DNA of 64,000 bases, from assembly GCA_021813435.1 (NCBI GenBank), contig JAKAKR010000008.1:124001-188000 (forward strand), in the 5' to 3' direction. Source of the DNA: Nanobdellota archaeon (GTDB taxonomy: Archaea > Nanobdellota > Nanobdellia > Woesearchaeales > UBA9642). The position numbers were made by a program, and so were the translations under genes. The notes beneath the pieces were generated by a model. That model was given only the letters and a program-made list of their open reading frames with translations. It was not told the DNA's origin and searched no databases. This document shows, in pieces, positions 1 to 64,000 of this stretch (positions are counted from its first letter, which is position 1; each line of letters opens with the position of its first letter).

Positions 1-101
1 TCAATAAGGATCCCCTTATTCTTATAGCTCAAAAATATCCCTGATACATTGCGATCCTTTGTTGGCACCATGCAGCTTGTTCCTAAGAATGTGAGTTCCA
101 T
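1..101 (-). CDS. rnz: Ribonuclease Z, N-terminal part (runs off the window)
   Basis: Only the first 33 residues are in the window. They begin MELTFLGTS, followed by VPTKDRNVSG and a hydrophobic strand ending GILID. This is the typical start of archaeal and bacterial RNase Z, a metallo-beta-lactamase-fold endonuclease that cuts the 3' trailer from pre-tRNA. The metal-binding HxHxDH motif would lie beyond the left edge. The ATG at 99-101 has no Shine-Dalgarno, but a TATA box lies 21-30 bp upstream, so the transcript is probably leaderless. The window also holds two tRNA-Leu genes with unusual 3' trailers (62.3 and 63.4 kb), which would be substrates of this enzyme. Confidence 0.8.
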   Translation of the reverse strand, partial: MELTFLGTSCMVPTKDRNVSGIFLSYKNKGILI

Positions 102-121
102 GCCCTCTGGAGGGATGGATG

Positions 122-131
122 GTTTATAAAT
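122..131 (-). promoter_or_regulatory. TATA box of rnz
   Basis: On the minus strand the sequence reads AATTTATAAACC. It is about 21-30 bp before the rnz ATG, the distance at which an archaeal TATA box puts transcription start on or next to the start codon. Confidence 0.55.
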
Positions 132-145
132 TTTTACGCGAAATT

Positions 146-2008
146 TTATGTGAAATACCCTTCAATATTCTTCTTCATTTCTGCGATGCTGCGTGAACCT
201 CTGATGGTTGCCGCAAGTTCTTTATCCGTAAATACTCCTTCAACCCAATTTGCAAAATCATTACGCCCCTGTTGCGTGTGATAATTGAATGTATCCAGAT
301 CATTCTTTTCCAGATGCCGCGCCAGATCCTTGATAGAATGCAATACTTCGCCATTCTTGAGATAGAATGCCTTCTGTCCATCAATGATACGCTCAAAGAG
401 TTCCTGTCGTTTCAGCGCAGTCGCGTTCTTTTGCAAGGTCGGCGCAGCCGGCCGTACAGGCGAATCTATTGCTGCGGCAGGCGATGTTTTGGGTACAGTG
501 ATACTAACAGTGCTTGATGTTGTTGCGCTTGCTGTAGTTTGCGTGCTGATTTTTGTAAGAGGCGGAGCGATCGGTTTTGCAGTTTCTTTTGGTCTCTCAC
601 TCTCTGCAACACTCTTTTTGTTCTCTATGGTATGTCCTTCTTTATTTTGCAGCACTGACGTATGTTTAATGAAATGTTCATGCTCTTGCGCGCTGATGAA
701 ACCGCGTTGATGCAAGGTGTTAAGAATCGCAATCCGCTCGTCCTCACTAATCTTTGCTCTGCGCGCTTGTCTTTGGTGTATTCCTTGCGCCTGTCGCATC
801 TTCCATGTCCTGAGATTTTCGCGGACCTTTGAGTAATACATCTCTTCCCTGCTCTTACGCAATAAGACTATGACTCCGATGCCGGCAAGAATGATGACAA
901 TGATAAGGAACACATATTTCCAATTGTTGGTGACGATCTCAACAGGGATATGGAGCGGCTGCTCGACCAGATGATATTTCTCGTTAAGAATTGTGAATTG
1001 CACGTTTTTGGTCTGTGATTCAGTATCTGCAGATCCCTGTACAGTAAGCGTATAATACCCATTCTCAAGATTCGGAGGCAATCGCAGGGTCGTTGCAGTG
1101 ATCGTGTCATTGCTGCCGATAGTTTTTTCGCTGCTGCTCACTACCCTTCCATCAGGCGCGCGGACCGTGTACTTGAGCGTGATATTTTTTCCTGCAAGGA
1201 CATCTTTGAGTTGCGTCGTCGTATTCAGATAGAGTTCATTGTTGATTGCCTTGATATCAGTATTGACACTGACGTCAAAATCAATCTTTGGCTTTTTGAT
1301 CCCTGCAACATTGACCACAGTCGTGATATTTCTCGTGTACTCCTTTCCTGCAATTGACGTCGTGAGAACATATGTTCCTTCAGCGACACCGACAGTATTA
1401 AAGAAGAGCGTGATGTCCATGGTCTTTCCTGCAATGGCCTTTATACTATCAACATCACTATACACCAGCGTCTTGCGTTGCGTATACCCTTCAGGATAGA
1501 TGATGGTGATTGTATACGTTTCATCGGATTGTGCAGTAAGGTGAATGACCTTTGTACCAGTATCCCCTGAAGTCAGATCCATTTTGACGAGTGCGTCAGG
1601 AACAATGAAATACCCTTGCGGATACGTCGATGATGTTGATGATGGCGCCATCCCGCCCCCACCTCCACCTCCTGATCCGCCGCCCCCACCAGAGCTACTG
1701 CTTGATCCTCCGCTGCTTGGAGGACAGGCGATAGAAAGCGTCGGCATAGTGCGCGTATTCCCACATGCACTGGCATCAATACAGTCTCTGACGCCGCATG
1801 TTCCCTGCGAGTAATTCGTACAATACCATGCGGGAGTGCAGATATTGATCTGGATGTCAAATCCTCCGGCAAGAACCGGATGCGAAACAGTGAGCAGCGC
1901 CATAAATACTGCGCTTGCAAGAATGAGTGCCACTTCGACGAGTACATGTGGCGTACCTACTCCTGCACCTTGCAGGCGCGTGTTTGTGTAAGGTGGCGTT
2001 TTGCTCAT
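146..2008 (-). CDS. Membrane-anchored surface protein, Gly/Ser linker, C-terminal DUF5752-like cytoplasmic domain
   Basis: The 620-residue protein has an N-terminal hydrophobic segment (about residues 24-47), a Cys-rich stretch (about 55-95), and a Ser/Gly linker with long glycine runs (about 97-120). Beta-sandwich ectodomains with N-x-S/T sites follow (about 130-345). A second transmembrane helix lies near 365-385, and then a basic cytoplasmic tail. The last 85 residues, with FYLKNGEVLHS, NDFANWVEGVF and LAATIRGS, look like the archaeal DUF5752-type domain; this family call is from memory. It follows a similar anchored protein by 37 bp, so the two are probably cotranscribed. No Shine-Dalgarno is seen at the ATG. 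The topology suggests a cell-surface sensor or anchor; the function is unknown. Confidence 0.75.
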   Translation of the reverse strand: MSKTPPYTNTRLQGAGVGTPHVLVEVALILASAVFMALLTVSHPVLAGGFDIQINICTPAWYCTNYSQGTCGVRDCIDASACGNTRTMPTLSIACPPSSGGSSSSSGGGGGSGGGGGGGMAPSSTSSTYPQGYFIVPDALVKMDLTSGDTGTKVIHLTAQSDETYTITIIYPEGYTQRKTLVYSDVDSIKAIAGKTMDITLFFNTVGVAEGTYVLTTSIAGKEYTRNITTVVNVAGIKKPKIDFDVSVNTDIKAINNELYLNTTTQLKDVLAGKNITLKYTVRAPDGRVVSSSEKTIGSNDTITATTLRLPPNLENGYYTLTVQGSADTESQTKNVQFTILNEKYHLVEQPLHIPVEIVTNNWKYVFLIIVIILAGIGVIVLLRKSREEMYYSKVRENLRTWKMRQAQGIHQRQARRAKISEDERIAILNTLHQRGFISAQEHEHFIKHTSVLQNKEGHTIENKKSVAESERPKETAKPIAPPLTKISTQTTASATTSSTVSITVPKTSPAAAIDSPVRPAAPTLQKNATALKRQELFERIIDGQKAFYLKNGEVLHSIKDLARHLEKNDLDTFNYHTQQGRNDFANWVEGVFTDKELAATIRGSRSIAEMKKNIEGYFT

Positions 2009-2045
2009 GTGATTTTTTTTGAAAGAGTTGATTGCGTCTTTCGCA

Positions 2046-2894
2046 TTATTTTCTTAATATATCAAGCATATCCTCTTTTGTTTTTACTGTAAATACTTTT
2101 TGACTGAGGAATTTCTCGTTGAGCTCCATAAATTTTTCTGCACAGAGTGTGCGGATCTCTGGAAGATTGAACGCATTCTCCGGAATCGTTGCAATGAGTT
2201 CAGTGATGTCCTCGACTGATGTGCAGGCGCTGATCGTCATGCGTGCCGGTGGTCCTTCTTCAATCTTTGTCGAGGGTTCAAGCGCTCCGGCAATGCCCTT
2301 CGATATCCTCCAGAGGCGCAGGATAATGACGAATGCTACGGCAAGGATGATGAGTCCGACAATGACATAGACTGCAATCATGAATCCTGCGTTATGCCTT
2401 CGCTCCCAAATCCGCATTTTCTCATAGAGTGTAAGGGTCTGGCCCTGTCCGTTCTTGTCCACGATAAGTACTGTGAGTGACCGCTGGATCTGCACGACCA
2501 TTGGTACTTGTCCACTCAGGTTAAGCAGGGGCCGCGCAGAGAATTGCAGCGTATACCGTTCTCCTTTGATGGCGTCATCCGGAGCGATGATCTCGAATAC
2601 AAAAGGATTATTATATGTCTTTGGTCGTAAGGTGGTATTGCCGCTGATGAGTTGCGCAATATCCTTGTCTGCAGTGTAATTGAATGCAACGTCGAATAGG
2701 ATATCATCATTATTCTGGAGGTTCACCGTATATGTATAATGTTGTCCTGGCTCGAGCTTGAGAGTATCATTTTCCAGGTATGGCGTCGATACACCGAACG
2801 CAGTCGCGTATCCTGCAAGCATGAGGGTTAGTATGGTCACAAGCATGAACAACTCGAGAATATGACTATCTATCACACCCCTCTTTATTCCCAT
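2046..2894 (-). CDS. Membrane-anchored beta-sandwich surface protein
   Basis: The 282-residue protein has an N-terminal signal or anchor helix (about 14-32), an extracellular domain of about 130 residues resembling a COG1470/NEW3-type beta-sandwich (LEPGQHYTYTVNLQNNDD), a strong transmembrane helix (about 172-195), and a cytoplasmic domain of about 85 residues. A TATA-like element (TTTATTAAT) 23-32 bp before the ATG suggests a leaderless mRNA. It has the same topology as the next gene downstream (146-2008), so the two may form one surface complex. No enzyme motif is visible. The ORF is certain; the role is not. Confidence 0.75.
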   Translation of the reverse strand: MGIKRGVIDSHILELFMLVTILTLMLAGYATAFGVSTPYLENDTLKLEPGQHYTYTVNLQNNDDILFDVAFNYTADKDIAQLISGNTTLRPKTYNNPFVFEIIAPDDAIKGERYTLQFSARPLLNLSGQVPMVVQIQRSLTVLIVDKNGQGQTLTLYEKMRIWERRHNAGFMIAVYVIVGLIILAVAFVIILRLWRISKGIAGALEPSTKIEEGPPARMTISACTSVEDITELIATIPENAFNLPEIRTLCAEKFMELNEKFLSQKVFTVKTKEDMLDILRK

Positions 2895-3091
2895 AATCGC
2901 TTCAGGGGTTTTTTATTAATAAACGTTTCGGATTGTCGCGATTTTTTTTAGAGCATTGGTCTGGGCAACGAACATCTGTTGATGTTATCTGTGGATGCGC
3001 ACGCTCCCTTATTAGAATCCGGAATGGATAGTATGAGAATATATCCGAGAATAAAAAAAGGAATAGGAAAAGAAAAAATTATTCCTGCGGT

Positions 3092-3934
3092 TTACGACAT
3101 CGTCACAACCCATGGTTGTACTGACGTGTATGTTCCGTTCGGTGTTCCCTGAGGGATGCTGAGGAATACATACAGGTTCTGTGTCCCATTCACTGCAAGT
3201 GATGCTCCCGGGATGACAGTCATGGTGTTGTTTGCAAGCGCGACTCCTGCGCTATTTGCTGTTGCGTTTGCATTGAAGTTTGCAGCGCCGATGGTATTGG
3301 ATCCTGATGCGATATCGTATGCTGTGAGGTTCATGCTGTTGAACTGTCCATTACCGATGTTGATGACGTTCTGCGGCGCGTTTGATGCAGCGACATTAGT
3401 ATCTCCTGGACTTCCGCTAAATGTCAATGATGACTTATTGATGGAGATTCCGTATGTTGTTCCCATGCTGAATGTCTGCGTGAGGTTTTCGGCGTATGCA
3501 CTTGCACCGTCGACGATTGATGCGTTGATGGTCCATGTTCCGGGCAGATCATAGTATTGTATAGTGACGTTGCAGGAGAACATGCGCTGTGTTGTTCCGC
3601 TGGAGACTGTCCAGCAGGTGTGCGAAGTACGTGAGACAGCGCTCTGATTGATAATGACCTTTGCGTTTGATGGATCGATGTCTGCAACACCGTTTGCATC
3701 TGTTGCATTAAATGAGATAGTGATGTCTTTTGTTGTTCCTGCAGCAGGGCTGTCTGATTGTCCTGCAGCGACATAATTGACTACGGGTTGGCTGTTTGCA
3801 ATAGTGAGCGAAACATTGAATGTTCCTGTACTTGCCGCATATGTTTGTAGAATGTTTGGCAGTGTTATTGCGGCGACGATCGCAATCAACACAATCGGTG
3901 CAAGAATAAAGAGTCGCATGCTGCTTTTTTTCAT
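3092..3934 (-). CDS. Secreted protein, standalone paralog of the giant surface protein's C-terminal domain
   Basis: The 280-residue protein has a signal peptide (about 1-33). The rest aligns along its length with the last 240 or so residues of the giant protein at 4708-15915. Shared landmarks are a strand with ISFNATDANG against INFTVNDPDG, a CNVTIQYYDLPGTW block against CNLTLNYYDPAGSW, SxYAENxTxTF against GAYTENTTTTF, and IGAANFN against IGAANFS. It is rich in N-x-S/T sequons and has no C-terminal membrane helix. A GAGG Shine-Dalgarno lies 9-12 bp before the ATG. It is divergent from the giant gene's operon and may be a subunit, cap or competitor of it; that role is inference. Confidence 0.8.
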   Translation of the reverse strand: MKKSSMRLFILAPIVLIAIVAAITLPNILQTYAASTGTFNVSLTIANSQPVVNYVAAGQSDSPAAGTTKDITISFNATDANGVADIDPSNAKVIINQSAVSRTSHTCWTVSSGTTQRMFSCNVTIQYYDLPGTWTINASIVDGASAYAENLTQTFSMGTTYGISINKSSLTFSGSPGDTNVAASNAPQNVINIGNGQFNSMNLTAYDIASGSNTIGAANFNANATANSAGVALANNTMTVIPGASLAVNGTQNLYVFLSIPQGTPNGTYTSVQPWVVTMS

Positions 3935-4154
3935 TTTTATCCTCGAGGTTTTTGCTGCAGTTTACACAATGTACTTTTTAGTATACTAGTATATTATTAA
4001 ATAGTGTCACTTATATAAATACTTTTCGTTTAGTCCTTCTTTTGGGCTCTTTGTAGCAAACTTTATAAACATCTTTCTTAAAAGATATATTAAAATCTTA
4101 CATAATATATATCTTATCATGGATACACGCCAAATCGCCCCAACTTAAATCACC
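3935..4154. promoter_or_regulatory. Divergent promoter region with palindrome TAGTATACTA
   Basis: This AT-rich spacer holds a minus-strand TATA-like element near 4009-4018 (TTTATATAAG) for the 280-residue secreted protein and a plus-strand TATA box near 4061-4070 (CTTTATAAAC) for the HTH/giant operon. A perfect 10-bp palindrome TAGTATACTA at 3979-3988 runs directly into a related half-copy (TAGTATATTA), as expected for an operator. The HTH protein encoded next door is the obvious candidate ligand. Confidence 0.5.
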
Positions 4155-4721
4155 TTGATTGTAAAACCCCGACGGGAGGATCGCGAAGATGGGGGTGGCT
4201 TATTCGAAGAACTCGTCTATAACTATCTTTCTTCACGTCTCAATCTTTCCAAAGAGGAGATTCTTAAACTTGCCGCAAAAAAACAGGAACTTGCAAACGG
4301 AATACCCGTCGATATCCTTTGCGACAACGTACTCTCAAGTCTTGAGGCCATCGTCAAGTACTTGCGGGAAAACAAAAACTATTCCTATGCGCGTATCGCG
4401 TTAATTCTCCGGCGTAATCCTAAGACACTTGCAGTATCTTATGCGGTCGCAAAACGGAAAAAGCCTTTACCGTTTGCTGCAACAGTAGAATTCTCAAAAG
4501 TGCGCATCCCGTTTAGCGCATTTGACGTGCCGCTCAGCATCCTCGAATCCATCTGTTCATATCTCAAATCACAAGGGCATTCAAATGCAGAGATTGCGCG
4601 ATTGCTCTGCAAAGATCAAAAGACTATCTGGACAGTTTGCAAACGCGCTGAACAGAAGTTATCGCAAAAATCGACTACGTATTCTGGAGGAGAAGAGTCA
4701 TCAAACCATGAATACTATTGA
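4155..4721 (+). CDS. Tandem helix-turn-helix DNA-binding protein
   Basis: The 188-residue protein contains an internal duplication: LSSLEAIVKYLRENKNYSYA with RIALILRRNPKTLAVSYAVAKR, and LSILESICSYLKSQGHSNA with EIARLLCKDQKTIWTVCKRAEQ. Each half looks like a sigma-region-4 or HTH_23-type helix-turn-helix. The TTG at 4155 is the first in-frame start after a stop; nine codons beginning with an ATG at 4119 precede that stop in the same frame, so the true 5' end is uncertain. The 3' end overlaps the giant gene by 14 bp, which suggests translational coupling and a role in controlling that gene or the divergent one. Confidence 0.65.
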   Translation: MIVKPRREDREDGGGLFEELVYNYLSSRLNLSKEEILKLAAKKQELANGIPVDILCDNVLSSLEAIVKYLRENKNYSYARIALILRRNPKTLAVSYAVAKRKKPLPFAATVEFSKVRIPFSAFDVPLSILESICSYLKSQGHSNAEIARLLCKDQKTIWTVCKRAEQKLSQKSTTYSGGEESSNHEYY

Positions 4722-7700
4722 TATAACTAGCGAAGTACAAATGCCGCAGACGCGGAAAGCCAAGCTACTTGGCGCGCTCCTCTTATGTGTTATCGCCCTG
4801 GGATTATTCCTTTATGCATTCACGCCGGTATTCACTGGTCATACGGTGTTCGAGCAGACTGTACAGTTAACACTGAATAAAAATTATAGTGCAACACGTG
4901 AGGACTCACTCAATATTACACAGTCATTGAAGAGCTTAAGAATCAGCGGATCAATCATCGGCGAAGGGAATGCAACAATCTGGCTCAAGACGAGTTCAGG
5001 AGTGCAGTATAAAATCTATGATACACGAGAAATTCCGGCGCATTCTCCTGGTAGCAATTTAATCACTGGTCAAGTAATTGGCGAGAATAACAGTAACGAA
5101 ACCATTAATGATACGAGTAATCTCACCGCTTTCATCAATGATACTTCGACAATAGACAATACTACGATTAACGACACCCGCTTCAGAAATGATACGGCTC
5201 CTATTCATGAGCGTATCATTGATTCTAATTTTACCCATGAAACAATCGTGAGTAATATGACTGTGCCTGCAGAGAGCTTTACGATAGATAATACAACCCA
5301 TAGTGGCGCAGCAAATATTACTGAAAATCTCACTGAGAATACGACGACGAACATCACGGCAATTATGACTGAGAATATCACGACAATGGAAAACACCACG
5401 ACCACAGAAAATATGACGAAACATCAAGCATTACCTCCAGAGACCAGCGGATCTTTGGAAGCTTTAACACCACCGGCAGAAAATATCACAAACATCACCC
5501 GAAATATGACAAAAAATGTTACATTATCGGTTATTGAATCAAGGACATTCAGCGATGTATGTCTTGAGACCTGCGCGCTTTCCGGCGTTGAACCCACTTA
5601 TACGATATATATAGAAATTGATGGAAATGCAACACTTACGCTTAATACACTCCACTATACTTATGAAGAATCAATAGTCCAAACGAAACCTATTGAAAAT
5701 ATTACTGTAGTAGGAACGGCGAGTATCAATCTCTCAGAATACTTTACTGGTCAAAAGTTGATTTATGATATCACGACGCTCAAAAATAGCAATGTGTCAA
5801 TCGCTCACGGAATATTAACACTTACTGCTCTCATGAATGGCACGGAGACTGCCAAAATCTATGCAGTAAGCGGAAATAGCATGCTCGAATCTAATGCGTT
5901 TATAATCAGGAGCAGCACACTTGAAACGACGGAAATAACAGATACTATTGATATTGAAGATAATTTGACGAAAGATTTATTAAAGGACAAATTCAAGAAA
6001 CTCGACTTCTCTAAGGTCATAAAGCGGCTTGACAAGATAAAGAACACCACTGCATCGTATGATATCGAGTTCACGCCAAAACAGAAATCTCCTAACAAAG
6101 TAAAAATTGCCGAATTAAAGAACATCAGTACATTAGAATCAATAGATTTTATTGATTACAAACAGCATAAACAATCAAAGGTCATGACTGATGTTGTTGT
6201 CATTAATGCGCTCAATATTACGAATGCGACGATCATCCTTAAGAAATCTGGTCAGGTGAATGCCATTGCGCGCTGTGACAATTATACGATTGCAACTGCT
6301 ACCTGTGCGCAATGGGTTATTACTGCTATCCCTTTCATTGATCATGGCGATTCCATAGAATTTACGGTGACACATTTCTCTGCATACGGCGGAATCATCG
6401 AGATCACCAAAGCAGAGCATCTTGATGAGAACAGGACATTCATTGCAGACATCTATAATGAGACGCAAGCGCTTGATAATGTATGGTCAGAGCCAATTTA
6501 TACTCATGAATACGTGCGCGTGATGTTTAAACAGAACCTCACTGCAACAAATGATATCACGGTATATGTACGTAATGTACTTCAAGCAAATACGCGCATT
6601 GCAGTCTATGAAAAGGATAGTGCACAAATTATTGCGCTGTTCCCATCAATCAATGAGACAAAATATTATACGGCATATCTTTCCAATCTTACACAGCCAC
6701 AAGCAGTGTTTGACCTTCGAATAGTCAATGCAGATAATGACTCTCATGCATATCTGGAATTTGATCATATTGTTGATCCTACTTATACGATGACGAGTAA
6801 TAGCGCTAGTGTTTCAGCGACAAATATCTCGACAGGTTCACGCCTGAATGTGAGTGTGAATGTGACTGTAGATAGTAATAAAGGTGTATGGAGTATGTAT
6901 ATTAATTCCTCTCTTATTACTGGCGGTAGTGCTCTTCGTGTTGATGGGAGCTGCACTGGCTCAGATTCCTGGAAGGTTGTTCGCTTTATTGAGGACGGAG
7001 TCATATGTGCGACAGGAAGTGCATCATCGAATCTTTCGGCAGGAATGCTTTATTGTGATGGTGCGGCGGGAACTGCAATTGAGAAATTTGAAGTTGAAGC
7101 ATGCAGCGGGGCAAATTTTGGCGACCCCTATACGTTTTATTCTGATTGTCAAGGTAACAGCGGTAGTGATGCCTGTGCAGGATTTGGTGACGCAACGAGC
7201 GCCGTATCGCTTTATGGACCTCCACTCATCAACTCTTCACGTATGAGTCCAACAACTGCATACACTATAAGTACGCTTCAAGGATATTGCAATGCAACAG
7301 AAGGCGACGGACAAACGGTAAAATATTATTATATTTGGTATTTGAATGGCGCGCAGAATACGACAGGAAGTACGTCGAGTAATTATACGCAAGGGTTAGA
7401 AATTAATGTTGCGAACGTGAGCAGTTCTCTTCTGGCTATAGGCCAGAATTGGACATTCGCCTGTCTTGGCAGCGACGGGACAAATAGTTCATGGTTAAAT
7501 AGTTCAACGATTACCATTCAGAGTCTCGCACCACTCATGAATTCTTCTCGTATTTCTCCGTTGATCGCATATGCGAATGATACGCTCCTCGGTTATTGTA
7601 ATGCAACTAGCCCTGCAGGATTGAATGTTTCATATAATTGGAAATGGTATCTGAACGGCATCCAGAATACTACCGGAACAACAACGAGCAACTACACGCA

Positions 7701-10700
7701 AGGATTGGAAATTAATGTTGCGAATGTTTCAAGCAGTCAACTTGCTGCAGGACAAAACTGGGCGTTGAGTTGTTTAGCAAGCGACGGAAATCTCAATAGT
7801 ACATGGATGAATAGTACAACACTCAGTATTATTACACCTCCGACAATAAACTCTTCACGCATGACTCCTTCCACACCACAGGATAATGATGTCCTTTTTG
7901 GTTATTGTAACGCGACAGCAAACAATGGTACGCTTTTATATTATAATTATATGTGGTATGTTAATGGTGTTGCAAACACTACAGGCACTTTATTCAAAGA
8001 GGGGAGTATCTCTGCAGGCAACTATCATACGTGTGGTATTCGTGCTAATGATTCTCGCGTCATGTGTTGGGGGAAGAATACTGAAGGGGAATTAGGGGAT
8101 GGTACCACAAGTGATAAATATACTCCTACATTGATTAATGACTCTTCAGCGTATCTTATGGTTTCAGCATCGCATACGCATACCTGTGCTATTCGTGCTA
8201 ATGATTCTCGTGTCTTATGCTGGGGTGGAAATGTCGATGGTGAGATAGGAGACGGCACAACAACATCTCCGCGATTAAATCCCACACTTGCTAATGCCTC
8301 TTATGGATTTAAATATATCTCTACAGGCATTTATGATACCTGTGCTATTCGTGCTAATGATTCTCGTATGCTTTGTTGGGGCGGTAATACTTACGCTCAA
8401 GTAGGTGATGGTACGGCGGTTAATCCTCGACCAAACCCGACATTAACAAATATTACTGTAGGATTTTTTGCAGCTACAAATGGTGAACGATTCAGTTGTG
8501 GTATTCGTATTAATGATTCTCGTGTCATGTGTTGGGGCACTAATGGTGAAGGTGAGCTCGGTGATGGTACAATTAGTACACGATTAAATCCGGTTAATAT
8601 TAATGATGCCGCTGCGTATATTGCCATTTCATCAGGACAATATCATACCTGTGCTATTCGTGCTAATGATTCTCGCATGCTTTGTTGGGGGTATAATAAC
8701 TATGGTCAACTGGGCGACGGCACAGGCAATACGCGACTAAACCCCGTGCTTGTTAATGTGTCTTATGGATTCTCTGCAGTGACTACAAATTATTATACTA
8801 CGCTCGGCATTCGTGCTAATGATTCCCGCATTATCGGTTGGGGAACTAATGCACAAGATCAAACAGGCGATGGTACACAAGTTACTCCCCGAGCAAATCC
8901 TGTTCTTGCAAGCGATTCTTCTGCGTTTTCAAGCATTACCTCAGGAAGTGGACACGGATGTGCTGTTCGTATTAATGATTCTCGTGTGTTATGCTGGGGT
9001 TATAATCTATATGGTGAAGTTGGTGACGGAACAACTACCACGCCGAAATTAAGCTTTACATTCATCAACGATTCTTCAGGCTATTTTGCAGGATTTTGGC
9101 AGGGACAAGAACGGCTCGTAGATGTGATTGATTCTACAACCACCACGAACGGACAGACGTGGATGCTCAGTTGTCAAGTAAATGATAGTCAGAATGCAAG
9201 TAATTGGATGAATAGCACTTCAGTATGTATAGGCGGCAATTGCAACATTCCTCCGATTATATTTTCTTCTCGTATTTCTCCGTCGATCGCATATGCGAAT
9301 GATACTTTGCGCGGTTATTGTAACGCGACCGATGTAGATAATAATAATCTCACCTACAATTGGAAGTGGTATCTTAATGGTGTGCAGAATACAACCGGAA
9401 CGACAAATAATTATACTCAAGGTTTAGACGCAAATGTTGCGGATATCTCTTCTGGAAATCTTTCTATTGGTCAGAACTGGACGCTTTCCTGTCAGGCAAA
9501 TGATGGAACCACAAATAGTTCGTGGCTGAATAGCAGTGTAATAGTGATTAATGCACCGTATGGTTCTTTGAGTGTTGCAATCACTGCGCCTTCGACAGAT
9601 ATTTCTGTGGATCAGAATTCCACATTCTACTTGAATGCAACAGTAACTTGCACTGGTGCAACTGGCGCAGTCTGCGGGATAGTTTATGCAAATGCGAGGT
9701 ATAATACAAGCAGTGCAACGCCAGATACATTGATTAACACGACGGGTGGCGGAACGCCAGTATATATGATGGGTAATAGAAGTATGTGCTATCAGGAAAG
9801 TGCGAATGTCTCAACTGCTTGCGGCGGTCTTTCTACAGGAACGTACGCAAATGAGTCAACTGCGGGCTGGAATGCTCTTTCAAATCTGACTGATGAAAAT
9901 TGGAGTTCATATGGGTATACTGCCGGATTGGGAGGAGATTCTGCGACACTGTATATAAATTATACAAAACCTTCAGGTAGTTCGAATACGAGCTTATGGC
10001 AAATTGCAAATGGCAATGATACATTTATTAATGTAAGAAATATTTCTTTACCCCAACTCTGTTGGGATTATAGCGCTACAATAATACGCTTAAAAGTGGT
10101 GTCAGGAAATGGTGCTCTTCCATCGGCGGATTATGTGACTTGGAGTTGTTACAATGGCACCGGATATTTCGGACTAAATACAACTACGAGTAACCACTTG
10201 GTTTATGAAGACGCCATGTGGTGGAATATTTCGGGATCATCTAACCCACAAACATCTCCGACGTCATTATCTCAAGGCCAATCGTGGAGTGCGAATTGGA
10301 CTGTTAATGCGACAGGAACCACGGGAACCAGTTACGTAGTGGATGTATTATTCAATAGCAGTTATGGCGCGAGTAATGTTTCAAATAATGACACCGCAAA
10401 TAAACAAATATGCATCGGTAGTTGTAGTTCGAATGCCGCACCGGTGATGAATGCTTCTCGTATCAGCCCGACGAGTCCGAGAATCAACAGCACACTTCTC
10501 GGGTATTGTAATGCGACAGATGGTGATAACGACAATGTGACATATTCGTGGGTTTGGTACAAGAACAGTGTGCAGAATCGCACCGGAATAATGGCGAGTA
10601 ATTATACGCCAAGGATAGAAATTAATGTTGCAAATATCACTGATACATTAACACCGTATGATAATTGGACTTTGTCCTGTCAAGCAAATGATTCAATAAA

Positions 10701-13700
10701 TGTAAGTAGTTGGATGAATAGTTCAAATGTGACAATCATGGGTTCAACATCAGTAACTGCAAATAATTTCAATGGCGCGACAACAAATTTCAGATATTAT
10801 GATACTACAGAATTAACCGCACTCGCTAATGTCATCCTCGAAAAAGTAGGAATCGGAAAAATCGCATGGAATGCTGCAGTCAATGTGAGTTCTGTGAACT
10901 TCGATGCAAATATTATCATGGGCGCTAATGCTATTTATGTGAATAGTTCTGCATTATCGTCGACATTAAATTCCAGCGCAAATCTCACCCTATACAATGT
11001 ACCTTATGATCAGCCAATCATCACGCGTGATGGAGAAATATGCACGACATGTACGCAGTTTTCATTTGTAGGCGGAACATTAACATTCAATGTTTCTGGA
11101 TTCAGTAATTATAGTACGGTTCAAAACACCAGTATGCGTATCTGGGATAATAATGAGGGTAATGCATCATTATATGACGGCAATACTCTCAAATATGTCA
11201 ATCAGACAGTATTCATCTATGCAAATTACTCGAACGCAACCAGCAATGTGTCAATAACTGGCGCAACATGCGTTTTAAATATCAGTAACGGATTTAATGG
11301 GGTCATGAGCTATAATTCAACACCAGCATTATACTATCAAAATCTTACCTTCAACAACGCCGGAGTATACACGTACAACATTTCCTGTAATACGACAGGA
11401 TTTGCAAAGATTAATCTTACCAATACCATTAATGTAACGATTAATCCATTCCCTGTGATGCACACTCCGCGTATCGCTCCCTCGCCTGCGTATGCGAATG
11501 AATCATTACGCGGATATTGTAATGCAAGTGATGCAAATACGAATGAACTGTATTATGCTTGGATTTGGTACTTGAACGGCGCAGTCAATAGTACGGGTAA
11601 TACGACAGGCGGTGGTAGCAGTGGTGGCAGTAACTGGACATATCAAGAGAACTCGAACGGAACAGCCTATTCAGGTTCATGGGATAGTTTTTATGGCGTA
11701 TCATATATTTATGATGGTACTTGGACGACCTATTTTGTTTACTCGACAGCCGGAGCGTATTATTATGCCAATTATACGAAACCTGCAAATGCGCAGAATA
11801 ATAGTTTGTGGCAAGTGGCAGATGCTGCAGGAACAGTCAATCTCAGTATTGATGTTTCGTGTTGGAGTCAGACGCCGTTACAGTTTGGACTCTATAATAA
11901 TCAAGCTCTTTCTATAACAACATGGTCTTGTTGGAATGGAAGCAGCTGGACGACATTGCGTAACGTATCATCAACCCTCGTATACGAGGAAGCAATATGG
12001 TGGAATATCACGACTGCAGGTGGTGGCAGCGGAACAAATTATACACAGGGTCTTGAAGTCAATGTTGCAAATGTTTCGAGCAGTAACCTCTCTGCTAGTC
12101 AGAATTGGACTTTCTCTTGCCAAGCGAATGATTCTGCTCTGACATCGTTCTGGCTTAACAGCTCAGTAACAACAATACAATCATTGAATGCTGCACCTGT
12201 CATGAATTCTTCTCGTATTTCTCCGTCGATCGCATATGCGAATGATACGCTCCTTGGTTATTGTAACGCAACTGACGCGGATAACAACAATGTGACATAC
12301 TCTTGGATATGGTATCTGAATGGTGCAACGAATGCCTCCGGAGCAACATCGAGTAATTATACGCAAAGTCTTGAGGTTAATGTTGCAAATGTTTCGAGCA
12401 ACAATCTTTTTGTCGGCGACAACTGGACGCTCTCGTGTCGTGCAAATGATAGTCAGAGTACGAGCAGTTGGCTTAACAGCTCGAACGTGATGATTCAACC
12501 GAATGCATCCACTACTCTTAATATCTTATTTGTTCCACCGACTCCGGATAGTGGTACTTCTACTTTGAATACATCCACCATTGTTAATGTGAGTATCAAT
12601 GCATCTGCTCCGAGCAATCTCTCAGGGATTATTTGGAATTGGAATGGCACGAATTATACGATGTATAATAACTCTGTAGTATTATTATATAATCTCAATA
12701 ATGTGCCAGTATTCGGCGAGAATGCGTCGAGCAATAAGACTTTTGACGCGAGCGTGTATGGCAATAATGGTACCTGTCAGAATATGGGCGCAGGATGTAG
12801 TTATGTTGCAGGAAAATATGGTTCTGGCTTGCAATTTGATGGCATCAATGATTATGTTAACGTGAGTAATCCTGCTCCCCTGAATGATTTAGGCCCTGCA
12901 ACGTGGTCACTCTGGGTCAAGCGGAACAGTCTTACAAATTATGGTACCTTATTATACAAGAGTGATGGCAATACTGATGATGGTTGGTGGATTGATTTTA
13001 GAAACAATGGCGGTCCGGAATTAGGGGTTCAAATAGTTTATAGCACTGCGAATATTAAAAGGTATACTAATACGAGTCTACCGGGTGTGGGGCAATGGTT
13101 CCATTTAGCGGTTACTTGGGATAACACTTCAGTCAACTCCGGGGCGAGGGTATATATTGATGGTGTTGAAGTCGCGTATAGTTCAAGTTCTGGTCCGACA
13201 GGAACACACGCTTCTGATGCAGGAGATCCATTGTATATCGGTTGGGGTTTATCGGGTGCTCCGAATTATTTCAATGGTTCCATTGATGAAGTGATGATTT
13301 GGAATAGGAATCTTAGTGCATCAGAGATTAGTCAGCTCTACAAATCTAATCTCTATAAATACGATTCGAGTAATTGGCAATTCACCGCTAATCAATCTAA
13401 TCTCAGCTCAGGAAGTTATTCATACTTTGCATGTATGAATGATACTGCAGGATTAAATAATTGTACAGAGACGAGAATTCTTACCATCACTAATATTTCA
13501 AATACTCCGCCGGTGATAAATTCTTCGCGTATTTCTCCGTCGATCGCATATGCGAATGATACGCTCCTTGGTTATTGTAACGCAACTGACGCTGACGGCA
13601 CTAATCTTACGTATAATTGGAAGTGGTTCTTGAATGGCGCGCAGAATACTTCTGGAACAACATCGAGTAATTATACGCAAAGTCTTGAGGTTAATGTTGC

Positions 13701-15915
13701 CAATGTTTCTAGTGGCAATCTTTCCGTTGGTCAGAACTGGACATTCTCCTGTCAAGCGAATGATACTCAGGCAACGAGTAGTTGGCTGAATAGTTCAAAT
13801 GTTATAGTACAAGCACCATTTGGTTCATTGAGTGTTATCATCACTTCACCTCCGGCGGATATTTCCATGAATCAGAATTCCACATTCTACTTGAATGCGA
13901 CAGTGACATGCAATGGAGCTGCTGGCGCCATCTGTGGGATAGTTTACGCAAATGCGCGATATAATGCGACAAGTACAACGCCAGATACATTGATTAATAC
14001 AACGAGTGGTGCAACACCTTTTGTGATGACATCGGGCGGTAATGGTTCGCCTGTTCATGTGTGGAATGTTACGGATATTAATGGAAATAACTCGTTTGGC
14101 GTGGCTGTTGATTCTTCAGGTAATGTTTATACCGCAGGACGAGACAATAGTAATGATTATTATACTGTTAAGTATAATTCTTCTGGTTCTCAGGTGTGGA
14201 ATGTTACAGATACACACGGTTATTGGGTGTATGGCATTGCTGTTGATGCTTCCAGTAACGTCTATGTGACAGGATATACTTCTAGCAATGATTGGTATAC
14301 TGTTAAGTATAATTCTTCTGGTTCTCAGGTGTGGAATGTTACTGATACAACAGGATATAGGCCTGGCGGCATTGCTGTTGATTCTTCCGGCAATGTCTAT
14401 GTAACAGGGAACCTTGACGGTGCATCTTCTTATTATTATACTGTTAAGTATAATTCTTCTGGTTCTCAGGTGTGGAATATTACTGATACCGCTGGAAAGT
14501 ATGCGTATGGCATTGCTGTTGATACTTCAGGAAACTTCTATATTACTGGAGAAGATTCCAGCTTTAATTATTATACTGCAAAGTATAACTCTAGTGGTTC
14601 GAAACTGTGGAATGTTACAGATACGATCGGTACCGAAGCGTACGGTATTGCTGTTGATACTTCCAGTAACGTCTATGTGACAGGATATACTGGTAGCGGC
14701 GATTATTATACTGTAAAATATAATTCTACAGGGCAACAGCTGTGGACCGCCGCCGATACCTACGGAGATACTGCGAACAGTGTTGCTGTTGATTCTTCGG
14801 GTAACGTGTATGTGGCAGGGTATAATTCCACGTTTGATTGGTATACTGTTAAGTATAATTCTTCTGGTTCTCAGGTTTGGAATGTTACAGACGCAAACGG
14901 ATATAAAGCGTACGGTATTGCTGTTGATTCTTCTCATAATGTCTACGTGACGGGAAATAATGGTACGTATTATTATACAATCAAGTATTCACAGGCATCA
15001 TCACAATCAAACCCACAAACATCCTCGGGAAGTCTGACTCAAGGGCAATCTTGGAATGTTACGTGGACGGCGAATGCAACCGGTAGTACTGGTTCTAGTT
15101 ACTTTATCGATGTATTATTTAATAGCAGTTATGGTGCAAGCAATATCACTGCTAATGACACTGCAGACCGGAAGATAACAATCACTTCGGCAAACACTCC
15201 TCCATCAATAACTACAGTCCCTGCAATCGTCGCGCAGGACCCAGTTGAATCGCAGTCAAAACTTATTGCGATCAATTTCACAGTCAATGATCCGGACGGC
15301 AACGCGACGATCAATATAAGCAGCGCGATAGTCACTGTAAATAACTCTGGAATAACGCGGACCACCACTGCATGCAGCGGCAGTGCTATCAATGCAACAG
15401 CGCAGAATATCAGCTGCAATCTCACACTCAACTATTATGATCCTGCAGGGAGCTGGTCACTCAATGTTTCAATCAAGGACGCCAGCGGAGCATACACTGA
15501 GAATACCACGACTACCTTCACGTATAATGAGCTCTCTGCAATCACACTCAGTCTCAGCACTCTTGACTTCGGAACCCTTGCTATCGGCGCAGAGAACAAG
15601 ACCGCAAGTCCTATTGTCATCAATAATACTGGCAATATCAACTACAGTGCCATTGCGATTAAAGGATATGATCTTGCTAATGGAAGCTATCTTATTGGCG
15701 CCGCAAACTTTAGCATCAACACCACAAACAGCTCAACAGGAATCCTCATCCTCAATAATACACTCATCAATATCACAGGCGCTGCACTTGCCGCAGATAC
15801 CGACGCCGTGAAATCCAATGAGACACTCTATCCTTATGTCGACGTTCCCAATACTGTCCTTCCTGCAGCAGTCTATCGCGCAATCGCAGAATGGGTACTG
15901 GTACCCAGCAAATAA
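4708..15915 (+). CDS. Giant N-glycosylation-rich modular surface protein (about 3735 aa)
   Basis: The ATG at 4708 is chosen because a membrane-spanning signal or anchor (about residues 18-45) follows directly; GGAGGAG lies 16-22 bp upstream. Further in-frame ATGs upstream lie inside the HTH gene. Order of parts: Asn/Thr-rich stalk (5.05-5.53 kb), archaeal surface domains (5.55-7.2 kb), eight Ig-like repeats of type A between 7.2 and 13.8 kb, two beta-sandwiches of type B (9.56-10.43 and 13.81-15.18 kb), and a C-terminal domain (15.19-15.9 kb) paralogous to the protein at 3092-3934. RCC1-type and SBBP-type propellers and a repeated unnamed module are inserted inside repeats; a LamG domain sits between repeats. 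N-x-S/T sites are extremely dense and there is no C-terminal anchor. An adhesin or S-layer-like role is likely but inferred. Confidence 0.9.
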   Translation: MNTIDITSEVQMPQTRKAKLLGALLLCVIALGLFLYAFTPVFTGHTVFEQTVQLTLNKNYSATREDSLNITQSLKSLRISGSIIGEGNATIWLKTSSGVQYKIYDTREIPAHSPGSNLITGQVIGENNSNETINDTSNLTAFINDTSTIDNTTINDTRFRNDTAPIHERIIDSNFTHETIVSNMTVPAESFTIDNTTHSGAANITENLTENTTTNITAIMTENITTMENTTTTENMTKHQALPPETSGSLEALTPPAENITNITRNMTKNVTLSVIESRTFSDVCLETCALSGVEPTYTIYIEIDGNATLTLNTLHYTYEESIVQTKPIENITVVGTASINLSEYFTGQKLIYDITTLKNSNVSIAHGILTLTALMNGTETAKIYAVSGNSMLESNAFIIRSSTLETTEITDTIDIEDNLTKDLLKDKFKKLDFSKVIKRLDKIKNTTASYDIEFTPKQKSPNKVKIAELKNISTLESIDFIDYKQHKQSKVMTDVVVINALNITNATIILKKSGQVNAIARCDNYTIATATCAQWVITAIPFIDHGDSIEFTVTHFSAYGGIIEITKAEHLDENRTFIADIYNETQALDNVWSEPIYTHEYVRVMFKQNLTATNDITVYVRNVLQANTRIAVYEKDSAQIIALFPSINETKYYTAYLSNLTQPQAVFDLRIVNADNDSHAYLEFDHIVDPTYTMTSNSASVSATNISTGSRLNVSVNVTVDSNKGVWSMYINSSLITGGSALRVDGSCTGSDSWKVVRFIEDGVICATGSASSNLSAGMLYCDGAAGTAIEKFEVEACSGANFGDPYTFYSDCQGNSGSDACAGFGDATSAVSLYGPPLINSSRMSPTTAYTISTLQGYCNATEGDGQTVKYYYIWYLNGAQNTTGSTSSNYTQGLEINVANVSSSLLAIGQNWTFACLGSDGTNSSWLNSSTITIQSLAPLMNSSRISPLIAYANDTLLGYCNATSPAGLNVSYNWKWYLNGIQNTTGTTTSNYTQGLEINVANVSSSQLAAGQNWALSCLASDGNLNSTWMNSTTLSIITPPTINSSRMTPSTPQDNDVLFGYCNATANNGTLLYYNYMWYVNGVANTTGTLFKEGSISAGNYHTCGIRANDSRVMCWGKNTEGELGDGTTSDKYTPTLINDSSAYLMVSASHTHTCAIRANDSRVLCWGGNVDGEIGDGTTTSPRLNPTLANASYGFKYISTGIYDTCAIRANDSRMLCWGGNTYAQVGDGTAVNPRPNPTLTNITVGFFAATNGERFSCGIRINDSRVMCWGTNGEGELGDGTISTRLNPVNINDAAAYIAISSGQYHTCAIRANDSRMLCWGYNNYGQLGDGTGNTRLNPVLVNVSYGFSAVTTNYYTTLGIRANDSRIIGWGTNAQDQTGDGTQVTPRANPVLASDSSAFSSITSGSGHGCAVRINDSRVLCWGYNLYGEVGDGTTTTPKLSFTFINDSSGYFAGFWQGQERLVDVIDSTTTTNGQTWMLSCQVNDSQNASNWMNSTSVCIGGNCNIPPIIFSSRISPSIAYANDTLRGYCNATDVDNNNLTYNWKWYLNGVQNTTGTTNNYTQGLDANVADISSGNLSIGQNWTLSCQANDGTTNSSWLNSSVIVINAPYGSLSVAITAPSTDISVDQNSTFYLNATVTCTGATGAVCGIVYANARYNTSSATPDTLINTTGGGTPVYMMGNRSMCYQESANVSTACGGLSTGTYANESTAGWNALSNLTDENWSSYGYTAGLGGDSATLYINYTKPSGSSNTSLWQIANGNDTFINVRNISLPQLCWDYSATIIRLKVVSGNGALPSADYVTWSCYNGTGYFGLNTTTSNHLVYEDAMWWNISGSSNPQTSPTSLSQGQSWSANWTVNATGTTGTSYVVDVLFNSSYGASNVSNNDTANKQICIGSCSSNAAPVMNASRISPTSPRINSTLLGYCNATDGDNDNVTYSWVWYKNSVQNRTGIMASNYTPRIEINVANITDTLTPYDNWTLSCQANDSINVSSWMNSSNVTIMGSTSVTANNFNGATTNFRYYDTTELTALANVILEKVGIGKIAWNAAVNVSSVNFDANIIMGANAIYVNSSALSSTLNSSANLTLYNVPYDQPIITRDGEICTTCTQFSFVGGTLTFNVSGFSNYSTVQNTSMRIWDNNEGNASLYDGNTLKYVNQTVFIYANYSNATSNVSITGATCVLNISNGFNGVMSYNSTPALYYQNLTFNNAGVYTYNISCNTTGFAKINLTNTINVTINPFPVMHTPRIAPSPAYANESLRGYCNASDANTNELYYAWIWYLNGAVNSTGNTTGGGSSGGSNWTYQENSNGTAYSGSWDSFYGVSYIYDGTWTTYFVYSTAGAYYYANYTKPANAQNNSLWQVADAAGTVNLSIDVSCWSQTPLQFGLYNNQALSITTWSCWNGSSWTTLRNVSSTLVYEEAIWWNITTAGGGSGTNYTQGLEVNVANVSSSNLSASQNWTFSCQANDSALTSFWLNSSVTTIQSLNAAPVMNSSRISPSIAYANDTLLGYCNATDADNNNVTYSWIWYLNGATNASGATSSNYTQSLEVNVANVSSNNLFVGDNWTLSCRANDSQSTSSWLNSSNVMIQPNASTTLNILFVPPTPDSGTSTLNTSTIVNVSINASAPSNLSGIIWNWNGTNYTMYNNSVVLLYNLNNVPVFGENASSNKTFDASVYGNNGTCQNMGAGCSYVAGKYGSGLQFDGINDYVNVSNPAPLNDLGPATWSLWVKRNSLTNYGTLLYKSDGNTDDGWWIDFRNNGGPELGVQIVYSTANIKRYTNTSLPGVGQWFHLAVTWDNTSVNSGARVYIDGVEVAYSSSSGPTGTHASDAGDPLYIGWGLSGAPNYFNGSIDEVMIWNRNLSASEISQLYKSNLYKYDSSNWQFTANQSNLSSGSYSYFACMNDTAGLNNCTETRILTITNISNTPPVINSSRISPSIAYANDTLLGYCNATDADGTNLTYNWKWFLNGAQNTSGTTSSNYTQSLEVNVANVSSGNLSVGQNWTFSCQANDTQATSSWLNSSNVIVQAPFGSLSVIITSPPADISMNQNSTFYLNATVTCNGAAGAICGIVYANARYNATSTTPDTLINTTSGATPFVMTSGGNGSPVHVWNVTDINGNNSFGVAVDSSGNVYTAGRDNSNDYYTVKYNSSGSQVWNVTDTHGYWVYGIAVDASSNVYVTGYTSSNDWYTVKYNSSGSQVWNVTDTTGYRPGGIAVDSSGNVYVTGNLDGASSYYYTVKYNSSGSQVWNITDTAGKYAYGIAVDTSGNFYITGEDSSFNYYTAKYNSSGSKLWNVTDTIGTEAYGIAVDTSSNVYVTGYTGSGDYYTVKYNSTGQQLWTAADTYGDTANSVAVDSSGNVYVAGYNSTFDWYTVKYNSSGSQVWNVTDANGYKAYGIAVDSSHNVYVTGNNGTYYYTIKYSQASSQSNPQTSSGSLTQGQSWNVTWTANATGSTGSSYFIDVLFNSSYGASNITANDTADRKITITSANTPPSITTVPAIVAQDPVESQSKLIAINFTVNDPDGNATINISSAIVTVNNSGITRTTTACSGSAINATAQNISCNLTLNYYDPAGSWSLNVSIKDASGAYTENTTTTFTYNELSAITLSLSTLDFGTLAIGAENKTASPIVINNTGNINYSAIAIKGYDLANGSYLIGAANFSINTTNSSTGILILNNTLINITGAALAADTDAVKSNETLYPYVDVPNTVLPAAVYRAIAEWVLVPSK
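8002..9099 (+). repeat. Seven RCC1-type propeller blades inserted in an Ig-like repeat
   Basis: Seven tandem units of about 50 residues carry H-T-C-x-I-R-A-N-D-S-R, then V-x-C-W-G-x-N-x-x-G-x-x-G-D-G-T, the signature of RCC1/ATS1 beta-propeller blades. Seven blades make a closed ring. The block lies between the NTTGT and NGQTWMLSC parts of the third type-A repeat. Unit 6 has lost both cysteines (T-L-G-I-R and I-I-G-W-G). Confidence 0.85.
9781..10233 (+). other. Inserted module S, copy 1, inside a type B beta-sandwich
   Basis: About 150 residues lie between the TPDTLINTT and NPQTSPTSL parts of the first type-B domain. It shares with copy 2 (11629-12015) the pattern Y-x-N-Y-T-K-P, S-L-W-Q-(I/V)-A, T-W-S-C-(Y/W)-N-G and L-V-Y-E-(D/E)-A-(M/I)-W-W-N-I. 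I do not recognise a named family; a jelly-roll or discoidin-like fold is possible. Confidence 0.65.
11629..12015 (+). other. Inserted module S, copy 2, inside an Ig-like repeat
   Basis: About 129 residues are homologous to the insert at 9781-10233 but sit in a different host fold, the sixth type-A repeat. Gly/Ser linkers flank both sides (TGGGSSGGS before, AGGGSG after). The insertion point matches that of the RCC1 block in the third repeat. Confidence 0.65.
12676..13341 (+). other. LamG/concanavalin-like domain of the giant protein
   Basis: The segment shows YGNNGTC, GLQFDGINDYVNV, TWSLWVKRN, WFHLAVTWDN, RVYIDGVEV, YIGWG and GSIDEVMIWNRNLSASEI. This is the order of motifs in LamG-like jelly-roll (concanavalin A-like) domains, which bind carbohydrate or matrix ligands. 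It is flanked by Ig-like repeats. Confidence 0.85.
14050..14991 (+). repeat. Seven SBBP-type propeller blades inserted in a type B beta-sandwich
   Basis: Seven units of about 45 residues follow the pattern (V/L)-W-N-V-T-D-T, G-I-A-V-D-S-S-G-N-V-Y-V-T-G, Y-Y-T-V-K-Y-N-S-S-G-S, characteristic of SBBP/NHL-like beta-propellers. The block separates TPDTLINTT from NPQTSSGSL of the second type-B domain, the same loop that holds module S in the first. Neighbouring blades are nearly identical in DNA, for example at 14161, 14297, 14441 and 14851. Confidence 0.85.
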
Positions 15916-15963
15916 TATTTTTCAACGCAGCAATGCGTGTTTACCTGCTGCATTGACCGCAGA

Positions 15964-16175
15964 GTTTATAAAGAGATGCCGCTTTCCTTGCCTTAGATAA
16001 AAAATAACCTGTGATGATCTTTAAGCAGTACACATTCTTTCGATGTGAACCTTAAGGGTCACATCTTTACATCCGCAGAACTCGCGGTAAAGATGCAGTA
16101 TATTCTGAAGGCAACGCCTGCAATGATGGCGTCCGTAACAGTAATATACCGGTTATACTACGGAAGTGTATAGAA
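15964..16175 (+). promoter_or_regulatory. TATA box and long structured 5' leader of the DEAD-box helicase gene
   Basis: GTTTATAAAG at 15964-15973 predicts transcription start near 15997, leaving a leader of about 180 nt. GATGTGA (16042-16048) can pair with TCACATC (16059-16065), while CATCTTTA plus CCGC (16062-16076) can pair with GCGG plus TAAAGATG (16084-16095). The two hairpins share 16062-16065 and exclude each other. CACAT (16031-16035) can also pair with ATGTG (16043-16047). ACGCC/GGCGT (16114-16118 with 16128-16132) and CCGTA/TACGG (16133-16137 with 16159-16163) follow; the last stem includes part of the weak GGAAG before the ATG. This looks like an RNA switch or thermosensor. Confidence 0.55.
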
Positions 16176-17486
16176 ATGAAATTTGATGAATTAGGCCTTG
16201 CGCCAACAACACTCTCCCTCTTAGGGAGCAAAGGAATTATAGAATTGACGCCGATCCAGGAAAAAACAATCCCTGCCATCGTACAGGGCAAAGATGTCGT
16301 CGGGCATTCAGTCACGGGATCCGGAAAGACCCTTGCATTCGCATTACCCCTTGTCGAAAAGGTTGTGCGCGGTGCAGGATTGCAAGTGCTGGTCCTTGTC
16401 CCTACCCGCGAATTATGCGTGCAAGTCAAGGATGTCTGCGACATGCTGGGGCGGCTTAAGCAGCTCCATACGACTGCAGTATATGGCGGCGTGAGCCTAG
16501 AACCGCAGGCTGCAGCATTGCGACACGCAGATATACTCGTCGCAACACCGGGGCGACTACTCGACCATATGGAGCGACGATCCATTAATCTCCAAAAAAT
16601 ATCCTGGCTTGTCCTTGACGAAGTCGACAAGATGTTTGAGATGGGATTTGTCGAAGACGTCGAGCGCATCATCAGGCAGCTGCCACAAAAGCGTCAGACC
16701 ATGCTTTTCAGTGCAACATTCAACCCGAAAGTGCATCAGCTTGCAACAAAGTATTTGCATGCTCCGCTTGTGGTCAAGGTGCAGACTCTTGTCGATAAAT
16801 CACGACTTACACAGCAATATTATGTTGTTGATGATACCATGAAATTTTCTGCGCTCGTCCACTTTCTGAAGCACAAGACTGAAGGACTTGCAATGGTGTT
16901 TTGCGGGACACGCGATTATGTCGATATTGTCGCACGAAACCTGCGTCAAAACGGCATCAATGCGATGCCGATCCATGGGGGATTGTCGCAGAATAAGCGT
17001 CTCTATGCCCTTGACGCGCTCAAGAAAGAGCATATCGATGTCCTTGTTGCAACTGATGTTGCGGCGCGCGGCCTTGATATCAAGAATGTGACGAATGTCT
17101 ACAATTATGATGCGCCAAAGACCGCAGAAGAGTATATCCATCGCATCGGTAGGACTGCACGTGCAGGAGCAAATGGCGCTGCAATCAGCCTTGTTGCCCG
17201 CAGGGATTTTGATAATTTCAGGCGCGTACTTAATGATCACTCATTACAGATTGTGCGTGCAGATCTCCCGGCAGTCGAGCGTGCACGGTTCAATACGCGT
17301 TCAGGCAATGACCGTGAGTCTTCTCGACATGGATTTCGCAGTCATGAATCGCGGGATGCAAGACGACCGGCTTCAGGTTCGCGCGGTCCACGCTCACACA
17401 CACCATCAAGAGGAAGACGGTTCTCTGCTGAGGGTCGCTCAGATACCTCGCGTAACGATGGATTCGGTGGACGGGGCAGAAGTTAA
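16176..17486 (+). CDS. DEAD-box ATP-dependent RNA helicase (DEVD variant) with RGG/Ser-rich tail
   Basis: The protein unwinds or remodels RNA duplexes. All core motifs are in order: LTPIQ Q-motif (24-28), Walker A TGSGKT (47-52), PTREL (76-80), TPGR (124-127), DEVD (148-151) in place of DEAD, SAT (179-181), then ATDVAARGLD and HRIGRTARAG in the second RecA domain. Residues after about 370 are a basic Arg/Gly/Ser tail, typical of cold-associated helicases and likely to bind RNA. The RNA leader upstream is highly structured, consistent with autoregulation. The neighbour on the right is convergent. Confidence 0.93.
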   Translation: MKFDELGLAPTTLSLLGSKGIIELTPIQEKTIPAIVQGKDVVGHSVTGSGKTLAFALPLVEKVVRGAGLQVLVLVPTRELCVQVKDVCDMLGRLKQLHTTAVYGGVSLEPQAAALRHADILVATPGRLLDHMERRSINLQKISWLVLDEVDKMFEMGFVEDVERIIRQLPQKRQTMLFSATFNPKVHQLATKYLHAPLVVKVQTLVDKSRLTQQYYVVDDTMKFSALVHFLKHKTEGLAMVFCGTRDYVDIVARNLRQNGINAMPIHGGLSQNKRLYALDALKKEHIDVLVATDVAARGLDIKNVTNVYNYDAPKTAEEYIHRIGRTARAGANGAAISLVARRDFDNFRRVLNDHSLQIVRADLPAVERARFNTRSGNDRESSRHGFRSHESRDARRPASGSRGPRSHTPSRGRRFSAEGRSDTSRNDGFGGRGRS

Positions 17487-17506
17487 AAAATCTTTATACC
17501 GTTCGA

Positions 17507-18070
17507 TTAGTTGAGCCACAGTAATCCTTTCTTTACTTCTTTTCTGATTTTTTCTTTTTGTTTTTCATCAACTTTCATTGCATTATCGATGTGGAATACG
17601 CGTGATGTGATGCCGCAGAATCCGAGAATGTCGCGGGTCATACCCTTATAATAGCGATGTCCGAGAAATACCTGGAATATCTTGGGCGATCCTGAGGTGA
17701 TAAAGACTGCAGCCTTTTTTCCTTTGAGTAGGCCCATTGGTCTGCCATTCACGTATTTGAATGCAAATCCTGCAGTAAATATCTTGTCGATAAATCCCTT
17801 GAGAAGTGCAGGAACAGTCCCCCACCAGATAGGGTAAATGAAGATGAGTTTCTCAGTGTCATGGATGAGTTTTTGGATCTGTTTATTTTCGTTGCTGATG
17901 ACTTGTTTTTCAAGTTCTTCTTCGTGCAGCACCGGGTCATACTTCATGTGATAGAGGTCAAGGACCTTGTATTCCTCGCCTTTCTTGTCCAGTGTCGCAG
18001 TTATCTCTTCAAGTATCAGTGGGTTGTGCCCCGCGGTTTTGGGATGGCAGTAGATGATTAATGTTTTCAT
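17507..18070 (-). CDS. NAD(P)H:quinone oxidoreductase, flavodoxin-2 family
   Basis: The 187-residue protein begins MKTLIIYCHPKTAGHN, the FMN/FAD-phosphate loop of the NQO1/KefF/MdaB family. FIYPIWWGTVPALLKGFIDK follows at about 77-96 and FITSGSP near 120-126, which form the isoalloxazine-binding loops. It should catalyse two-electron reduction of quinones or similar electrophiles in the cytoplasm. The ATG at 18070 is preferred over an earlier in-frame start because GAGG lies about 11 bp upstream. It follows the DoxX-type gene by 84 bp in the same direction, so a shared redox or stress role is plausible. Confidence 0.88.
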   Translation of the reverse strand: MKTLIIYCHPKTAGHNPLILEEITATLDKKGEEYKVLDLYHMKYDPVLHEEELEKQVISNENKQIQKLIHDTEKLIFIYPIWWGTVPALLKGFIDKIFTAGFAFKYVNGRPMGLLKGKKAAVFITSGSPKIFQVFLGHRYYKGMTRDILGFCGITSRVFHIDNAMKVDEKQKEKIRKEVKKGLLWLN

Positions 18071-18154
18071 ATGTTCAATCCTCATATTTTTATCTCTGGT
18101 CATGGTTTATTTTTAAGAATAAAAGAAAAGAATGAAAATAAAAAACTTGTGAAT

Positions 18155-18541
18155 CTAAAATACTTCTTTCTTGAAGAGTCCGTCAAGTCCCCACTTCTTG
18201 TAGCCTAAGGCCAAGATGACGAGGAATGCGGCAAAAAAGAGTATTGCAGGTTCTCCATGATTTGCAAAGGGGTTCCATCCTGATTTGATGTGGAAGGTGA
18301 ACCATGCGCCAAGCATGATGATTGCGCCGCCGAGCGCTGCAAGTCGCGTAAAGAGTCCAAGGATGATTCCGAGTGCAATGAGCAATTCACAGATACCGAT
18401 AAAGAGCATGAATCCTGTCATTGCCGGGCTGCCGAGCCATCCGAGTTTCATCATTGCGTGAAGCAAATACATGAATCCGACAAGTATCCGGAATATAAAT
18501 ATCAGATAATCTTCCTGTGTTTTGAACCATTTCAATAACAT
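18155..18541 (-). CDS. DoxX family membrane protein
   Basis: The 128-residue protein has four predicted membrane helices. An early RILVGFMYLLHAMMKL segment, then GICELLIALGIILGLFTRLAA, and GWNPFANHGEPAILFFAA complete the DoxX/SURF4-like pattern. The family is linked to quinone-dependent oxidation and to oxidative-stress complexes, though the exact reaction is unsettled. The start at 18541 is supported by AGGTGAT ending 4 bp upstream. It precedes a flavodoxin-type quinone reductase. Confidence 0.88.
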   Translation of the reverse strand: MLLKWFKTQEDYLIFIFRILVGFMYLLHAMMKLGWLGSPAMTGFMLFIGICELLIALGIILGLFTRLAALGGAIIMLGAWFTFHIKSGWNPFANHGEPAILFFAAFLVILALGYKKWGLDGLFKKEVF

Positions 18542-18619
18542 TGTATCACCTCGCAGGTTGTTCGTGTAAGATTTTACGCGCAATATATAAAGTTAACGAT
18601 TGTTAATACACTTTACTCC

Positions 18620-18907
18620 TTATTTTTTCTTCTTTTTTACTGGCTTTATTCTTCGCTCGTATGTATTGGTCGAGTCCATCCATTTCTTCAAACGCTCTTC
18701 CTTCTCATGCTTCAATGTCTCGCGCTGCCGCTCCAATTCGCCTATCTTATAGCGGAGATCGTGGAGATGATCCTCCAATTCAGACGATTTCTTGCTCAAA
18801 TGCTGGATTTCCGTACGTTTCAGATGATTATAAGTCTTACCCAGCAAGAATCCAATAATAAATAGGAGTATTGCAATAACAATGAGTACAATGACAAGTG
18901 CATCCAC
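18620..18907 (-). CDS. Small membrane-anchored coiled-coil protein
   Basis: The 95-residue protein has one N-terminal transmembrane helix (about 4-24), a heptad-rich segment with SKKSSELEDHLHDLRYKI (about 38-75), and a very basic end (KPVKKKKK). No Shine-Dalgarno is obvious. Single-anchor coiled-coil proteins of this sort can be scaffolds; I do not recognise the family. The 74-residue protein at 42828 has the same layout without clear sequence similarity. Confidence 0.6.
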   Translation of the reverse strand: MDALVIVLIVIAILLFIIGFLLGKTYNHLKRTEIQHLSKKSSELEDHLHDLRYKIGELERQRETLKHEKEERLKKWMDSTNTYERRIKPVKKKKK

Positions 18908-19033
18908 TATTTCACCGGTGTTTTAATTGGTCGGCGCCTTTAAATAGTTTTTGGGTCAAACCATCACGCGCAGAGCCAGCGTTCGTATATCATCTTATTT
19001 GATAACATTTAAAAACATGCAGAGCAACCGCAA

Positions 19034-19648
19034 ATGATGGATACGCAAGCTGAGGAGAAAGAGATTCCGGACCTGAAATCATTGAAAGTCAAAGAGAGCA
19101 TTCTCGATAATAAGCCCCGCAAGGAAAAAATAAAAGCGATATTTGCAAATGAGCGCGTCATTGCAGACAATAGCGATGAAGCGCGCGAACTCTACAATCA
19201 ATCACGCTACGGGACCATGCTTGACAACGGAAAGCTCCAGCTCTCGCTACTTGAAGCGCTCTATCTTATTGAAAAAAACAAGCTTGATGTACGGGCGAAC
19301 CGGACCAAATTGCTTGATTTCGAGTCATTTCTCAAGAAAGCGACAAAACTTGAACCAAATTTCTGGATCCGTTACTGCGTTTTCAAGGACATGCGTAATC
19401 GCGGATATATCATCAAGACTGCGCTCAAGTTCGGCGCTGATTTTCGCGTCTATGATCGCGGAGTCAAGCCGGGCGAAGACCATGCACGCTGGATCATCTA
19501 TCCTGTCCATGAAGGATCAATTCTTACCTGGTACGAGTTTGCAGCAAAAAACAGGGTCGCGCACTCGACCAAGAAACGCCTCATGATGGGAATTGTTGAT
19601 GATGAAGGCGACGTCACGTATTACGAGATCAAGTGGCTCAAGCCGTGA
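19034..19648 (+). CDS. endA: tRNA-splicing endonuclease EndA
   Basis: The enzyme cuts bulge-helix-bulge motifs in pre-tRNA. The N-terminal domain carries YGTMLDNGKLQLSLLEALYL (about 59-78). The catalytic half has FWIRYCVFKDMRNRGYIIKT (about 110-129) and the catalytic triad Tyr140 (FRVYDRG), His150 (GEDHARW) and Lys180/181 (HSTKK). The 204-residue length fits a single catalytic unit with an N-terminal domain, as in homotetrameric or homodimeric archaeal forms. A substrate, the intron of tRNA-Leu(CAA), is in this window at 62207-62257. The second codon is also ATG, so the start could be 19037. A TATA-like TTTAAAAAC lies about 20-25 bp upstream. Confidence 0.93.
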   Translation: MMDTQAEEKEIPDLKSLKVKESILDNKPRKEKIKAIFANERVIADNSDEARELYNQSRYGTMLDNGKLQLSLLEALYLIEKNKLDVRANRTKLLDFESFLKKATKLEPNFWIRYCVFKDMRNRGYIIKTALKFGADFRVYDRGVKPGEDHARWIIYPVHEGSILTWYEFAAKNRVAHSTKKRLMMGIVDDEGDVTYYEIKWLKP

Positions 19649-19702
19649 ATGAGCGATCGGTAGCGCGCGCTGAGAAGACTCGTCAGCAGTAAATAATTAA
19701 CA

Positions 19703-19794
19703 ACTTTTATAAAGAACCGCTCGTTCTTTTGATAAGAACATTAAGGGACGCGCCCTAAACCAGCCCATTCTTTATGTTACTAACGGAGGAAAAA
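19703..19794 (+). promoter_or_regulatory. TATA box and hairpin leader of the small zinc-ribbon gene
   Basis: CTTTTATAAAG at 19704-19714 is followed by a leader of about 60 nt with two small stem-loops: GTTCTT pairing with AAGAAC (19729-19745 region) and AGGG pairing with CCCT (19743-19757 region). A strong GGAGGA at 19785-19790 precedes the ATG. Confidence 0.45.
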
Positions 19795-19953
19795 ATGCAA
19801 GGATTTAACCGAGGCGGAAATTTTGGTCCACGGGAAATGCACAAAGCAACCTGCACTGAGTGCGGTAATGAATGCGAAGTGCCTTTCAAGCCGACTGAAG
19901 GAAAGCCAGTATTTTGTAGGGATTGCTACGCAAAACGCAAACCACGATATTAA
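19795..19953 (+). CDS. 52-residue zinc-ribbon protein
   Basis: The sequence has a Gly/Arg-rich start (MQGFNRGGNFG), then CTECGNEC, VPFKP, and CRDC before a basic tail, giving two Cys pairs for one zinc ion. Small proteins with CxxCG-x-x-C-x-VPFxP and CRxC are common in DPANN archaea and Patescibacteria, and they resemble a tail found on some cold-shock RNA-binding proteins. It has the best Shine-Dalgarno of the region (GGAGGA, 4 bp before ATG) and its own promoter, so it is probably highly expressed. An RNA-binding role is inferred. Confidence 0.88.
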   Translation: MQGFNRGGNFGPREMHKATCTECGNECEVPFKPTEGKPVFCRDCYAKRKPRY

Positions 19954-19992
19954 TAATAATCAACGAATCACTTCTCGATTATAACTAATATC

Positions 19993-20010
19993 TTATTTTT
20001 TTTATTTTTA
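19993..20010 (+). terminator. T-rich archaeal terminator after the zinc-ribbon gene
   Basis: A long run of T with single A interruptions begins about 40 bp after the stop codon. Archaeal RNA polymerase terminates on such tracts without a hairpin. Confidence 0.5.
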
Positions 20011-20086
20011 CTTTCTTGATGCGTTTTATCATCTATTCTTTCATAAACTATCAACAAATCTTGATCTAACGGTTATGCACTGTTAG

Positions 20087-20728
20087 CTATTGCGTTGGCA
20101 TTGTCCAGAGATATTGCTGATAGTTGTTTGTGGCGAGCAGTTCTTGATAGACTGCAACTCGTGATTCACGCTCCTGCCTTGCGCTTTTCGTGTAGTATTT
20201 CACGCCTGAGAGAAATTTCGGCAGAAGTGCTCCGTACCATAGATTGGTATCAACATTGGCTTCCTGGCGGACGCGCTCTGCTTTTTCCCAGAAGTCTTCC
20301 CTTCCCAGATTGTCGATATCTGAATCGCAGATGATTTCCTCGCCGATGTCTTTTGGAGCAGTCGGCAGTTTTGTTGCCATGATAAGTTGCGTAATCATGT
20401 CAATAGTTTTTGTGCGGTAGCCGAGAGCAGGAAGCGTCTTTTCTGCGACCTTAACGCTTTCTTCTTCATTGTCCTTGCGGCCAATGACATATACTGCATC
20501 GTGGAATAATGCTGCACTCTCCAGCACCAGGGCATCAGTATTCGTAAGCCTTTCGTGCAGTGCATAATGTCGGCATCGTGCCGCAACATCCACATTATGC
20601 GGCATATTATGGTAGGGAAGTGTCGGTGCGATGGCATTTACGATGCGGTATATTCCTCCGCTTGCTATTGCAGTATACATCTGCGTTTCTTGCCCGGATT
20701 CGAGACGGTAATGGTTTTGTGTGTTCAT
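20087..20728 (-). CDS. HD-domain phosphohydrolase
   Basis: The 213-residue protein shows the HD superfamily metal ligands: His44 in YHNMPHNVDVA, His76-Asp77 in ALFHDAVY, and an Asp in ICDSDIDNLGRED (135 or 137). The N-terminal 'YHNxxHxxDV' form is typical of small predicted metal-dependent phosphohydrolases acting on nucleotides. ATG 20728 is preferred over an earlier in-frame start because GGAGG lies 9-13 bp upstream. It is divergent from the Lrp-type regulator at 20862, a possible controller. The substrate is unknown. Confidence 0.82.
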   Translation of the reverse strand: MNTQNHYRLESGQETQMYTAIASGGIYRIVNAIAPTLPYHNMPHNVDVAARCRHYALHERLTNTDALVLESAALFHDAVYVIGRKDNEEESVKVAEKTLPALGYRTKTIDMITQLIMATKLPTAPKDIGEEIICDSDIDNLGREDFWEKAERVRQEANVDTNLWYGALLPKFLSGVKYYTKSARQERESRVAVYQELLATNNYQQYLWTMPTQ

Positions 20729-20861
20729 GGGTATCGCCTCCTGTGCGCAATACGGTGTGTTATTCACTTTAGTGATATGATTTACAAGAATTTAATATGA
20801 TATTATAGAAAATAAGTAAAAAGACGTAAAATTTAAATATAGACTGCGGTATTTATACATT

Positions 20862-21878
20862 ATGCAGGTTTTACCTCCTGAATCAGCAGATTGCTCCCTA
20901 TTCTGGCTGGATATCAAGGACAAGAAGATTCTTGTCGTCCTTCTGGAGGACATGCGCACGCCGTTGTCGCAGATTGCACGGCGTGTAGGGCTTTCGCGGC
21001 AGACTGTGGAATACCGCATCAATAAATTGCAGGAGCATCGCGTCATCGCTGGATCGCGCGCGGTGGTGAATCTCAATGCGCTGGGATATCATACCTATCA
21101 TTTTTTTCTTAATGCAAAGACGCTCGCTGAAGAGCAGGAGATCATTGCGCGCGCAAAACAGTTTGATGCAGTCAATGTGATCATCAGTTATACGGGCCGC
21201 TGGTCACTTGAACTTTCAATCATCGCGCGAACACCAGATGAATTCATCGCATTATCTGAAGCATTATTCAGCGATTTTCCTGTCGATGTCGCAGGACAGA
21301 TGCTCCTGATCCGCACAATCAAGTCAACTGTTCTTCCGCCGGCATTTCTGGGGCAATCATTCCCACTGCCTCGCTCCAAGAAGACTATTGCAGCAGCCGT
21401 TGATGAGAAAGATCTGCACCTTATTGAGATGCTCAGCGATGATGCGACAAAGCCCGTGGCGCTCCTTGCAAAGCAGACGACTCTTTCCACAGATGCAGTC
21501 CTGTATCGTCTCAAGAAACTGTGCCGTTCAGCGCATATCATTGAGTTCAGGCCTATCGTCAATTATGCTGCGCTTGGGCTTTCAATCCACACTCTTCTCC
21601 TGAAGGTTTCCGGAAGCGCTGCTGCAATCCATAAGCTCGAACTCTTTCTTCAGGAATCTGTCGCAACGATCTGGATTGCAAAAGCATTTGGCGACTGGAA
21701 TTATATCATCTTTATTGCTGCAGCAACAATGGATGCGGTGCATGAATTCATTCTCCTTGTGAAATCGCGCTTTTCCGGAATCCTGCGCGAATACGAGGCG
21801 CTCTATGCCTACAAAGAACATAAATACACCTATTACTCGCGTGCAATACGAAAGGATTTTTCTGCAAAAAAATCCTAA
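20862..21878 (+). CDS. Lrp/AsnC-family transcription regulator with duplicated HTH and sensor units
   Basis: The 338-residue protein is about twice the length of a normal Lrp protein. Unit 1 has an AsnC-type HTH (DIKDKKILVVLLEDMRTPLS, QIARRVGLSRQTVEYRINKL), followed by an alpha/beta sensor domain. Unit 2 starts near residue 185 with DEKDLHLIEMLSDDATKPVA and LSTDAVLYRLKKL, again followed by a sensor-like domain (FGDWNYIIFIAA). A single chain could therefore mimic a dimer. ATTTAAATA about 25-33 bp before the ATG suggests a leaderless mRNA. Its divergent neighbour is the HD hydrolase; the effector is unknown. Confidence 0.85.
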   Translation: MQVLPPESADCSLFWLDIKDKKILVVLLEDMRTPLSQIARRVGLSRQTVEYRINKLQEHRVIAGSRAVVNLNALGYHTYHFFLNAKTLAEEQEIIARAKQFDAVNVIISYTGRWSLELSIIARTPDEFIALSEALFSDFPVDVAGQMLLIRTIKSTVLPPAFLGQSFPLPRSKKTIAAAVDEKDLHLIEMLSDDATKPVALLAKQTTLSTDAVLYRLKKLCRSAHIIEFRPIVNYAALGLSIHTLLLKVSGSAAAIHKLELFLQESVATIWIAKAFGDWNYIIFIAAATMDAVHEFILLVKSRFSGILREYEALYAYKEHKYTYYSRAIRKDFSAKKS

Positions 21879-21958
21879 AACTTTTTCTCAAGAAAAAAAA
21901 TTGCCGCTTGTCTATGGTTGATATACCCCGGTACGCGCTTTGCTCACCATGCATACAT

Positions 21959-23116
21959 CTATGAAGTTTTTACTTCATTCTTGAGCGCAGCTGCTTTGTC
22001 GGTCTTCTCCCAAGTGAAGTCCGGGTCGTTTCTGCCAAAGTGTCCGTATGCTGCGGTCTTTTTGTAGATTGGACGCTTGAGTTTGAGTTCGCTGATGATA
22101 TCTGCGGGTTTTATCGGGAAATGCTTTCGGATAAGCTGCGCAATCTTTTCTTCAGGGATTTTTCCTGTCCCGAAAGTATCGACGTAGATGCCCATGGGAT
22201 CTGCAACACCGATGGCATAACTCAGCTGCACTTCGCAGCGGTCTGCGAGTCCTGCAGCAACAATATTTTTTGCAATGTATCTGCATGCGTACGCGCCGCT
22301 ACGGTCGACTTTTGAAGGATCCTTGCCGGAGAATGCGCCTCCGCCGTGCCTGCCCATGCCGCCATACGTGTCAACAATGATCTTGCGGCCAGTGAGTCCG
22401 CTGTCGCCTTCTGGCCCGCCGATGACGAATCGTCCGGTCGCATTGATATGAAATTTAGTGTTTGTGTCAAGATATGATCCGCATACTGGCTTGATGACCT
22501 TCTCGAGAATTTCTTTCTTGAGCGTCTCTTCGCTCTTCTCATCAATATGCTGCTGCGCAATGACTACTGCGGATATCCGCTGCGGTTTTCCTGCGACATA
22601 CTGGACTGTGACCTGGGATTTTCCGTCAGGCCCAAGACCGGTGATGACTCCTTTCTTGCGCGCTTCTGCAAGCTTTGCCGTCAATCGATGCGCAAGAATG
22701 ATGGGAAGTGGCATGAGTTCTGGCGTCTCGTTGCATGCATAGCCGAACATCATCCCCTGATCGCCTGCGCCCTGCTCTTTTGCCTTGCCAGAATCAACCC
22801 CTTGGCTGATGTCCGGACTCTGCGCATGGATTGCGACCCATACACCCGCATCCTCATAATCAATGCCGAATCGTGGATCAGTATATCCTATCTCTTTAAG
22901 TACAGTCCGTGCAACTTTTTGGACATCGACAAATCCCTTGGTTGTGACCTCTCCTGCGACATGGATGCTGCCGGTTGTGGTGAGCGTTTCCACTGCGACC
23001 CGTGAATTCGGGTCCTGTCGCAATAACTCGTCAAGTATTCCGTCGCTGATCTGGTCGCAGATCTTGTCCGGATGTCCTTCAGTAACGCTTTCAGAAGTAA
23101 ATTCATAGGTATTCAT
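21959..23116 (-). CDS. metK: S-adenosylmethionine synthetase, bacterial type
   Basis: The enzyme makes SAM from methionine and ATP. The 385-residue protein carries [20 protein letters not shown] at the N-terminus, [10 protein letters not shown] near 120, and [19 protein letters not shown] followed by the [15 protein letters not shown] loop, all signatures of the bacterial/eukaryotic MAT family. Most archaea use the distant archaeal MAT family instead, so this copy points to a transfer from bacteria shared by some DPANN lineages. GGAGGGG lies 6-12 bp before ATG 23116; the codon just before it is TTG, also usable. SAM users in the window are Trm5, QueA and the radical SAM enzyme. Confidence 0.96.
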
Positions 23117-23261
23117 CAAAACCCCTCCGTATTGGTTTTTCTCTGGTTTGGCGTTATTTAAATATTTTGGTTTCTTTTAGATACTGTTCACTGCATGAGA
23201 ACTTGTTTTGATTCCATTTTTAGGTAGTAATATTTAAAAATCAAAGGGCACTTCCCCTGTC

Positions 23262-23969
23262 ATGGGACTGAATTACTTTAGAAACAAACCTATCCCCGAT
23301 GATATTTTCGCATCTTTGGATAACCTTATTGCGGTATTCACGAAAATCCGCGATACAAATCTATTAACAGAACTTACTTTTAGGGATTATTTCCCTAATA
23401 TCCCTTCTGGCATTGCTAAATTTTCTCAGATGCAGAGAACTCATTCGCTTAATGGCTTCTCGTCCAATGAAATCCATCTTTCACTGTTCCGGGCGCAATT
23501 ATACCCTGTACTTTTAACGGCTGCGACAGTCATGGATACTGCGCGAGGAAAAGCAGCGTTTGATGCAATCTATAAAGTGACCGATGACATACCATATTTT
23601 AAGACAAACCGGCTCATGACAGTCAAGAAAACATTTGAGGAACTGCATGGCAATACGCAGGAAAAGCGTGACCCGAAACTGTTAACTTTTGACGTGCTTG
23701 ATCTTGCCTGTTTTATGATTGCCCCGAAGACAGATACTTCTGAACGCGCATTAACTAAAGAATCTGCTAATCCAGAATTGGTGCAGTATCTTTCGCGCTT
23801 GCGCAAGCAAAAAGGCGCTTTGATCGCTGATGCCGTTACGACGCTTGTACATTCCTATTATCCTCATTTTGCTGATGCATTCGGGCCAGGAACATCTTTT
23901 GATTATGTCAAACTCGTGTTTGAACAGCGCAAATTTCCCGCATATGATCTATACTTACAGAGTAAGTAA
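23262..23969 (+). CDS. Uncharacterised protein, 235 aa
   Basis: I do not recognise the family. The protein is mostly helical, soluble and lacks signal or membrane segments. It has no clear catalytic motif; Asp/Glu/Lys residues are scattered. A TATA box (ATATTTAAAA near 23229-23238) lies 24-33 bp before the ATG and no Shine-Dalgarno is present, so the gene is probably expressed from a leaderless mRNA. The last codons overlap the first of two matching palindromes (23952-23968 and 24011-24029). Confidence 0.6.
   Translation: MGLNYFRNKPIPDDIFASLDNLIAVFTKIRDTNLLTELTFRDYFPNIPSGIAKFSQMQRTHSLNGFSSNEIHLSLFRAQLYPVLLTAATVMDTARGKAAFDAIYKVTDDIPYFKTNRLMTVKKTFEELHGNTQEKRDPKLLTFDVLDLACFMIAPKTDTSERALTKESANPELVQYLSRLRKQKGALIADAVTTLVHSYYPHFADAFGPGTSFDYVKLVFEQRKFPAYDLYLQSK
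23952..23968. promoter_or_regulatory. Palindrome TACTTAC-AGA-GTAAGTA (site 1)
   Basis: Seven-bp perfect arms separated by three bases lie across the stop codon of the upstream gene. The same palindrome recurs 60 bp downstream. The pair fits a dimeric repressor binding two sites on nearly the same DNA face. Confidence 0.5.
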
Positions 23970-24010
23970 TACGCTTTAATTTTATATATGATATATTTCT
24001 ATAATCTAAA

Positions 24011-24029
24011 ATACTTACATTGTAAGTAT
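24011..24029. promoter_or_regulatory. Palindrome ATACTTAC-ATT-GTAAGTAT (site 2)
   Basis: Eight-bp perfect arms with a three-base centre, the second of the pair. It is about 60 bp upstream of the TATA box (TTATTTAAAC near 24080) of the gene at 24110. Confidence 0.55.
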
Positions 24030-24109
24030 ACAAATCCCCTTTTGCGTTGAGGAGAGGTGTTCATCCTGATAATAACAAATTATTTAAACATCGGGAAAAG
24101 TAGTTTATC

Positions 24110-25084
24110 ATGCTTCAAAACATCCCGAAAGAAAAAATTCTTGAAGTCGTAAAGCAAGGACCGACTATCCCTAATAAGATCACCAAGGTTGTTGGCGGGG
24201 ACACCATGCTTATCGGGGCGATCCTTTCCACACTCATCAATTCCGGAGAAGTCAAGGTCTCAACACTCAAGATCGGGGGAAGCCCAATCTATTATGTTCC
24301 GACACAGGAGGCACGGCTCGAGGAATTCATACAATACCTCAACGAGAAGGATCGCAGGACATTCAACCTGCTCAAAGAGAAACAAGTGCTGCGTGATGCT
24401 GACCAGGATCCCCTGACACGTGTCTCACTGCGCGCTATCAGGGATTTTGCCAAATCATTTGAGATTGAGCGTTCAGGGACAAAAGAAATCTTCTGGAGAT
24501 TCTACACTATCGCGTTTCCTGAAGCGCAGCAGCTTGCAATAGCAGTGATCCATGCATCCACCCCAGTCATTGAAGGGATGCCAAAGCCTGTAGCAGCAGT
24601 GCAGGCAACGCCACGTGAATCGCCAAACACTCTTGCAAGAGATGCTGTATCTGAAGCAATTTCTGCACCAACACGCATCATGACAGAGAGCAATGTAGAC
24701 CCTGCTACCTTGGTCGATACAGAATCAGATGCTGAGCCAGAAGAAGAACATGCAGCAAAGGAAATCAAACCTGCAAGACAGGATTTTTTTGAAACAATAA
24801 AAGCGCACATCCATAAACTTGGACTTGACATCATCAGCAAGGAAAAGATCAAAAAGACAGAATACACGATTGTCGCAAAAAATCATGACAATAATGAATA
24901 TATCTATTGCGTTGCCAAAGACAAGAAAGCAATCAATGAAGGGGATCTTTCAACTGCGCTCATCTATGCACAGAACAAGAAAATGCCCTGCATGTTCATC
25001 GCTACCGGACATCTGACAAAGAAAGCAGAAGCCATGATGCACAAGGAATTCAGGGAACTGCGACTCGAACATATCCATCAATAA
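24110..25084 (+). CDS. Winged-helix protein with C-terminal nuclease-fold-like domain
   Basis: The 324-residue protein starts with a wHTH-like domain (residues 1-65, ending in the wing KIGGSPIYYVPT). A second helical domain (70-150) follows, then a Pro/Ala/Glu-rich linker (155-220). The C-terminal domain of about 95 residues has strand-helix pattern YIYCVAKDKKAINEGDLSTA and PCMFIATGHLTKKAE, recalling restriction-endonuclease-like folds, but no convincing PD-(D/E)xK catalytic set is seen. It may be a DNA-binding but inactive relative. TTATTTAAAC about 25-30 bp before the ATG suggests leaderless expression. Two upstream palindromes may control it. Confidence 0.6.
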   Translation: MLQNIPKEKILEVVKQGPTIPNKITKVVGGDTMLIGAILSTLINSGEVKVSTLKIGGSPIYYVPTQEARLEEFIQYLNEKDRRTFNLLKEKQVLRDADQDPLTRVSLRAIRDFAKSFEIERSGTKEIFWRFYTIAFPEAQQLAIAVIHASTPVIEGMPKPVAAVQATPRESPNTLARDAVSEAISAPTRIMTESNVDPATLVDTESDAEPEEEHAAKEIKPARQDFFETIKAHIHKLGLDIISKEKIKKTEYTIVAKNHDNNEYIYCVAKDKKAINEGDLSTALIYAQNKKMPCMFIATGHLTKKAEAMMHKEFRELRLEHIHQ

Positions 25085-25126
25085 TTTGCAATCACAATCA
25101 GCAATACATGATGTGAGGTGATACTT

Positions 25127-25204
25127 ATGCCGGCAAAAAAGACTGTCAAGAAAGCAAGCACTGCAAAAAAGACTGCAAAGAAAGGCTGCTGCTGCGGATG
25201 CTAA
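25127..25204 (+). CDS. 25-residue Lys/Ala microprotein ending CCCGC
   Basis: The frame encodes a start MPAKK, alternating Lys/Ala/Thr (two AKKT repeats), and a C-terminal GCCCGC. A good GAGGTGAT Shine-Dalgarno lies 5-12 bp before the ATG, and a long T-tract follows the stop, so it has the structure of an expressed gene. The basic part resembles histone H1 tails; the four cysteines could bind a metal or form disulfides. It is 42 bp after the winged-helix gene and may share its transcript. The function is unknown. Confidence 0.6.
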   Translation: MPAKKTVKKASTAKKTAKKGCCCGC

Positions 25205-25219
25205 AAGACCGATAAGCAC

Positions 25220-25240
25220 TTTTTTTATTTTTCTTTTATC
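25220..25240 (+). terminator. T-rich terminator after the microprotein gene
   Basis: A dense T-tract starts 16 bp after the stop codon, as in archaeal intrinsic terminators. Confidence 0.5.
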
Positions 25241-25309
25241 TTATTTTCATGAAATTATTCAGAAATGATTTCAATAAACTATTTAAACATCCGTCGATTC
25301 TGAACCCTT

Positions 25310-26443
25310 ATGAAAGATGCGATTGTAACACCTTGGGAAGTCAAGGGAAATATCGATTATGATAAAGTCGTAAAACAATTCGGCGTGTCAAAAATAGACC
25401 CTATACTCCTTGAGCGGATACAAAAAATCACTGGTGAATTGCATCCGTTCCTGAGACGCAACATCTTTTTTGCGCATCGCGACCTGCAGTTCATCCTTGA
25501 CCAATACGAGAAAGGCAACAAGTTCTTTCTTTACACCGGAAGAGCGCCCTCAAGCCATACGCACCTCGGGCATATTGTCCCCTGGCTTTTCACCAAATGG
25601 CTCCAGGACAAATTCGACGTCGATCTCTGGTTCCAGTTTCCCGATGAGGAAAAATTCCTCTTCAAACGGGACCTGACTCTTGCAGATACAGAAAAGTATA
25701 CTTATGAGAACATGCTTGACGTCATTGCGCTCGGATTCAACCCGGAAAAGACGCACTTCCTCATTGACACCAAACACGCAGGCATCATGTTTCCTGAAGC
25801 GATAAAGGTTGCAAAACTCATCAATTTCTCGACAGCAAAAGCAGCATTCGGCTTTGACAATGAACAGAATATTGGTGCAATATTTTACACTTCAATGCAG
25901 GCAGTGCCTGCGTTCTTGCCGAGCGTTCTGCAGAAAAAGAATATTCCCTGCCTTATCCCGCACGCAATTGATCAGGACCCGCACTTTCGCGTAAGCCGCG
26001 ATGTCATCCCAAAACTAGGGTATTACAAGCCCGCATCAATCCAGTGCCGATTCCTTCCCGGACTCGGAGGAATGCAGGAAGATGGAAAGATGTCCGGATC
26101 CTCAGGAGATAATGCAACCATCTATACCGTTGATGATCCAAAAACAGTCAAGAACAAAATCAATAAATACGCATTCTCCGGCGGGCAGACGAGTGTCGAG
26201 GAGCATCGCCGCCTCGGCGGAAATCCCGACATTGATGTCGCATACCAGTGGCTCACATTCTTTGAGGAGGATGATGAGAAACTTCGCGAGATCTATCACG
26301 CCTACAAGTCCGGCGCAATGCTCAGCGGCGAAATCAAAAAAATACTTATTGACAAGATCAACACATTCCTTGCAGTGCACCAGCAGCAGCGTGAAAAAGC
26401 GAAAAAGAAACTACCACAATACCTCTATCAACCCTTGTGCTGA
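25310..26443 (+). CDS. trpS: Tryptophan--tRNA ligase, archaeal/eukaryotic type
   Basis: The class I synthetase charges tRNA-Trp. The 377-residue protein carries GRAPSSHTHLGH (HIGH motif as HLGH, 85-88) and KMSGS (260-264). The archaeal TrpRS block INKYAFSGGQTSVEEHRRLG follows, then DIDVAYQWLTFFEEDD. The N-terminal DAIVTPWEV start is typical of the archaeal/eukaryotic branch. TATTTAAAC lies about 25-30 bp before the ATG with no Shine-Dalgarno, so the mRNA is probably leaderless. Confidence 0.96.
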   Translation: MKDAIVTPWEVKGNIDYDKVVKQFGVSKIDPILLERIQKITGELHPFLRRNIFFAHRDLQFILDQYEKGNKFFLYTGRAPSSHTHLGHIVPWLFTKWLQDKFDVDLWFQFPDEEKFLFKRDLTLADTEKYTYENMLDVIALGFNPEKTHFLIDTKHAGIMFPEAIKVAKLINFSTAKAAFGFDNEQNIGAIFYTSMQAVPAFLPSVLQKKNIPCLIPHAIDQDPHFRVSRDVIPKLGYYKPASIQCRFLPGLGGMQEDGKMSGSSGDNATIYTVDDPKTVKNKINKYAFSGGQTSVEEHRRLGGNPDIDVAYQWLTFFEEDDEKLREIYHAYKSGAMLSGEIKKILIDKINTFLAVHQQQREKAKKKLPQYLYQPLC

Positions 26444-26474
26444 TGAGTGTTCGAGCAATGGACGTGGGTAAGTG

Positions 26475-26561
26475 ATGACAATGTTGCATACCTTTATTAT
26501 TGATATCCTCTTTATTCTTGGCGTGATACTGCTCTATTTTTTTCTTTGGGAGACAGTATGA
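26475..26561 (+). CDS. Possible 28-residue single-helix membrane microprotein
   Basis: A short frame begins MTMLHTFIIDILF, continues with a hydrophobic helix and ends FFLWETV. It lies between trpS and fen on the same strand, and AAGTG directly precedes the ATG. An alternative start is the ATG at 26481. Nothing else supports it, so it remains tentative. Confidence 0.3.
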   Translation: MTMLHTFIIDILFILGVILLYFFLWETV

Positions 26562-26618
26562 TTGCAGCATAGTCCTCTTAATCAATACCTTTAAAAGAAT
26601 ATTCTGCTTCCAGCCAGT

Positions 26619-27647
26619 ATGGGTACAAAAATCACTGAATTGCTCGAATCTAAAGAGATGTTTATCGATGATCTCAAGGGCAAGGTCATTGTGGTCGATG
26701 CATTCAACCAACTCTATATGTTTCTTGCATCCATTAGGCAGCCTGACGGAAGCCTGCTTAAGGATTCGCAGGGGAATGTGACGAGCCATCTGAACGGGTT
26801 ATTCTATCGATTCACCAAGCTCATGCAGCATGATATCAGATTTGTCTTTGTTTTTGACGGAAAGCCGCCAGAATTGAAACTCAAGGAGCGCGAGCGCAGG
26901 GCAGCATTGAAACATGAAGCAGAATTGCGTTATGAACAGGCAAAAAGCGAGGAGAATGTCGAGGAAATGAAAAAATATGCTGCGCGCACCTCAAAACTTA
27001 CCAAGGATATGATCGCTGATGCAAAAGAGCTCATTGATGCCCTTGGTTTTCCTATCATTCAGGCGCCAAGCGAGGGTGAAGCGCAGGCAGCACTCCTGGT
27101 CAAGCAGAAAGCCGCGTACGCATCGCTTTCACAGGACGCTGATTCGCTCATATTCGGATGCCCGCTGGTGGTAAAAAACCTCACGCTTTCCGGGCGAAAA
27201 AAACTCCCCAACAAACTCAGTTATGATACTATCAGTCCAGAATTACTTTCACTGCAAGACACTCTTGCGACACTTGGCATTGATCTTGATCAGTTGATTG
27301 TTATTGCAATGCTTACCGGAACAGACTATAATATTGGCGGCATCAAAGGCATCGGTCACAAGACTGCGCTCAAACTCGTCAGGGAATTCAATCATGATTT
27401 TGAAAGACTCTTTGCGCAAGTCAAATGGGATGAATCATTCCCGTTCAGCTGGAAAGAAGTGTTTGATGTCATTAAGCACACCCAGACCACAGATGACTAT
27501 CATCTTGACTTTAAGGATGTCGATGACGAGAAAGTCGTCGAGGTGCTCTGCGCAAAACATGATTTCAATGAAGAACGTGTGAGAAAAATCCTTGAAACAC
27601 TCCACAAGAAACCTGCTGCGCAAAAAGGATTGGGGGATTGGTTCTAG
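26619..27647 (+). CDS. fen: Flap endonuclease FEN-1 with C-terminal PIP box
   Basis: The enzyme removes 5' flaps during lagging-strand synthesis and repair. Metal-binding acidic residues are present: Asp27 (VVDAFN), Asp80 (FDGKPPE), Glu152 and Glu154 (SEGEAQ), Asp173 and Asp175 (SQDADS), and Asp236 (TGTDYN). The helix-hairpin-helix GIKGIGHKTALKL follows. The last eight residues, QKGLGDWF, are a clear PCNA-interacting peptide. The gene has a TATA-like CTTTAAAAG about 27 bp before the ATG and no Shine-Dalgarno. The next gene (trm5) begins at the base after its stop codon, so they form an operon. Confidence 0.97.
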   Translation: MGTKITELLESKEMFIDDLKGKVIVVDAFNQLYMFLASIRQPDGSLLKDSQGNVTSHLNGLFYRFTKLMQHDIRFVFVFDGKPPELKLKERERRAALKHEAELRYEQAKSEENVEEMKKYAARTSKLTKDMIADAKELIDALGFPIIQAPSEGEAQAALLVKQKAAYASLSQDADSLIFGCPLVVKNLTLSGRKKLPNKLSYDTISPELLSLQDTLATLGIDLDQLIVIAMLTGTDYNIGGIKGIGHKTALKLVREFNHDFERLFAQVKWDESFPFSWKEVFDVIKHTQTTDDYHLDFKDVDDEKVVEVLCAKHDFNEERVRKILETLHKKPAAQKGLGDWF

Positions 27648-28679
27648 ATGCTCGGTCTCAAAGTCCAGCTCCCTCTTGCAGAACACTGGAAAAAGAAACT
27701 TTTGGATGAAGGATTCTTTGCGACCAATTACCGGATACAAAAAGAAGGGGATTATATCTATTATCCGATTACTGCACGATTCCCGCTCAAGGATACGCGC
27801 GTACAGATCGTCGAGATGGACTTTCTGGAATTGCGCAGGAAAAAGACGCTGAAAGAAAACTTGACTGCGCATCTTTCTTCTGAGGAATTGCATATTGTAA
27901 AGACTGCCCATGACGTCATCGGTAGCATCGCCATTATCGAGATCCCGAAAGATATTGAGCCGCATGAACATATGATCGCGCAGACACTGCTCGAGTCAAA
28001 CCCGCAAATCAAGACTGTCCTGAAAAAAGCCGCAATCCATGACGGAACATTCCGCACGCAAAAAATGACGTATCTTGCAGGTGTGGATACCAAAGAGTCA
28101 ATCTACAAAGAGAACGGCGTACGATTAACATTAAATGTCGAGGAAGTCTATTTCTCTGTCCGGCTTTCGACTGAACGGAAACGGATCGCTGAGCAGGTAG
28201 GGCATGGCGAAGAGATTCTGGTCATGTTCTCTGGCGCTGCGCCGTATCCGGTTGTTCTCTCCAAGCAGACCTCTGCAAAATCAATCCTTGGAATAGAGAT
28301 CAATCCTGCAGGTCACCGCTATGGCGAAGAGAATGTACGGCTCAACAAGTGCAAGAATGTAAGTCTTATCTGCGGCGATGTGCACACTGTCATTCCGCAA
28401 CTATTAAAGGAAAATCCCGGACTGCGTTTTGATCGCATCGTGATGCCGCTGCCCAAGACTGCTGACGAATTCCTTACTGATGCGCTTTCGGTCGCAAAGC
28501 AGGGCACGTTCATCCACTTCTATGATTTCCTGCCCGAGAGCGATTTTGATGAGGCAAAGAAAAAGATCGCAGAGGCATGCACGCATGCAGGAGTTTCATA
28601 CAGGATCCTTCGCGTCGTCAAGTGCGGACAGCACGCACCGCATGTGTTCAGGATTTGTGTCGATTTTATATTATTATAA
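27648..28679 (+). CDS. trm5: tRNA (guanine37-N1)-methyltransferase Trm5
   Basis: The enzyme transfers a methyl group from SAM to G37 of tRNA, preventing frameshifts. The 343-residue protein has an N-terminal RNA-binding part, then the Met10+ methyltransferase domain: RIAEQVGHGEEILVMFSGAA (SAM-binding loop near 180-200), GIEINPAGHRYGEENVRLNK (about 216-235) and MPLPKTADEFL (a variant of the NPP motif, near 265). Two tRNA-Leu species here carry G or A at position 37; the tRNA-Leu(CAG) has G37 and is a likely substrate. The start codon abuts the fen stop. Its end overlaps by 6 bp with a convergent gene. Confidence 0.92.
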   Translation: MLGLKVQLPLAEHWKKKLLDEGFFATNYRIQKEGDYIYYPITARFPLKDTRVQIVEMDFLELRRKKTLKENLTAHLSSEELHIVKTAHDVIGSIAIIEIPKDIEPHEHMIAQTLLESNPQIKTVLKKAAIHDGTFRTQKMTYLAGVDTKESIYKENGVRLTLNVEEVYFSVRLSTERKRIAEQVGHGEEILVMFSGAAPYPVVLSKQTSAKSILGIEINPAGHRYGEENVRLNKCKNVSLICGDVHTVIPQLLKENPGLRFDRIVMPLPKTADEFLTDALSVAKQGTFIHFYDFLPESDFDEAKKKIAEACTHAGVSYRILRVVKCGQHAPHVFRICVDFILL

Positions 28680-29606
28680 CTTATCTTCTGGACGTAAATT
28701 TTTTCGTTTTTTGACATATTTTTCATACGTATACGCAGGAAGTTGGAACATAAGATTTGATGGTGCCCTTGTCCAGATCATTTTCGAGTGAGTGTACACG
28801 CCTTTGATCTCATATTTGATCCAGTCGCGTATAGTTTCGGCATAGCTCAATGCAACGTTTGTAGTAACTGCGATTTCTGTGAGTGGGAGGTCGAAATGCG
28901 AGGGTTTTCCTGTTATTGCTGTAGCAATACTTGATCCTACATAATTGACGAGTTTATCGAGAGGATACGCCGCTATTCCTGTAAACCATGATCCTGACCA
29001 ATCGTTTATCATAAGATCTGCGGCGACTGTTCCACGGTATAACCATTCTTCTTTCAGTCCACTATATTTTGAATATTTTTTAAATAATTCGTGATATGTT
29101 CTTCCTGGACCGAAAACTCCCCACAGCGTACAGATAAGTCCTTTTGCGCCGGCGCTCTGTATAGGCATGGGCGTTCCTTTCGCGATCTTTACGGCAAGAT
29201 CATAAGGGATATTTTGTGTTGCGATGAGATCTTCGTGTACTGCCTCGGTATGTCGTTCTTTGAGATCTTTTATCTGTGGATCGCGAAAGTATTTAGTAAT
29301 GACAAATTTTGCACCATGAGTCATGGATTCTATTTCACGTAAATACTTGTTTGTTTGTTTAGGTCTAAATCCGTCATTGCTGATAATCTTATACTCTCTT
29401 ATGATATGCTCAAGTTTAGGATTAAGTTTTTCACGGCTATTCTTGCGTACCTCACGTCCTTTATCTAGCGCAGCAGTAATCTTTTCCAAGCCGTGCTTTA
29501 GCGGCGCAATAAATTCATCAGTGCTTTCGCGATTATTAAGAATGATTGGCGCATAGATCGTATGATACCATAATTCTTGCAAATCGTTTCTTGTTTTTGC
29601 GTTCAT
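28674..29606 (-). CDS. Uncharacterised protein, 310 aa
   Basis: The family is not recognised. The N-terminal half is charged and helical. The middle has GAKGLICTLWGVFGPGRTYH and a hydrophobic Gly-rich stretch near WFTGIAAYPLDKLVNYVGSS that could be a re-entrant or amphipathic segment. The C-terminus is basic. ATG 29606 is preferred over an earlier in-frame start, though the upstream GAGAG is a weak ribosome site. It converges on and overlaps trm5 by 6 bp. Confidence 0.55.
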   Translation of the reverse strand: MNAKTRNDLQELWYHTIYAPIILNNRESTDEFIAPLKHGLEKITAALDKGREVRKNSREKLNPKLEHIIREYKIISNDGFRPKQTNKYLREIESMTHGAKFVITKYFRDPQIKDLKERHTEAVHEDLIATQNIPYDLAVKIAKGTPMPIQSAGAKGLICTLWGVFGPGRTYHELFKKYSKYSGLKEEWLYRGTVAADLMINDWSGSWFTGIAAYPLDKLVNYVGSSIATAITGKPSHFDLPLTEIAVTTNVALSYAETIRDWIKYEIKGVYTHSKMIWTRAPSNLMFQLPAYTYEKYVKKRKNLRPEDKL

Positions 29607-29719
29607 TGCTCTCTCAGAAAGATTATTCTTTAAAAATTTTCCGGTATTTACCACTTTAGAGAAGTATCTAATATCTTTTGGGATACATCACGCTCCCTCA
29701 ATCATTATAGATAAGAAAG

Positions 29720-29790
29720 TGTGCGCTCGGCAGTTACTTCCGTTAATCATCGCGTTAGCTCATCGGGTGTTCACAACCTCATCGCGCACA
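29720..29790. ncRNA. Possible structured RNA in a 290-bp gene-free spacer
   Basis: The spacer 29655-29945 has no convincing gene. Inside it TGTGCGC (29720-29726) and GCGCACA (29784-29790) form a perfect 7-bp closing stem around about 57 nt, close to tRNA size. However, the A and B box sequences of a tRNA are absent. On the minus strand CGATGA recurs three times, reminiscent of C boxes, but no matching D boxes are clear. Confidence 0.25.
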
Positions 29791-29945
29791 ATGATGGTAA
29801 AGAGCCATTTTTTATAAAGGTATGGCTTGCACGGCGCATGCAGTATGCGGTTGCACTAATGCTTTGCCGCTGCCGTACTTCCTGCAGTGCTGGTCCGGAA
29901 CGAAACTAATATATACTCGGGCTGCTTTAGAGGAGCGGTGAAACT

Positions 29946-30554
29946 ATGAATGCTCCAAAACTATCCAAAGATACTGTCATCATCATTGTGATGTCTATTG
30001 TTCTCCTCTTTGGAATCGCAGTCATCATTACGGCATGTAAGACGCCGACTCCTGTTCCGCCTGTGCAGCCAACGATTGCTGAACTGCGCATGATCGCAAG
30101 TCAATGGATAACACAGGCGCCAACATATGCGTTTGATGGATCTGATTTGACATTCACTGAATTCCATGCACTGAATTCGCAGCCTGCGCAATACGCACTT
30201 ACCTATATATTCAATTCAAGCCATGGCGGTTATGGCGATCACACCGGGCAACTTGTAACGCAAATGGTGACAAGCCACGTTATTGTCGTCAATATCGAAC
30301 AGGGAAAAGTTGTTTCTGCAGTCATTGATGATGATTGGGACGAGATGAATCAGATGCCGGTAAATACTCCACCCGCAATAAATCAATCCAATGAGACTTC
30401 TGCGCAGATAGCAAATCCTGCATCAGTCAACTGCGTCAAGAATGGCGGAAACCTCACTATCAATGATACGCCTGAAGGACAGGTCGGCTATTGCACGCTT
30501 CCGAACGGCAAGACTTGTGAAGAATGGGCATTGTTTAGAGGAGAATGCAGTTGA
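29946..30554 (+). CDS. Lipoprotein-like surface protein with DUF333 domain
   Basis: The 202-residue protein has an N-terminal membrane segment (about 10-30) that ends IITAC, which resembles a lipobox. A domain of about 100 residues with N-glycosylation sites follows. The C-terminus ANPASVNCVKNGGNL, GQVGYCTLPNGKTCEEWALF, RGEC matches the DUF333 (hemolysin-associated) Cys-rich domain. GAGGAGCGGTGA lies upstream of the ATG as ribosome site, and a TATA-like TAATATATAC lies near 29908. The role at the surface is unknown. Confidence 0.75.
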   Translation: MNAPKLSKDTVIIIVMSIVLLFGIAVIITACKTPTPVPPVQPTIAELRMIASQWITQAPTYAFDGSDLTFTEFHALNSQPAQYALTYIFNSSHGGYGDHTGQLVTQMVTSHVIVVNIEQGKVVSAVIDDDWDEMNQMPVNTPPAINQSNETSAQIANPASVNCVKNGGNLTINDTPEGQVGYCTLPNGKTCEEWALFRGECS

Positions 30555-30595
30555 ATAATAGAAATATTTAAATACCACTTTAAAATAACAACAAT

Positions 30596-31258
30596 ATGGT
30601 GAATCTATCTAAACATGCTCCTGAGCAAACTGTGCAGGAATTACGCAAAGAGGCAACACTGAATATCTTTAAGAAAAAATTCGCCAATGGTCTTGCGCAC
30701 ATCACTTATAATCAAAAGGGTTCTATTACTGAGGATGATTTGCAGGATGTGTTGTTCGCGAGAGGTTTTGATCTCGACCGTTATTTTGAGATGAGCGACG
30801 TTAGTGGTACACTTATACCGAACAACAGATACCTTTCTCGCTTTTCTGTAAAACACCCTTTAGCAGCACATTACCTTAATCGCTGGCTCGAAGAAGAATT
30901 GGCGATTTATGGAAAACATTATGCTGAAGAATTGAAGATTTGTGATACTCCTTTTGCGCGTGATTCTTATGATGTTTTTGTCAATCAAATCAATAAACGA
31001 TTTGAATCGCGCTTTAAGGCATGGATGAAACGCAACGACGATCATTCTATTCCCCGCTTTATGATAGAAATAGACTACCACCTTAAGGACGCAGTGGGTT
31101 CATCCCCTGAGTTTGTAAGCGAAGGATATATTTATAGAACAGGACACACATTGCTCGGAACACCGGCATATAGCGTTTCGCTAGTAACACTATATGACAG
31201 AACAAATAATCTTCTTGCATCAGTAAGAGTGCCTCTTCCCGGCTATCTCTCAAAATAG
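30596..31258 (+). CDS. Uncharacterised protein, 220 aa
   Basis: No family is recognised. The protein is soluble, charged and has mixed helix and strand with no signal peptide. The C-terminal part (RFMIEIDYHLKDAV, AYSVSLVTLYDRTNNLLASV) looks like a beta-rich domain. AAATATTTAAATACC lies about 25-30 bp before the ATG without a Shine-Dalgarno, indicating its own leaderless promoter. Confidence 0.55.
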   Translation: MVNLSKHAPEQTVQELRKEATLNIFKKKFANGLAHITYNQKGSITEDDLQDVLFARGFDLDRYFEMSDVSGTLIPNNRYLSRFSVKHPLAAHYLNRWLEEELAIYGKHYAEELKICDTPFARDSYDVFVNQINKRFESRFKAWMKRNDDHSIPRFMIEIDYHLKDAVGSSPEFVSEGYIYRTGHTLLGTPAYSVSLVTLYDRTNNLLASVRVPLPGYLSK

Positions 31259-31265
31259 ATTCTTT

Positions 31266-32438
31266 TTATCCGAACATCTTCAAATGTTCTTTGCTTTGCT
31301 CTTCTTTCCTTACTTTTGCAATAGCATTGATGAAATCCTGTTCGAGAACAGTATGCCGGCGGTTGCGGATAGCAAAGTATCCGGCCTCGGTTGCGACAGA
31401 CTTTATCTCTGCGCCAGAAAGGTTTTCGGAAAGCGTGTAGATCTTCTCGAAATTGATCTTCTTGTCCAGCGGCATCCTCTGCGCATGGATATGATAAATC
31501 TGTTTGATCCCTTCCTTGTCCGGCGCGGGAATCTCGATCAGGCGGTCAAGCCTACCTGGCCTGAGGATTGCAGGGTCAAGGATATCCTTGCGGTTTGTGC
31601 ATCCGATGATCTTGACATTGTCGAGCGGCTTGAATCCATCGATTTCTGCAAGAAGCTGCATGAACGTGCGTTGTACTTCGCGCTCGCCTGAAGTCCCTAA
31701 ATCAATACGTTTTGCGCAGAGCGCATCAATCTCATCGATGAAAATGATTGATGGCGCTTTGTTGCGTGCGAGTTGGAAGAGCTCCTTAATCAGTTTTGCG
31801 CCGTCACCGATATATTTCTGGATTATTTCTGAGCCGACAATCTCAATGAACGTGGAATTTGTTGAACGGGCAATGGCCTTTGCAAGAAGAGTCTTTCCAG
31901 TACCGGGTGGCCCATGCAATAAGATTCCTTTTGGAGGCTCGATGCCGATCTTGCGGAAAAGCTCAGGATTATTCAGCGGAAGTTCAACAACTTCCTTGAT
32001 CTCGTCAATCTGCTGTTGAAGTCCGCCGACCTGCTCCCAGAGGATCTGCGGCTTTTCGATGATGACGAATTTTTCAACCTCAAAATTCTTTGCAGTATTG
32101 ATCTTCTGGACGATGTTCAGGTTCTTCTGCTCAACAAGTACATTGTCTCCAGGATAGATGGCAGCGATTGACTTGGAGATGCTGACATAGAACTTGTTCC
32201 CGTTCGGGATGCGAATCAACGCCTTGTCATCAAAGATCTCAGTCACTTCAGCAACCATCAGGCTTGGCGCGCGGTAGCGCTCGATCTCCTCGCGCAGCGA
32301 ATTGATGGCTTCCTTGAGGATCTTGTTCTCGTCTTCAAGAACACTGTTGAATTGTTGCGTATTATACGTGTACTCGCCTTTTTTATCCTTCTCTTCAGAA
32401 ATAATGTTTTTGCTTTTTGACTCAGAACCATTCGCCAT
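31266..32438 (-). CDS. pan: Proteasome-activating nucleotidase (PAN), Rpt-like AAA ATPase
   Basis: The hexameric ATPase unfolds proteins for the 20S proteasome. From ATG 32438 the protein has about 390 residues: an N-terminal coiled coil (about 28-56), an OB domain (to about 120), then the AAA module with GPPGTGKT (about 176-183), pore loop KYIGDGA (about 208-214), Walker B IIFIDEIDA, and RPGRLDR. It ends K-M-F-G, so the usual HbYX gate-opening tail appears as M-F-G, with Phe for Tyr. An in-frame GTG at 32456 could add six residues. TTTATAAAT 23-31 bp before ATG 32438 supports the shorter, leaderless form. No proteasome subunit gene is in the window. Confidence 0.9.
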   Translation of the reverse strand: MANGSESKSKNIISEEKDKKGEYTYNTQQFNSVLEDENKILKEAINSLREEIERYRAPSLMVAEVTEIFDDKALIRIPNGNKFYVSISKSIAAIYPGDNVLVEQKNLNIVQKINTAKNFEVEKFVIIEKPQILWEQVGGLQQQIDEIKEVVELPLNNPELFRKIGIEPPKGILLHGPPGTGKTLLAKAIARSTNSTFIEIVGSEIIQKYIGDGAKLIKELFQLARNKAPSIIFIDEIDALCAKRIDLGTSGEREVQRTFMQLLAEIDGFKPLDNVKIIGCTNRKDILDPAILRPGRLDRLIEIPAPDKEGIKQIYHIHAQRMPLDKKINFEKIYTLSENLSGAEIKSVATEAGYFAIRNRRHTVLEQDFINAIAKVRKEEQSKEHLKMFG

Positions 32439-32520
32439 TTTTATCTCGGAATCCACCAGTATTTATAAATTTTTATCCCGGTTTTCAGAAGTAGTCCTTG
32501 GTTCGTTAACCCGCAGCAGA

Positions 32521-33012
32521 TCATGCCATACTCTGCCCGACCTTTTCGAGTTCAGAGAGCGTTTTCTTATCCTCTTCGAGAAGGTTATGATACGCTTTTT
32601 CACAGATCGTGTACTGTGCGTTGATTAATTTTACTTTTTCGCTTTCAGGCATCTGCTCTGGAAGTATCGATGCAGCAGCGGTTATGGCTTTGGTGTATGT
32701 CGCTAATTCACGCTCTAATGCTATGAGATATCGTACCGCGACATTGATCTCTTTGGACAGATTCTTATGCTTTTCAATTGCATTCGACAGAAACACAATC
32801 TCTCTGTCAATGAATCCCCGGACAGCGACAAGTTTTTCCTCAAATTTCTTTAAAGTGACACCCTCAGTCATTGATTCTTCAGCGTTTTCAATGATATCTT
32901 TCTCTGTTCGCTGATCCCCAAAATCCATGATGATATGCTCATTGATGTTTCGAACAATATCAACAATAGCCTTATCAATCTGTTTTTGCTTGCTTAATTC
33001 GACGATATTCAT
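32521..33012 (-). CDS. Uncharacterised helical protein, 163 aa
   Basis: The protein is almost all amphipathic helix (for example KKFEEKLVAVRGFIDREIVF and LIALERELATYTKAITAAAS), probably forming a coiled coil or four-helix bundle. No membrane segment is present. AAGGAG lies about 10 bp before ATG 33012, and its start is only 5 bp after the stop of the DUF2391-type gene, so they are cotranscribed and may act together at the membrane. Confidence 0.6.
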   Translation of the reverse strand: MNIVELSKQKQIDKAIVDIVRNINEHIIMDFGDQRTEKDIIENAEESMTEGVTLKKFEEKLVAVRGFIDREIVFLSNAIEKHKNLSKEINVAVRYLIALERELATYTKAITAAASILPEQMPESEKVKLINAQYTICEKAYHNLLEEDKKTLSELEKVGQSMA

Positions 33013-33017
33013 TATAT

Positions 33018-33752
33018 TCACTCCTTTCCGAATAGATCTGCAGTACATGCGCCGACGACTGCTGCCAGAAGGACGCCTGCGACCATCTTGTACGATTCCA
33101 TGAAATCCTGACCAAAATTCGGATAAAATAGGAAGAGGACCAGTATCGACATCACAATCGCCGACACATAAAGTACCAGGAGGCGCGCCGGCATGAAGAT
33201 TAACAGCTTTGGATCCTTGACTTTGCGAAAGCCAGTCGCGTAGATAAACATGAGGCCGATGATGAATGTGACAGGGAATAAGAGTGTTGCACGCAGGAAT
33301 GTCAATTTGTCTGCGATCTCCACACCATAAGTGAATGTGTAATGGACCGCAAGCCCAACAAATGCGCCTACAAGTCCCTTGATGATGTCGCGAAGCGTGA
33401 TGTGGGTCAAGGGATGGTCGCCGACCTGTTTTTTGATGTCCTGCTCGATTTTCTGTAATTTGCTGAGTTCATCCTCTTCAGCATTTTCTTTTTTGGATAT
33501 CTCATTCTCTAAACTCTTGAGTTCCTGGACCTCTTTTTTCTCCTCTGTTTTGATGCCTTTATCATCGCTTAGGACATTCTTCTCTTCTTTTTGGAGGAGG
33601 GATTCACGGCGTTCAATGGTCTTCTCCTCTTTAAGCAGATTCTGTTCCAGTGCGAGAATCCTATCGAGCTTTTTCCCTGCAGCCTGCCTGCCTTTCTGCC
33701 GTGTACGTTTTGGTGCACGCTTAGGATGTTTGAGAACATTCTTTTTCTTCAT
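33018..33752 (-). CDS. DUF2391-type integral membrane protein with long coiled-coil N-terminus
   Basis: The 244-residue protein has a very basic start, a Glu/Lys coiled coil (about 25-110), then a membrane domain with four or five helices. It matches the protein at 36128-36733 in HPLTxIT, DI(I/V)KG(L/F)(V/I)GAF(V/I)GL, IRATLLxP, DPKL(L/I)(I/V)F(M/I)PARL and CTADLFGK. The membrane part resembles the DUF2391/TIGR02587 family (recalled). The two paralogs differ only in the cytoplasmic N-terminus. A helical partner gene follows 5 bp downstream. The function is unknown. Confidence 0.72.
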   Translation of the reverse strand: MKKKNVLKHPKRAPKRTRQKGRQAAGKKLDRILALEQNLLKEEKTIERRESLLQKEEKNVLSDDKGIKTEEKKEVQELKSLENEISKKENAEEDELSKLQKIEQDIKKQVGDHPLTHITLRDIIKGLVGAFVGLAVHYTFTYGVEIADKLTFLRATLLFPVTFIIGLMFIYATGFRKVKDPKLLIFMPARLLVLYVSAIVMSILVLFLFYPNFGQDFMESYKMVAGVLLAAVVGACTADLFGKE

Positions 33753-33779
33753 GTCATCTGATCTGCGCCATCGTCATAT

Positions 33780-34088
33780 TTAAATTTTGCTATTGCCAAG
33801 ACCCTGTCTGTTATCCCGAGACTGGTTAACATCTCGTAACTGGTTAACATTTTTTAGTTTGTTCCATATTTCTTTTGGTGTTTTGTAGTTTAGGCTCATG
33901 TGTGGTCTTTCATTATTGTGGTGTTTTATGGTCTTTAAGACCATCAAAACCAAATTCTCGATATATCTCATTATTCTAAATACAGATATCCTACTAACTT
34001 TTTGCGCTAGTGCAGTCTTAGATGAAGATTTCCCGTCCAGAATTTGTTTAACTATCCACGAACGTTTTTCAAAAGTAAGTTTATACAT
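33780..34088 (-). pseudogene. Internally deleted DDE-type transposase (IS3/IS481-like) relic
   Basis: The frame starts MYKLTFEKRSWIVKQILDGK, an IS-type HTH, then breaks after FRIMRYIE and resumes with a C-terminal integrase-core end (HHNNERPHMSLNYKTPKEIW). The whole catalytic DDE core, roughly 200 codons, is missing, so it cannot be active. The last codons include a small DNA direct repeat (ACTGGTTAAC twice near 33822 and 33839). No terminal inverted repeats were found. This is the only trace of a mobile element in the window. Confidence 0.75.
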
Positions 34089-34223
34089 AACCATCACCAA
34101 TCCGGTGAGAGATATGTTAACTAAAAACGTGATAGCATAATGGAAATTTATATTCAAAAACAGTCCTGATAGTTCTTATTTTCTGATTGGTAGTATTCTT
34201 TGCATACGCAGGGTTACGTATCA

Positions 34224-35066
34224 TCAGATGCCGCGCTGCATTGCCTGCGTGATTGAATCCACAATGAATGTGATGCCTTCACCCCGCGCATCGTCGTAGC
34301 AGCGATATTCCCAGAATCCTATCTTGAATGGACCGGGGCGGGAGTCTTCGGATGCCCTGATCATTGCGCTTACCTGCACGGGTTTGACTTTGTTTGCCCC
34401 GTTCGCGTGCGGGTATAATGATTGGATCTGCAGCGCCGTATCAAAACAATCGACATCAATATCGAAATGGTTGGCGTGTACGCTATTTCTTTCTGGTGAA
34501 TCTCCGGCGAGCGTTCCATACACATTTTTTCCCTCTTGGAAATACTTCACAAAATAATTTGAGACATGAACCCCTTCAAGTGCGTGATGCACCCAATCCA
34601 TATAATTTGCATAATTGATTGTTGCAGGACTTTTGGGAAAGTTGCCAAAATCTGCATGGTAGTCGCATCGTGTTACTTTATCATGTGATTCATAGAGGAG
34701 AACTGCGCCGGCATGGCTGTTTCCCACGGCAAGAAAGATGTCATATGCGCTTGCACTTGCAAGCGTCTCTACGCGTTTTTGCTCGAGCATTTCCTTACTG
34801 ATGAATTTAAGTTTACTCAGTGAGAATGGACTGATTCCCTGATATGCGATGCGTGCAGTGTTGAATCCTGGATCATATGCGCCAAAATCTACTTCTCCTA
34901 AATCATCTATTGCAATGTCTTCTTTTTTTGCATGGGTGATAATTGCATCCCGTGCTGTTGTGGTCAATTGCGGAATAAATGCAGTGTAAGGCACCCCGTC
35001 CCAGAAATCACCGTTCAAAAAGACGGTTTCTACAGGAACACCGATAAGTCCAATGCGTGGCCTCAT
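34224..35066 (-). CDS. Divergent arginase/ureohydrolase-superfamily protein
   Basis: The 280-residue protein keeps the metal-ligand pattern of the arginase fold: His118 in AVGNSHAGA (usually GGDHS), Asp135, His137 and Asp139 in CDYHADFG (usually DAHxD), and Asp202, Asp204 and Asp206 in FDIDVDCFD (usually SxDxDxxDP). Surrounding sequence differs strongly from arginase, agmatinase and formiminoglutamase, so the substrate cannot be named. A hydrolase of a guanidino, amidine or acetyl compound with a binuclear Mn centre is expected. It stands alone between a transposase relic and the queA unit. Confidence 0.65.
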   Translation of the reverse strand: MRPRIGLIGVPVETVFLNGDFWDGVPYTAFIPQLTTTARDAIITHAKKEDIAIDDLGEVDFGAYDPGFNTARIAYQGISPFSLSKLKFISKEMLEQKRVETLASASAYDIFLAVGNSHAGAVLLYESHDKVTRCDYHADFGNFPKSPATINYANYMDWVHHALEGVHVSNYFVKYFQEGKNVYGTLAGDSPERNSVHANHFDIDVDCFDTALQIQSLYPHANGANKVKPVQVSAMIRASEDSRPGPFKIGFWEYRCYDDARGEGITFIVDSITQAMQRGI

Positions 35067-35124
35067 GCACGGATAATTGCGTCGTCTTTTAAAAATGTTT
35101 TTATTGTAACCACTTTATAATGGT

Positions 35125-36108
35125 TTATTTATTGGCATAGAGTAGCATTGCATCGCCAAGACTATAGAAACGATATCTCTTTTGCACTGCAGCGCGATAT
35201 GCATCAAGGACGCGTCGTCTGCCGCCGAACGCGCAAGTCAAAAGCAGCAGTGTTGATTGCGGAAGATGAAAATTAGTGATGAGCGCGTCTGCACCACTAT
35301 GGAATGTGAATGGCGGATAGATGAACAGTCGCGACTCGCCTTTCTGCGGGATGATGCGCCGGTTATGCGAAGAACTCTCCAAGGCCTTGAGCGTTGTTGT
35401 TCCGACGACAAAGAGCCTGCCCTTGCGTTCATTGATTATCTTTGCCGCTAAAGGCGATATTTCAAACCATTCAGGGTCCATACGATATTTTTCGATTGCA
35501 GAATCAATTTTCTTGAATGTCCCATAACTCACATGCAGGGTGATGAACACTATTTGCACACCTTTTTTTCTTATTGCACGTAAAAGTCTTGTCGTGAAAT
35601 GCAATCCTGCAGTCGGTGCCGCAAGCGAACCTGTCTTTTTTGAGTAAACCGTCTGGTACTCTTCTTTGCTGACGCTGCGCCGGATGTATGGCGGAGTCGG
35701 AAGAACAGCATCCTGAAGCACTTGCGTATGTTCAAATCTGATGACAAATTCATCAATCGATTGCTGCCCGACGATTGTTCCGATGCCCTTCTTGAATTTG
35801 ATCTCTGTTCCGACATGCGGATTTTTTGTCTTGACATGGCAAGTATAGGTTACGGCATTGATTTTTTTTGTCAGGACCACTTCAGCAGCACTGCCGCTCA
35901 CTTTTTTTCCGACAAGTTTTGCCGCAGCAACCTTTGTCTCATTAAGGACCAATACATCGCCGGGCAAGAGATAATCGACGATATCAGAGAATCTGCGGTG
36001 TACACTATTCTTTTGCACGACCAGCAATCGCGAGGAATCGCGGGGACGTGCAGGATGCTGCGCGATCAGTTGCACAGGGAGGGTGTAATCAAATAATTTC
36101 AAGTCCAT
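35125..36108 (-). CDS. queA: S-adenosylmethionine:tRNA ribosyltransferase-isomerase QueA
   Basis: In bacteria the enzyme adds the ribosyl part of SAM to preQ1 at position 34 of tRNA to make epoxyqueuosine. The 327-residue protein begins MDLKLFDYTLPVQLIAQHPA and has SRLLVV, DVLVLNETKV, PTPPYIRR, YQTVYSKKTGSLAAPTAGLHFT, TLHVSYGTF, GxTTLKALES and NFHLPQSTLL, all QueA signatures in order. Its presence in an archaeon is odd because archaea normally make archaeosine at position 15. It is last in the four-gene unit starting at 39346, 19 bp after the DUF2391 gene. ATG 36108 aligns with the bacterial N-terminus. Confidence 0.93.
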   Translation of the reverse strand: MDLKLFDYTLPVQLIAQHPARPRDSSRLLVVQKNSVHRRFSDIVDYLLPGDVLVLNETKVAAAKLVGKKVSGSAAEVVLTKKINAVTYTCHVKTKNPHVGTEIKFKKGIGTIVGQQSIDEFVIRFEHTQVLQDAVLPTPPYIRRSVSKEEYQTVYSKKTGSLAAPTAGLHFTTRLLRAIRKKGVQIVFITLHVSYGTFKKIDSAIEKYRMDPEWFEISPLAAKIINERKGRLFVVGTTTLKALESSSHNRRIIPQKGESRLFIYPPFTFHSGADALITNFHLPQSTLLLLTCAFGGRRRVLDAYRAAVQKRYRFYSLGDAMLLYANK

Positions 36109-36127
36109 GCTATCGACCGTCACTGGT

Positions 36128-36733
36128 TTATGATCTTCCCTTCCCGAATAAGTCTGCGGTGCATCCGCCGATGAGTGCTGCAAGAATGACGCTTGCAATC
36201 ATCTTATAACTGTCAAGAAAATCTGCGCCAAAACCGGGATACCATACGGCAAGGAATAGGACAGACACGATAAGGGCGGTGATGAAAACAATGGCGAGTC
36301 GCGCAGGTATAAAGACAATAAGCTTAGGATCCCTGATGTGGTGGAATCCTGCGGCATACATAAACAATGCGCCGACGAATAATGCAAAGGGATAGAGTAG
36401 TGTTGCACGGATCAGAGACAATTGTGCAGGGATGATTGTCCCTGCAGTTGCAACATAATAGATGACAAGACCGATGAATGCGCCGATGAATCCCTTGACG
36501 ATATCCTCTGTTGTGATGCGTGTCAATGGATGATCATGCGTCTCTTTTTGCAATGTAGATTCGAATGCGTGCAAGGCGCTTTGCGGATGGTTTCCCGTCG
36601 GTGTTTCCGGAGTCGTCTGCGACGCAGCAGATTGCACGGGTTCAGGCGGCGGCACAGTATGTACTGTTGCCGGTAATCTCTTGCGCAATCTTTTTGCGCG
36701 ATGCAGTGTTGCCGGTGGTTTTTTCTTTCTCAT
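36128..36733 (-). CDS. DUF2391-type integral membrane protein
   Basis: The 201-residue protein has a basic, Pro/Thr-rich N-terminal region (about 1-65) and a four- or five-helix membrane domain closely related to that of 33018-33752, ending CTADLFGKGRS. The coiled coil of the paralog is absent. Its start overlaps the stop of the glycosyltransferase gene by 4 bp (ATGA), so it is translationally coupled to that gene and precedes queA. It could be a membrane partner of the glycosyltransferase; this is inference. Confidence 0.72.
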   Translation of the reverse strand: MRKKKPPATLHRAKRLRKRLPATVHTVPPPEPVQSAASQTTPETPTGNHPQSALHAFESTLQKETHDHPLTRITTEDIVKGFIGAFIGLVIYYVATAGTIIPAQLSLIRATLLYPFALFVGALFMYAAGFHHIRDPKLIVFIPARLAIVFITALIVSVLFLAVWYPGFGADFLDSYKMIASVILAALIGGCTADLFGKGRS

Positions 36734-38166
36734 GAATCCCCCGATGGTTGTCCGGACTGTATGTTCTCATGCATTGCAGGAAGTGGTGATTGTCGATGCG
36801 CGAGCCGCGATGGTCGCAGCATGCTATGTTGCGCAAGATACTCCTCGATACGATATGTACCGGTACGCGGCGCATCAATAAATCCCTGCATTGCACTGTC
36901 TGCAAGCCATCCCTCGTCGATGAGATAGGTGATCCATTCATTTGCAAGCAATGGATTTTTCTGATCTACTCCGCTTCCGATGTTGATCAGCCATTCGCGA
37001 TTATAGTTTTCATGATCGCCAATCGGCGGCGCAATGATGATGGGGATCCCGAGCGCATTATAAAATGACATCTCGCTTGGCTTAGTCCAGAGAATATCTG
37101 TAGCGCGCAGCGCTGCATTGACTGCGTCAAAATAATGCTCTTTATCGAGTGCAAAGAGGATGCTGACGCTTTTTGTCGCGCTCACCTCCAGTCCGATCTT
37201 CCGGAGTTCTGATTCAAAATAATTCTTGACCCCGATCCTTGTTCCTGCAACAAGATTAAGCCGGATGAGTCCTTGCGTCAATTCCCGACGGAATGCTGTC
37301 GCAATCTGGATGCCGATGTCTTTCTGCGCGCCAGCGCCACCTACCATAAAAGTGATAGTGAGAATATGCGTCTTATAACGGGAGAGTGCATGCAATTGCA
37401 GTTTTTTTCCGTCGAGCAGTTTATCCTCGATCATGCCCTTGTATTTTCCGAAAAATACCCCGCGGGGATCCAGGTTGACGAGTCGCGCAAGCAAATCCTT
37501 CTTGACAATCTCATCATGCTCGCCGATATTTTCCTTGGGCAGGGGAAATCCTGTCTCGACAATCTGCTGTTCAGGAACGCCGTATTCAAGAAGCCGCAAT
37601 GATGCATGCTTTCCCGGCGAGAAATAAGTGATCTTGCACTCTTTCGGGTTATCAGGGACCCAAACCCGGTGATGGTCATAATCCGTGACGACACAATACA
37701 CTTCTTTACCGGCATAATGGAATGCGAGCGCCGGGATAAAGAATGTTGTCAGGACAGGAATATCTTTTTTTGCAGTGTATTCGATAAGATCTTTGCACAA
37801 TCCTTTTGTGATATATCTCTTTGCCTCAAGGACGCTATATGTTGGTCGGGAGAGGTCACGATACGGAAAAATAGGCTGGATATTATAGAGTTGTGAATAC
37901 GCGGCATAGATTGGTTTTCCGATCAGCGGGATTTCCCGCATCTTCGAGAAGAAATCATAGATAAGACGCGTCCGCGTCCATAATTTTCGCTCCTTTTCGG
38001 AGATCATGGTATCAGTATTTGCTGTGATGATACGTTCATATGCGATATCACGCAATGCATAGGCTGCACGCTGATGCCCGTATCCCATATCAACAGAGAT
38101 GATCCATGCCTTAGGCGCGGCGTTTGCCTGTTTTTTTCTTGTTTTTCTTCTGATTTTTCCCACCAC
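36730..38166 (-). CDS. MurG/MGDG-synthase-like glycosyltransferase (GT-B fold)
   Basis: The 478-residue protein has a basic start, then SVDMGYGHQRAA (about 24-35), the glycine-rich nucleotide-sugar or lipid-binding loop of GT28-type enzymes. The C-terminal Rossmann half has TFMVGGAGAQKDIG and TKPSEMSFYNALGIPIIIAP, PIGDHENYNREW, the donor-binding motif of MurG and diacylglycerol glycosyltransferases. It is likely a membrane-surface enzyme that glycosylates a lipid. Its first 56 bp overlap the end of the GH15 gene, and its end overlaps the DUF2391 gene by 4 bp, a very compact operon. Confidence 0.78.
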   Translation of the reverse strand: MVGKIRRKTRKKQANAAPKAWIISVDMGYGHQRAAYALRDIAYERIITANTDTMISEKERKLWTRTRLIYDFFSKMREIPLIGKPIYAAYSQLYNIQPIFPYRDLSRPTYSVLEAKRYITKGLCKDLIEYTAKKDIPVLTTFFIPALAFHYAGKEVYCVVTDYDHHRVWVPDNPKECKITYFSPGKHASLRLLEYGVPEQQIVETGFPLPKENIGEHDEIVKKDLLARLVNLDPRGVFFGKYKGMIEDKLLDGKKLQLHALSRYKTHILTITFMVGGAGAQKDIGIQIATAFRRELTQGLIRLNLVAGTRIGVKNYFESELRKIGLEVSATKSVSILFALDKEHYFDAVNAALRATDILWTKPSEMSFYNALGIPIIIAPPIGDHENYNREWLINIGSGVDQKNPLLANEWITYLIDEGWLADSAMQGFIDAPRTGTYRIEEYLAQHSMLRPSRLAHRQSPLPAMHENIQSGQPSGDS

Positions 38167-39346
38167 TTTTTTTATGACGATGCGCGTGATCCTGTTTTTT
38201 TGCAGTATTCTTTTGCAGATGCTCCTCAGAACCGGTAATAAATTTATGGTTCATGTCATGCAGCGCGACAATAAAGAGCGATTCTGACCATCCCAAAGGA
38301 TTATTCTCATTATGCCTGGGCGAATTCGAGAAATAAAGCTCCGGAACGCCTGCCCTTGTTGTGGTCTTCACCATCTTGTCGATGAAGAATTTTGCTTTTG
38401 CCTTGTCGCCAAGATGCTCGTAGATGATTGCAAGCCAGGAGAGTCCGAATGTCCATTCAGCCTCTTCACTGTACCCGTCAGGATTTTTGTTGTAGTAATG
38501 ATCATTCTTATACCTGATGACACCGCGCTCGCGCAGGAGGAGATACTCGACATTTTCAAGGATGACATCCTGCTCTTTTGCAGTCACGATCTGATACGGA
38601 TAGATGAGCGAGAGGAGCGAGAGGTCGACAAATTTCGTTTTTGATTCCCGCGGGAGCAATTGCCGAAGGGTCTGCATGCCTTTCTCGATTAATGCTTTTG
38701 GGACACTGATTTTTGCAAGACGACTGATGGATTGGAGTCCGGCAACGCAGGCACCGACTGATGATGCATGCACTTCCTCATTCTCTTCCCACATCCCAGA
38801 ATCATCGTCGCACCAGTAATGGATCGCGTCAAGATACTGGATCAGCTTATTGACGATGCGCACCTGATCCGCGCGTTTGAGAATAGTGCGCTGGTGATGA
38901 TGCTCGAGTTCGCCAATCATGTAGAGGATTGCGCCGATACTGTCATTTTGCTTATTGCCCCATTCTTCCCAGAATTCATCGAATGTCTCGGGATGGAATC
39001 GCGCGTGGATATACTCATGTTTGTATTCTGGCTTTTTTGCGATCGCGTAATCGATCTTATACTCGTGTTTGAGAAATATCTCAAGCAGCGCGCTATATGT
39101 CTTCTCGACAGTATCCCAATCGCCGATGACTGCGAATGCAAGACATTCATAGAAATTGTCGCGCAACCAGGACTTATCATACCCCGTATTCACGCTCTTA
39201 TTTGATGCCGCAAATAATCCTGAATGATACTGCAGATTCTTGAGGATATGCAGATGCTGCTTGATTAATGTCTGATAATCAAGATGCGCTTTAAGACGAG
39301 CGCCAGGGGTTATCTTCTGACGCGTTTTTTTGACTGGGGATACCAT
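38111..39346 (-). CDS. Glycoside hydrolase family 15-like (glucoamylase/trehalase fold) protein
   Basis: The 411-residue protein shows the alpha/alpha-barrel landmarks of GH15: YDKSWLRDNFY (56-66), EEWGNKQNDSIGA (127-139), the catalytic-acid region SGMWEENEEVHASSVGA (about 182-198) and EAEWTFGLSWLAI late in the chain, with GWSESLF. A His/Lys-rich tail follows. No signal peptide is present, so it works inside the cell, probably on alpha-glucans or trehalose. It is first in the operon, with ATTTAAATA 21-30 bp before the ATG (leaderless). Confidence 0.8.
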   Translation of the reverse strand: MVSPVKKTRQKITPGARLKAHLDYQTLIKQHLHILKNLQYHSGLFAASNKSVNTGYDKSWLRDNFYECLAFAVIGDWDTVEKTYSALLEIFLKHEYKIDYAIAKKPEYKHEYIHARFHPETFDEFWEEWGNKQNDSIGAILYMIGELEHHHQRTILKRADQVRIVNKLIQYLDAIHYWCDDDSGMWEENEEVHASSVGACVAGLQSISRLAKISVPKALIEKGMQTLRQLLPRESKTKFVDLSLLSLIYPYQIVTAKEQDVILENVEYLLLRERGVIRYKNDHYYNKNPDGYSEEAEWTFGLSWLAIIYEHLGDKAKAKFFIDKMVKTTTRAGVPELYFSNSPRHNENNPLGWSESLFIVALHDMNHKFITGSEEHLQKNTAKKQDHAHRHKKSGGKNQKKNKKKTGKRRA

Positions 39347-39563
39347 ACTCTTGTCAAGGCAGGCAGTATTTAAATAGGTTATGCTCAGCTATTGCTGCGC
39401 GTATACTGTTTTTGGCGCATTGATAGGGCATCACCTGCAGGGATATCTTGTAGAAAAATCTTTTTGTAGAGAAACCTTTTGCGTATGCTTCAGCGTGCAT
39501 TATATCCCTCAAAGATTTGTGCGGCAAACAAAATGTTTAAATAGTTGAAATCTATAAGAGAGT

Positions 39564-40175
39564 ATGTTCTCCCATGATCACCGGATTATGGCATCGCCGC
39601 TGCGCCTCCCGGCATTCTGGTATATGCTCCAGGAGAATCTTGAGGATGAAGTGCGGCAATCCTATAAGACAAACCAGCGCTACATCGACCATCCTTTTGG
39701 TCCAGAAACAACAGTGCGCGCATTCATTCTTGATCCGACGAACGCAGACGCGCAGCAAGGACTGCTCTCGAAAGTTGATTTGACGCTGCAAGAAGCAGGC
39801 GTCCCTTCCCGCGAGGCGTTTATATCCGCGCAATGCATGAATGATATCGTCGAGAATGCGCTCAAGCATGCATTCCGATGGACTCCGGGAAATTATTTGA
39901 GTGTTGTTGCTGTTGCAAATCCCCACGCGCATCGCCTCCTTGTAGGGTATGAAGATCCGCACTATGATATCAGTCGCATCTCTGAACTCACAAAATTACG
40001 CAATTATTTCCGCGCAAAAAAAGACCGACAATTCCTCACCGCACGATCAAAGATGGGACTTGCAATGGAACTCAAATGGTTTGACCAGGTTCTTACCGAG
40101 TATATCGGTACGTCGGTGGAATACCGCCTTACGCGCATCCACGCGCAGTCCTCAGACAACAATGACGTTGCGTAA
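39564..40175 (+). CDS. GHKL/HATPase-like protein, serine-kinase or anti-sigma type
   Basis: The 203-residue protein carries CMNDIVENALKHAF (91-104), with Glu97, Asn98, Lys101 and His102 as in the N-box of GHKL ATPases. The next strand-turn, LLVGYEDPHYD, is a poor G1 box (normally DxGxG), and SKMGLAMEL follows where a G2 loop would be. There is no His-kinase phosphoacceptor domain or membrane helix. It may be a standalone ATP-binding switch or a degenerate one. TGTTTAAATAG about 25-31 bp upstream suggests leaderless expression. Confidence 0.5.
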   Translation: MFSHDHRIMASPLRLPAFWYMLQENLEDEVRQSYKTNQRYIDHPFGPETTVRAFILDPTNADAQQGLLSKVDLTLQEAGVPSREAFISAQCMNDIVENALKHAFRWTPGNYLSVVAVANPHAHRLLVGYEDPHYDISRISELTKLRNYFRAKKDRQFLTARSKMGLAMELKWFDQVLTEYIGTSVEYRLTRIHAQSSDNNDVA

Positions 40176-40302
40176 TGTGCATGCGCCTCCTGCAGAACCC
40201 TGCAGAATCTAAATAGAAAACTTTATATATTGAGAGCATGTTTATTGTCTTATACTAATGAAGTATACTTGTGTGTATAGATGAATTGAAAGGTGATGTA
40301 TC

Positions 40303-40590
40303 ATGCCAAATCCAACTGCTGAACCCAAGATGTCTGATGACAAGAAATTTTCTAAACAATTAATCGGAAAGACTGTTATTTCCAAATCCGGTAAGCGATT
40401 CGGCGAAGTCGGTGACATTGTCTTTGAGACAAAATCCGGCGAGTTGATCCATATTGTCCTTGTCAATCCTACATCATATATTGAGAAGTTAGAGCTTGAA
40501 AAAACAAAGGACGGCGCGATCCTTGTGCCATTCAGCGCAGTCATTGCCGTCGGCGATTTCGTTGTCCTAGCTGAAGAGGACATCATCTAA
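40303..40590 (+). CDS. PRC-barrel domain protein
   Basis: The 95-residue protein matches PRC-barrels: KQLIGKTVISKSGKRFGEVGD, then IVFETKSGELIHIVLV, and ILVPFSAVIAVGDFVVL. In archaea these small beta-barrels are common and some are linked to RNA metabolism or cell division (CdpB-type proteins); its own role is not shown. AAGGTGAT ends 5 bp before the ATG, and a TATA-like CTTTATATATT lies near 40222, so it has a leader of about 50 nt. A second PRC-barrel-like gene is at 44683. Confidence 0.85.
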   Translation: MPNPTAEPKMSDDKKFSKQLIGKTVISKSGKRFGEVGDIVFETKSGELIHIVLVNPTSYIEKLELEKTKDGAILVPFSAVIAVGDFVVLAEEDII

Positions 40591-40592
40591 AT

Positions 40593-40605
40593 CTTTTATT
40601 TTTTG
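40593..40605 (+). terminator. T-rich terminator after the PRC-barrel gene
   Basis: CTTTTATTTTTTG starts 3 bp after the stop codon, consistent with archaeal intrinsic termination. Confidence 0.45.
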
Positions 40606-40705
40606 CTACGTCACTATCTTCTGCCGCGCTCCTATCCTTTCTCAGAAATCTTATGGATACGAAAGCAGAGTATCATAACACGTCTGCACTGTCGTTGGAG
40701 GCAGT

Positions 40706-41578
40706 CTATTTTTTAACGACAGGTTTACCCATACTGAACTCTCCCAGATACGTTATCTCTGCAGTGCGAACATTATTCGGAGTGTAGAGTATAATCTTGC
40801 TCTCTGCAGGAGTATTGACGAAGATAGGTGTTCTCAGACACCTCAGATCTATTTCGCTGAAGTTCCCATCTGTTTCATCTACCGTAACATCAGTCACATT
40901 CTTATTGGTAATAATGAACTGTTTAAAGATACTCTTATATTTGCCTATCTCCCCGAGTATTTCATTGTTGAGGACGTCTTCTTTATCTGCGTATAATGCC
41001 TCCACCGGTGTTTGAGTTCCTGTCGTCGAAGGAATGCATAAAAAGTTTTCCTTCCATCGTCGATTTTTATTTTCAATCTTGTAAACAGTGTCGGTCGTGT
41101 AGCAGTCTACAGTCTTATTCTTGTTGACATCCATTCCGTCGGCACCGAATGTTCCATGACAGATGATCTCTGCTGCAAGATTTCTACTCGCATCGTATAA
41201 TTTTATCGACTGATCTCTTGCCCACTTTGTCGTTATGGTCAATGTTGCTTCATCTTTGACTTTATGGCGTAGCCAGGAATTAGGAAGCGCGTATTTATAG
41301 ATGCTGTCTTTTCCCATGTTGATTTTGATCTCTTCGGCATTTGTAATTGTTGCAATATCGGCGTACCTGCCATCATCTCCTTCGTTAATATAACTCCTGA
41401 TGTTTTTGACATAGGTTACATCTTGTTCCCTAAATATGGGCAGAAATATCTTTTCTGTGACGCTTGGTCCTTCGTAATCGCAGAATTCATTTGTCTTAAT
41501 CGTGTAGGCGACGATGCTGTTAACTAGTGTAGATGGGCGAGTTGCAATTATTGGTTTTACTGGTTTTTTTGATGCCAT
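40706..41578 (-). CDS. Uncharacterised protein, 290 aa
   Basis: I do not recognise the family. The protein is beta-rich and soluble, without signal peptide or membrane helix, and has four or five scattered cysteines (FCDYEG, IICHGTF, DCYTTD, FLCIPS, RCLRTP). GGAGGG lies about 6 bp before the ATG. The Lys/Pro-rich start may be flexible. No neighbour suggests a role. Confidence 0.6.
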   Translation of the reverse strand: MASKKPVKPIIATRPSTLVNSIVAYTIKTNEFCDYEGPSVTEKIFLPIFREQDVTYVKNIRSYINEGDDGRYADIATITNAEEIKINMGKDSIYKYALPNSWLRHKVKDEATLTITTKWARDQSIKLYDASRNLAAEIICHGTFGADGMDVNKNKTVDCYTTDTVYKIENKNRRWKENFLCIPSTTGTQTPVEALYADKEDVLNNEILGEIGKYKSIFKQFIITNKNVTDVTVDETDGNFSEIDLRCLRTPIFVNTPAESKIILYTPNNVRTAEITYLGEFSMGKPVVKK

Positions 41579-41701
41579 GCTATCCCTCCAAGGAATTATG
41601 AGTTTTCACTATGGAGTAGTTTGTTGTTTATTAATTTTGCTTTTTTCCTGACGTTACCTGAAATCCAAAACCATATAAACCCGCTCCCCTGTTATGGTCT
41701 C

Positions 41702-42091
41702 ATGTCACACAAATCCAAGGGATCGAATGCAGAACGCGACCTCATCCACAAATTCAATGCTGCAGGGTGGGTTGCAATCAGAAGTGCAGGAAGCGGAAGC
41801 CAGAAATTTCCGGCCCCTGACATTCTTGCCGGCAATAATCTTCGACGAGTAGCGCTCGAATGCAAAGCGACGCGGGACATCAAGAAATACCTCACTGCGC
41901 AGGAAGTGGATGAATTGGTGCTCTTTGCGCAAACCTTCGGCGCAGAACCCTGGATCGGCATCAAATTTGATCGGCTCGACTGGTTTTTTATCACCGTTGA
42001 GGACATGGACAAGACAGCGAAAAGCTATGCCATCGATATCCCGACTGCAAAAAACAAAGGATTATCCTTTGATGAACTGATAAAAACCTAA
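41702..42091 (+). CDS. hjc: Holliday junction resolvase Hjc
   Basis: The enzyme cuts four-way DNA junctions symmetrically during recombination. The 129-residue chain has SKGSNAERDL with Glu11, RSAGSGS with a Ser near 30, FPAPDILA with Asp40, and ALECKAT with Glu53 and Lys55, the complete Hjc active site. The ATG at 41702 fits the family N-terminus; a longer in-frame extension upstream does not. CATATAAAC lies 21-30 bp before the ATG. Confidence 0.93.
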   Translation: MSHKSKGSNAERDLIHKFNAAGWVAIRSAGSGSQKFPAPDILAGNNLRRVALECKATRDIKKYLTAQEVDELVLFAQTFGAEPWIGIKFDRLDWFFITVEDMDKTAKSYAIDIPTAKNKGLSFDELIKT

Positions 42092-42123
42092 AACTTTAAA
42101 TAGTTCATCGTCTCAGAACGAAC

Positions 42124-42744
42124 ATGAACATCTTCGAGAAAATAACAATAGTATTATTGCATCCCGTCCACTTCTTCAAGAAGGTCAAGCAGGAGAAAGG
42201 AATCCGCGCAGCATTCCTATATTTTGTTCTCATCGCGCTCTTCGGGGCGATCATGGGCACGTTCATGCAGTTTGTGACGCGACCAATCACTGAGTCGCTC
42301 ATCAAGCAGTTCTTCGGGATCACCATCCCTGCCGCATCATTCTCCATCGGAATGACGATCTTTTTTGCATTCATCGGATATCTCTTTCTCATTGCATTCA
42401 GTTTTGTATTCACTGCAATAGTCTATGTCTGGCTGCTCATCTTCGGCGGAAAACAGCAGTACGTAAAGACCTATCAATTAGTCGTCTACTCCTCGACACC
42501 GTATTTTCTTCTCAGTTGGATACCTTTTGTCTCATTTTTTGCGTGGATATACAATGTTGCGCTCCTCATCATCGGAACGCAGGAATTCTATAAATTCTCG
42601 CGCACAAAATCCATACTCCTCTACGTGATCCCCCTTGCAGTGTTTATCATCCTCATGGCGCTGGTCCTTGTCGCATTGATCCTTGTGATCAAGCAGAATC
42701 CGCAGCTATTTGCGCAGGCGATGAACGGACAGGCAGCGCCTTAA
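42124..42744 (+). CDS. Yip1-family integral membrane protein
   Basis: The 206-residue protein begins with an amphipathic stretch (LLHPVHFFKKVKQEKGIRAA) and has five membrane helices. The pattern of a first helix with Gly, a polar loop (GGKQQYVKTYQLVVYSSTPY) and a long last helix is that of archaeal and bacterial Yip1 domain proteins. It starts 32 bp after hjc and has its own TTTAAATAG 20-28 bp upstream. The function of the family in archaea is unknown. Confidence 0.8.
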   Translation: MNIFEKITIVLLHPVHFFKKVKQEKGIRAAFLYFVLIALFGAIMGTFMQFVTRPITESLIKQFFGITIPAASFSIGMTIFFAFIGYLFLIAFSFVFTAIVYVWLLIFGGKQQYVKTYQLVVYSSTPYFLLSWIPFVSFFAWIYNVALLIIGTQEFYKFSRTKSILLYVIPLAVFIILMALVLVALILVIKQNPQLFAQAMNGQAAP

Positions 42745-42827
42745 ATCAGCCGTCAACCCAACAGAAAACTATATAAATGCCGATGGCACAGTGGTAGTAT
42801 CAGTGAGATATAAAAGAGGTGTAAACA

Positions 42828-43052
42828 ATGGCAATGGATAATGTCATTCTAGCAATAATCATCGGAACTCTTGCGGCTATCGTCTATAGTTTGCGGGTAC
42901 TCATCCTTCTTGAGCGCAGAATCGCGCGTATGGACGAGAATCTCGAGCGCATGACGAACGTGATTGCAAAACAGGAGATTGCGGTCCTCAACGAAGAAAA
43001 GAAGATTGAGAAAGAGGAACGCGCGTTAGAGAAAAAGAGGAAGCGAAGATAA
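42828..43052 (+). CDS. Small membrane-anchored coiled-coil protein
   Basis: The 74-residue protein has a transmembrane helix (about 4-26), followed by a continuous amphipathic helix (RRIARMDENLERMTNVIAKQ) and a Lys/Arg-rich end. AGAGGTG lies about 7 bp before the ATG. It has the same layout as the 95-residue protein at 18620. No family is recognised. Confidence 0.65.
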   Translation: MAMDNVILAIIIGTLAAIVYSLRVLILLERRIARMDENLERMTNVIAKQEIAVLNEEKKIEKEERALEKKRKRR

Positions 43053-43131
43053 ATTTTCCTGTCATTTCTTTTTCATTAATTTTTTATCATTTTTCATTAA
43101 CTTTTTATATGTCTTCTTAAGAAAATTCTTA

Positions 43132-43749
43132 ATGATCATCCATAAATCGTTCAAGCACGGGTGGTTCTATCATTATCGGATCCATGGGCCTAAGACTGCA
43201 GCATTATGCAATGGAGGATTTGCTCCGCTGCAGGATTACCTCCATCATGTTAAGGACCATTGCCCAGACGAATACTTTCAGCAGGGACCGCGGGGGAGCG
43301 CGCTTAAATTCCCCATCGATATCGATCTGCAGAAGATTCGGGGACACGAGGTATGCGATCTTGCCCAGCAGGGACTCTCGGAAGGAAAATTCAAGACAGC
43401 GCATTCCAATGTGCAGATGTTCATGCTCCAACATGATTCCCGCACCATCAGCGTCGAGGTTCCACTCTGGATGCTCTCGAGCGAGTACCCTGGATTTCAG
43501 GATATCCTCCATTCGACTGAGGCATTGACCGGTCACATCGATGCCTTGCGCATCGAGGATGGAAAGATCTGGGTATGGGATTATAAGCCGAATGCGCATC
43601 TTGAAAAATATGCCGTCACCCAGACGAATTTCTATGCTATCATGCTCTCAAAACGCACAGGAATCCCACTCGAGAAATTCCGTTGCGGTTATTTTGACGA
43701 CGAACTCGCGTATGTGTTCAGGCCAATATTTTCTCCGAAACCCAACTGA
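43132..43749 (+). CDS. PD-(D/E)xK nuclease, Cas4/RecB-like
   Basis: The 205-residue protein carries a full RecB/Cas4-type active-site pattern: Glu109 (SVEVPL), Asp137 (GHIDAL), Asp150 and Lys152 (VWDYKP), and Gln164 (VTQTNFYA) in the following helix. No four-cysteine Fe-S cluster of canonical Cas4 is visible, and no cas genes are nearby, so a repair or processing nuclease is more likely. TTTTTATATG lies about 22-30 bp before the ATG. Confidence 0.78.
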   Translation: MIIHKSFKHGWFYHYRIHGPKTAALCNGGFAPLQDYLHHVKDHCPDEYFQQGPRGSALKFPIDIDLQKIRGHEVCDLAQQGLSEGKFKTAHSNVQMFMLQHDSRTISVEVPLWMLSSEYPGFQDILHSTEALTGHIDALRIEDGKIWVWDYKPNAHLEKYAVTQTNFYAIMLSKRTGIPLEKFRCGYFDDELAYVFRPIFSPKPN

Positions 43750-43826
43750 CCTTATGGCTTGTTTGTTGTTATCATAAAGTAGCAAAAAAGATAACATTTT
43801 TAAATCCTGCGCTTTTCGTTTATCTT

Positions 43827-44597
43827 ATGAGATGTAAAGGAGGGAAATTTCCTCACAGAAATCCAAACACCAACAGTACACCAGTACCGTCATTAGAAGA
43901 AACTATCGCAAAATATTCTTTTATTAATGAAGCGCACACCAAAAATCCTCACAGAAATTTTGTGTTTACTGCAATTGAATCACTCACTAATCCCTTAGAT
44001 ATCCTCGTATTCTATAAACAATATGTCCAATTTACCACTGAATTCTATAAACTCTCTTCATCTGCTGCAGAAAAAAGTGTAAATGAAAACCTCGGCTATA
44101 TCGTCGACTATTATGACACAGAAGTATCGGCTCTTTGGAAAGAATCACTCCCCTTCCTCGAACATCCTATTTTCTCAAAAGTGAAACCTCCGACGGGCGA
44201 AGTTCTAGAGTATTGTGTTTCTTATAAAAAAACTCCTCGAAATATTAGCAACGCCATTCAAGAACTACTTTTCTTTTCATTCGATCGTACCAATAAAGAG
44301 CTATCCAAAGCAGCATCGTCCTACGCAAAAGAATATGTTGACAATCTTAACAACTCACTCTCTTTAGCAGGAGTCTTTGCAACTTGCCATTCTGTAGTCA
44401 TCCCGCTGAAGATTAGCCTGACTGATGCTGCTGGTGCAAACTATGCTGCAGTCAATGTTTCTGCAAATGAAGAAGAAGGAAATCCCTATACGAACAAAGA
44501 ACTCTATTTTCTTGTGCTGGGCGTTGTGAATGGGACTAAAAAATATATTTCCAATACCTACGGCGTGGTGCCTGAGATATCTATCGATGTGCTCTAA
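43827..44597 (+). CDS. Uncharacterised protein, 256 aa
   Basis: The family is not recognised. The N-terminus is basic (MRCKGGKFPHRNP), the middle is helical with many aromatic residues, and the last 80 residues look beta-rich (VFATCHSVVIPLKISLTD). No signal or membrane segment is seen. TTTTTAAAT lies about 24-32 bp before the ATG with no Shine-Dalgarno, indicating leaderless expression. A PRC-barrel gene follows. Confidence 0.55.
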   Translation: MRCKGGKFPHRNPNTNSTPVPSLEETIAKYSFINEAHTKNPHRNFVFTAIESLTNPLDILVFYKQYVQFTTEFYKLSSSAAEKSVNENLGYIVDYYDTEVSALWKESLPFLEHPIFSKVKPPTGEVLEYCVSYKKTPRNISNAIQELLFFSFDRTNKELSKAASSYAKEYVDNLNNSLSLAGVFATCHSVVIPLKISLTDAAGANYAAVNVSANEEEGNPYTNKELYFLVLGVVNGTKKYISNTYGVVPEISIDVL

Positions 44598-44682
44598 GGT
44601 AATTATGCTTTGTTAAAAAACCGAAACGTATATAAATCTGGGGTTCTTCAGAAAGAGTATTACGCTGAGGAAGGTGATTGAT

Positions 44683-44955
44683 ATGTTAAAGATGAAAAAA
44701 ATCGGAGAAACCTACGAAATGCGCGTCTTTACTGATACTGGCGATTATTTTGGTGATGTCGAAGAGGCAATCATCCAGGGAACAAAGGTATTCGGCTGGA
44801 GAGTGCGCGCAACAAAGAACTCATTCTTGAACAAGGTCTTGGGATCTGCAAAAGGAGTCATTGTACCACACCAGCTCGTCAAGAGCATCGGCGACATCAT
44901 GATCATCAACAGATCAGCACTCCCGAACGCTCCTGAAGGCGCAGCAGAAGAATAG
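44683..44955 (+). CDS. PRC-barrel-like protein
   Basis: The 90-residue protein has MKKIGETYEMRVFTDTGDYF, GDVEEAIIQGTKVFGWRV, KGVIVPHQLVKSIGDIMII, which follow the PRC-barrel pattern. The ATG at 44683 is preferred over the in-frame GTG at 44674 because GAGGAAGGTGAT lies directly upstream. The first PRC-barrel gene (40303) is only distantly similar. The acidic end (EGAAEE) is flexible. A T-tract follows. Confidence 0.78.
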   Translation: MLKMKKIGETYEMRVFTDTGDYFGDVEEAIIQGTKVFGWRVRATKNSFLNKVLGSAKGVIVPHQLVKSIGDIMIINRSALPNAPEGAAEE

Positions 44956-44956
44956 A

Positions 44957-44985
44957 TTTTTTTAGAATTTTCTTTTATATCTTCT
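44957..44985 (+). terminator. T-rich terminator after the second PRC-barrel gene
   Basis: Successive T-runs follow within a few bases of the stop codon. A convergent gene ends at 44994, so the tract may serve both strands. Confidence 0.4.
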
Positions 44986-44993
44986 TTCTTTGA

Positions 44994-45686
44994 TTAGGGA
45001 TTCATTGACACATTGACTTTATCCGTATCTACATTCCCTTTGATCAGTATAAGATAATAGTAATAGATGTTGTCGTTTACCTTAAAAAAATGGAGCGGTA
45101 CTGCATGGTGATTTAATTGCGGCATGGCGATCCCCTTAGTGATGAATATGTTGAAATGCATGACGCTTGATACTCTTTCTTTCTCTGTAACGATTCCGAG
45201 TACGTATTCGCTCGTGGACGGGATAGTATAATAGAGCTGCTGTTCAAGATGAGAGTCATGCTCTGATTCAACAGGGCCTTTTGCATGATCCGGGCGTATG
45301 GTCCAATCTTCTGGCGTAAGTTGTATCCTTTCTTTGGATGCCGAGATATCTTCAATCAGGGTATTGAGATATGTCTTTAATTCTGGGGAGGACACGATAT
45401 TTTTGATCTCTGGGCCGATATCAGTAAATCGCAACAGTTTGGTCTCGGTCCATCGCGTGTATATCCTGTTATTTTCTGTTCTTACGACTTTTTCTTGAGG
45501 AGAATGCTTGAATATTTTGGCAACATCCCTTGGCACCTGGCGGGCATATTCCCCGTCCGCAAGTATCATTTCGGGAAGTTTTTCCAGTACTTCAACAACA
45601 TAATAAGGAGCGCGAACATTCGGCGTGACGATACAGCGATATGTCCCGTCCGTTACATCCTCGAGATACAGCCTATCTCTCATCAT
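44994..45686 (-). CDS. Uncharacterised protein, 230 aa
   Basis: No family is recognised. The protein has a mixed composition without signal peptide or membrane helix; the C-terminal third is beta-rich with many aromatic residues (YYYYLILIKGN). It has two adjacent ATG codons (45686 and 45683). A minus-strand TATA-like CTTATAAATAAAG lies about 20-28 bp upstream, so expression is probably leaderless. Confidence 0.55.
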   Translation of the reverse strand: MMRDRLYLEDVTDGTYRCIVTPNVRAPYYVVEVLEKLPEMILADGEYARQVPRDVAKIFKHSPQEKVVRTENNRIYTRWTETKLLRFTDIGPEIKNIVSSPELKTYLNTLIEDISASKERIQLTPEDWTIRPDHAKGPVESEHDSHLEQQLYYTIPSTSEYVLGIVTEKERVSSVMHFNIFITKGIAMPQLNHHAVPLHFFKVNDNIYYYYLILIKGNVDTDKVNVSMNP

Positions 45687-45761
45687 TTCCGGAGCGCTGC
45701 TTTATTTATAAGGATTTTCATTTATATCTATTTACGAGTAGAAACTTTTTTTATTTACGCA

Positions 45762-46652
45762 TTACATACGCACATTTTTTCGCTTCAGCGTTCGTTGCGG
45801 GGCGTATGCATCAAAGGTGAGATAAGAGAATATCCCGCTCTCGTGCCTGTTTCCTGCAGTGGCGCAGATGCTGCCGTTGATACTATCAACAAATGTTCCA
45901 CTGACATCGACAGTCTCGTGAATATGGCCGCTAAGGACGAGTAATGGTCTTTGCGTCTCGATGAATTGCCGGATCGCCTTGCTTCCGACATGTTGCATGT
46001 GAGGCAGGAGGTCGAGCCTCGTGTTATACGGCGGCGAGTGGAATACATAGATTGTTTCCCGGGGAGAAAAAGTCATATGCGCGCTTTTCAGATCCTCTTC
46101 AATGGTATCAGTGATGTTTGATTTATCAAATACTACCTCTTCAATCAATCCTGCTCCGCAACTACGATATCCTCTCAGTACTGCGTTGGGTGCAACAGGA
46201 CTTTCTCTGAATATTTTTTTCAGTAATGCTGTGGGTTGCACAGGCTTTCTGTCAAATTTTTCATAATCTTTTATTGCAAACGGCGCTAACGGGATGTAGG
46301 GATATCCTACAATGTGCCGTGAGGGTGCAATTGTGGAGCGTTTCCCTTCGATGGTAAACCATAATGTTCCGTTATAGTTTTCAAGTACATCATTGTTGCA
46401 TGCTGCATCGTCGTTTCCGAACATGAGATAGAGAGGGATGATTGTATCGGATTTTCGTATGAGCGCAGGGAGCGTATCTTCAAGAAATACTCTTTGCTTT
46501 GCCGGGTTTATTCCTTCGTCTGTCGGAGTGATATCTCCGCCGATGATTATGGATTGGATGCCTTCTTGTTTTGCGATCTCCAGCATTGCAGTATACTGCG
46601 CAATATTTCCATGAAGGTCGGCAGTAAATAATACCTTATGTTGATCAGGCAT
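45762..46652 (-). CDS. Calcineurin-type metallophosphoesterase
   Basis: The 296-residue protein shows the metallophosphoesterase ligands in order: ADLHGN (about 11-16), GGDI (about 38-41), FGNDD (about 78-82), YVFHSPPYN (about 206) and LSGHIHE (about 243). It should hydrolyse phosphomono- or diesters with a dinuclear metal site; the substrate is unknown. TATTTAAATA lies about 22-31 bp before the ATG (leaderless). Confidence 0.88.
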   Translation of the reverse strand: MPDQHKVLFTADLHGNIAQYTAMLEIAKQEGIQSIIIGGDITPTDEGINPAKQRVFLEDTLPALIRKSDTIIPLYLMFGNDDAACNNDVLENYNGTLWFTIEGKRSTIAPSRHIVGYPYIPLAPFAIKDYEKFDRKPVQPTALLKKIFRESPVAPNAVLRGYRSCGAGLIEEVVFDKSNITDTIEEDLKSAHMTFSPRETIYVFHSPPYNTRLDLLPHMQHVGSKAIRQFIETQRPLLVLSGHIHETVDVSGTFVDSINGSICATAGNRHESGIFSYLTFDAYAPQRTLKRKNVRM

Positions 46653-46710
46653 ACAGGGGATAAGACGCGCTCCTATTTAAATATTTCTGTTTGTCGCTAT
46701 CTATAAGTAG

Positions 46711-47193
46711 TTACTCTTCTCCTTCTTCCTCGTCTGCGACATCATCACCGAAGAGTTTTGGCTTTCGCTTAGGCGCCTTGATCTCTGCAATCTTTCCGTT
46801 TGCAGTGTCAAACATGGTGCGCAGACCAGTCTCGAGGCTTTCAGGATCTGCGATCATTGCATGTACATGTGGGTTGATGGTCCATTTATCATTATTCTTG
46901 AGATTGACAAAGATAAGGGTCAGATTCTTTATTGCAGAGAATTTATTCCACTCCTTGAGCAGGAATTTGAGATTGTCATCAGTATTGAAGCAGACAACGG
47001 TCTTATGTTCGTATGATTTGATCTGGTCGAGGGTGTTTGCATCGATTCGCTCAGTGATGACATGGATATTTGCCTTATCCTTGAACTTGAATTCAATAAT
47101 ATCCTTTTTCTCTTCATACCCGACTAATCTTTTGAAAGGGGAATCTTTGTGTTTGACGTAGTTAATGGTCCATTCCTTAAGTTCCTTGTTCAT
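46711..47193 (-). CDS. Uncharacterised cytoplasmic protein with acidic tail, 160 aa
   Basis: The protein has an alpha/beta pattern (HVITERIDANTLDQIKSYEH, KTVVCFNTDDNLKFLL, TLIFVNLKNNDKWTINPHVH) and a charged C-terminus (FGDDVADEEEGEE). I do not recognise it, although the layout resembles restriction-endonuclease-like or vWA-type cores. Its ATG overlaps the stop of the upstream membrane protein by 4 bp, and GGAGA lies about 7 bp before it, so the two are made together and may interact. Confidence 0.6.
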   Translation of the reverse strand: MNKELKEWTINYVKHKDSPFKRLVGYEEKKDIIEFKFKDKANIHVITERIDANTLDQIKSYEHKTVVCFNTDDNLKFLLKEWNKFSAIKNLTLIFVNLKNNDKWTINPHVHAMIADPESLETGLRTMFDTANGKIAEIKAPKRKPKLFGDDVADEEEGEE

Positions 47194-47693
47194 TTCTTTC
47201 TCCGCTCGAATATCATGTAGATCCCGTAGGGCACGAGGAACGTGACAATGTATGTCCCTCCTAAAATATAGGCGTTGTGGATGATGGGCAGCGTTGTCTT
47301 TGCGCTGATATCCTGGACAAATTTGGTGATGATTGCAAAGTTGATGATTCCGCTCACGATGAATGTGATGAGGAATGCGCGGTGGTGCGCCCGGTTGAGG
47401 CGGTCAATATCTGCAATGAGGATAGTGAAGATGATCCCGAAGACCATGCCGACGATTGCAATAATGACATTGACAATGCCGCCCTGCAGGGTGAAGAGGA
47501 ATGGCAGGAGGAGTATGGCGCTGATGATATTTAGTACCACAAGGACAAACAGCGCAACGCCAAAGACAGTCTTATCGAGAAATTGCGCGCCAACATGCTT
47601 TTTATCCTCTGCTTCGTCAATGATTGCCGCGGCATGCGCTATCTCTTCAGTGCTCCAGCCCTTCTTGAGGAGATCAAGTTTGTCGATCTTCAT
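47190..47693 (-). CDS. Four-helix membrane protein with SHOCT-like N-terminus
   Basis: The 167-residue protein starts with LDLLKKGWSTEEIAHAAAII, an amphipathic motif similar to SHOCT-type oligomerisation helices, followed by four transmembrane helices with short loops and a basic end (FERRKK). GAGGT lies 4-8 bp before the ATG. It is translationally coupled to the soluble acidic-tail protein downstream. Confidence 0.65.
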   Translation of the reverse strand: MKIDKLDLLKKGWSTEEIAHAAAIIDEAEDKKHVGAQFLDKTVFGVALFVLVVLNIISAILLLPFLFTLQGGIVNVIIAIVGMVFGIIFTILIADIDRLNRAHHRAFLITFIVSGIINFAIITKFVQDISAKTTLPIIHNAYILGGTYIVTFLVPYGIYMIFERRKK

Positions 47694-47843
47694 AGAACCT
47701 CTTTTTTTTATCCTCTGCCTTTGTCCTGTGCTGCGGTATTTATATATTTTCTGTCCTTATTTTTTGAATATGGTCGGGTGTATTTTTTTTGTTATTTAAA
47801 TATCCACTTCTTTTCTTTATGCTCATCTCCGCACAAAAGCAAA

Positions 47844-47899
47844 CATTTAAATATAAGTTGAGACATTAAAATAGCAATAGGTATACAAAATTGTATACC
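47844..47899 (+). promoter_or_regulatory. K+ channel promoter with 9-bp inverted-repeat operator
   Basis: A TATA box (CATTTAAATATA, about 47844-47855) precedes an exact inverted repeat: GGTATACAA at 47880-47888 and TTGTATACC at 47891-47899, with AA between. Transcription should begin near 47878-47882, so the operator covers the start site, where a bound regulator would block polymerase. Confidence 0.65.
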
Positions 47900-48009
47900 A
47901 AGATACCTTAACAAGTGTTTTTGTGCGAGAAATCGTCAAAACACATTCCCACTCAACATCCGATTACATCCCCCCCTTCCTTGCGAAACGAGGAACATCC
48001 ATAACGAAA

Positions 48010-48843
48010 ATGAAAAAGGTCATCGCAGTATTTGAAGCGCTCGAGCTATCGCGAATGATTGCCCTTTGGGTATTCATGGTCCTTGGCTTTGGCATCATCT
48101 ACTATGCATTATCATTAGCCGTCCCCACCGCCCCCCTCAGTATTCAGGGACAACCCCTAAGCGCAGATCTTATGGGTTTTGGAAACGCGATATACTTTAG
48201 CATCATCACTGCAACAACAGTAGGATACAGTAACCTTGCACCGCAGGGATTTGCAAAAGTCCTTGTCGTCATCGAGATCCTTGCAAGCATCGCACTCTTT
48301 GGGCTCATCATCTCAAAGATTGTCGCAAAAAAGCAGGAACACGCAACGCAGGAACTATCCGCAGGACTTGCAACACTTAATTTTGAAGAGAACGCAAATA
48401 CCGCTGTTGCAGAATTGTATGTCTTCCGCAGCGAAATCAAGGAATTGCAGGAACAACTCCTCTCACTCAAGACAAAGAAAGGAGGATCGCAGATCACACA
48501 GCTCAAGCAGCAGGTGCAGAACTTCAACGCAACATTGAAGCACCTCTCGCGGATTGATATGCAATCAATCGATACCGAGCATCGCGCAATGCATCTTGCA
48601 CTGCTCTCAAACGCCCTCACTACATCATGGTCAAGGTTAGTTGAATTGTTGGAAACATTCAACAATAAGAAACTTTCCTGGAAAAACGAGTCAATAACAA
48701 CAACAATTGTCGAATGCAAAGAAATCACGAAGCGATTATACGAACAGTATAAACAAACTTCCAGTGGCAACGCGACCGCAACTGTTGGAGAGAAGTTAGA
48801 AGACCTGAACACTATGTCAAGTACCCTTGAGAAATTATGCTAA
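48010..48843 (+). CDS. Two-TM potassium channel-like protein with helical cytoplasmic tail
   Basis: From ATG 48010 the protein has 277 residues: TM1 (about 15-38), pore helix and filter TATTVGYSNL (68-77), TM2 (about 82-106), and a C-terminal region of about 170 residues that is coiled coil (EIKELQEQLLSLKTKK, ITQLKQQVQNFNATLKHLSR). The filter TVGYS has Ser where K+ channels usually have Gly or Asp, still compatible with K+. No RCK/TrkA-N domain is fused, so gating must be through the coiled coil. A GTG at 47923 could add 29 residues. The operator upstream suggests tight control. Confidence 0.82.
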   Translation: MKKVIAVFEALELSRMIALWVFMVLGFGIIYYALSLAVPTAPLSIQGQPLSADLMGFGNAIYFSIITATTVGYSNLAPQGFAKVLVVIEILASIALFGLIISKIVAKKQEHATQELSAGLATLNFEENANTAVAELYVFRSEIKELQEQLLSLKTKKGGSQITQLKQQVQNFNATLKHLSRIDMQSIDTEHRAMHLALLSNALTTSWSRLVELLETFNNKKLSWKNESITTTIVECKEITKRLYEQYKQTSSGNATATVGEKLEDLNTMSSTLEKLC

Positions 48844-49290
48844 GCATGATCGAATGCATGCAATGCATAGTCTCACCCCTTCAGAATCCAAGACTCTTGG
48901 ATACCGACAGAAGGCATATGAACACCAGTAACAAGGGTATGTCAAGCGCATGCTTGCCTATTGTTCCCAGAAAGAGATTATTGCAGGATCGGACCAACAA
49001 TTTGACAACCGCGATATTTTACCAGCAACGCCACAGTAACTTACACTACAGTAATTCACGCAATCCGCAAGCCTCCTAAGCCTCAAAACTTAGGAGGAGC
49101 CCACTTACCACGCCACAACACGCCTATACAGCAATGACAGCAATAACAGCGACACACTCACGAAACATTCGTCAAAAAAATAGCAACAGCTTATCGCTAC
49201 AACCAGTAATGGCAAACGAAAATTTTGACGAAAAGCCGGGACGAAAGAGGAACAGAGATAAAAACATTAGGCAAAGAATTAACCATAAGT
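48844..49290. other. Gene-poor spacer with a perfect hairpin
   Basis: No convincing gene was found in these 447 bp; short plus-strand frames have atypical composition and no ribosome site. A perfect stem lies at 49072-49097: CCTCCTAAG, an 8-base loop, then CTTAGGAGG. No T-tract follows, so it is not a simple terminator. The stem contains an SD-like AGGAGG. Confidence 0.35.
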
Positions 49291-49620
49291 TCAGCCGCAA
49301 AGACCGTATGGTCTTTGGACTGAACGTTTTAATCCTGGCAGGCACAGAATTGACGGAGAAATAGCGAGAAGACTAGAATCCACGCCGCACAAAAGTAGCA
49401 CGAAGGCAAGGATAAAGTTAGTCAAGAGAACGGGATCAACCAAAAATACACCTAACCATGGGTATTGATGGCGGAACGAAAACAGGACACCAGCCATAAC
49501 GAACGACCATACGATGGGGCCTGGAATTGACGCAAAGCAAATAACACAAGCAATAAACCGCAGCAACTTTCGCACATGGTTTTTGAAAAATAGTCGTTTT
49601 GCAACAAATCCATAGATCAT
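49291..49620 (-). CDS. Possible small membrane protein, about 109 aa
   Basis: The frame encodes a basic start (AKRLFFKNHVRKLL), then two or three hydrophobic helices (about 24-50 and 60-80). It starts where an upstream 60-codon frame ends (TAGGTGATG), so coupling is possible. The C-terminal residues look less natural. It is supported only by its composition and position. Confidence 0.38.
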   Translation of the reverse strand: MIYGFVAKRLFFKNHVRKLLRFIACVICFASIPGPIVWSFVMAGVLFSFRHQYPWLGVFLVDPVLLTNFILAFVLLLCGVDSSLLAISPSILCLPGLKRSVQRPYGLCG

Positions 49621-49623
49621 CAC

Positions 49624-49806
49624 CTATTCGCGGCTGTACGGACTGTCTTCAGGGAACAAGTACCTTGACGGGACAATACTAGTGAACTCAATCGACACAG
49701 TCAAGTGTTGCCTGCCTTGGATTAATTTTTTGCATTCATGATCGTTCTTAAGGACCGTGCGGACATTTATATTTTCAACTCCACCGACTTCAGCGGAGAT
49801 TGGCAC
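49624..49806 (-). CDS. Possible small protein or frameshifted fragment, 60 aa
   Basis: A GTG-started frame reads as beta-strand-like sequence (LTVSIEFTSIVPSRYLF). A short frame beginning with an ATG about 31 bp further upstream (MSNSNKNSKN) runs into a different phase and stops, so a frameshift between them would give one longer protein. No ribosome site is clear. Confidence 0.28.
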   Translation of the reverse strand: MPISAEVGGVENINVRTVLKNDHECKKLIQGRQHLTVSIEFTSIVPSRYLFPEDSPYSRE

Positions 49807-49866
49807 GGTTCTTAGAATTTTTATTACTATTACTCATTAATTGTTTTTCTCAACAAAGAATTATTT

Positions 49867-52356
49867 TTACTCTTTCACAATCTTGCTCATATTGACTGCT
49901 TTGTCGCCAGAACCGAGCTTCATGAGTCGGACGCCTTGCGTATTCCTGCCGACTGAACTGATCTCTGTGCAGGGCGTTCTAATGAGTATCCCTTTCCTGC
50001 TGATGAACATGACGTCGTCGTCGTCTTTGACTCCGGTTACTGCAACAACATGGCCGTTACGCTCAGAGCATAAGATGTTGCGGACACCCTTGCCGCCGCG
50101 TGCAATAAGTCGGTATTCTGAGATTAACGTACGCTTGCCAAAACCGTTTTCTGTCAGCGTAAGTATCTGCCTGTCTTCTTCAGCGACGATAAGTCCGATG
50201 ACCTGATCGTCTTTTTCAAGCCTGATGCCGCGAACGCCTGCAGATTGCCTGCCCGTGGGTCTGACATCTGCCTCATCAAATCGTGCTGCAATGCCGTGCC
50301 GTGTTGCAAGCATGAGATTCTTTGTCCCGTCGGTTAATAATACATTGATCAATTCGTCTTTTGCCTCGGCATCAATATTTATTGCAAAGATTCCACCCTT
50401 GCGGGGGTTGCTGAACTCTGAAAGATTGGTCTTCTTGATTGTCCCGAGTTTTGTGCCCATGACAAGAAAGTGCTTATCATCAAATTCCTCGATGGGAATG
50501 ATCGCATTCACACGTTCATTCGCGTCAAGCTCCAAAAGGTTGACAATCGCTTTGCCCATGCTTTGGCGTGATGCATCAGGGATCTTGTAGACTTTAAGCC
50601 AGTAGAGCCTTCCACTGTTGGTAAAGATAAGAAGGTAGGAATGTGTTTTTGCGACAAACAATTCTTCGATGTAATCATCTTCTTTGAGATCTGAGGCAAT
50701 GACTCCGCGCCCGCCGCGTTTCTGGACCTTGTATGTCTCAAGCGGCATGCGCTTGATATACCCGGAGTGGCTGCGCGTTACGACAACAGGCTCATCAGGA
50801 ATGAGGTCCTCGACTTCAAAATCGAGTTCTTCTTCAGCGACATCAATGATTTTTGTCTTTCGCGAGTCCTTCTTCCCGTAGGTCGTGATGATTTCCTGCA
50901 TCTCGTCAATGATGATCTTGCGGATGCGCAATTCTGAACCGAGAATATCCTTGAGTTCTGCGATTGTTTTGAGGAGTTCTGCGTATTCTGTTGCGATCTT
51001 TTCCTGTTCGAGCGCTGCGAGCCGTGAAAGCCGCATCTCAAGGATTGCATTGCTCTGCTCCTGGCTCAATGCGTATTGCGCGATAAGTCCACGGCGTGCA
51101 TCATCGACGGATTTACTGGCTTTGATGAGCGCGACCACTGCATCAATATGGCTGAGCGCGATGCGTAACCCTTCAAGAATGTGCGCCCGTTCCTCGGCCT
51201 TGCGCAGATCAAAGATGCAGCGCTTGCGTACAACATCAATGCGGTGCTGGGTATAGCTTTCCAGATAGGATTTTAATGAGAGGAGTTTCGGTTCGTTATT
51301 GACGAGCGCGACAAAGTTTATGCCAAAGCTGTCCTGCAAACGTGAATAGTTGTAAAGGAGATTCTTGACGATTTCAGGATTGGCGTCTTTCTTGAGTTCA
51401 AGAACAATGCGGATCCCGTCACGGTCAGATTCGTCGCGCAGATCAGCGATATCGCTGATTTTCTTGTCGCGGATGAGCAGTGCGATGTCTTCGATGAGTT
51501 GCGCCTTGTTGACCTGATAGGGGATTTCAGTGACGACAAGCCGCTTGCGGTCCTTTTTCGTTTCGATAGCGATGACTGACCGTATCTTGATGATACCCTT
51601 GCCGCGGGTGTATGCCTCGATGATTCCCTTGCGTCCGATGATCTCTGCGCCTGTCGGGAAATCAGGTCCTGGAACCATCTTCGAGAGCTCTTCAGTGGTA
51701 ATCTCTGGATTGTTGATGAATGCGATGACTGCATTGCAGGTCTCGGCCAGATTATGCGGCGGGATGTTTGTTGCCATGCCGACTGCGATTCCTGCGCTTC
51801 CGTTGACAAGAAGGTTCGGGAATTTGCTTGGTAGAACGACTGGCTCCTTGAGCGTTCCATCAAAGTTCTCGGTGTAATCGACGGTTTCTTTGTCGATGTC
51901 CTGGAGCATCTCATCGGATATTTTTGCGAGGCGCGCTTCAGTATAACGCATTGCTGCTGCACTGTCGCCATCGATTGAGCCAAAATTTCCCTGCCCCTGG
52001 ATCAGGGGGTATCGGAGTGAGAAATCCTGCGCCATGCGTACGAGCGATTCATAGACCGCAACATCACCGTGCGGATGATATTTACCCAGTACTTCTCCGA
52101 CGATTCTTGCGCATTTCTTGTATGGTTTATTGGAGGTATTTCCAAGTTCATTCATTGCGTAGAGTATGCGGCGATGGACTGGCTTGAGACCATCGCGTAC
52201 ATCCGGCAGTGCGCGTCCGACGATAACCGACATTGCATAGTCCAGATATGATCGCTTCATCTCTTCTTCGATAGGTTGGGCGATGATTCTCAGATTCCCA
52301 TTGCTGTTTTCCGGTGCAGAATTTCCTTTTTGGATAGGCGTTTTATCGTCGGGCAT
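49867..52356 (-). CDS. gyrA: DNA gyrase subunit A
   Basis: With GyrB the enzyme introduces negative supercoils. The 829-residue protein has the breakage-reunion domain with catalytic Tyr138 (AMRYTEA), [11 protein letters not shown] (94-104) and [20 protein letters not shown], then a coiled coil and a six-bladed C-terminal domain. The GyrA box appears as QKRGGRG near 542-548, so it is gyrase rather than topoisomerase IV. At the quinolone-contact positions (E. coli Ser83 and Asp87) it has Val99 and Glu103. No gyrB is adjacent. It is a bacterial-type gene, as in other archaea with gyrase. A minus-strand TATA (CTTATAAATTG near 52489-52499) would give a leader of about 110 nt. Confidence 0.97.
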
Positions 52357-52671
52357 ATTGTGAAGGTGTTGAGCGCCCAGCGAGCATGTAACGTGTAAAT
52401 GCTGTTACAAATAACTCGGCAAACACGCGATTTTATCGTCGATGCGAGCGCGCGCAATACCTGTTTCCTCTGATAGGCAGAAATATTCACAATTTATAAG
52501 TGTTGCGGTTGAGAAAATGCGTATTTCTCGACGATGGTTATTCTTCTTTGCGGCTATTTTGCGCCACTATTCTCCTGTCTTATCTTCCTCTTTTGTGTCG
52601 TTTTGCGCGAAGACATCTATTCTTACTTGATAATAGTAAAATTTATATATTGGTTTTTTTTTACGGAAATC
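52357..52671. promoter_or_regulatory. Divergent spacer between gyrA and a small membrane protein
   Basis: The spacer has TATA-like CAATTTATAAG at 52488-52499 usable in either direction. It holds two inverted repeats: TGTAAC/GTTACA (near 52386-52410), in the gyrA leader, and GAGAAA/TTTCTC around 52512-52530. Towards the right, ATTTATATAT (52641-52650) serves the gene at 52672. A plus-strand frame of 37 codons at 52517-52630 is preceded at the right distance by the first TATA, but its composition is not convincing. Confidence 0.4.
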
Positions 52672-53043
52672 ATGAACGATGAAAACACTTCCGAAACAGT
52701 AAACATTGCAACTCTTGTCGAAGGCATCTTGCGTCGAGGACTGATTGCTGAAGGTATGCTTTTTCTTGCCGGTCTTGAGTTGGTCACCGGCGTTGGCGCC
52801 ATAAAAGAGGCAGGATCAGCGTTGGTATATTACAGTGCATTGTTTGGTTCGATAAATGCGCCTTTATGGATAAATTCTTATCTTGCAAAAAAATCTTATG
52901 AACAGAAATCTCCGTCGGATACTTCGGTAAAGACTCCCTACATTCATTACGAGCCATTAGCACTTTATGACGCTGATGATGAAGGATTTAACACAGATGG
53001 ATCGCCTGTAGGTGATTTCGATTCGGATGATCTCCATCTCTAA
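52672..53043 (+). CDS. Small membrane protein with acidic tail, 123 aa
   Basis: The ATG at 52672 is chosen because a TATA box (ATTTATATAT) ends 22 bp upstream, fitting leaderless expression; an in-frame extension to 52534 would run through that promoter. The protein has an N-terminal helix (TVNIATLVEGILRRGLIAEG), one or two hydrophobic segments (about 22-58), and a highly acidic end (DADDEGFNTDG, DFDSDDLHL). I do not recognise the family. Confidence 0.55.
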   Translation: MNDENTSETVNIATLVEGILRRGLIAEGMLFLAGLELVTGVGAIKEAGSALVYYSALFGSINAPLWINSYLAKKSYEQKSPSDTSVKTPYIHYEPLALYDADDEGFNTDGSPVGDFDSDDLHL

Positions 53044-53065
53044 ATTACTTTTTTTACGACAAAAT

Positions 53066-53224
53066 TTATCTCTTCACTTCCACAATTCTGCTTTTCTCTA
53101 AATCAGAATGTATTTTGAACGTGTATCCGCAGTAGACGCATCGCTTTGTCTTGGAAGTGAGCATTCCCGGGTGCGGGAGATAGTTCTGGTCATGCTTGCA
53201 TTTGGGGCATTTGACGACGATCAT
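53066..53224 (-). CDS. 52-residue zinc-ribbon protein
   Basis: The protein reads MIVVKCPKCKHDQNYLPH, then TKRCVYCGYTFKIH, giving two CxxC knuckles of a zinc ribbon. Small archaeal proteins of this type occur near replication or translation genes; a nucleic-acid-binding role is likely but not shown. GAGAGAAAAATG precedes with a weak site. It lies downstream of the DEDDh exonuclease on the same strand. Confidence 0.8.
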   Translation of the reverse strand: MIVVKCPKCKHDQNYLPHPGMLTSKTKRCVYCGYTFKIHSDLEKSRIVEVKR

Positions 53225-53445
53225 TTTTCTCTCTTAACGTTTTTTTTGTTTGCCATCTTTCGCAGCAATCGCAGTTTATCACTAGAGCAAAATTCCCTCT
53301 TGTAATCTCCCTTTTGCCTGATGTTTTTTTAGAGTGCTGCTTACCGAGGATGGCAAACACATTAACGCTATTAATAGCGCTCCCTCCATCCCTGACTGCA
53401 TTTAGGGCAAAACATGCTTGAGGAAATGTCAAGAAACTTATAAAG

Positions 53446-54102
53446 TTATTTTTTATGATGCTGCGCGCGTTTTTGGGCGGCAGTTGTCGTGTGGAGAAGG
53501 TAAGAGGGGACGCGATATTTCTTGTATTCCTGGAAAAGATTTTTTCCGTGGACAATTCGTGCAAAGCATTCGCCCGTAAGTTTGCAATCCTCAAGGGCGT
53601 TATGTGTTTTCCGATTGTCCGTCATCCCGCAAAATTTGAGGATGGTCGGAAGTCCCATGTTGCTGTGCGTCTTTCCTGTCTCTAGATTATTTCTTACCAG
53701 GAATTCTCCGTGCAGTTGCTGGTACTTCAGGCTTGCGATGCTGTGCAGGTCAAATGCCCTGAAATGGAATGGATAGGCAAGGTGATATTTTTCTGCCTTG
53801 GTCTTGATGAATGCCGTGTCAAACTGCGGGTTCTGGCAGATAAAATTCCTGTTCTTCGATCTTTCACACCATGCAAAGAATTTTTCGAGCAGTTGTCTTT
53901 GCGATTGTTTTTTCTTGTCCCGCAGATATCTTTCATCAACTCCGCCCAGCGTGAGCGCTTCAGATGTAACCGTATCATTGTCGTCGATTCTGCACTCGTC
54001 AAGAAATTGTTGTTGGGGATTATGCAGGTCGATTGCGCCGATCTGCCAGATGCCGTTTCTCACGAAATCGATACCGCTGGTTTCAATATCGAGAATGATC
54101 AT
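53446..54102 (-). CDS. DnaQ-like DEDDh 3'-5' exonuclease
   Basis: The 218-residue protein carries the DEDDh residues: Asp5 and Glu7 (LDIETSG), Asp95 (NPQFDTAF), and His167 with Asp172 (THNALEDC). It should degrade or proofread DNA or RNA from the 3' end. The C-terminus is Lys/His/Gln-rich (TTAAQKRAQHHKK) and lacks other domains, so it is a standalone exonuclease rather than part of a polymerase. Confidence 0.88.
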   Translation of the reverse strand: MIILDIETSGIDFVRNGIWQIGAIDLHNPQQQFLDECRIDDNDTVTSEALTLGGVDERYLRDKKKQSQRQLLEKFFAWCERSKNRNFICQNPQFDTAFIKTKAEKYHLAYPFHFRAFDLHSIASLKYQQLHGEFLVRNNLETGKTHSNMGLPTILKFCGMTDNRKTHNALEDCKLTGECFARIVHGKNLFQEYKKYRVPSYLLHTTTAAQKRAQHHKK

Positions 54103-54193
54103 ATGAGGGTTAGCGCGTATCTGTTTATAACAGTTGTCCTGTTTTTACTCTTGAATGATTAACTATTTAAATTGTCTTTCTTTTACTTTCTTT

Positions 54194-54892
54194 ATGTCGT
54201 GGAAATTCACATTCCTTGCATCGCCAAAGGAAACCTATCTTGCAGTCCGATCTCCGGATGAAGCGTTGTCTACTTTTATCAGTCCTGAAGGATTGCTCTC
54301 CGGACCTGCGAACACTAATGATCTTGTTGAGACGTTCAGGCATTTCACTCCCTGTACTATTGCGCAAAGCGATGATTATCAGCCCATGGCAAAACGCCTG
54401 CGCGAAGCAAATAAGGAATACGCGCAGAAGCTCATCGCAGGGTATAAGAATGCAGAATTCAATTTCTTTCCGCACGCAAAAACCCTGCAAAGCGCGTATT
54501 GCATAGATAAATTACTCAGTTATATCAGCAAAGCGAAACCGGAAGATCTGACTATCGAGCAATTGATGGATGCAAAGAAATATGCGACAACATACTTTGC
54601 CGTCAAGGAATCAGTGCCTGGTACATTCGGACAAGTAGAATCGATCAGTTCATATATTGTCCGCATGCCGCGCCTTATTGACGAAACATCTTTTGAAGAT
54701 CTGTTAACATACTCAACGAATCGCCAGAAATCCCCTCCGAGGTCATTTTCCATTATCGCGCTTCCGGAGTCAAAAAAATACCATAAGAGACTCGTTCATA
54801 TTTTTGAGCATGCAAAGATATTTGAGTTTATCCCTGAATTCAGGCATTTATCGCGTGAACGTGCAATCAAACAATTATCAGAAACTCAATAG
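54194..54892 (+). CDS. Uncharacterised protein, 232 aa
   Basis: No family is recognised. It is soluble, helical and charged, with basic C-terminus. ATG 54194 is chosen because ACTATTTAAAT lies 20-32 bp upstream and no Shine-Dalgarno is present; an earlier in-frame ATG at 54155 would sit before the TATA box. It is convergent with scpB, whose stop lies 8 bp away. Confidence 0.55.
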   Translation: MSWKFTFLASPKETYLAVRSPDEALSTFISPEGLLSGPANTNDLVETFRHFTPCTIAQSDDYQPMAKRLREANKEYAQKLIAGYKNAEFNFFPHAKTLQSAYCIDKLLSYISKAKPEDLTIEQLMDAKKYATTYFAVKESVPGTFGQVESISSYIVRMPRLIDETSFEDLLTYSTNRQKSPPRSFSIIALPESKKYHKRLVHIFEHAKIFEFIPEFRHLSRERAIKQLSETQ

Positions 54893-54899
54893 AACACTG

Positions 54900-56309
54900 T
54901 TATCCTTTTTTATGCAATACTTTTTCCATCTTCTCGCGCACACGCACAAGGTCTTCCTTGAATTTCTTTTCTAACTGTTTTTTCGTCAATGATTTTGGCT
55001 TGTGGGATTCTTCTGCAGAAGCTTGTTCCGCTTGCGCTGTTGCAGACTGCAGGTCTTCTGCTGTATCAGGGACGGTTTCTGGCGCAGCTGCTACCTGTTC
55101 TTCTGCGTCGGTATTCGTTGCGTTTTCTTCTTCATGAGGCGCAGTCTCTGCAGGAACCGCAGCCTGCCGTGAGGGCAGATCAGCGGCCAATTCTTCAGTG
55201 CGCTCAGACACTGCAGTGATTTTATGATCGATATTCTCGAGGAATTCGCGATGAATCGCCTCTTCTTCAGGATGGGACTCCTTGCGATGGATCTGGATCT
55301 CATCCCAATTGATCTTGCGCTCCTCTTCTTTTTTCTCTTCAGGCGCTTCAATCTGGTCAAGGGTCGTCTGTGCCGGGACATTGGCCTCGTTCATGACGCC
55401 CTGCAGATTCTTTTGGTCAATATCAAAATAGGTGTAGAATTTTTCAGTGGTCTTGAGTACAAAGCTGCGGCCCCTCTTTTCCTTGACGATGAATCCCGCG
55501 TCCTCGAGTTCTGCAACATGATCATAGCATTTATTGCCACGGATCCGGACAAGTTCGGACTGATAGATCGGCGTCTTCCAGGCAATGACCGAGAGCGTCT
55601 CCATGACTGATCGTGCAAGTTCAGTGTCTGCAACGATCTTGCGGACAGTGGAAAGATATTTTTCGCGGACAGTGATCTTCCAGCCATTGGCGTCACGTAC
55701 AATCATGAGCGCGCTCTCGCGCAAGTCATAATCCTTCTGCAATGCCTCAAGGGATTTTTTGAGCGTGCGCTTGTCGATCTCGCAGAGCTCTGCAATAAGA
55801 TCCTCGCTCAGTGATTTTCCTGATGCAAAGAGCAGCGCCTCAATCTTGAGTCGCGCTTCTTCCTTGCCGGAAGATGTAGTATCAATGAATTTTTTCTCGA
55901 TCTTTTCAGACTCTGCAGGTACTGACTCGTCTGCTGCAGGAAGAGCGGATGGCGTTACCTGTTCCTCTTCTTCGACGGGTTCTGCATTCTGATCGGTTAT
56001 TTCTTCAGTTCCTGCACTCACTGGAGGAGTCACGGTTTCTGGCGCAATGACTGTAGTTACTTCTGGAGAAGGTTTCTTTGCTGCACTGATCTCTTTTTGG
56101 ATTGCCTTTACTTTCTTTTTGATGTTTGCAGTCTTTACTGGCGCGATATCGTCGGTTTTTGGCTTTGGCGCCTGAGGCGCGTGTACTGGTTTTTTGAGTA
56201 CTGCCTTTGTGATATGCCCAGAACTTTTCTCTACCTCCTTGCTTTTTGCTGTTTTGTGCAGCAAGGGTTTTTTCTTGGGCTGTGGAGAACTTTTTTTCTT
56301 CATCGTCAT
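54900..56309 (-). CDS. scpB: ScpB-like SMC-complex protein with long charged extensions
   Basis: The 469-residue protein has a Lys/Pro/Ala-rich N-terminal region (1-145), a ScpB core of two winged helices (about 148-310: RLKIEALLFASGKSLSEDLI, WKITVREKYLSTVRKIVADT, VMETLSVIAWKTPIYQSELV, RIRGNKCYDHVAELEDAGFI, GRSFVLKTTEKFYTYFDID) and an acidic, disordered C-terminal region. ScpB binds ScpA in the SMC condensin that organises chromosomes. The extensions make it more than twice the usual length. The gene follows the 56328 gene by 18 bp. No smc or scpA is in the window. Confidence 0.88.
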   Translation of the reverse strand: MTMKKKSSPQPKKKPLLHKTAKSKEVEKSSGHITKAVLKKPVHAPQAPKPKTDDIAPVKTANIKKKVKAIQKEISAAKKPSPEVTTVIAPETVTPPVSAGTEEITDQNAEPVEEEEQVTPSALPAADESVPAESEKIEKKFIDTTSSGKEEARLKIEALLFASGKSLSEDLIAELCEIDKRTLKKSLEALQKDYDLRESALMIVRDANGWKITVREKYLSTVRKIVADTELARSVMETLSVIAWKTPIYQSELVRIRGNKCYDHVAELEDAGFIVKEKRGRSFVLKTTEKFYTYFDIDQKNLQGVMNEANVPAQTTLDQIEAPEEKKEEERKINWDEIQIHRKESHPEEEAIHREFLENIDHKITAVSERTEELAADLPSRQAAVPAETAPHEEENATNTDAEEQVAAAPETVPDTAEDLQSATAQAEQASAEESHKPKSLTKKQLEKKFKEDLVRVREKMEKVLHKKG

Positions 56310-56327
56310 GTGTTATGCAGTAAGGCG

Positions 56328-56921
56328 TTATTTGTTGAGGATGTATTTGCCGTTGTCCTGCCGTATATTCTTCTCTTTGAGCATGGCATCAATGAATGGC
56401 TGGAGATGCTCTTTATCAATGCCGACTTTGAGTCCTATCTCTTCAACACTTTTCGGTTCTGTAAGCGTCAAGGTCACGCAATTTCTGATCAATCGGTTGA
56501 TATTCACCTTGAGCAGATCACTTTCTGAATTAAGGTTCTTGACTGTTGCGCCGACCTCGTGGATCTTGGTAAGCAGGTCATTGTACCAATCAGTCAGTGC
56601 CTTTTGTCCTAATGGGAATGATTCTGGCTCGATGATTTCAATGCTTGCAGGGCTGAGGTTAAAGCAGAGACTGTTGAGCTTTTCGAAGTCTGCAATAAGG
56701 ATGTCTGACTCAACGAATGTGCTCCAGATGCCATCATTCGTCTCTTCACAGGGCGCGTATTCCTTGCTCAGAAATACATAATCAGGATCTTCTTCTACTG
56801 CGCTGATGTATTGTCGCAGCGTCCTTTCAACATGCTCTTTAGGATTGCCTGCCATCTCGAAGATGACCCTGCAATGCAGGTATCCTTTCGCAATCAATTC
56901 CTTACGTTCTTTTTCATTCAT
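56328..56921 (-). CDS. Uncharacterised protein paired with scpB, 197 aa
   Basis: The start at 56921 is supported by TAGGTG about 6-11 bp upstream. The N-terminal half is alpha/beta (YLHCRVIFEMAGNPKEHVER, TLRQYISAVEEDPDYVFLSK, and an acidic strand with ETNDGIWSTFVES). The end is a winged-helix-like domain (SVEEIGLKVGIDKEHLQPFI, DAMLKEKNIRQDNGKYIL). It lacks ScpA's N-terminal signature. Its cotranscription with scpB suggests a link to chromosome organisation, but the function is unknown. Confidence 0.65.
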   Translation of the reverse strand: MNEKERKELIAKGYLHCRVIFEMAGNPKEHVERTLRQYISAVEEDPDYVFLSKEYAPCEETNDGIWSTFVESDILIADFEKLNSLCFNLSPASIEIIEPESFPLGQKALTDWYNDLLTKIHEVGATVKNLNSESDLLKVNINRLIRNCVTLTLTEPKSVEEIGLKVGIDKEHLQPFIDAMLKEKNIRQDNGKYILNK

Positions 56922-57022
56922 GACAACACCTATAGGCCTGATTAAACCAATTTTTTTTATAAATCTATCGTTTGCACTATCACGCAGGATAGTATCGTAC
57001 GGCAGGGCGTTGTATTGTGGTA

Positions 57023-58852
57023 TCAACCGGTTTCTGACTTTTTCTCTCCACGATTTTTCTTTACGGTTCTTATCACCGCAAGTGTGCCGCCGATGATCGC
57101 AAGAATAACGAGTCCGATGAGCGCGTAGGATTTGCTTTTCTGGTTGGGCGAGTCGTATACCGTATTTCCCGCGAGCCGGATCAGGCTTGAGGTGCGGTTG
57201 ATTGACGAATTCTCATATGCAGCGCTTGCTGTCGCAGCAGTCTTTGCATTTTTGCTGGTGCTTGTGAGTGTTTGATTGTAGAGTAAGGAGTCCTCTTCTG
57301 TAAGGGGTTGCGTTATATTCTTACAGCTCGTGTTCAGCGGAATCCGGATATCTTGATCAAGTCCGATAAGGGTCAGTGTTGCAACTGAAAGATTTGCACT
57401 GCCTAAGTTTGTTTTGCAGACGAGATGGAGCGGGATAGTGAGCGTTGTCGTGGACCATTTTTCGTTCAATCGTATCTTTGCATGATCGCCCATTGACCTG
57501 TTTTTTGCATCAATCACTGCAACATCTACAACACTCTTGCGGGTATTGCCTTTGTAGACTTCTACTTCAAGTGCCAATGTATCTATTGCTTCTGAGATGT
57601 TGATGAGTGTGATGCGCGATTCATTGCCGGCACCTGTTGTTGATGCCGCTTGGTCTGCGCTTGACGTGCTCGCGCTTTTTGTAGTGCTCGCAGTTATTGT
57701 ACAGGAGGTTGTGGCAGCACTGCAGGAACATGATTTGCTGCTGCTTGTCGACTGGGTAGGGGATTTGTATTGCGCTGCTTTGATAATGACCTGCTGTACA
57801 TCGCTCTGGTTTATTGCGCACAGTGGACTTGTCATGCGGTTCCTTATGAGGATGACGCGATCATTCTCATCCAGGGTCGGAGTATATGTTTTTTCATTCG
57901 GGTTTGTGGTATTGATCCTGTTCTTGAGTGTGTTGCCGAATAAATCCTCAACCCAATATTCAATGGAATAATTCTCTAATTCTCCTGCAATCCTGTTTGA
58001 GAATTTTATGGATTCGCCAACAGTGTACATACTCCTGTTTTCCTTGAGCAGAATACTAAGCGTATAATTGCATGTGAGGGATATGTTTTCTGTAACATTC
58101 TCTGTCATGTGCAGTGTGGTGTTCGTGTCAGTAGGGTCTGCGGTAGGGTCTGTAGTGTTTATCGTTGTATTTATGTCGGTTGTTATGGTGTTATTTATTG
58201 TGATGTCTGTATTGTTGTTTGTGCTGTTATCGGTCAGCGTATCGGTCAGCGTATTATTCTCTGTCATGCTATGATCTTGCGTACTATTCTCTGTCGTCGT
58301 ATTCTCATGAGTGATGATTATCTCATCATGGTTTGCCTGTCCAGGACTGCCATTCATGGCAAGACTCTCGATCCATGATCCATTCACGAATTCAATAGAA
58401 TACCCCTCGCGCGCCAGTGCAGAATAATTGATCGCATCAATGATACTTGTTCCATTTGCAATGCTCGCAGTGATTGCAAGATACTCGCCACTATTGCTGA
58501 GCGAGAATGTACTCTTATAGAGCGGAACTGATGCAGTAATCATCGGCGCAAGTGCCGTGCAATCATCACAGATCACACTATACGTGCAGGACGATCCATT
58601 GCGGTAATATGCGATAGTGTGCTGCGTCCCTGACTCAGAGACCCTGAACGCAGTGAGATCAACACATGCAGAGCTTGCAATCTCAATCCACTCACGATTT
58701 GCGTCATTGCCTTCAGGATTATACATGATTTCATTGATGGTGACGGCAAACACTTCAATAATAGTGAGAAGCAGCGCACTGATGATAAGAAGAATCATTC
58801 CGAAACGCTTGAGCAATCTCTTATTTTTTTGCGTCAGGAGATGTTTATGCAT
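57023..58852 (-). CDS. Surface protein with lamin-tail domain and Thr/Asn-rich stalk
   Basis: The 609-residue protein from ATG 58852 has an N-terminal membrane segment (about 16-36), a lamin-tail domain (INEIMYNPEGNDANREWIEI), a long Asn/Thr stalk of NxT repeats (about 180-270), a beta-sandwich, a Ser/Cys-rich linker (KSCSCSAATTSCTITAS), another beta-sandwich and a C-terminal transmembrane helix (about 577-597) with basic tail. The stalk resembles that of the giant protein at 5.05-5.53 kb, so the two may share a glycosylation route. A short tandem DNA repeat (GGTCAGCGTATC twice near 58231) lies in the stalk. Confidence 0.8.
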   Translation of the reverse strand: MHKHLLTQKNKRLLKRFGMILLIISALLLTIIEVFAVTINEIMYNPEGNDANREWIEIASSACVDLTAFRVSESGTQHTIAYYRNGSSCTYSVICDDCTALAPMITASVPLYKSTFSLSNSGEYLAITASIANGTSIIDAINYSALAREGYSIEFVNGSWIESLAMNGSPGQANHDEIIITHENTTTENSTQDHSMTENNTLTDTLTDNSTNNNTDITINNTITTDINTTINTTDPTADPTDTNTTLHMTENVTENISLTCNYTLSILLKENRSMYTVGESIKFSNRIAGELENYSIEYWVEDLFGNTLKNRINTTNPNEKTYTPTLDENDRVILIRNRMTSPLCAINQSDVQQVIIKAAQYKSPTQSTSSSKSCSCSAATTSCTITASTTKSASTSSADQAASTTGAGNESRITLINISEAIDTLALEVEVYKGNTRKSVVDVAVIDAKNRSMGDHAKIRLNEKWSTTTLTIPLHLVCKTNLGSANLSVATLTLIGLDQDIRIPLNTSCKNITQPLTEEDSLLYNQTLTSTSKNAKTAATASAAYENSSINRTSSLIRLAGNTVYDSPNQKSKSYALIGLVILAIIGGTLAVIRTVKKNRGEKKSETG

Positions 58853-58945
58853 CCTGCAACAAAAAGCAAGATATTCATATTCCTTGCGCCATCCTCTTCG
58901 CAATGTTTTCGGGAACTCCGCAGAATTTTCGGCAAATACACCCGA

Positions 58946-60004
58946 CTACTTAAAAACGCCCGGAAGCCTTTTTTTGCAATGCGTACACCGACCATCCTGC
59001 AATCCTAGAGGATCAACAGCATACCCCTTGCGGAAAATGACGACATGCCCGCAATGCGCGCATCGCGTATGCTCTTCTTGCGCAGTATTTCCAATATAGA
59101 CATAGCGTAATCCTGCGCGTTGCGCAATCATCTTTGCATGCTGGAGTTCCTGCATTGACGTCGGTAGGATATGCGTTGCCTTGTAGTAGGGATAGAATCG
59201 CGAGAAATGCACCGGAACATCGCTTCCTAGGTTTTTCTTGATCCATGCGCACATTTCTGCGATCTGCTGCGGATCATCATTCAATCCCGGGATGAGAAGG
59301 TTTGTGATCTCAAGCCAAACAGTGTGTTTTGCAGCGGATTTGTTCTCTGAGCGTTTTTTTGCCTGCCGCTTATTGTATGCAATAATGCGCTTTAGCGTCT
59401 TTAACACTGCAAAAAGTTCCGCATGACAATACTCCTTATAGAATTTTTCGTCAAATCCTTTCAGGTCAATATTTACAGCATCAAGATATTTCAATAATTC
59501 TTGCAACGGCTTCTCCTTGATATATCCATTGCTGACCATGACATTTCTTATCCCTTGCGCTCGCGCTTGTTTTGCGATTGCAAGCATGTACTCAAAAAAG
59601 ATTGTCGGCTCGGTATAGGTGTAGGCAATCATAGGGATATGTTCTGCTTTTGCCTGCACAACAATTGACTCCGGAGCGATGTATGCTGCATGTGTATTCT
59701 TTGCTTCTGCGCGCGAGATATCAAAATTCTGGCAGCCTTTACAGTACAGATTGCACCCGACAGTTCCCAAAGAAAGTATGGATGATCCGGGAAAATAATG
59801 GTAGAGCGGTTTTTTCTCTATAGGATCCTGATGTATCGCAACAGGGTATCCATAGACGAGAGAATAGAATGATCCTTCTTGATTGATCCGCGTCTTGCAT
59901 AGTCCGACTTTTCCCTCGGCAATGATGCAGTGATGCGGGCAGAGTTTGCACACAATCTGGCCGCCCTTCTTCTCATAGTATCCGGTGATGGGTGTTCCCT
60001 GCAT
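58946..60004 (-). CDS. amrS: AmrS-type radical SAM enzyme (AmmeMemoRadiSam system)
   Basis: The 352-residue protein has the radical SAM cluster motif CNLYCKGC (Cys84, Cys88, Cys91), an N-terminal Cys set (Cys19, Cys22, Cys26, Cys36) and a C-terminal zinc ribbon (CAHC, CTHC). Features such as GLCKTRINQEGSFYSLVYGY, HYFPGSSILSLGTVGCN, YTYTEPTIFFEYM and FYPYYKATHILPTSMQEL are typical of the AmrS subgroup (pyruvate-formate-lyase-activating-like). The usual partners AmmeA and Memo are not in the window. The reaction remains unproven for the family. Confidence 0.88.
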   Translation of the reverse strand: MQGTPITGYYEKKGGQIVCKLCPHHCIIAEGKVGLCKTRINQEGSFYSLVYGYPVAIHQDPIEKKPLYHYFPGSSILSLGTVGCNLYCKGCQNFDISRAEAKNTHAAYIAPESIVVQAKAEHIPMIAYTYTEPTIFFEYMLAIAKQARAQGIRNVMVSNGYIKEKPLQELLKYLDAVNIDLKGFDEKFYKEYCHAELFAVLKTLKRIIAYNKRQAKKRSENKSAAKHTVWLEITNLLIPGLNDDPQQIAEMCAWIKKNLGSDVPVHFSRFYPYYKATHILPTSMQELQHAKMIAQRAGLRYVYIGNTAQEEHTRCAHCGHVVIFRKGYAVDPLGLQDGRCTHCKKRLPGVFK

Positions 60005-60140
60005 ACTTACAGAAAGACAGTATTATTTATAATTGTGTTGTCGTCAATGGCGCAGAAAAGACGCATTATCCCTGCTTCATGCACCCATATGCGTGGACAT
60101 CGACGCTCTTACTGTTTCACCATTCTCGAATAATGAGAAA

Positions 60141-60190
60141 ACTTTTAATAGTCTCCTCGTTTTTATCCTCTAGGGGTATAAGAGGTGAAT
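60141..60190 (+). promoter_or_regulatory. Promoter and ribosome-site hairpin of the coiled-coil operon
   Basis: ACTTTTAATAG (60141-60151) is a TATA-like element. CCTCT (60167-60171) can pair with AGAGG (60181-60185), which is the Shine-Dalgarno of the first gene, so translation could be gated by this small hairpin. Confidence 0.35.
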
Positions 60191-60191
60191 C

Positions 60192-60926
60192 ATGGGTTTG
60201 TTTAGTTTCTTAAAAAAGAAGGAGTCAGCAGTAGCGCCTCCTGATCTTTTGCCACTCATGCCCGGAACAGCACCGCAGACTGATATGTTCAAGAATGATG
60301 CGGATCTGAACGCATTGAATGCTTTGCCGCCGTTTCCCAACTCCTTTTCTGAACAGGAATTGCAGGCTCCGCCGCAGTCTGATACGCTTGCATTAAATCT
60401 CCCGCCGCTTGACACGCCGCTTGCGTCGCAGACTGCTGCAGTCGATATGCCGCTGATGCCGCCGCAAATGGACGCAGCGCCCGATGATACACTCCGCGAG
60501 AAAGCAGTGCAAAGCGAACTGCTCGATCCTGACACGCTTAAAAATCTCTTTATCTCTGACGATCAATGGAAGAACCCTGACCTTACGACTTATGATCCTT
60601 ATCATGAGAATAAAATTGAACCGCCAGTCCCTCAAGATTTCGCGCGAAGCGACCTGCCGGACTTTGATACACTGGCCGCTGCAACACCTGAAGAATCAGT
60701 GCCGACGCGCATCAAGAACGATCTTGCAGTCTATGTACGGGGAAGCGATTGCGTTGCCGCAACAAACACCCTCAAGGAAATCGATGCACTCCTCACAAAA
60801 CAGGACGCGCATCGCAACGCGCTTGAAGGATTCACCAGTCACGAACAATTATTTATCGATGCAAAGAACAGCACTGAGTACATCCAGAAAAGACTCATGC
60901 AGATAGACCACAAACTATTTCCCTAA
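60192..60926 (+). CDS. Coiled-coil paralog 1, with acidic Pro-rich N-terminal region (244 aa)
   Basis: The protein starts MGLFSFLKKKE, possibly an amphipathic membrane-touching helix, followed by a Pro/Asp-rich disordered region (about 15-170). The last 75 residues form a domain: RIKNDLAVYVRGSDCVAATN, then a long helix, ending KRLMQIDHKLF. It aligns over its length with the 79-residue protein encoded next and, more weakly, with the third. GAGGTGAA lies upstream of the ATG. The three genes are separated by 1-12 bp and form one operon. The family is unrecognised. Confidence 0.65.
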   Translation: MGLFSFLKKKESAVAPPDLLPLMPGTAPQTDMFKNDADLNALNALPPFPNSFSEQELQAPPQSDTLALNLPPLDTPLASQTAAVDMPLMPPQMDAAPDDTLREKAVQSELLDPDTLKNLFISDDQWKNPDLTTYDPYHENKIEPPVPQDFARSDLPDFDTLAAATPEESVPTRIKNDLAVYVRGSDCVAATNTLKEIDALLTKQDAHRNALEGFTSHEQLFIDAKNSTEYIQKRLMQIDHKLFP

Positions 60927-60938
60927 AAGGTGATGATG

Positions 60939-61178
60939 ATGGATAAGACCGAACGGAAAAATGCGCCAGTATTCGTCAAGGTAAATGAATATCAGGAACT
61001 CCTTGACATCCTTGATGTCATGAAACAGAAGATCAAGAACACTGAATCGACGCTTGCAAAGATCAAGGAACTCAAATCCCAGGAAGATGAGGAGATCAAA
61101 GAATGGGAGAAGAGTATCGGCGAAGTCTCAAAACGCATCGCATTCATCGATAAGACATTCTTTGAAGAGCAGAATTAA
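60939..61178 (+). CDS. Coiled-coil paralog 2 (79 aa)
   Basis: The protein consists only of the shared domain: a strand VFVKVNEYQELLD, a long heptad helix (KQKIKNTESTLAKIKELKSQ) and the end KRIAFIDKTFF. AAGGTGAT overlaps a run of ATG codons at 60933, 60936 and 60939 plus a GTG at 60930; 60939 gives the best spacing. It is the shortest member of the trio and could be the core around which 1 and 3 assemble. Confidence 0.68.
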   Translation: MDKTERKNAPVFVKVNEYQELLDILDVMKQKIKNTESTLAKIKELKSQEDEEIKEWEKSIGEVSKRIAFIDKTFFEEQN

Positions 61179-61179
61179 G

Positions 61180-61581
61180 ATGGCAAAAAAAACTGTACCT
61201 GTAGCACCGGCAACTGCTGACGAGAACTATTTTGTCTTAATTAGAAATCCGCTCGAATTACGAAGACAGGTACTTGAATCATCGAAGAAGACCATCAACT
61301 GCCTGCAATCCTATCAGCGCCTGATTCTCATCCGGCACAAAAAACAGTCGGAGATTGCAAAACTCAACGACCTTCTCAAAGAGCTCGAATACCTGAACAA
61401 GAAGATCAAGGGATACATCCCCGAATATAAGGGCGCAACCATTGCACGCAGCGCAAAACCAGAAAAGCAGTCCCTTGCTCCTGCAGCGATTCCTGACAGG
61501 CAGAAAAAGGAAAAAACAGAGCTTGAACGATTAGAGGATTCACTTGCATCCATTGAAGCGCAATTGAAGAATCTGGACTAA
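61180..61581 (+). CDS. Coiled-coil paralog 3 (133 aa)
   Basis: The protein has a short Ala/Pro start, a strand YFVLIRNPLELRRQV, a long helix (about 26-75, LNDLLKELEYLNKKIKGYIP), an Ala/Pro/Lys linker and a second predicted helix (LERLEDSLASIEAQLKN). Its ATG is 1 bp after the stop of paralog 2. The same strand-helix layout in all three suggests a hetero-oligomer. A T-rich tract follows (61582-61600). Confidence 0.68.
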   Translation: MAKKTVPVAPATADENYFVLIRNPLELRRQVLESSKKTINCLQSYQRLILIRHKKQSEIAKLNDLLKELEYLNKKIKGYIPEYKGATIARSAKPEKQSLAPAAIPDRQKKEKTELERLEDSLASIEAQLKNLD

Positions 61582-61652
61582 TTTTTATATTGTTTTTTTA
61601 TACTCTTTACGGATGAGATACAAAATTTTATAAAATCCACCGCGCTTTGCTA

Positions 61653-62090
61653 ATGATGGATCACACTAAAATATTACAAGTGCTGCAGTGGTTTCTTGAA
61701 ATGATTTCCGGCAGCGGGGTGTATTGGTATCTTGAAGGCCGCGCTAATCTCTTGGTGCAGGGAATTCCTGTCACCTGCGCTGATATTGACATCACGACCA
61801 CAAAAGAAGGGTATGAAAAGATAAAATCACTTATGGCATTGCCGTTTACTGAACTGCATGAACCGCACAAGATGAAACATGCACTGCACTACAACATTGC
61901 GGGTGTTGACCTTGAGATTGCATGGTACTACGACACACATAAGCCGTTCTGTACTGCGGTGCAGGTTCTTTCCTGGAATGGGCTGCAATTGCACACTGCG
62001 CCGCTCTTGCATGCCATTGCATTCTATGAATACATCGGGAAACATGATCGTGCAGAATTGATACGAAAGCATCTGCAATCACCTTTATAA
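61653..62090 (+). CDS. Nucleotidyltransferase-fold protein, MNT-like
   Basis: The 145-residue protein has YWYLEGRANLLVQGIPVTCA, DIDITTT (about 25-50), which matches the helix-turn and the paired acidic residues of minimal nucleotidyltransferases (usually GSxAxxLxG then DxD). The Gly-Ser is Gly-Arg here, so activity is uncertain. Similar proteins act as antitoxins or tRNA- and aminoglycoside-modifying enzymes, but no HEPN partner is adjacent. TTTTATAAAAT lies about 20-28 bp before ATG 61653; ATG 61656 is also possible. Confidence 0.6.
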   Translation: MMDHTKILQVLQWFLEMISGSGVYWYLEGRANLLVQGIPVTCADIDITTTKEGYEKIKSLMALPFTELHEPHKMKHALHYNIAGVDLEIAWYYDTHKPFCTAVQVLSWNGLQLHTAPLLHAIAFYEYIGKHDRAELIRKHLQSPL

Positions 62091-62168
62091 ATTCCCGTAA
62101 TTCTCTTTCCTGTTGCATGGATATGTGGGAATCAGCGATTCGCCTATCCCTCAGTCATTACATTCCTT

Positions 62169-62303
62169 GCGGGGATACCAAAGTGGCTAAATGGGGCAGA
62201 CTCAAAGTCGGAACTAAACACTATAATTATCCTCAAACCATGTGGGTTTGATGAGATATCTGCTGGCTTAGTGCCTTCGTGGGTTCGAATCCTACTCCCC
62301 GCA
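62169..62303 (+). tRNA. tRNA-Leu (anticodon CAA) with intron at 37/38
   Basis: The acceptor stem GCGGGGA (62169-62175) pairs with TCCCCGC (62296-62302), with discriminator A at 62303. The anticodon stem GCAGA (62196-62200) pairs with TCTGC (62259-62263); anticodon CAA is 62203-62205. The intron spans 62207-62257 (51 nt) after A37 and carries a hairpin TCAAACC/GGTTTGA. A class II variable arm (GGC-TTAGT-GCC) and a T-arm with TTCGAAT follow. The position fits a canonical bulge-helix-bulge cut by EndA. No CCA is encoded. The mature tRNA is 84 nt. Confidence 0.95.
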
Positions 62304-62370
62304 GCGAAGCGAGGACGAGTAGGTTCAGAATGAAAATTCTGTTACCTACTCCCCGCACTTTTCTTTTTCT
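62304..62370 (+). repeat. tRNA-Leu(CAA) trailer: strong hairpin and second copy of the tRNA 3' end
   Basis: The 13-nt tRNA end CCTACTCCCCGCA (62291-62303) recurs at 62345-62357, 54 bp downstream. Between them GAGTAGGT and CAGAAT pair with ATTCTG and ACCTACTC in one long hairpin (about 62317-62351) with a GAAA loop. The downstream copy's CCTACTC is thus in the stem. A T-rich tract (62358-62370) may end transcription. Confidence 0.75.
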
Positions 62371-63250
62371 AGCTCACGCTGAGAATGATCCCTATTGTCA
62401 TGAGAATGAAGTATGCTGACTTCTTGAGGATGCTTTTCCATTCGAGATTCTCCTTGAAATAATACGGCCAGATGCGGTGCCCCGCATAGATCAGTGCAAT
62501 GGTGAGAACTGGGGATATTGCAAGCAGGCCCTGCGCAATGGTCACGGGCATTTTTACAATGGCATAGGTGACGCAGGCCATGGCAAGGAATGTGACAAAT
62601 TCATTGAGCATGAATTGCCAGAACGATTTGAGGTATGGCTTGCGTGATTGCCAGATATCCCTGCGATAGAATACTGTGCCGACTAGAATGGTGATGATTG
62701 TCGAAATTACTGCAGCCCAGGTCATGACCGTAATCCAGTCAATGGTGTCGAGTGCATATTTGGTGACTGTCGATCCGATCGCAAGGATGAGCGTGGTGAG
62801 AAGCATATAGAATAATGCCTTGTTGACCCGCAACCCGCCATGATAGGTCAATAGGAATGAACTTGCAAGGATGATAATAAATCCGAGGTATTGCAGGAGC
62901 GTCAACCGTTCATGCACGAGAATGAATGCGATGACCGGGACAAATATCTTTCCGAGGTTGAAGAGCGCGGTGATGATACTAGTATCTGACTCTTTGAGCG
63001 CTTGGAAATAGGGATAGAGATAGATGATCTGCGCTACCGCGACAATTGTCACGGGAATAATCATAGCAAGTGACAATGCCTTGGGAAGCCCGAATATCCA
63101 CAGGAGCGGTATAAAGAGAAGGTTGGTGATGTTTGAATAAAAGAGGAGCGCTATGGTGTTCTTGAACTTTTTTGTGACAAGAAAATTGTCGATGATGATA
63201 CCGACACTGAAGAATACTGCTGCAAGAATGATGAATACATACTCGATCAT
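62369..63250 (-). CDS. EamA/DMT-superfamily transporter
   Basis: The 293-residue protein has ten predicted helices in two five-helix halves. The EamA-type signature FQALKESDTSIITALFNLGK, FVPVIAFILVHERLTLLQYL, GFIIILASSF is in the first half, and the second half ends AQGLLAISPVLTIAL followed by a final helix. Members move metabolites or sugars across the membrane; no substrate can be assigned. It lies between two tRNA genes on the opposite strand. Confidence 0.85.
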   Translation of the reverse strand: MIEYVFIILAAVFFSVGIIIDNFLVTKKFKNTIALLFYSNITNLLFIPLLWIFGLPKALSLAMIIPVTIVAVAQIIYLYPYFQALKESDTSIITALFNLGKIFVPVIAFILVHERLTLLQYLGFIIILASSFLLTYHGGLRVNKALFYMLLTTLILAIGSTVTKYALDTIDWITVMTWAAVISTIITILVGTVFYRRDIWQSRKPYLKSFWQFMLNEFVTFLAMACVTYAIVKMPVTIAQGLLAISPVLTIALIYAGHRIWPYYFKENLEWKSILKKSAYFILMTIGIILSVS

Positions 63251-63313
63251 ACCTTTCTTTTTCTGCGGTGATTTATATGTTTTCCTAAATGCTGCTACTG
63301 ACGGCTTTCAAAT

Positions 63314-63326
63314 AACTATTTAAACA
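63314..63326 (+). promoter_or_regulatory. TATA box of tRNA-Leu(CAG)
   Basis: CTATTTAAACAG lies about 23-35 bp before the first base of the tRNA, the usual archaeal spacing. Confidence 0.6.
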
Positions 63327-63348
63327 GTCTATTATTCTTCCTGATTAC

Positions 63349-63434
63349 GCGAGGGTGGCAGAGCCTGGTCAAATGCGCAAGCTTCAGGAGCTTGTTCCTT
63401 AGTGGATGCAGGGGTTCGAATCCTCTCCCTCGCA
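63349..63434 (+). tRNA. tRNA-Leu (anticodon CAG)
   Basis: The acceptor stem GCGAGGG (63349-63355) pairs with CCCTCGC (63427-63433), discriminator A at 63434. The anticodon stem CAAGC pairs with GCTTG around TTCAGGA, so the anticodon is CAG. A variable arm and a TTCGAAT T-loop follow. No intron and no encoded CCA are present; the length is 86 nt. Confidence 0.95.
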
Positions 63435-63615
63435 GTTTTCTTTCGAATGCTTAAACGAAGTTTAACATTCACTTTTTACGAGATTTTTTGTAAAAATCTC
63501 AGCTGAATCCTCTCCCTCGCAGTTTTCTTTCGAATGCTTAAACGAAGTTTAACATTCACTTTTTACGAGATTTTTTGTAAAAATCTCAGCTGAATCCTCT
63601 CCCTCGCAGTTTTCT
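63418..63615 (+). repeat. Tandem 87-bp repeat starting in the T-loop of tRNA-Leu(CAG), 2.3 copies
   Basis: GAATCCTCTCCCTCGCA, the last 17 nt of the tRNA, begins copies at 63418, 63505 and 63592 (period 87). Two copies are complete and identical; the third stops after 24 nt. Each full unit holds two hairpins: GAATG(c)TTAAAC-gaa-GTTTAACATTC and GAGATTTTT-tgt-AAAAATCTC. The first copy is thus half inside the tRNA. This is not a CRISPR, since there are no unique spacers. Confidence 0.9.
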
Positions 63616-63690
63616 CAATCTTCTGCAAACAATAACAGTTATAAATGCTCGCATACCTAGAGTCACTCCACATGATGTGGGGGGATGCCT

Positions 63691-64000
63691 ATGAATAGAA
63701 ACTATCAGTTACGTATTTCACTCGCAAAAGATGCGACAGCAGAATTCTTTGATTCGCTTCCACAAGTAGCATATATTACTGGTCCGGGAATGGGAAGGAA
63801 ATATTTCATGAAATCAGACGAGGATAAGATTAATCTGTCTATAATCCTTGGCGAGTCATATGCGCGTATGGCTCTTTCGACTCTGGGGAATAATCCTGAT
63901 CCAGGATTCATTGTGTCCCAGGGCCCTGACGCTCACGATCGGGAATATCTTGAGATCAATGCTGCGGGAGTCGAATTCCTGCGCAAACAACTATTTGGTG
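63691..64000 (+). CDS. Uncharacterised protein, N-terminal part (runs off the window)
   Basis: The first 103 residues are open to the right edge, beginning MNRNYQLRISLAKDATAEFF. The sequence is soluble, mixed alpha/beta, without signal peptide; no family is recognised. ATG 63691 is preferred over the in-frame ATG 63685 because the GGGGGG run then has normal spacing. GTTATAAATG (63638-63647) is a likely TATA box, giving a short leader. Confidence 0.6.
   Translation, partial: MNRNYQLRISLAKDATAEFFDSLPQVAYITGPGMGRKYFMKSDEDKINLSIILGESYARMALSTLGNNPDPGFIVSQGPDAHDREYLEINAAGVEFLRKQLFG

Follow-up and report, generated by a model that had tools for sequence, protein, structure and literature searches.

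Cargo domains nested in fixed loops of giant beta-sandwich surface proteins of DPANN archaea

Introduction

The means by which small archaea that depend on a host recognise their partners are largely unsettled, and the locus described here raises the question in a specific form. The window, that is, the whole stretch of 64,000 nucleotides of DNA that was analysed, comes from a small-genome DPANN archaeon, probably dependent on a host, and encodes a giant surface protein of 3735 aa. The original prediction held that four foreign domains are lodged inside the repeats of this protein, and not between them, and that each type of repeat accepts different domains at one and the same loop. The question is whether such nesting is real and, if so, whether the inserted domains (cargos) and the repeats that receive them (hosts) have followed separate evolutionary paths.

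A giant protein with a single hydrophobic segment

The gene occupies positions 4708..15915 of the plus strand, as do all of its features described below, in a single open frame running from the ATG at 4708 to the stop at 15915. Residues are numbered along the translation P0001, in which residue n begins at nucleotide 4522+3(n-1). The top Kyte-Doolittle windows, at residues 80-104, mark a membrane-spanning segment (4762..4833), either a signal anchor or a signal peptide, and this stretch close to the N-terminus is the one strong hydrophobic segment of the whole protein. Taken together with 248 N-x-S/T sequons, it fits the expectation for a glycosylated surface protein. A Pfam scan matched RCC1, LamG (Laminin_G_3) and SBBP repeats, and returned no family for the two main host types, Ig-like and type B, nor for the cargo named module S. 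The DEAD helicase that flanks the gene is kept in relatives and, in those examined, it has no giant gene as a neighbour. Elsewhere in the window, the gene for DNA gyrase A (49867-52356, minus strand) gives six C-terminal propeller-repeat matches, in what is a small archaeal genome.

Split hosts and their cargos

The Ig-like repeat, of about 103 residues, is present in eight copies (R1 to R8), starting at residues 900, 1003, 1106, 1577, 1973, 2310, 2558 and 2996. Six of the eight are intact, with an invariant Cys/Trp/Cys pattern (C24, W40, C82), and sequence and model strands together give the features of the Ig fold, namely a seven-strand sandwich, a Cys pair joining strands B and F and a Trp in strand C; profile matches to Ig constant domains are weak. 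The intact copies are R1 and R2 (7219..7836, full-length matches to profile A1), R4 (9250..9555), R5 (10438..10743), R7 (12193..12501) and R8 (13507..13815), likewise recognised by A1. Copies 3 and 6 are split. Specifically, the N-half of R3 (7837..7986, residues 1106-1157) covers A1 columns 1-52 with E 4e-16 and forms strands in the AlphaFold2 (AF2) model, and its C-half (9091..9240, residues 1525-1571) covers columns 56-102 with E 5e-8; for R6, the N-half (11449..11601, residues 2311-2363) covers columns 2-54 with E 8e-17 and the C-half (12034..12186, residues 2492-2554) columns 39-103 with E 3e-19. As had been proposed, the two copies are interrupted at the same point, directly past N-x-T-G, by an RCC1 propeller in R3 and by module S in R6. 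To judge from the sequence, a conserved Cys of the N-half (GYC) and one of the C-half (LSC) would bridge the two parts of the Ig host.

The cargo of R3 (7987..9090) is a seven-blade RCC1 propeller, with Pfam matches above cut-off (PF13540/PF00415) and a model that Foldseek pairs with UVR8 and RCC1 structures (UVR8 4dnv_B, E 4.6e-31). Module S, the cargo of R6, occurs twice in the protein and in two host types: copy 1 (S1) lies in the loop of the type B sandwich B1 (9775..10236) and is 40-41% identical to copy 2 (S2) in R6 (11632..12012), which was delimited by a match to profile A2 and by sequence. No match to module S, a candidate discoidin (F5/8 type C) domain, was obtained in Pfam, NCBIfam or PHROGs, and a profile search of the PDB gave weak matches only, the best sequence match being a lectin (E 0.035). 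Gly/Ser-rich linkers (GGGSSGGS, GGGSG) flank S2 in R6, within 11602-12033, and S1 in B1 is without such linkers.

The type B sandwiches, B1 and B2, start at residues 1681 and 3101, are 73-74% identical in amino acids and are both split. In B1 the N-half (9553..9774, residues 1678-1743) matches columns 1-66 of profile A3 (E 6e-36) and the C-half (10237..10422, residues 1903-1967) columns 61-125 (E 3e-32); in B2 the corresponding parts are 13813..14040 (residues 3098-3185, columns 1-84, E 8e-38) and 15001..15195 (residues 3493-3556, columns 62-125, E 1e-31). Here the cargo is a seven-blade SBBP propeller (14041..15000; PF06739, E 6e-33) and, like the RCC1 propeller, it is in frame and carries its full set of seven blades. 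The prediction that module S and the SBBP propeller share one loop holds, and only the exact site moves. Homologues in which the loop is empty read INTT-x-G-x-TPF-x(3)-GG/GA-x-SNPQTS, an example from the relative G147 being INTTTGGTPFHITGGVSNPQTS, and they put the junction at the loop's tip, about 8-12 residues past TPDTLINTT, the motif at which it had first been set.

A third host, different from both Ig and type B, lies at about 12511-13491. Its N-half (12511..12729) is weakly Big_13/Big_7-like and is split in the same way in the homologues L092/L136 and L087/L131; its C-half (13348..13491) matches the host C profile. Between them sits a LamG/ConA-like domain (12730..13347), matched over the full length of PF13385 (1-151/151, E 3e-26). 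In other words, all four inserts first described are confirmed, with boundaries correct to within a few residues, and the tally was short by one. In profile matches, complementary host halves flank each insert, which therefore lies inside a repeat and not between repeats. One homologue of host C carries a further level of nesting: in L131/L087 (JACWAN010000054.1, Woesearchaeota), residues 841-1493, a LamG domain within host C is itself host to a DUF5122 propeller.

Split hosts against controls

The split search looked for complementary host halves 60-700 residues apart and allowed the junction almost anywhere in the profile. Among 651 real ORFs it returned 29 splits, 17 of the Ig host and 12 of the type B host, and none among the same ORFs reversed or in three shuffled sets of them; chance is thereby rejected as the source of the splits. 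As the 651 ORFs had been chosen for having host matches, these counts are uninformative on the overall frequency of splitting. Two of the 17 Ig splits, both in L148, are weak. The N-halves of the remaining 15 stop at column 48-59, save for one that runs into its cargo. In the strong type B splits the N-half ends at column 54-74, the exception being B2 of the window, whose match extends to column 84.

The same results bear on the possibility that nesting is a misreading, the halves being separate partial repeats or the products of a chimeric assembly. The host halves of R3 are indeed divergent, and the assembly is a draft in 16 contigs. Against this, the halves are complementary, with E values from 1e-7 to 1e-38, type B copies without interruption exist, and independent assemblies contain these splits too, as the controls do not, so that for the set as a whole this explanation is refuted and we consider it extremely improbable.

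Structure models of the hosts

The region of R3, its RCC1 propeller and R4 (residues 1106-1680) was modelled with AF2 from four sequences, giving a mean pLDDT of 80 and a pTM of 0.64; large mixed alignments were set aside for structure prediction, as MAFFT misplaced fragments in them. In the model of R3, three to four host strands are followed by the propeller and then by the remaining strands, in the same order as in the intact R4. The host halves themselves are modelled at pLDDT 54-76 (N-half) and about as low for the C-half. This model supports, short of proving, a closure of the Ig host around its RCC1 cargo, as would be needed for the two halves to form one domain. For B1 with module S the model is too weak to carry the same point (pLDDT 48; better stretches of the host halves at about 60-80; module S without a defined fold). 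That the type B host closes around its cargo is suggested mainly by the homologues with uninterrupted copies.

The same loops in related genomes

Related genomes had been expected to hold the same hosts with other cargos or with empty loops, and both were found. Splits of the Ig host at HMM columns 48-59 occur in 12 genomes. The RCC1 propeller occupies the loop in the window, G147, G254 and G139, each time with the same junction; module S does so in the window, G005, G070, L139, L144 and G441; LamG in G254 and G157; a BNR/sortilin-type propeller in G001, which belongs to the genus of the window; an LVIVD propeller in G440; and an uncharacterised domain in G317. In L134, which belongs to another phylum (Aenigmatarchaeota), the loop carries twice an unnamed repeat domain without Pfam match. 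Module S also splits an Ig host in L138 (CACVKW010000741.1), a contig whose label names a proteobacterial symbiont of Olavius; either the contig was binned wrongly or the arrangement also exists in bacteria.

The clearest type B splits (columns 54-74) are those of the window, G076, G082 and G087. The cargos are module S in the window, SBBP in the window and in G076:C6, a ConA-like domain in G076:C4 (named from its sequence, with no Pfam match), a weak CBM_6-like domain in G087:C5 and an uncharacterised domain of 330 residues in G082. More divergent type B hosts, with N-half E values of 0.003-0.2, in several of them 0.02-0.2, enclose an S8 protease (G087:C8), DUF2341 (G144) and unnamed domains (G067, G091). 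The loop is empty in two copies of G135 and in G147, and in less similar copies of G128 and G050. Viral contigs searched with the C-half of B1 gave no match. Cargo and place are thus not always paired, as the contents of both the Ig and the type B loops vary between genomes.

The S8 protease of G087:C8 (L075, ORF residues 423-879) is a complete subtilisin-like enzyme (PF00082, E 1e-47) as cargo of a divergent loop. In L079 (G053:C256, ORF residues 433-636) a type B-like split encloses an insert with hydrophobic, membrane-like segments, and this split may reflect a gene rearrangement instead of a cargo.

The variety of contents admits a neutral explanation, in which the loop is a harmless insertion site and giant proteins gather domains with no selection for display or binding. 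Exposed loops of beta-sandwiches generally tolerate insertions, and this tolerance, together with the fact that many cargos are unrelated to one another and one is a protease, speaks for such accretion. We nevertheless regard it as decidedly unlikely. The cargos are mostly ligand-binding folds (LamG, propellers, putatively discoidin-like sandwiches) and not random sequence; those that could be assigned for the most part have ends that lie close together and are known to act in binding elsewhere. The cargos are moreover in frame with full blade sets, and distant families share the site, as does L134 of another phylum.

Separation of cargo and host

Evidence that cargo and host separate in evolution comes from within the gene itself. 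A pair made of one Ig and one type B unit has been duplicated, so that 9250-10422 (R4 and B1) and 13507-15195 (R8 and B2) are 74-82% identical in DNA overall, with 78% between R4 and R8, 82% between the N-halves of B1 and B2 and 74% between their C-halves. One copy of the pair carries module S and the other the SBBP propeller. The two type B hosts are each other's nearest (73% in amino acids), and B2 shares only 51% identity with the G076 host that carries SBBP. Likewise, the host part of R6 shares 61-68% identity with R4, R7, R8 and the empty Ig of G147, and 43-50% with S-bearing hosts elsewhere. A weakly supported tree of Ig hosts requires 9 changes of cargo label, compared with 10.2 on average after shuffling, which indicates that the hosts are not grouped by cargo and does not by itself prove many swaps; the signal of the host trees is too low for dating exchanges. 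Gene conversion homogenising the repeats could explain part of this pattern, including the likeness between neighbours.

These comparisons weigh on the possibility that the units are old and mostly static, each nested cassette having arisen once and been copied as a block, with apparent swapping reduced to a sorting of ancient units. The Ig host with RCC1, to judge by the junction that recurs in four genomes, looks like a long-lived cassette more than a freely swapped part, the type B host with SBBP is found in both the window and G076, and cargos are only 41-52% identical between genomes, all of which would agree with great age. As a general account it is unlikely, since B1 and B2 are recent duplicates with different cargos, R6 is much nearer to empty neighbours than to other S-bearing hosts, and G001, within the same genus, has a BNR propeller in its Ig loop.

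A bolder reading, which we hold to be improbable, would be an actively diversified plug-in surface system of DPANN archaea, in which dedicated docking loops trade cassettes for binding or catalysis as duplicated host units recombine with one another, on the time scale of strains, and so change partner specificity.

A model of permissive loops

The best explanation of the nested anatomy, of the fixed insertion loops, of several cargos per loop with one cargo in two hosts, and of the empty loops in relatives is that permissive loops of a beta-sandwich rod at the cell surface carry replaceable cargo domains, a reading to which we give a probability of about 0.72. According to this model, the repeats would form a stiff rod of beta-sandwich domains at the cell surface, and each host family would offer one insertion-tolerant loop, just past strand C in the Ig host and between TPF-x(3)-GG and SNPQTS in type B. 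The cargos entering these loops would be whole domains with neighbouring ends, such as beta-propellers, ConA/LamG domains and putatively discoidin-like sandwiches; the host would fold from its two halves and hold the cargo sideways off the rod. In this way ligand-binding or catalytic modules could be gained, lost and replaced with the rod unbroken and, over evolutionary time, different cargos would reach the same loop, at least in part through duplication of a host unit followed by a change of its content. From the anatomy we infer that the cargos may be displayed sideways, bind ligands and contribute to attachment to other cells, and that recombination may be the route by which they arrive; a function as adhesin and an active mechanism of exchange would be compatible with these features.

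If the loops do house binding domains, nested cargo would flag, from sequence, the regions of unannotated giant proteins that are likely to bind. Moreover, the host loops described here are known from nature to take propellers, lectin-like sandwiches and possibly a protease.

Relation to known split-domain and giant surface proteins

Domain insertion is a recognised event in evolution, in which a domain with adjacent termini is placed into a surface loop of another. The present case differs from the general one in that many unrelated cargos have come to use one and the same loop, in different families and orders.

The closest known parallel is bacterial. In the RTX adhesins AhLap, FrhA and MpIBP, Ig-like split domains within a rod of repeats bud a ligand-binding domain sideways; the cargos include CBM, PA14, peptide-binding, RTX roll and vWFA domains, with nesting within nesting where the vWFA domain has its own insert, and split domains have been proposed as a marker for recognising ligand-binding domains in these adhesins (PMC12077191, PMC10865825). 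The novelty first claimed for paired hosts and cargos must accordingly be narrowed: no description from archaea was found in a search of largely open-access literature, and split Ig-like domains as such are known from bacteria (PMC12077191, PMC10865825). The window protein resembles the RTX adhesins in that the halves of an Ig-like domain flank another folded domain. It is unlike them in being archaeal, in its other host and cargo families, and in having a single host family that occurs empty as well as with many cargos, and a cargo that two host families share. A further source cited on the split domains of RTX adhesins is Graham et al. 2024 (Proteins 92:933). Over the whole window protein, neither Pfam nor NCBIfam gave RTX nonapeptide repeats or a C-terminal type I secretion region, Pfam gave no other RTX-adhesin domain, and no domain was matched to an N-terminal outer-membrane retention module, the N-terminus being a single hydrophobic segment; most relatives that have named records are archaea without an outer membrane. 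The best reading is that the window protein is an archaeal counterpart of the RTX split domains with a wider cargo range, and not a member of the RTX family. A convergent evolution of split-domain display in archaea thereby becomes testable.

Among archaeal proteins, the adhesin-like proteins of Methanobrevibacter and Methanosphaera are large modular surface proteins of varied domain architecture, and the main text of their description is silent on split, nested and propeller domains (PMC11532034). The window protein shares with them the large size, the modular build, the archaeal origin and the surface location. Nearer still in composition are the SPEARE-type proteins of nanohaloarchaea, giant Ig-repeat surface proteins of DPANN archaea for which a role in host contact has been suggested; as far as the accessible text of that report goes, the likeness extends to giant size, to N-anchored or secreted Ig-repeat architecture, to small DPANN genomes and to propellers together with LamG, and the difference is that their domains are given in series and cargo nested in Ig-like domains is not described there (PMC10266531). 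Pfam and NCBIfam scans of the window protein returned no VirB4/TraG-like ATPase or other enzymatic domains. Giant frames with Ig hosts are also found elsewhere in the survey, and among the largest is an open frame of 10,180 residues in G363:C12, with at least two Ig hosts (20829-21125 and 26025-26324).
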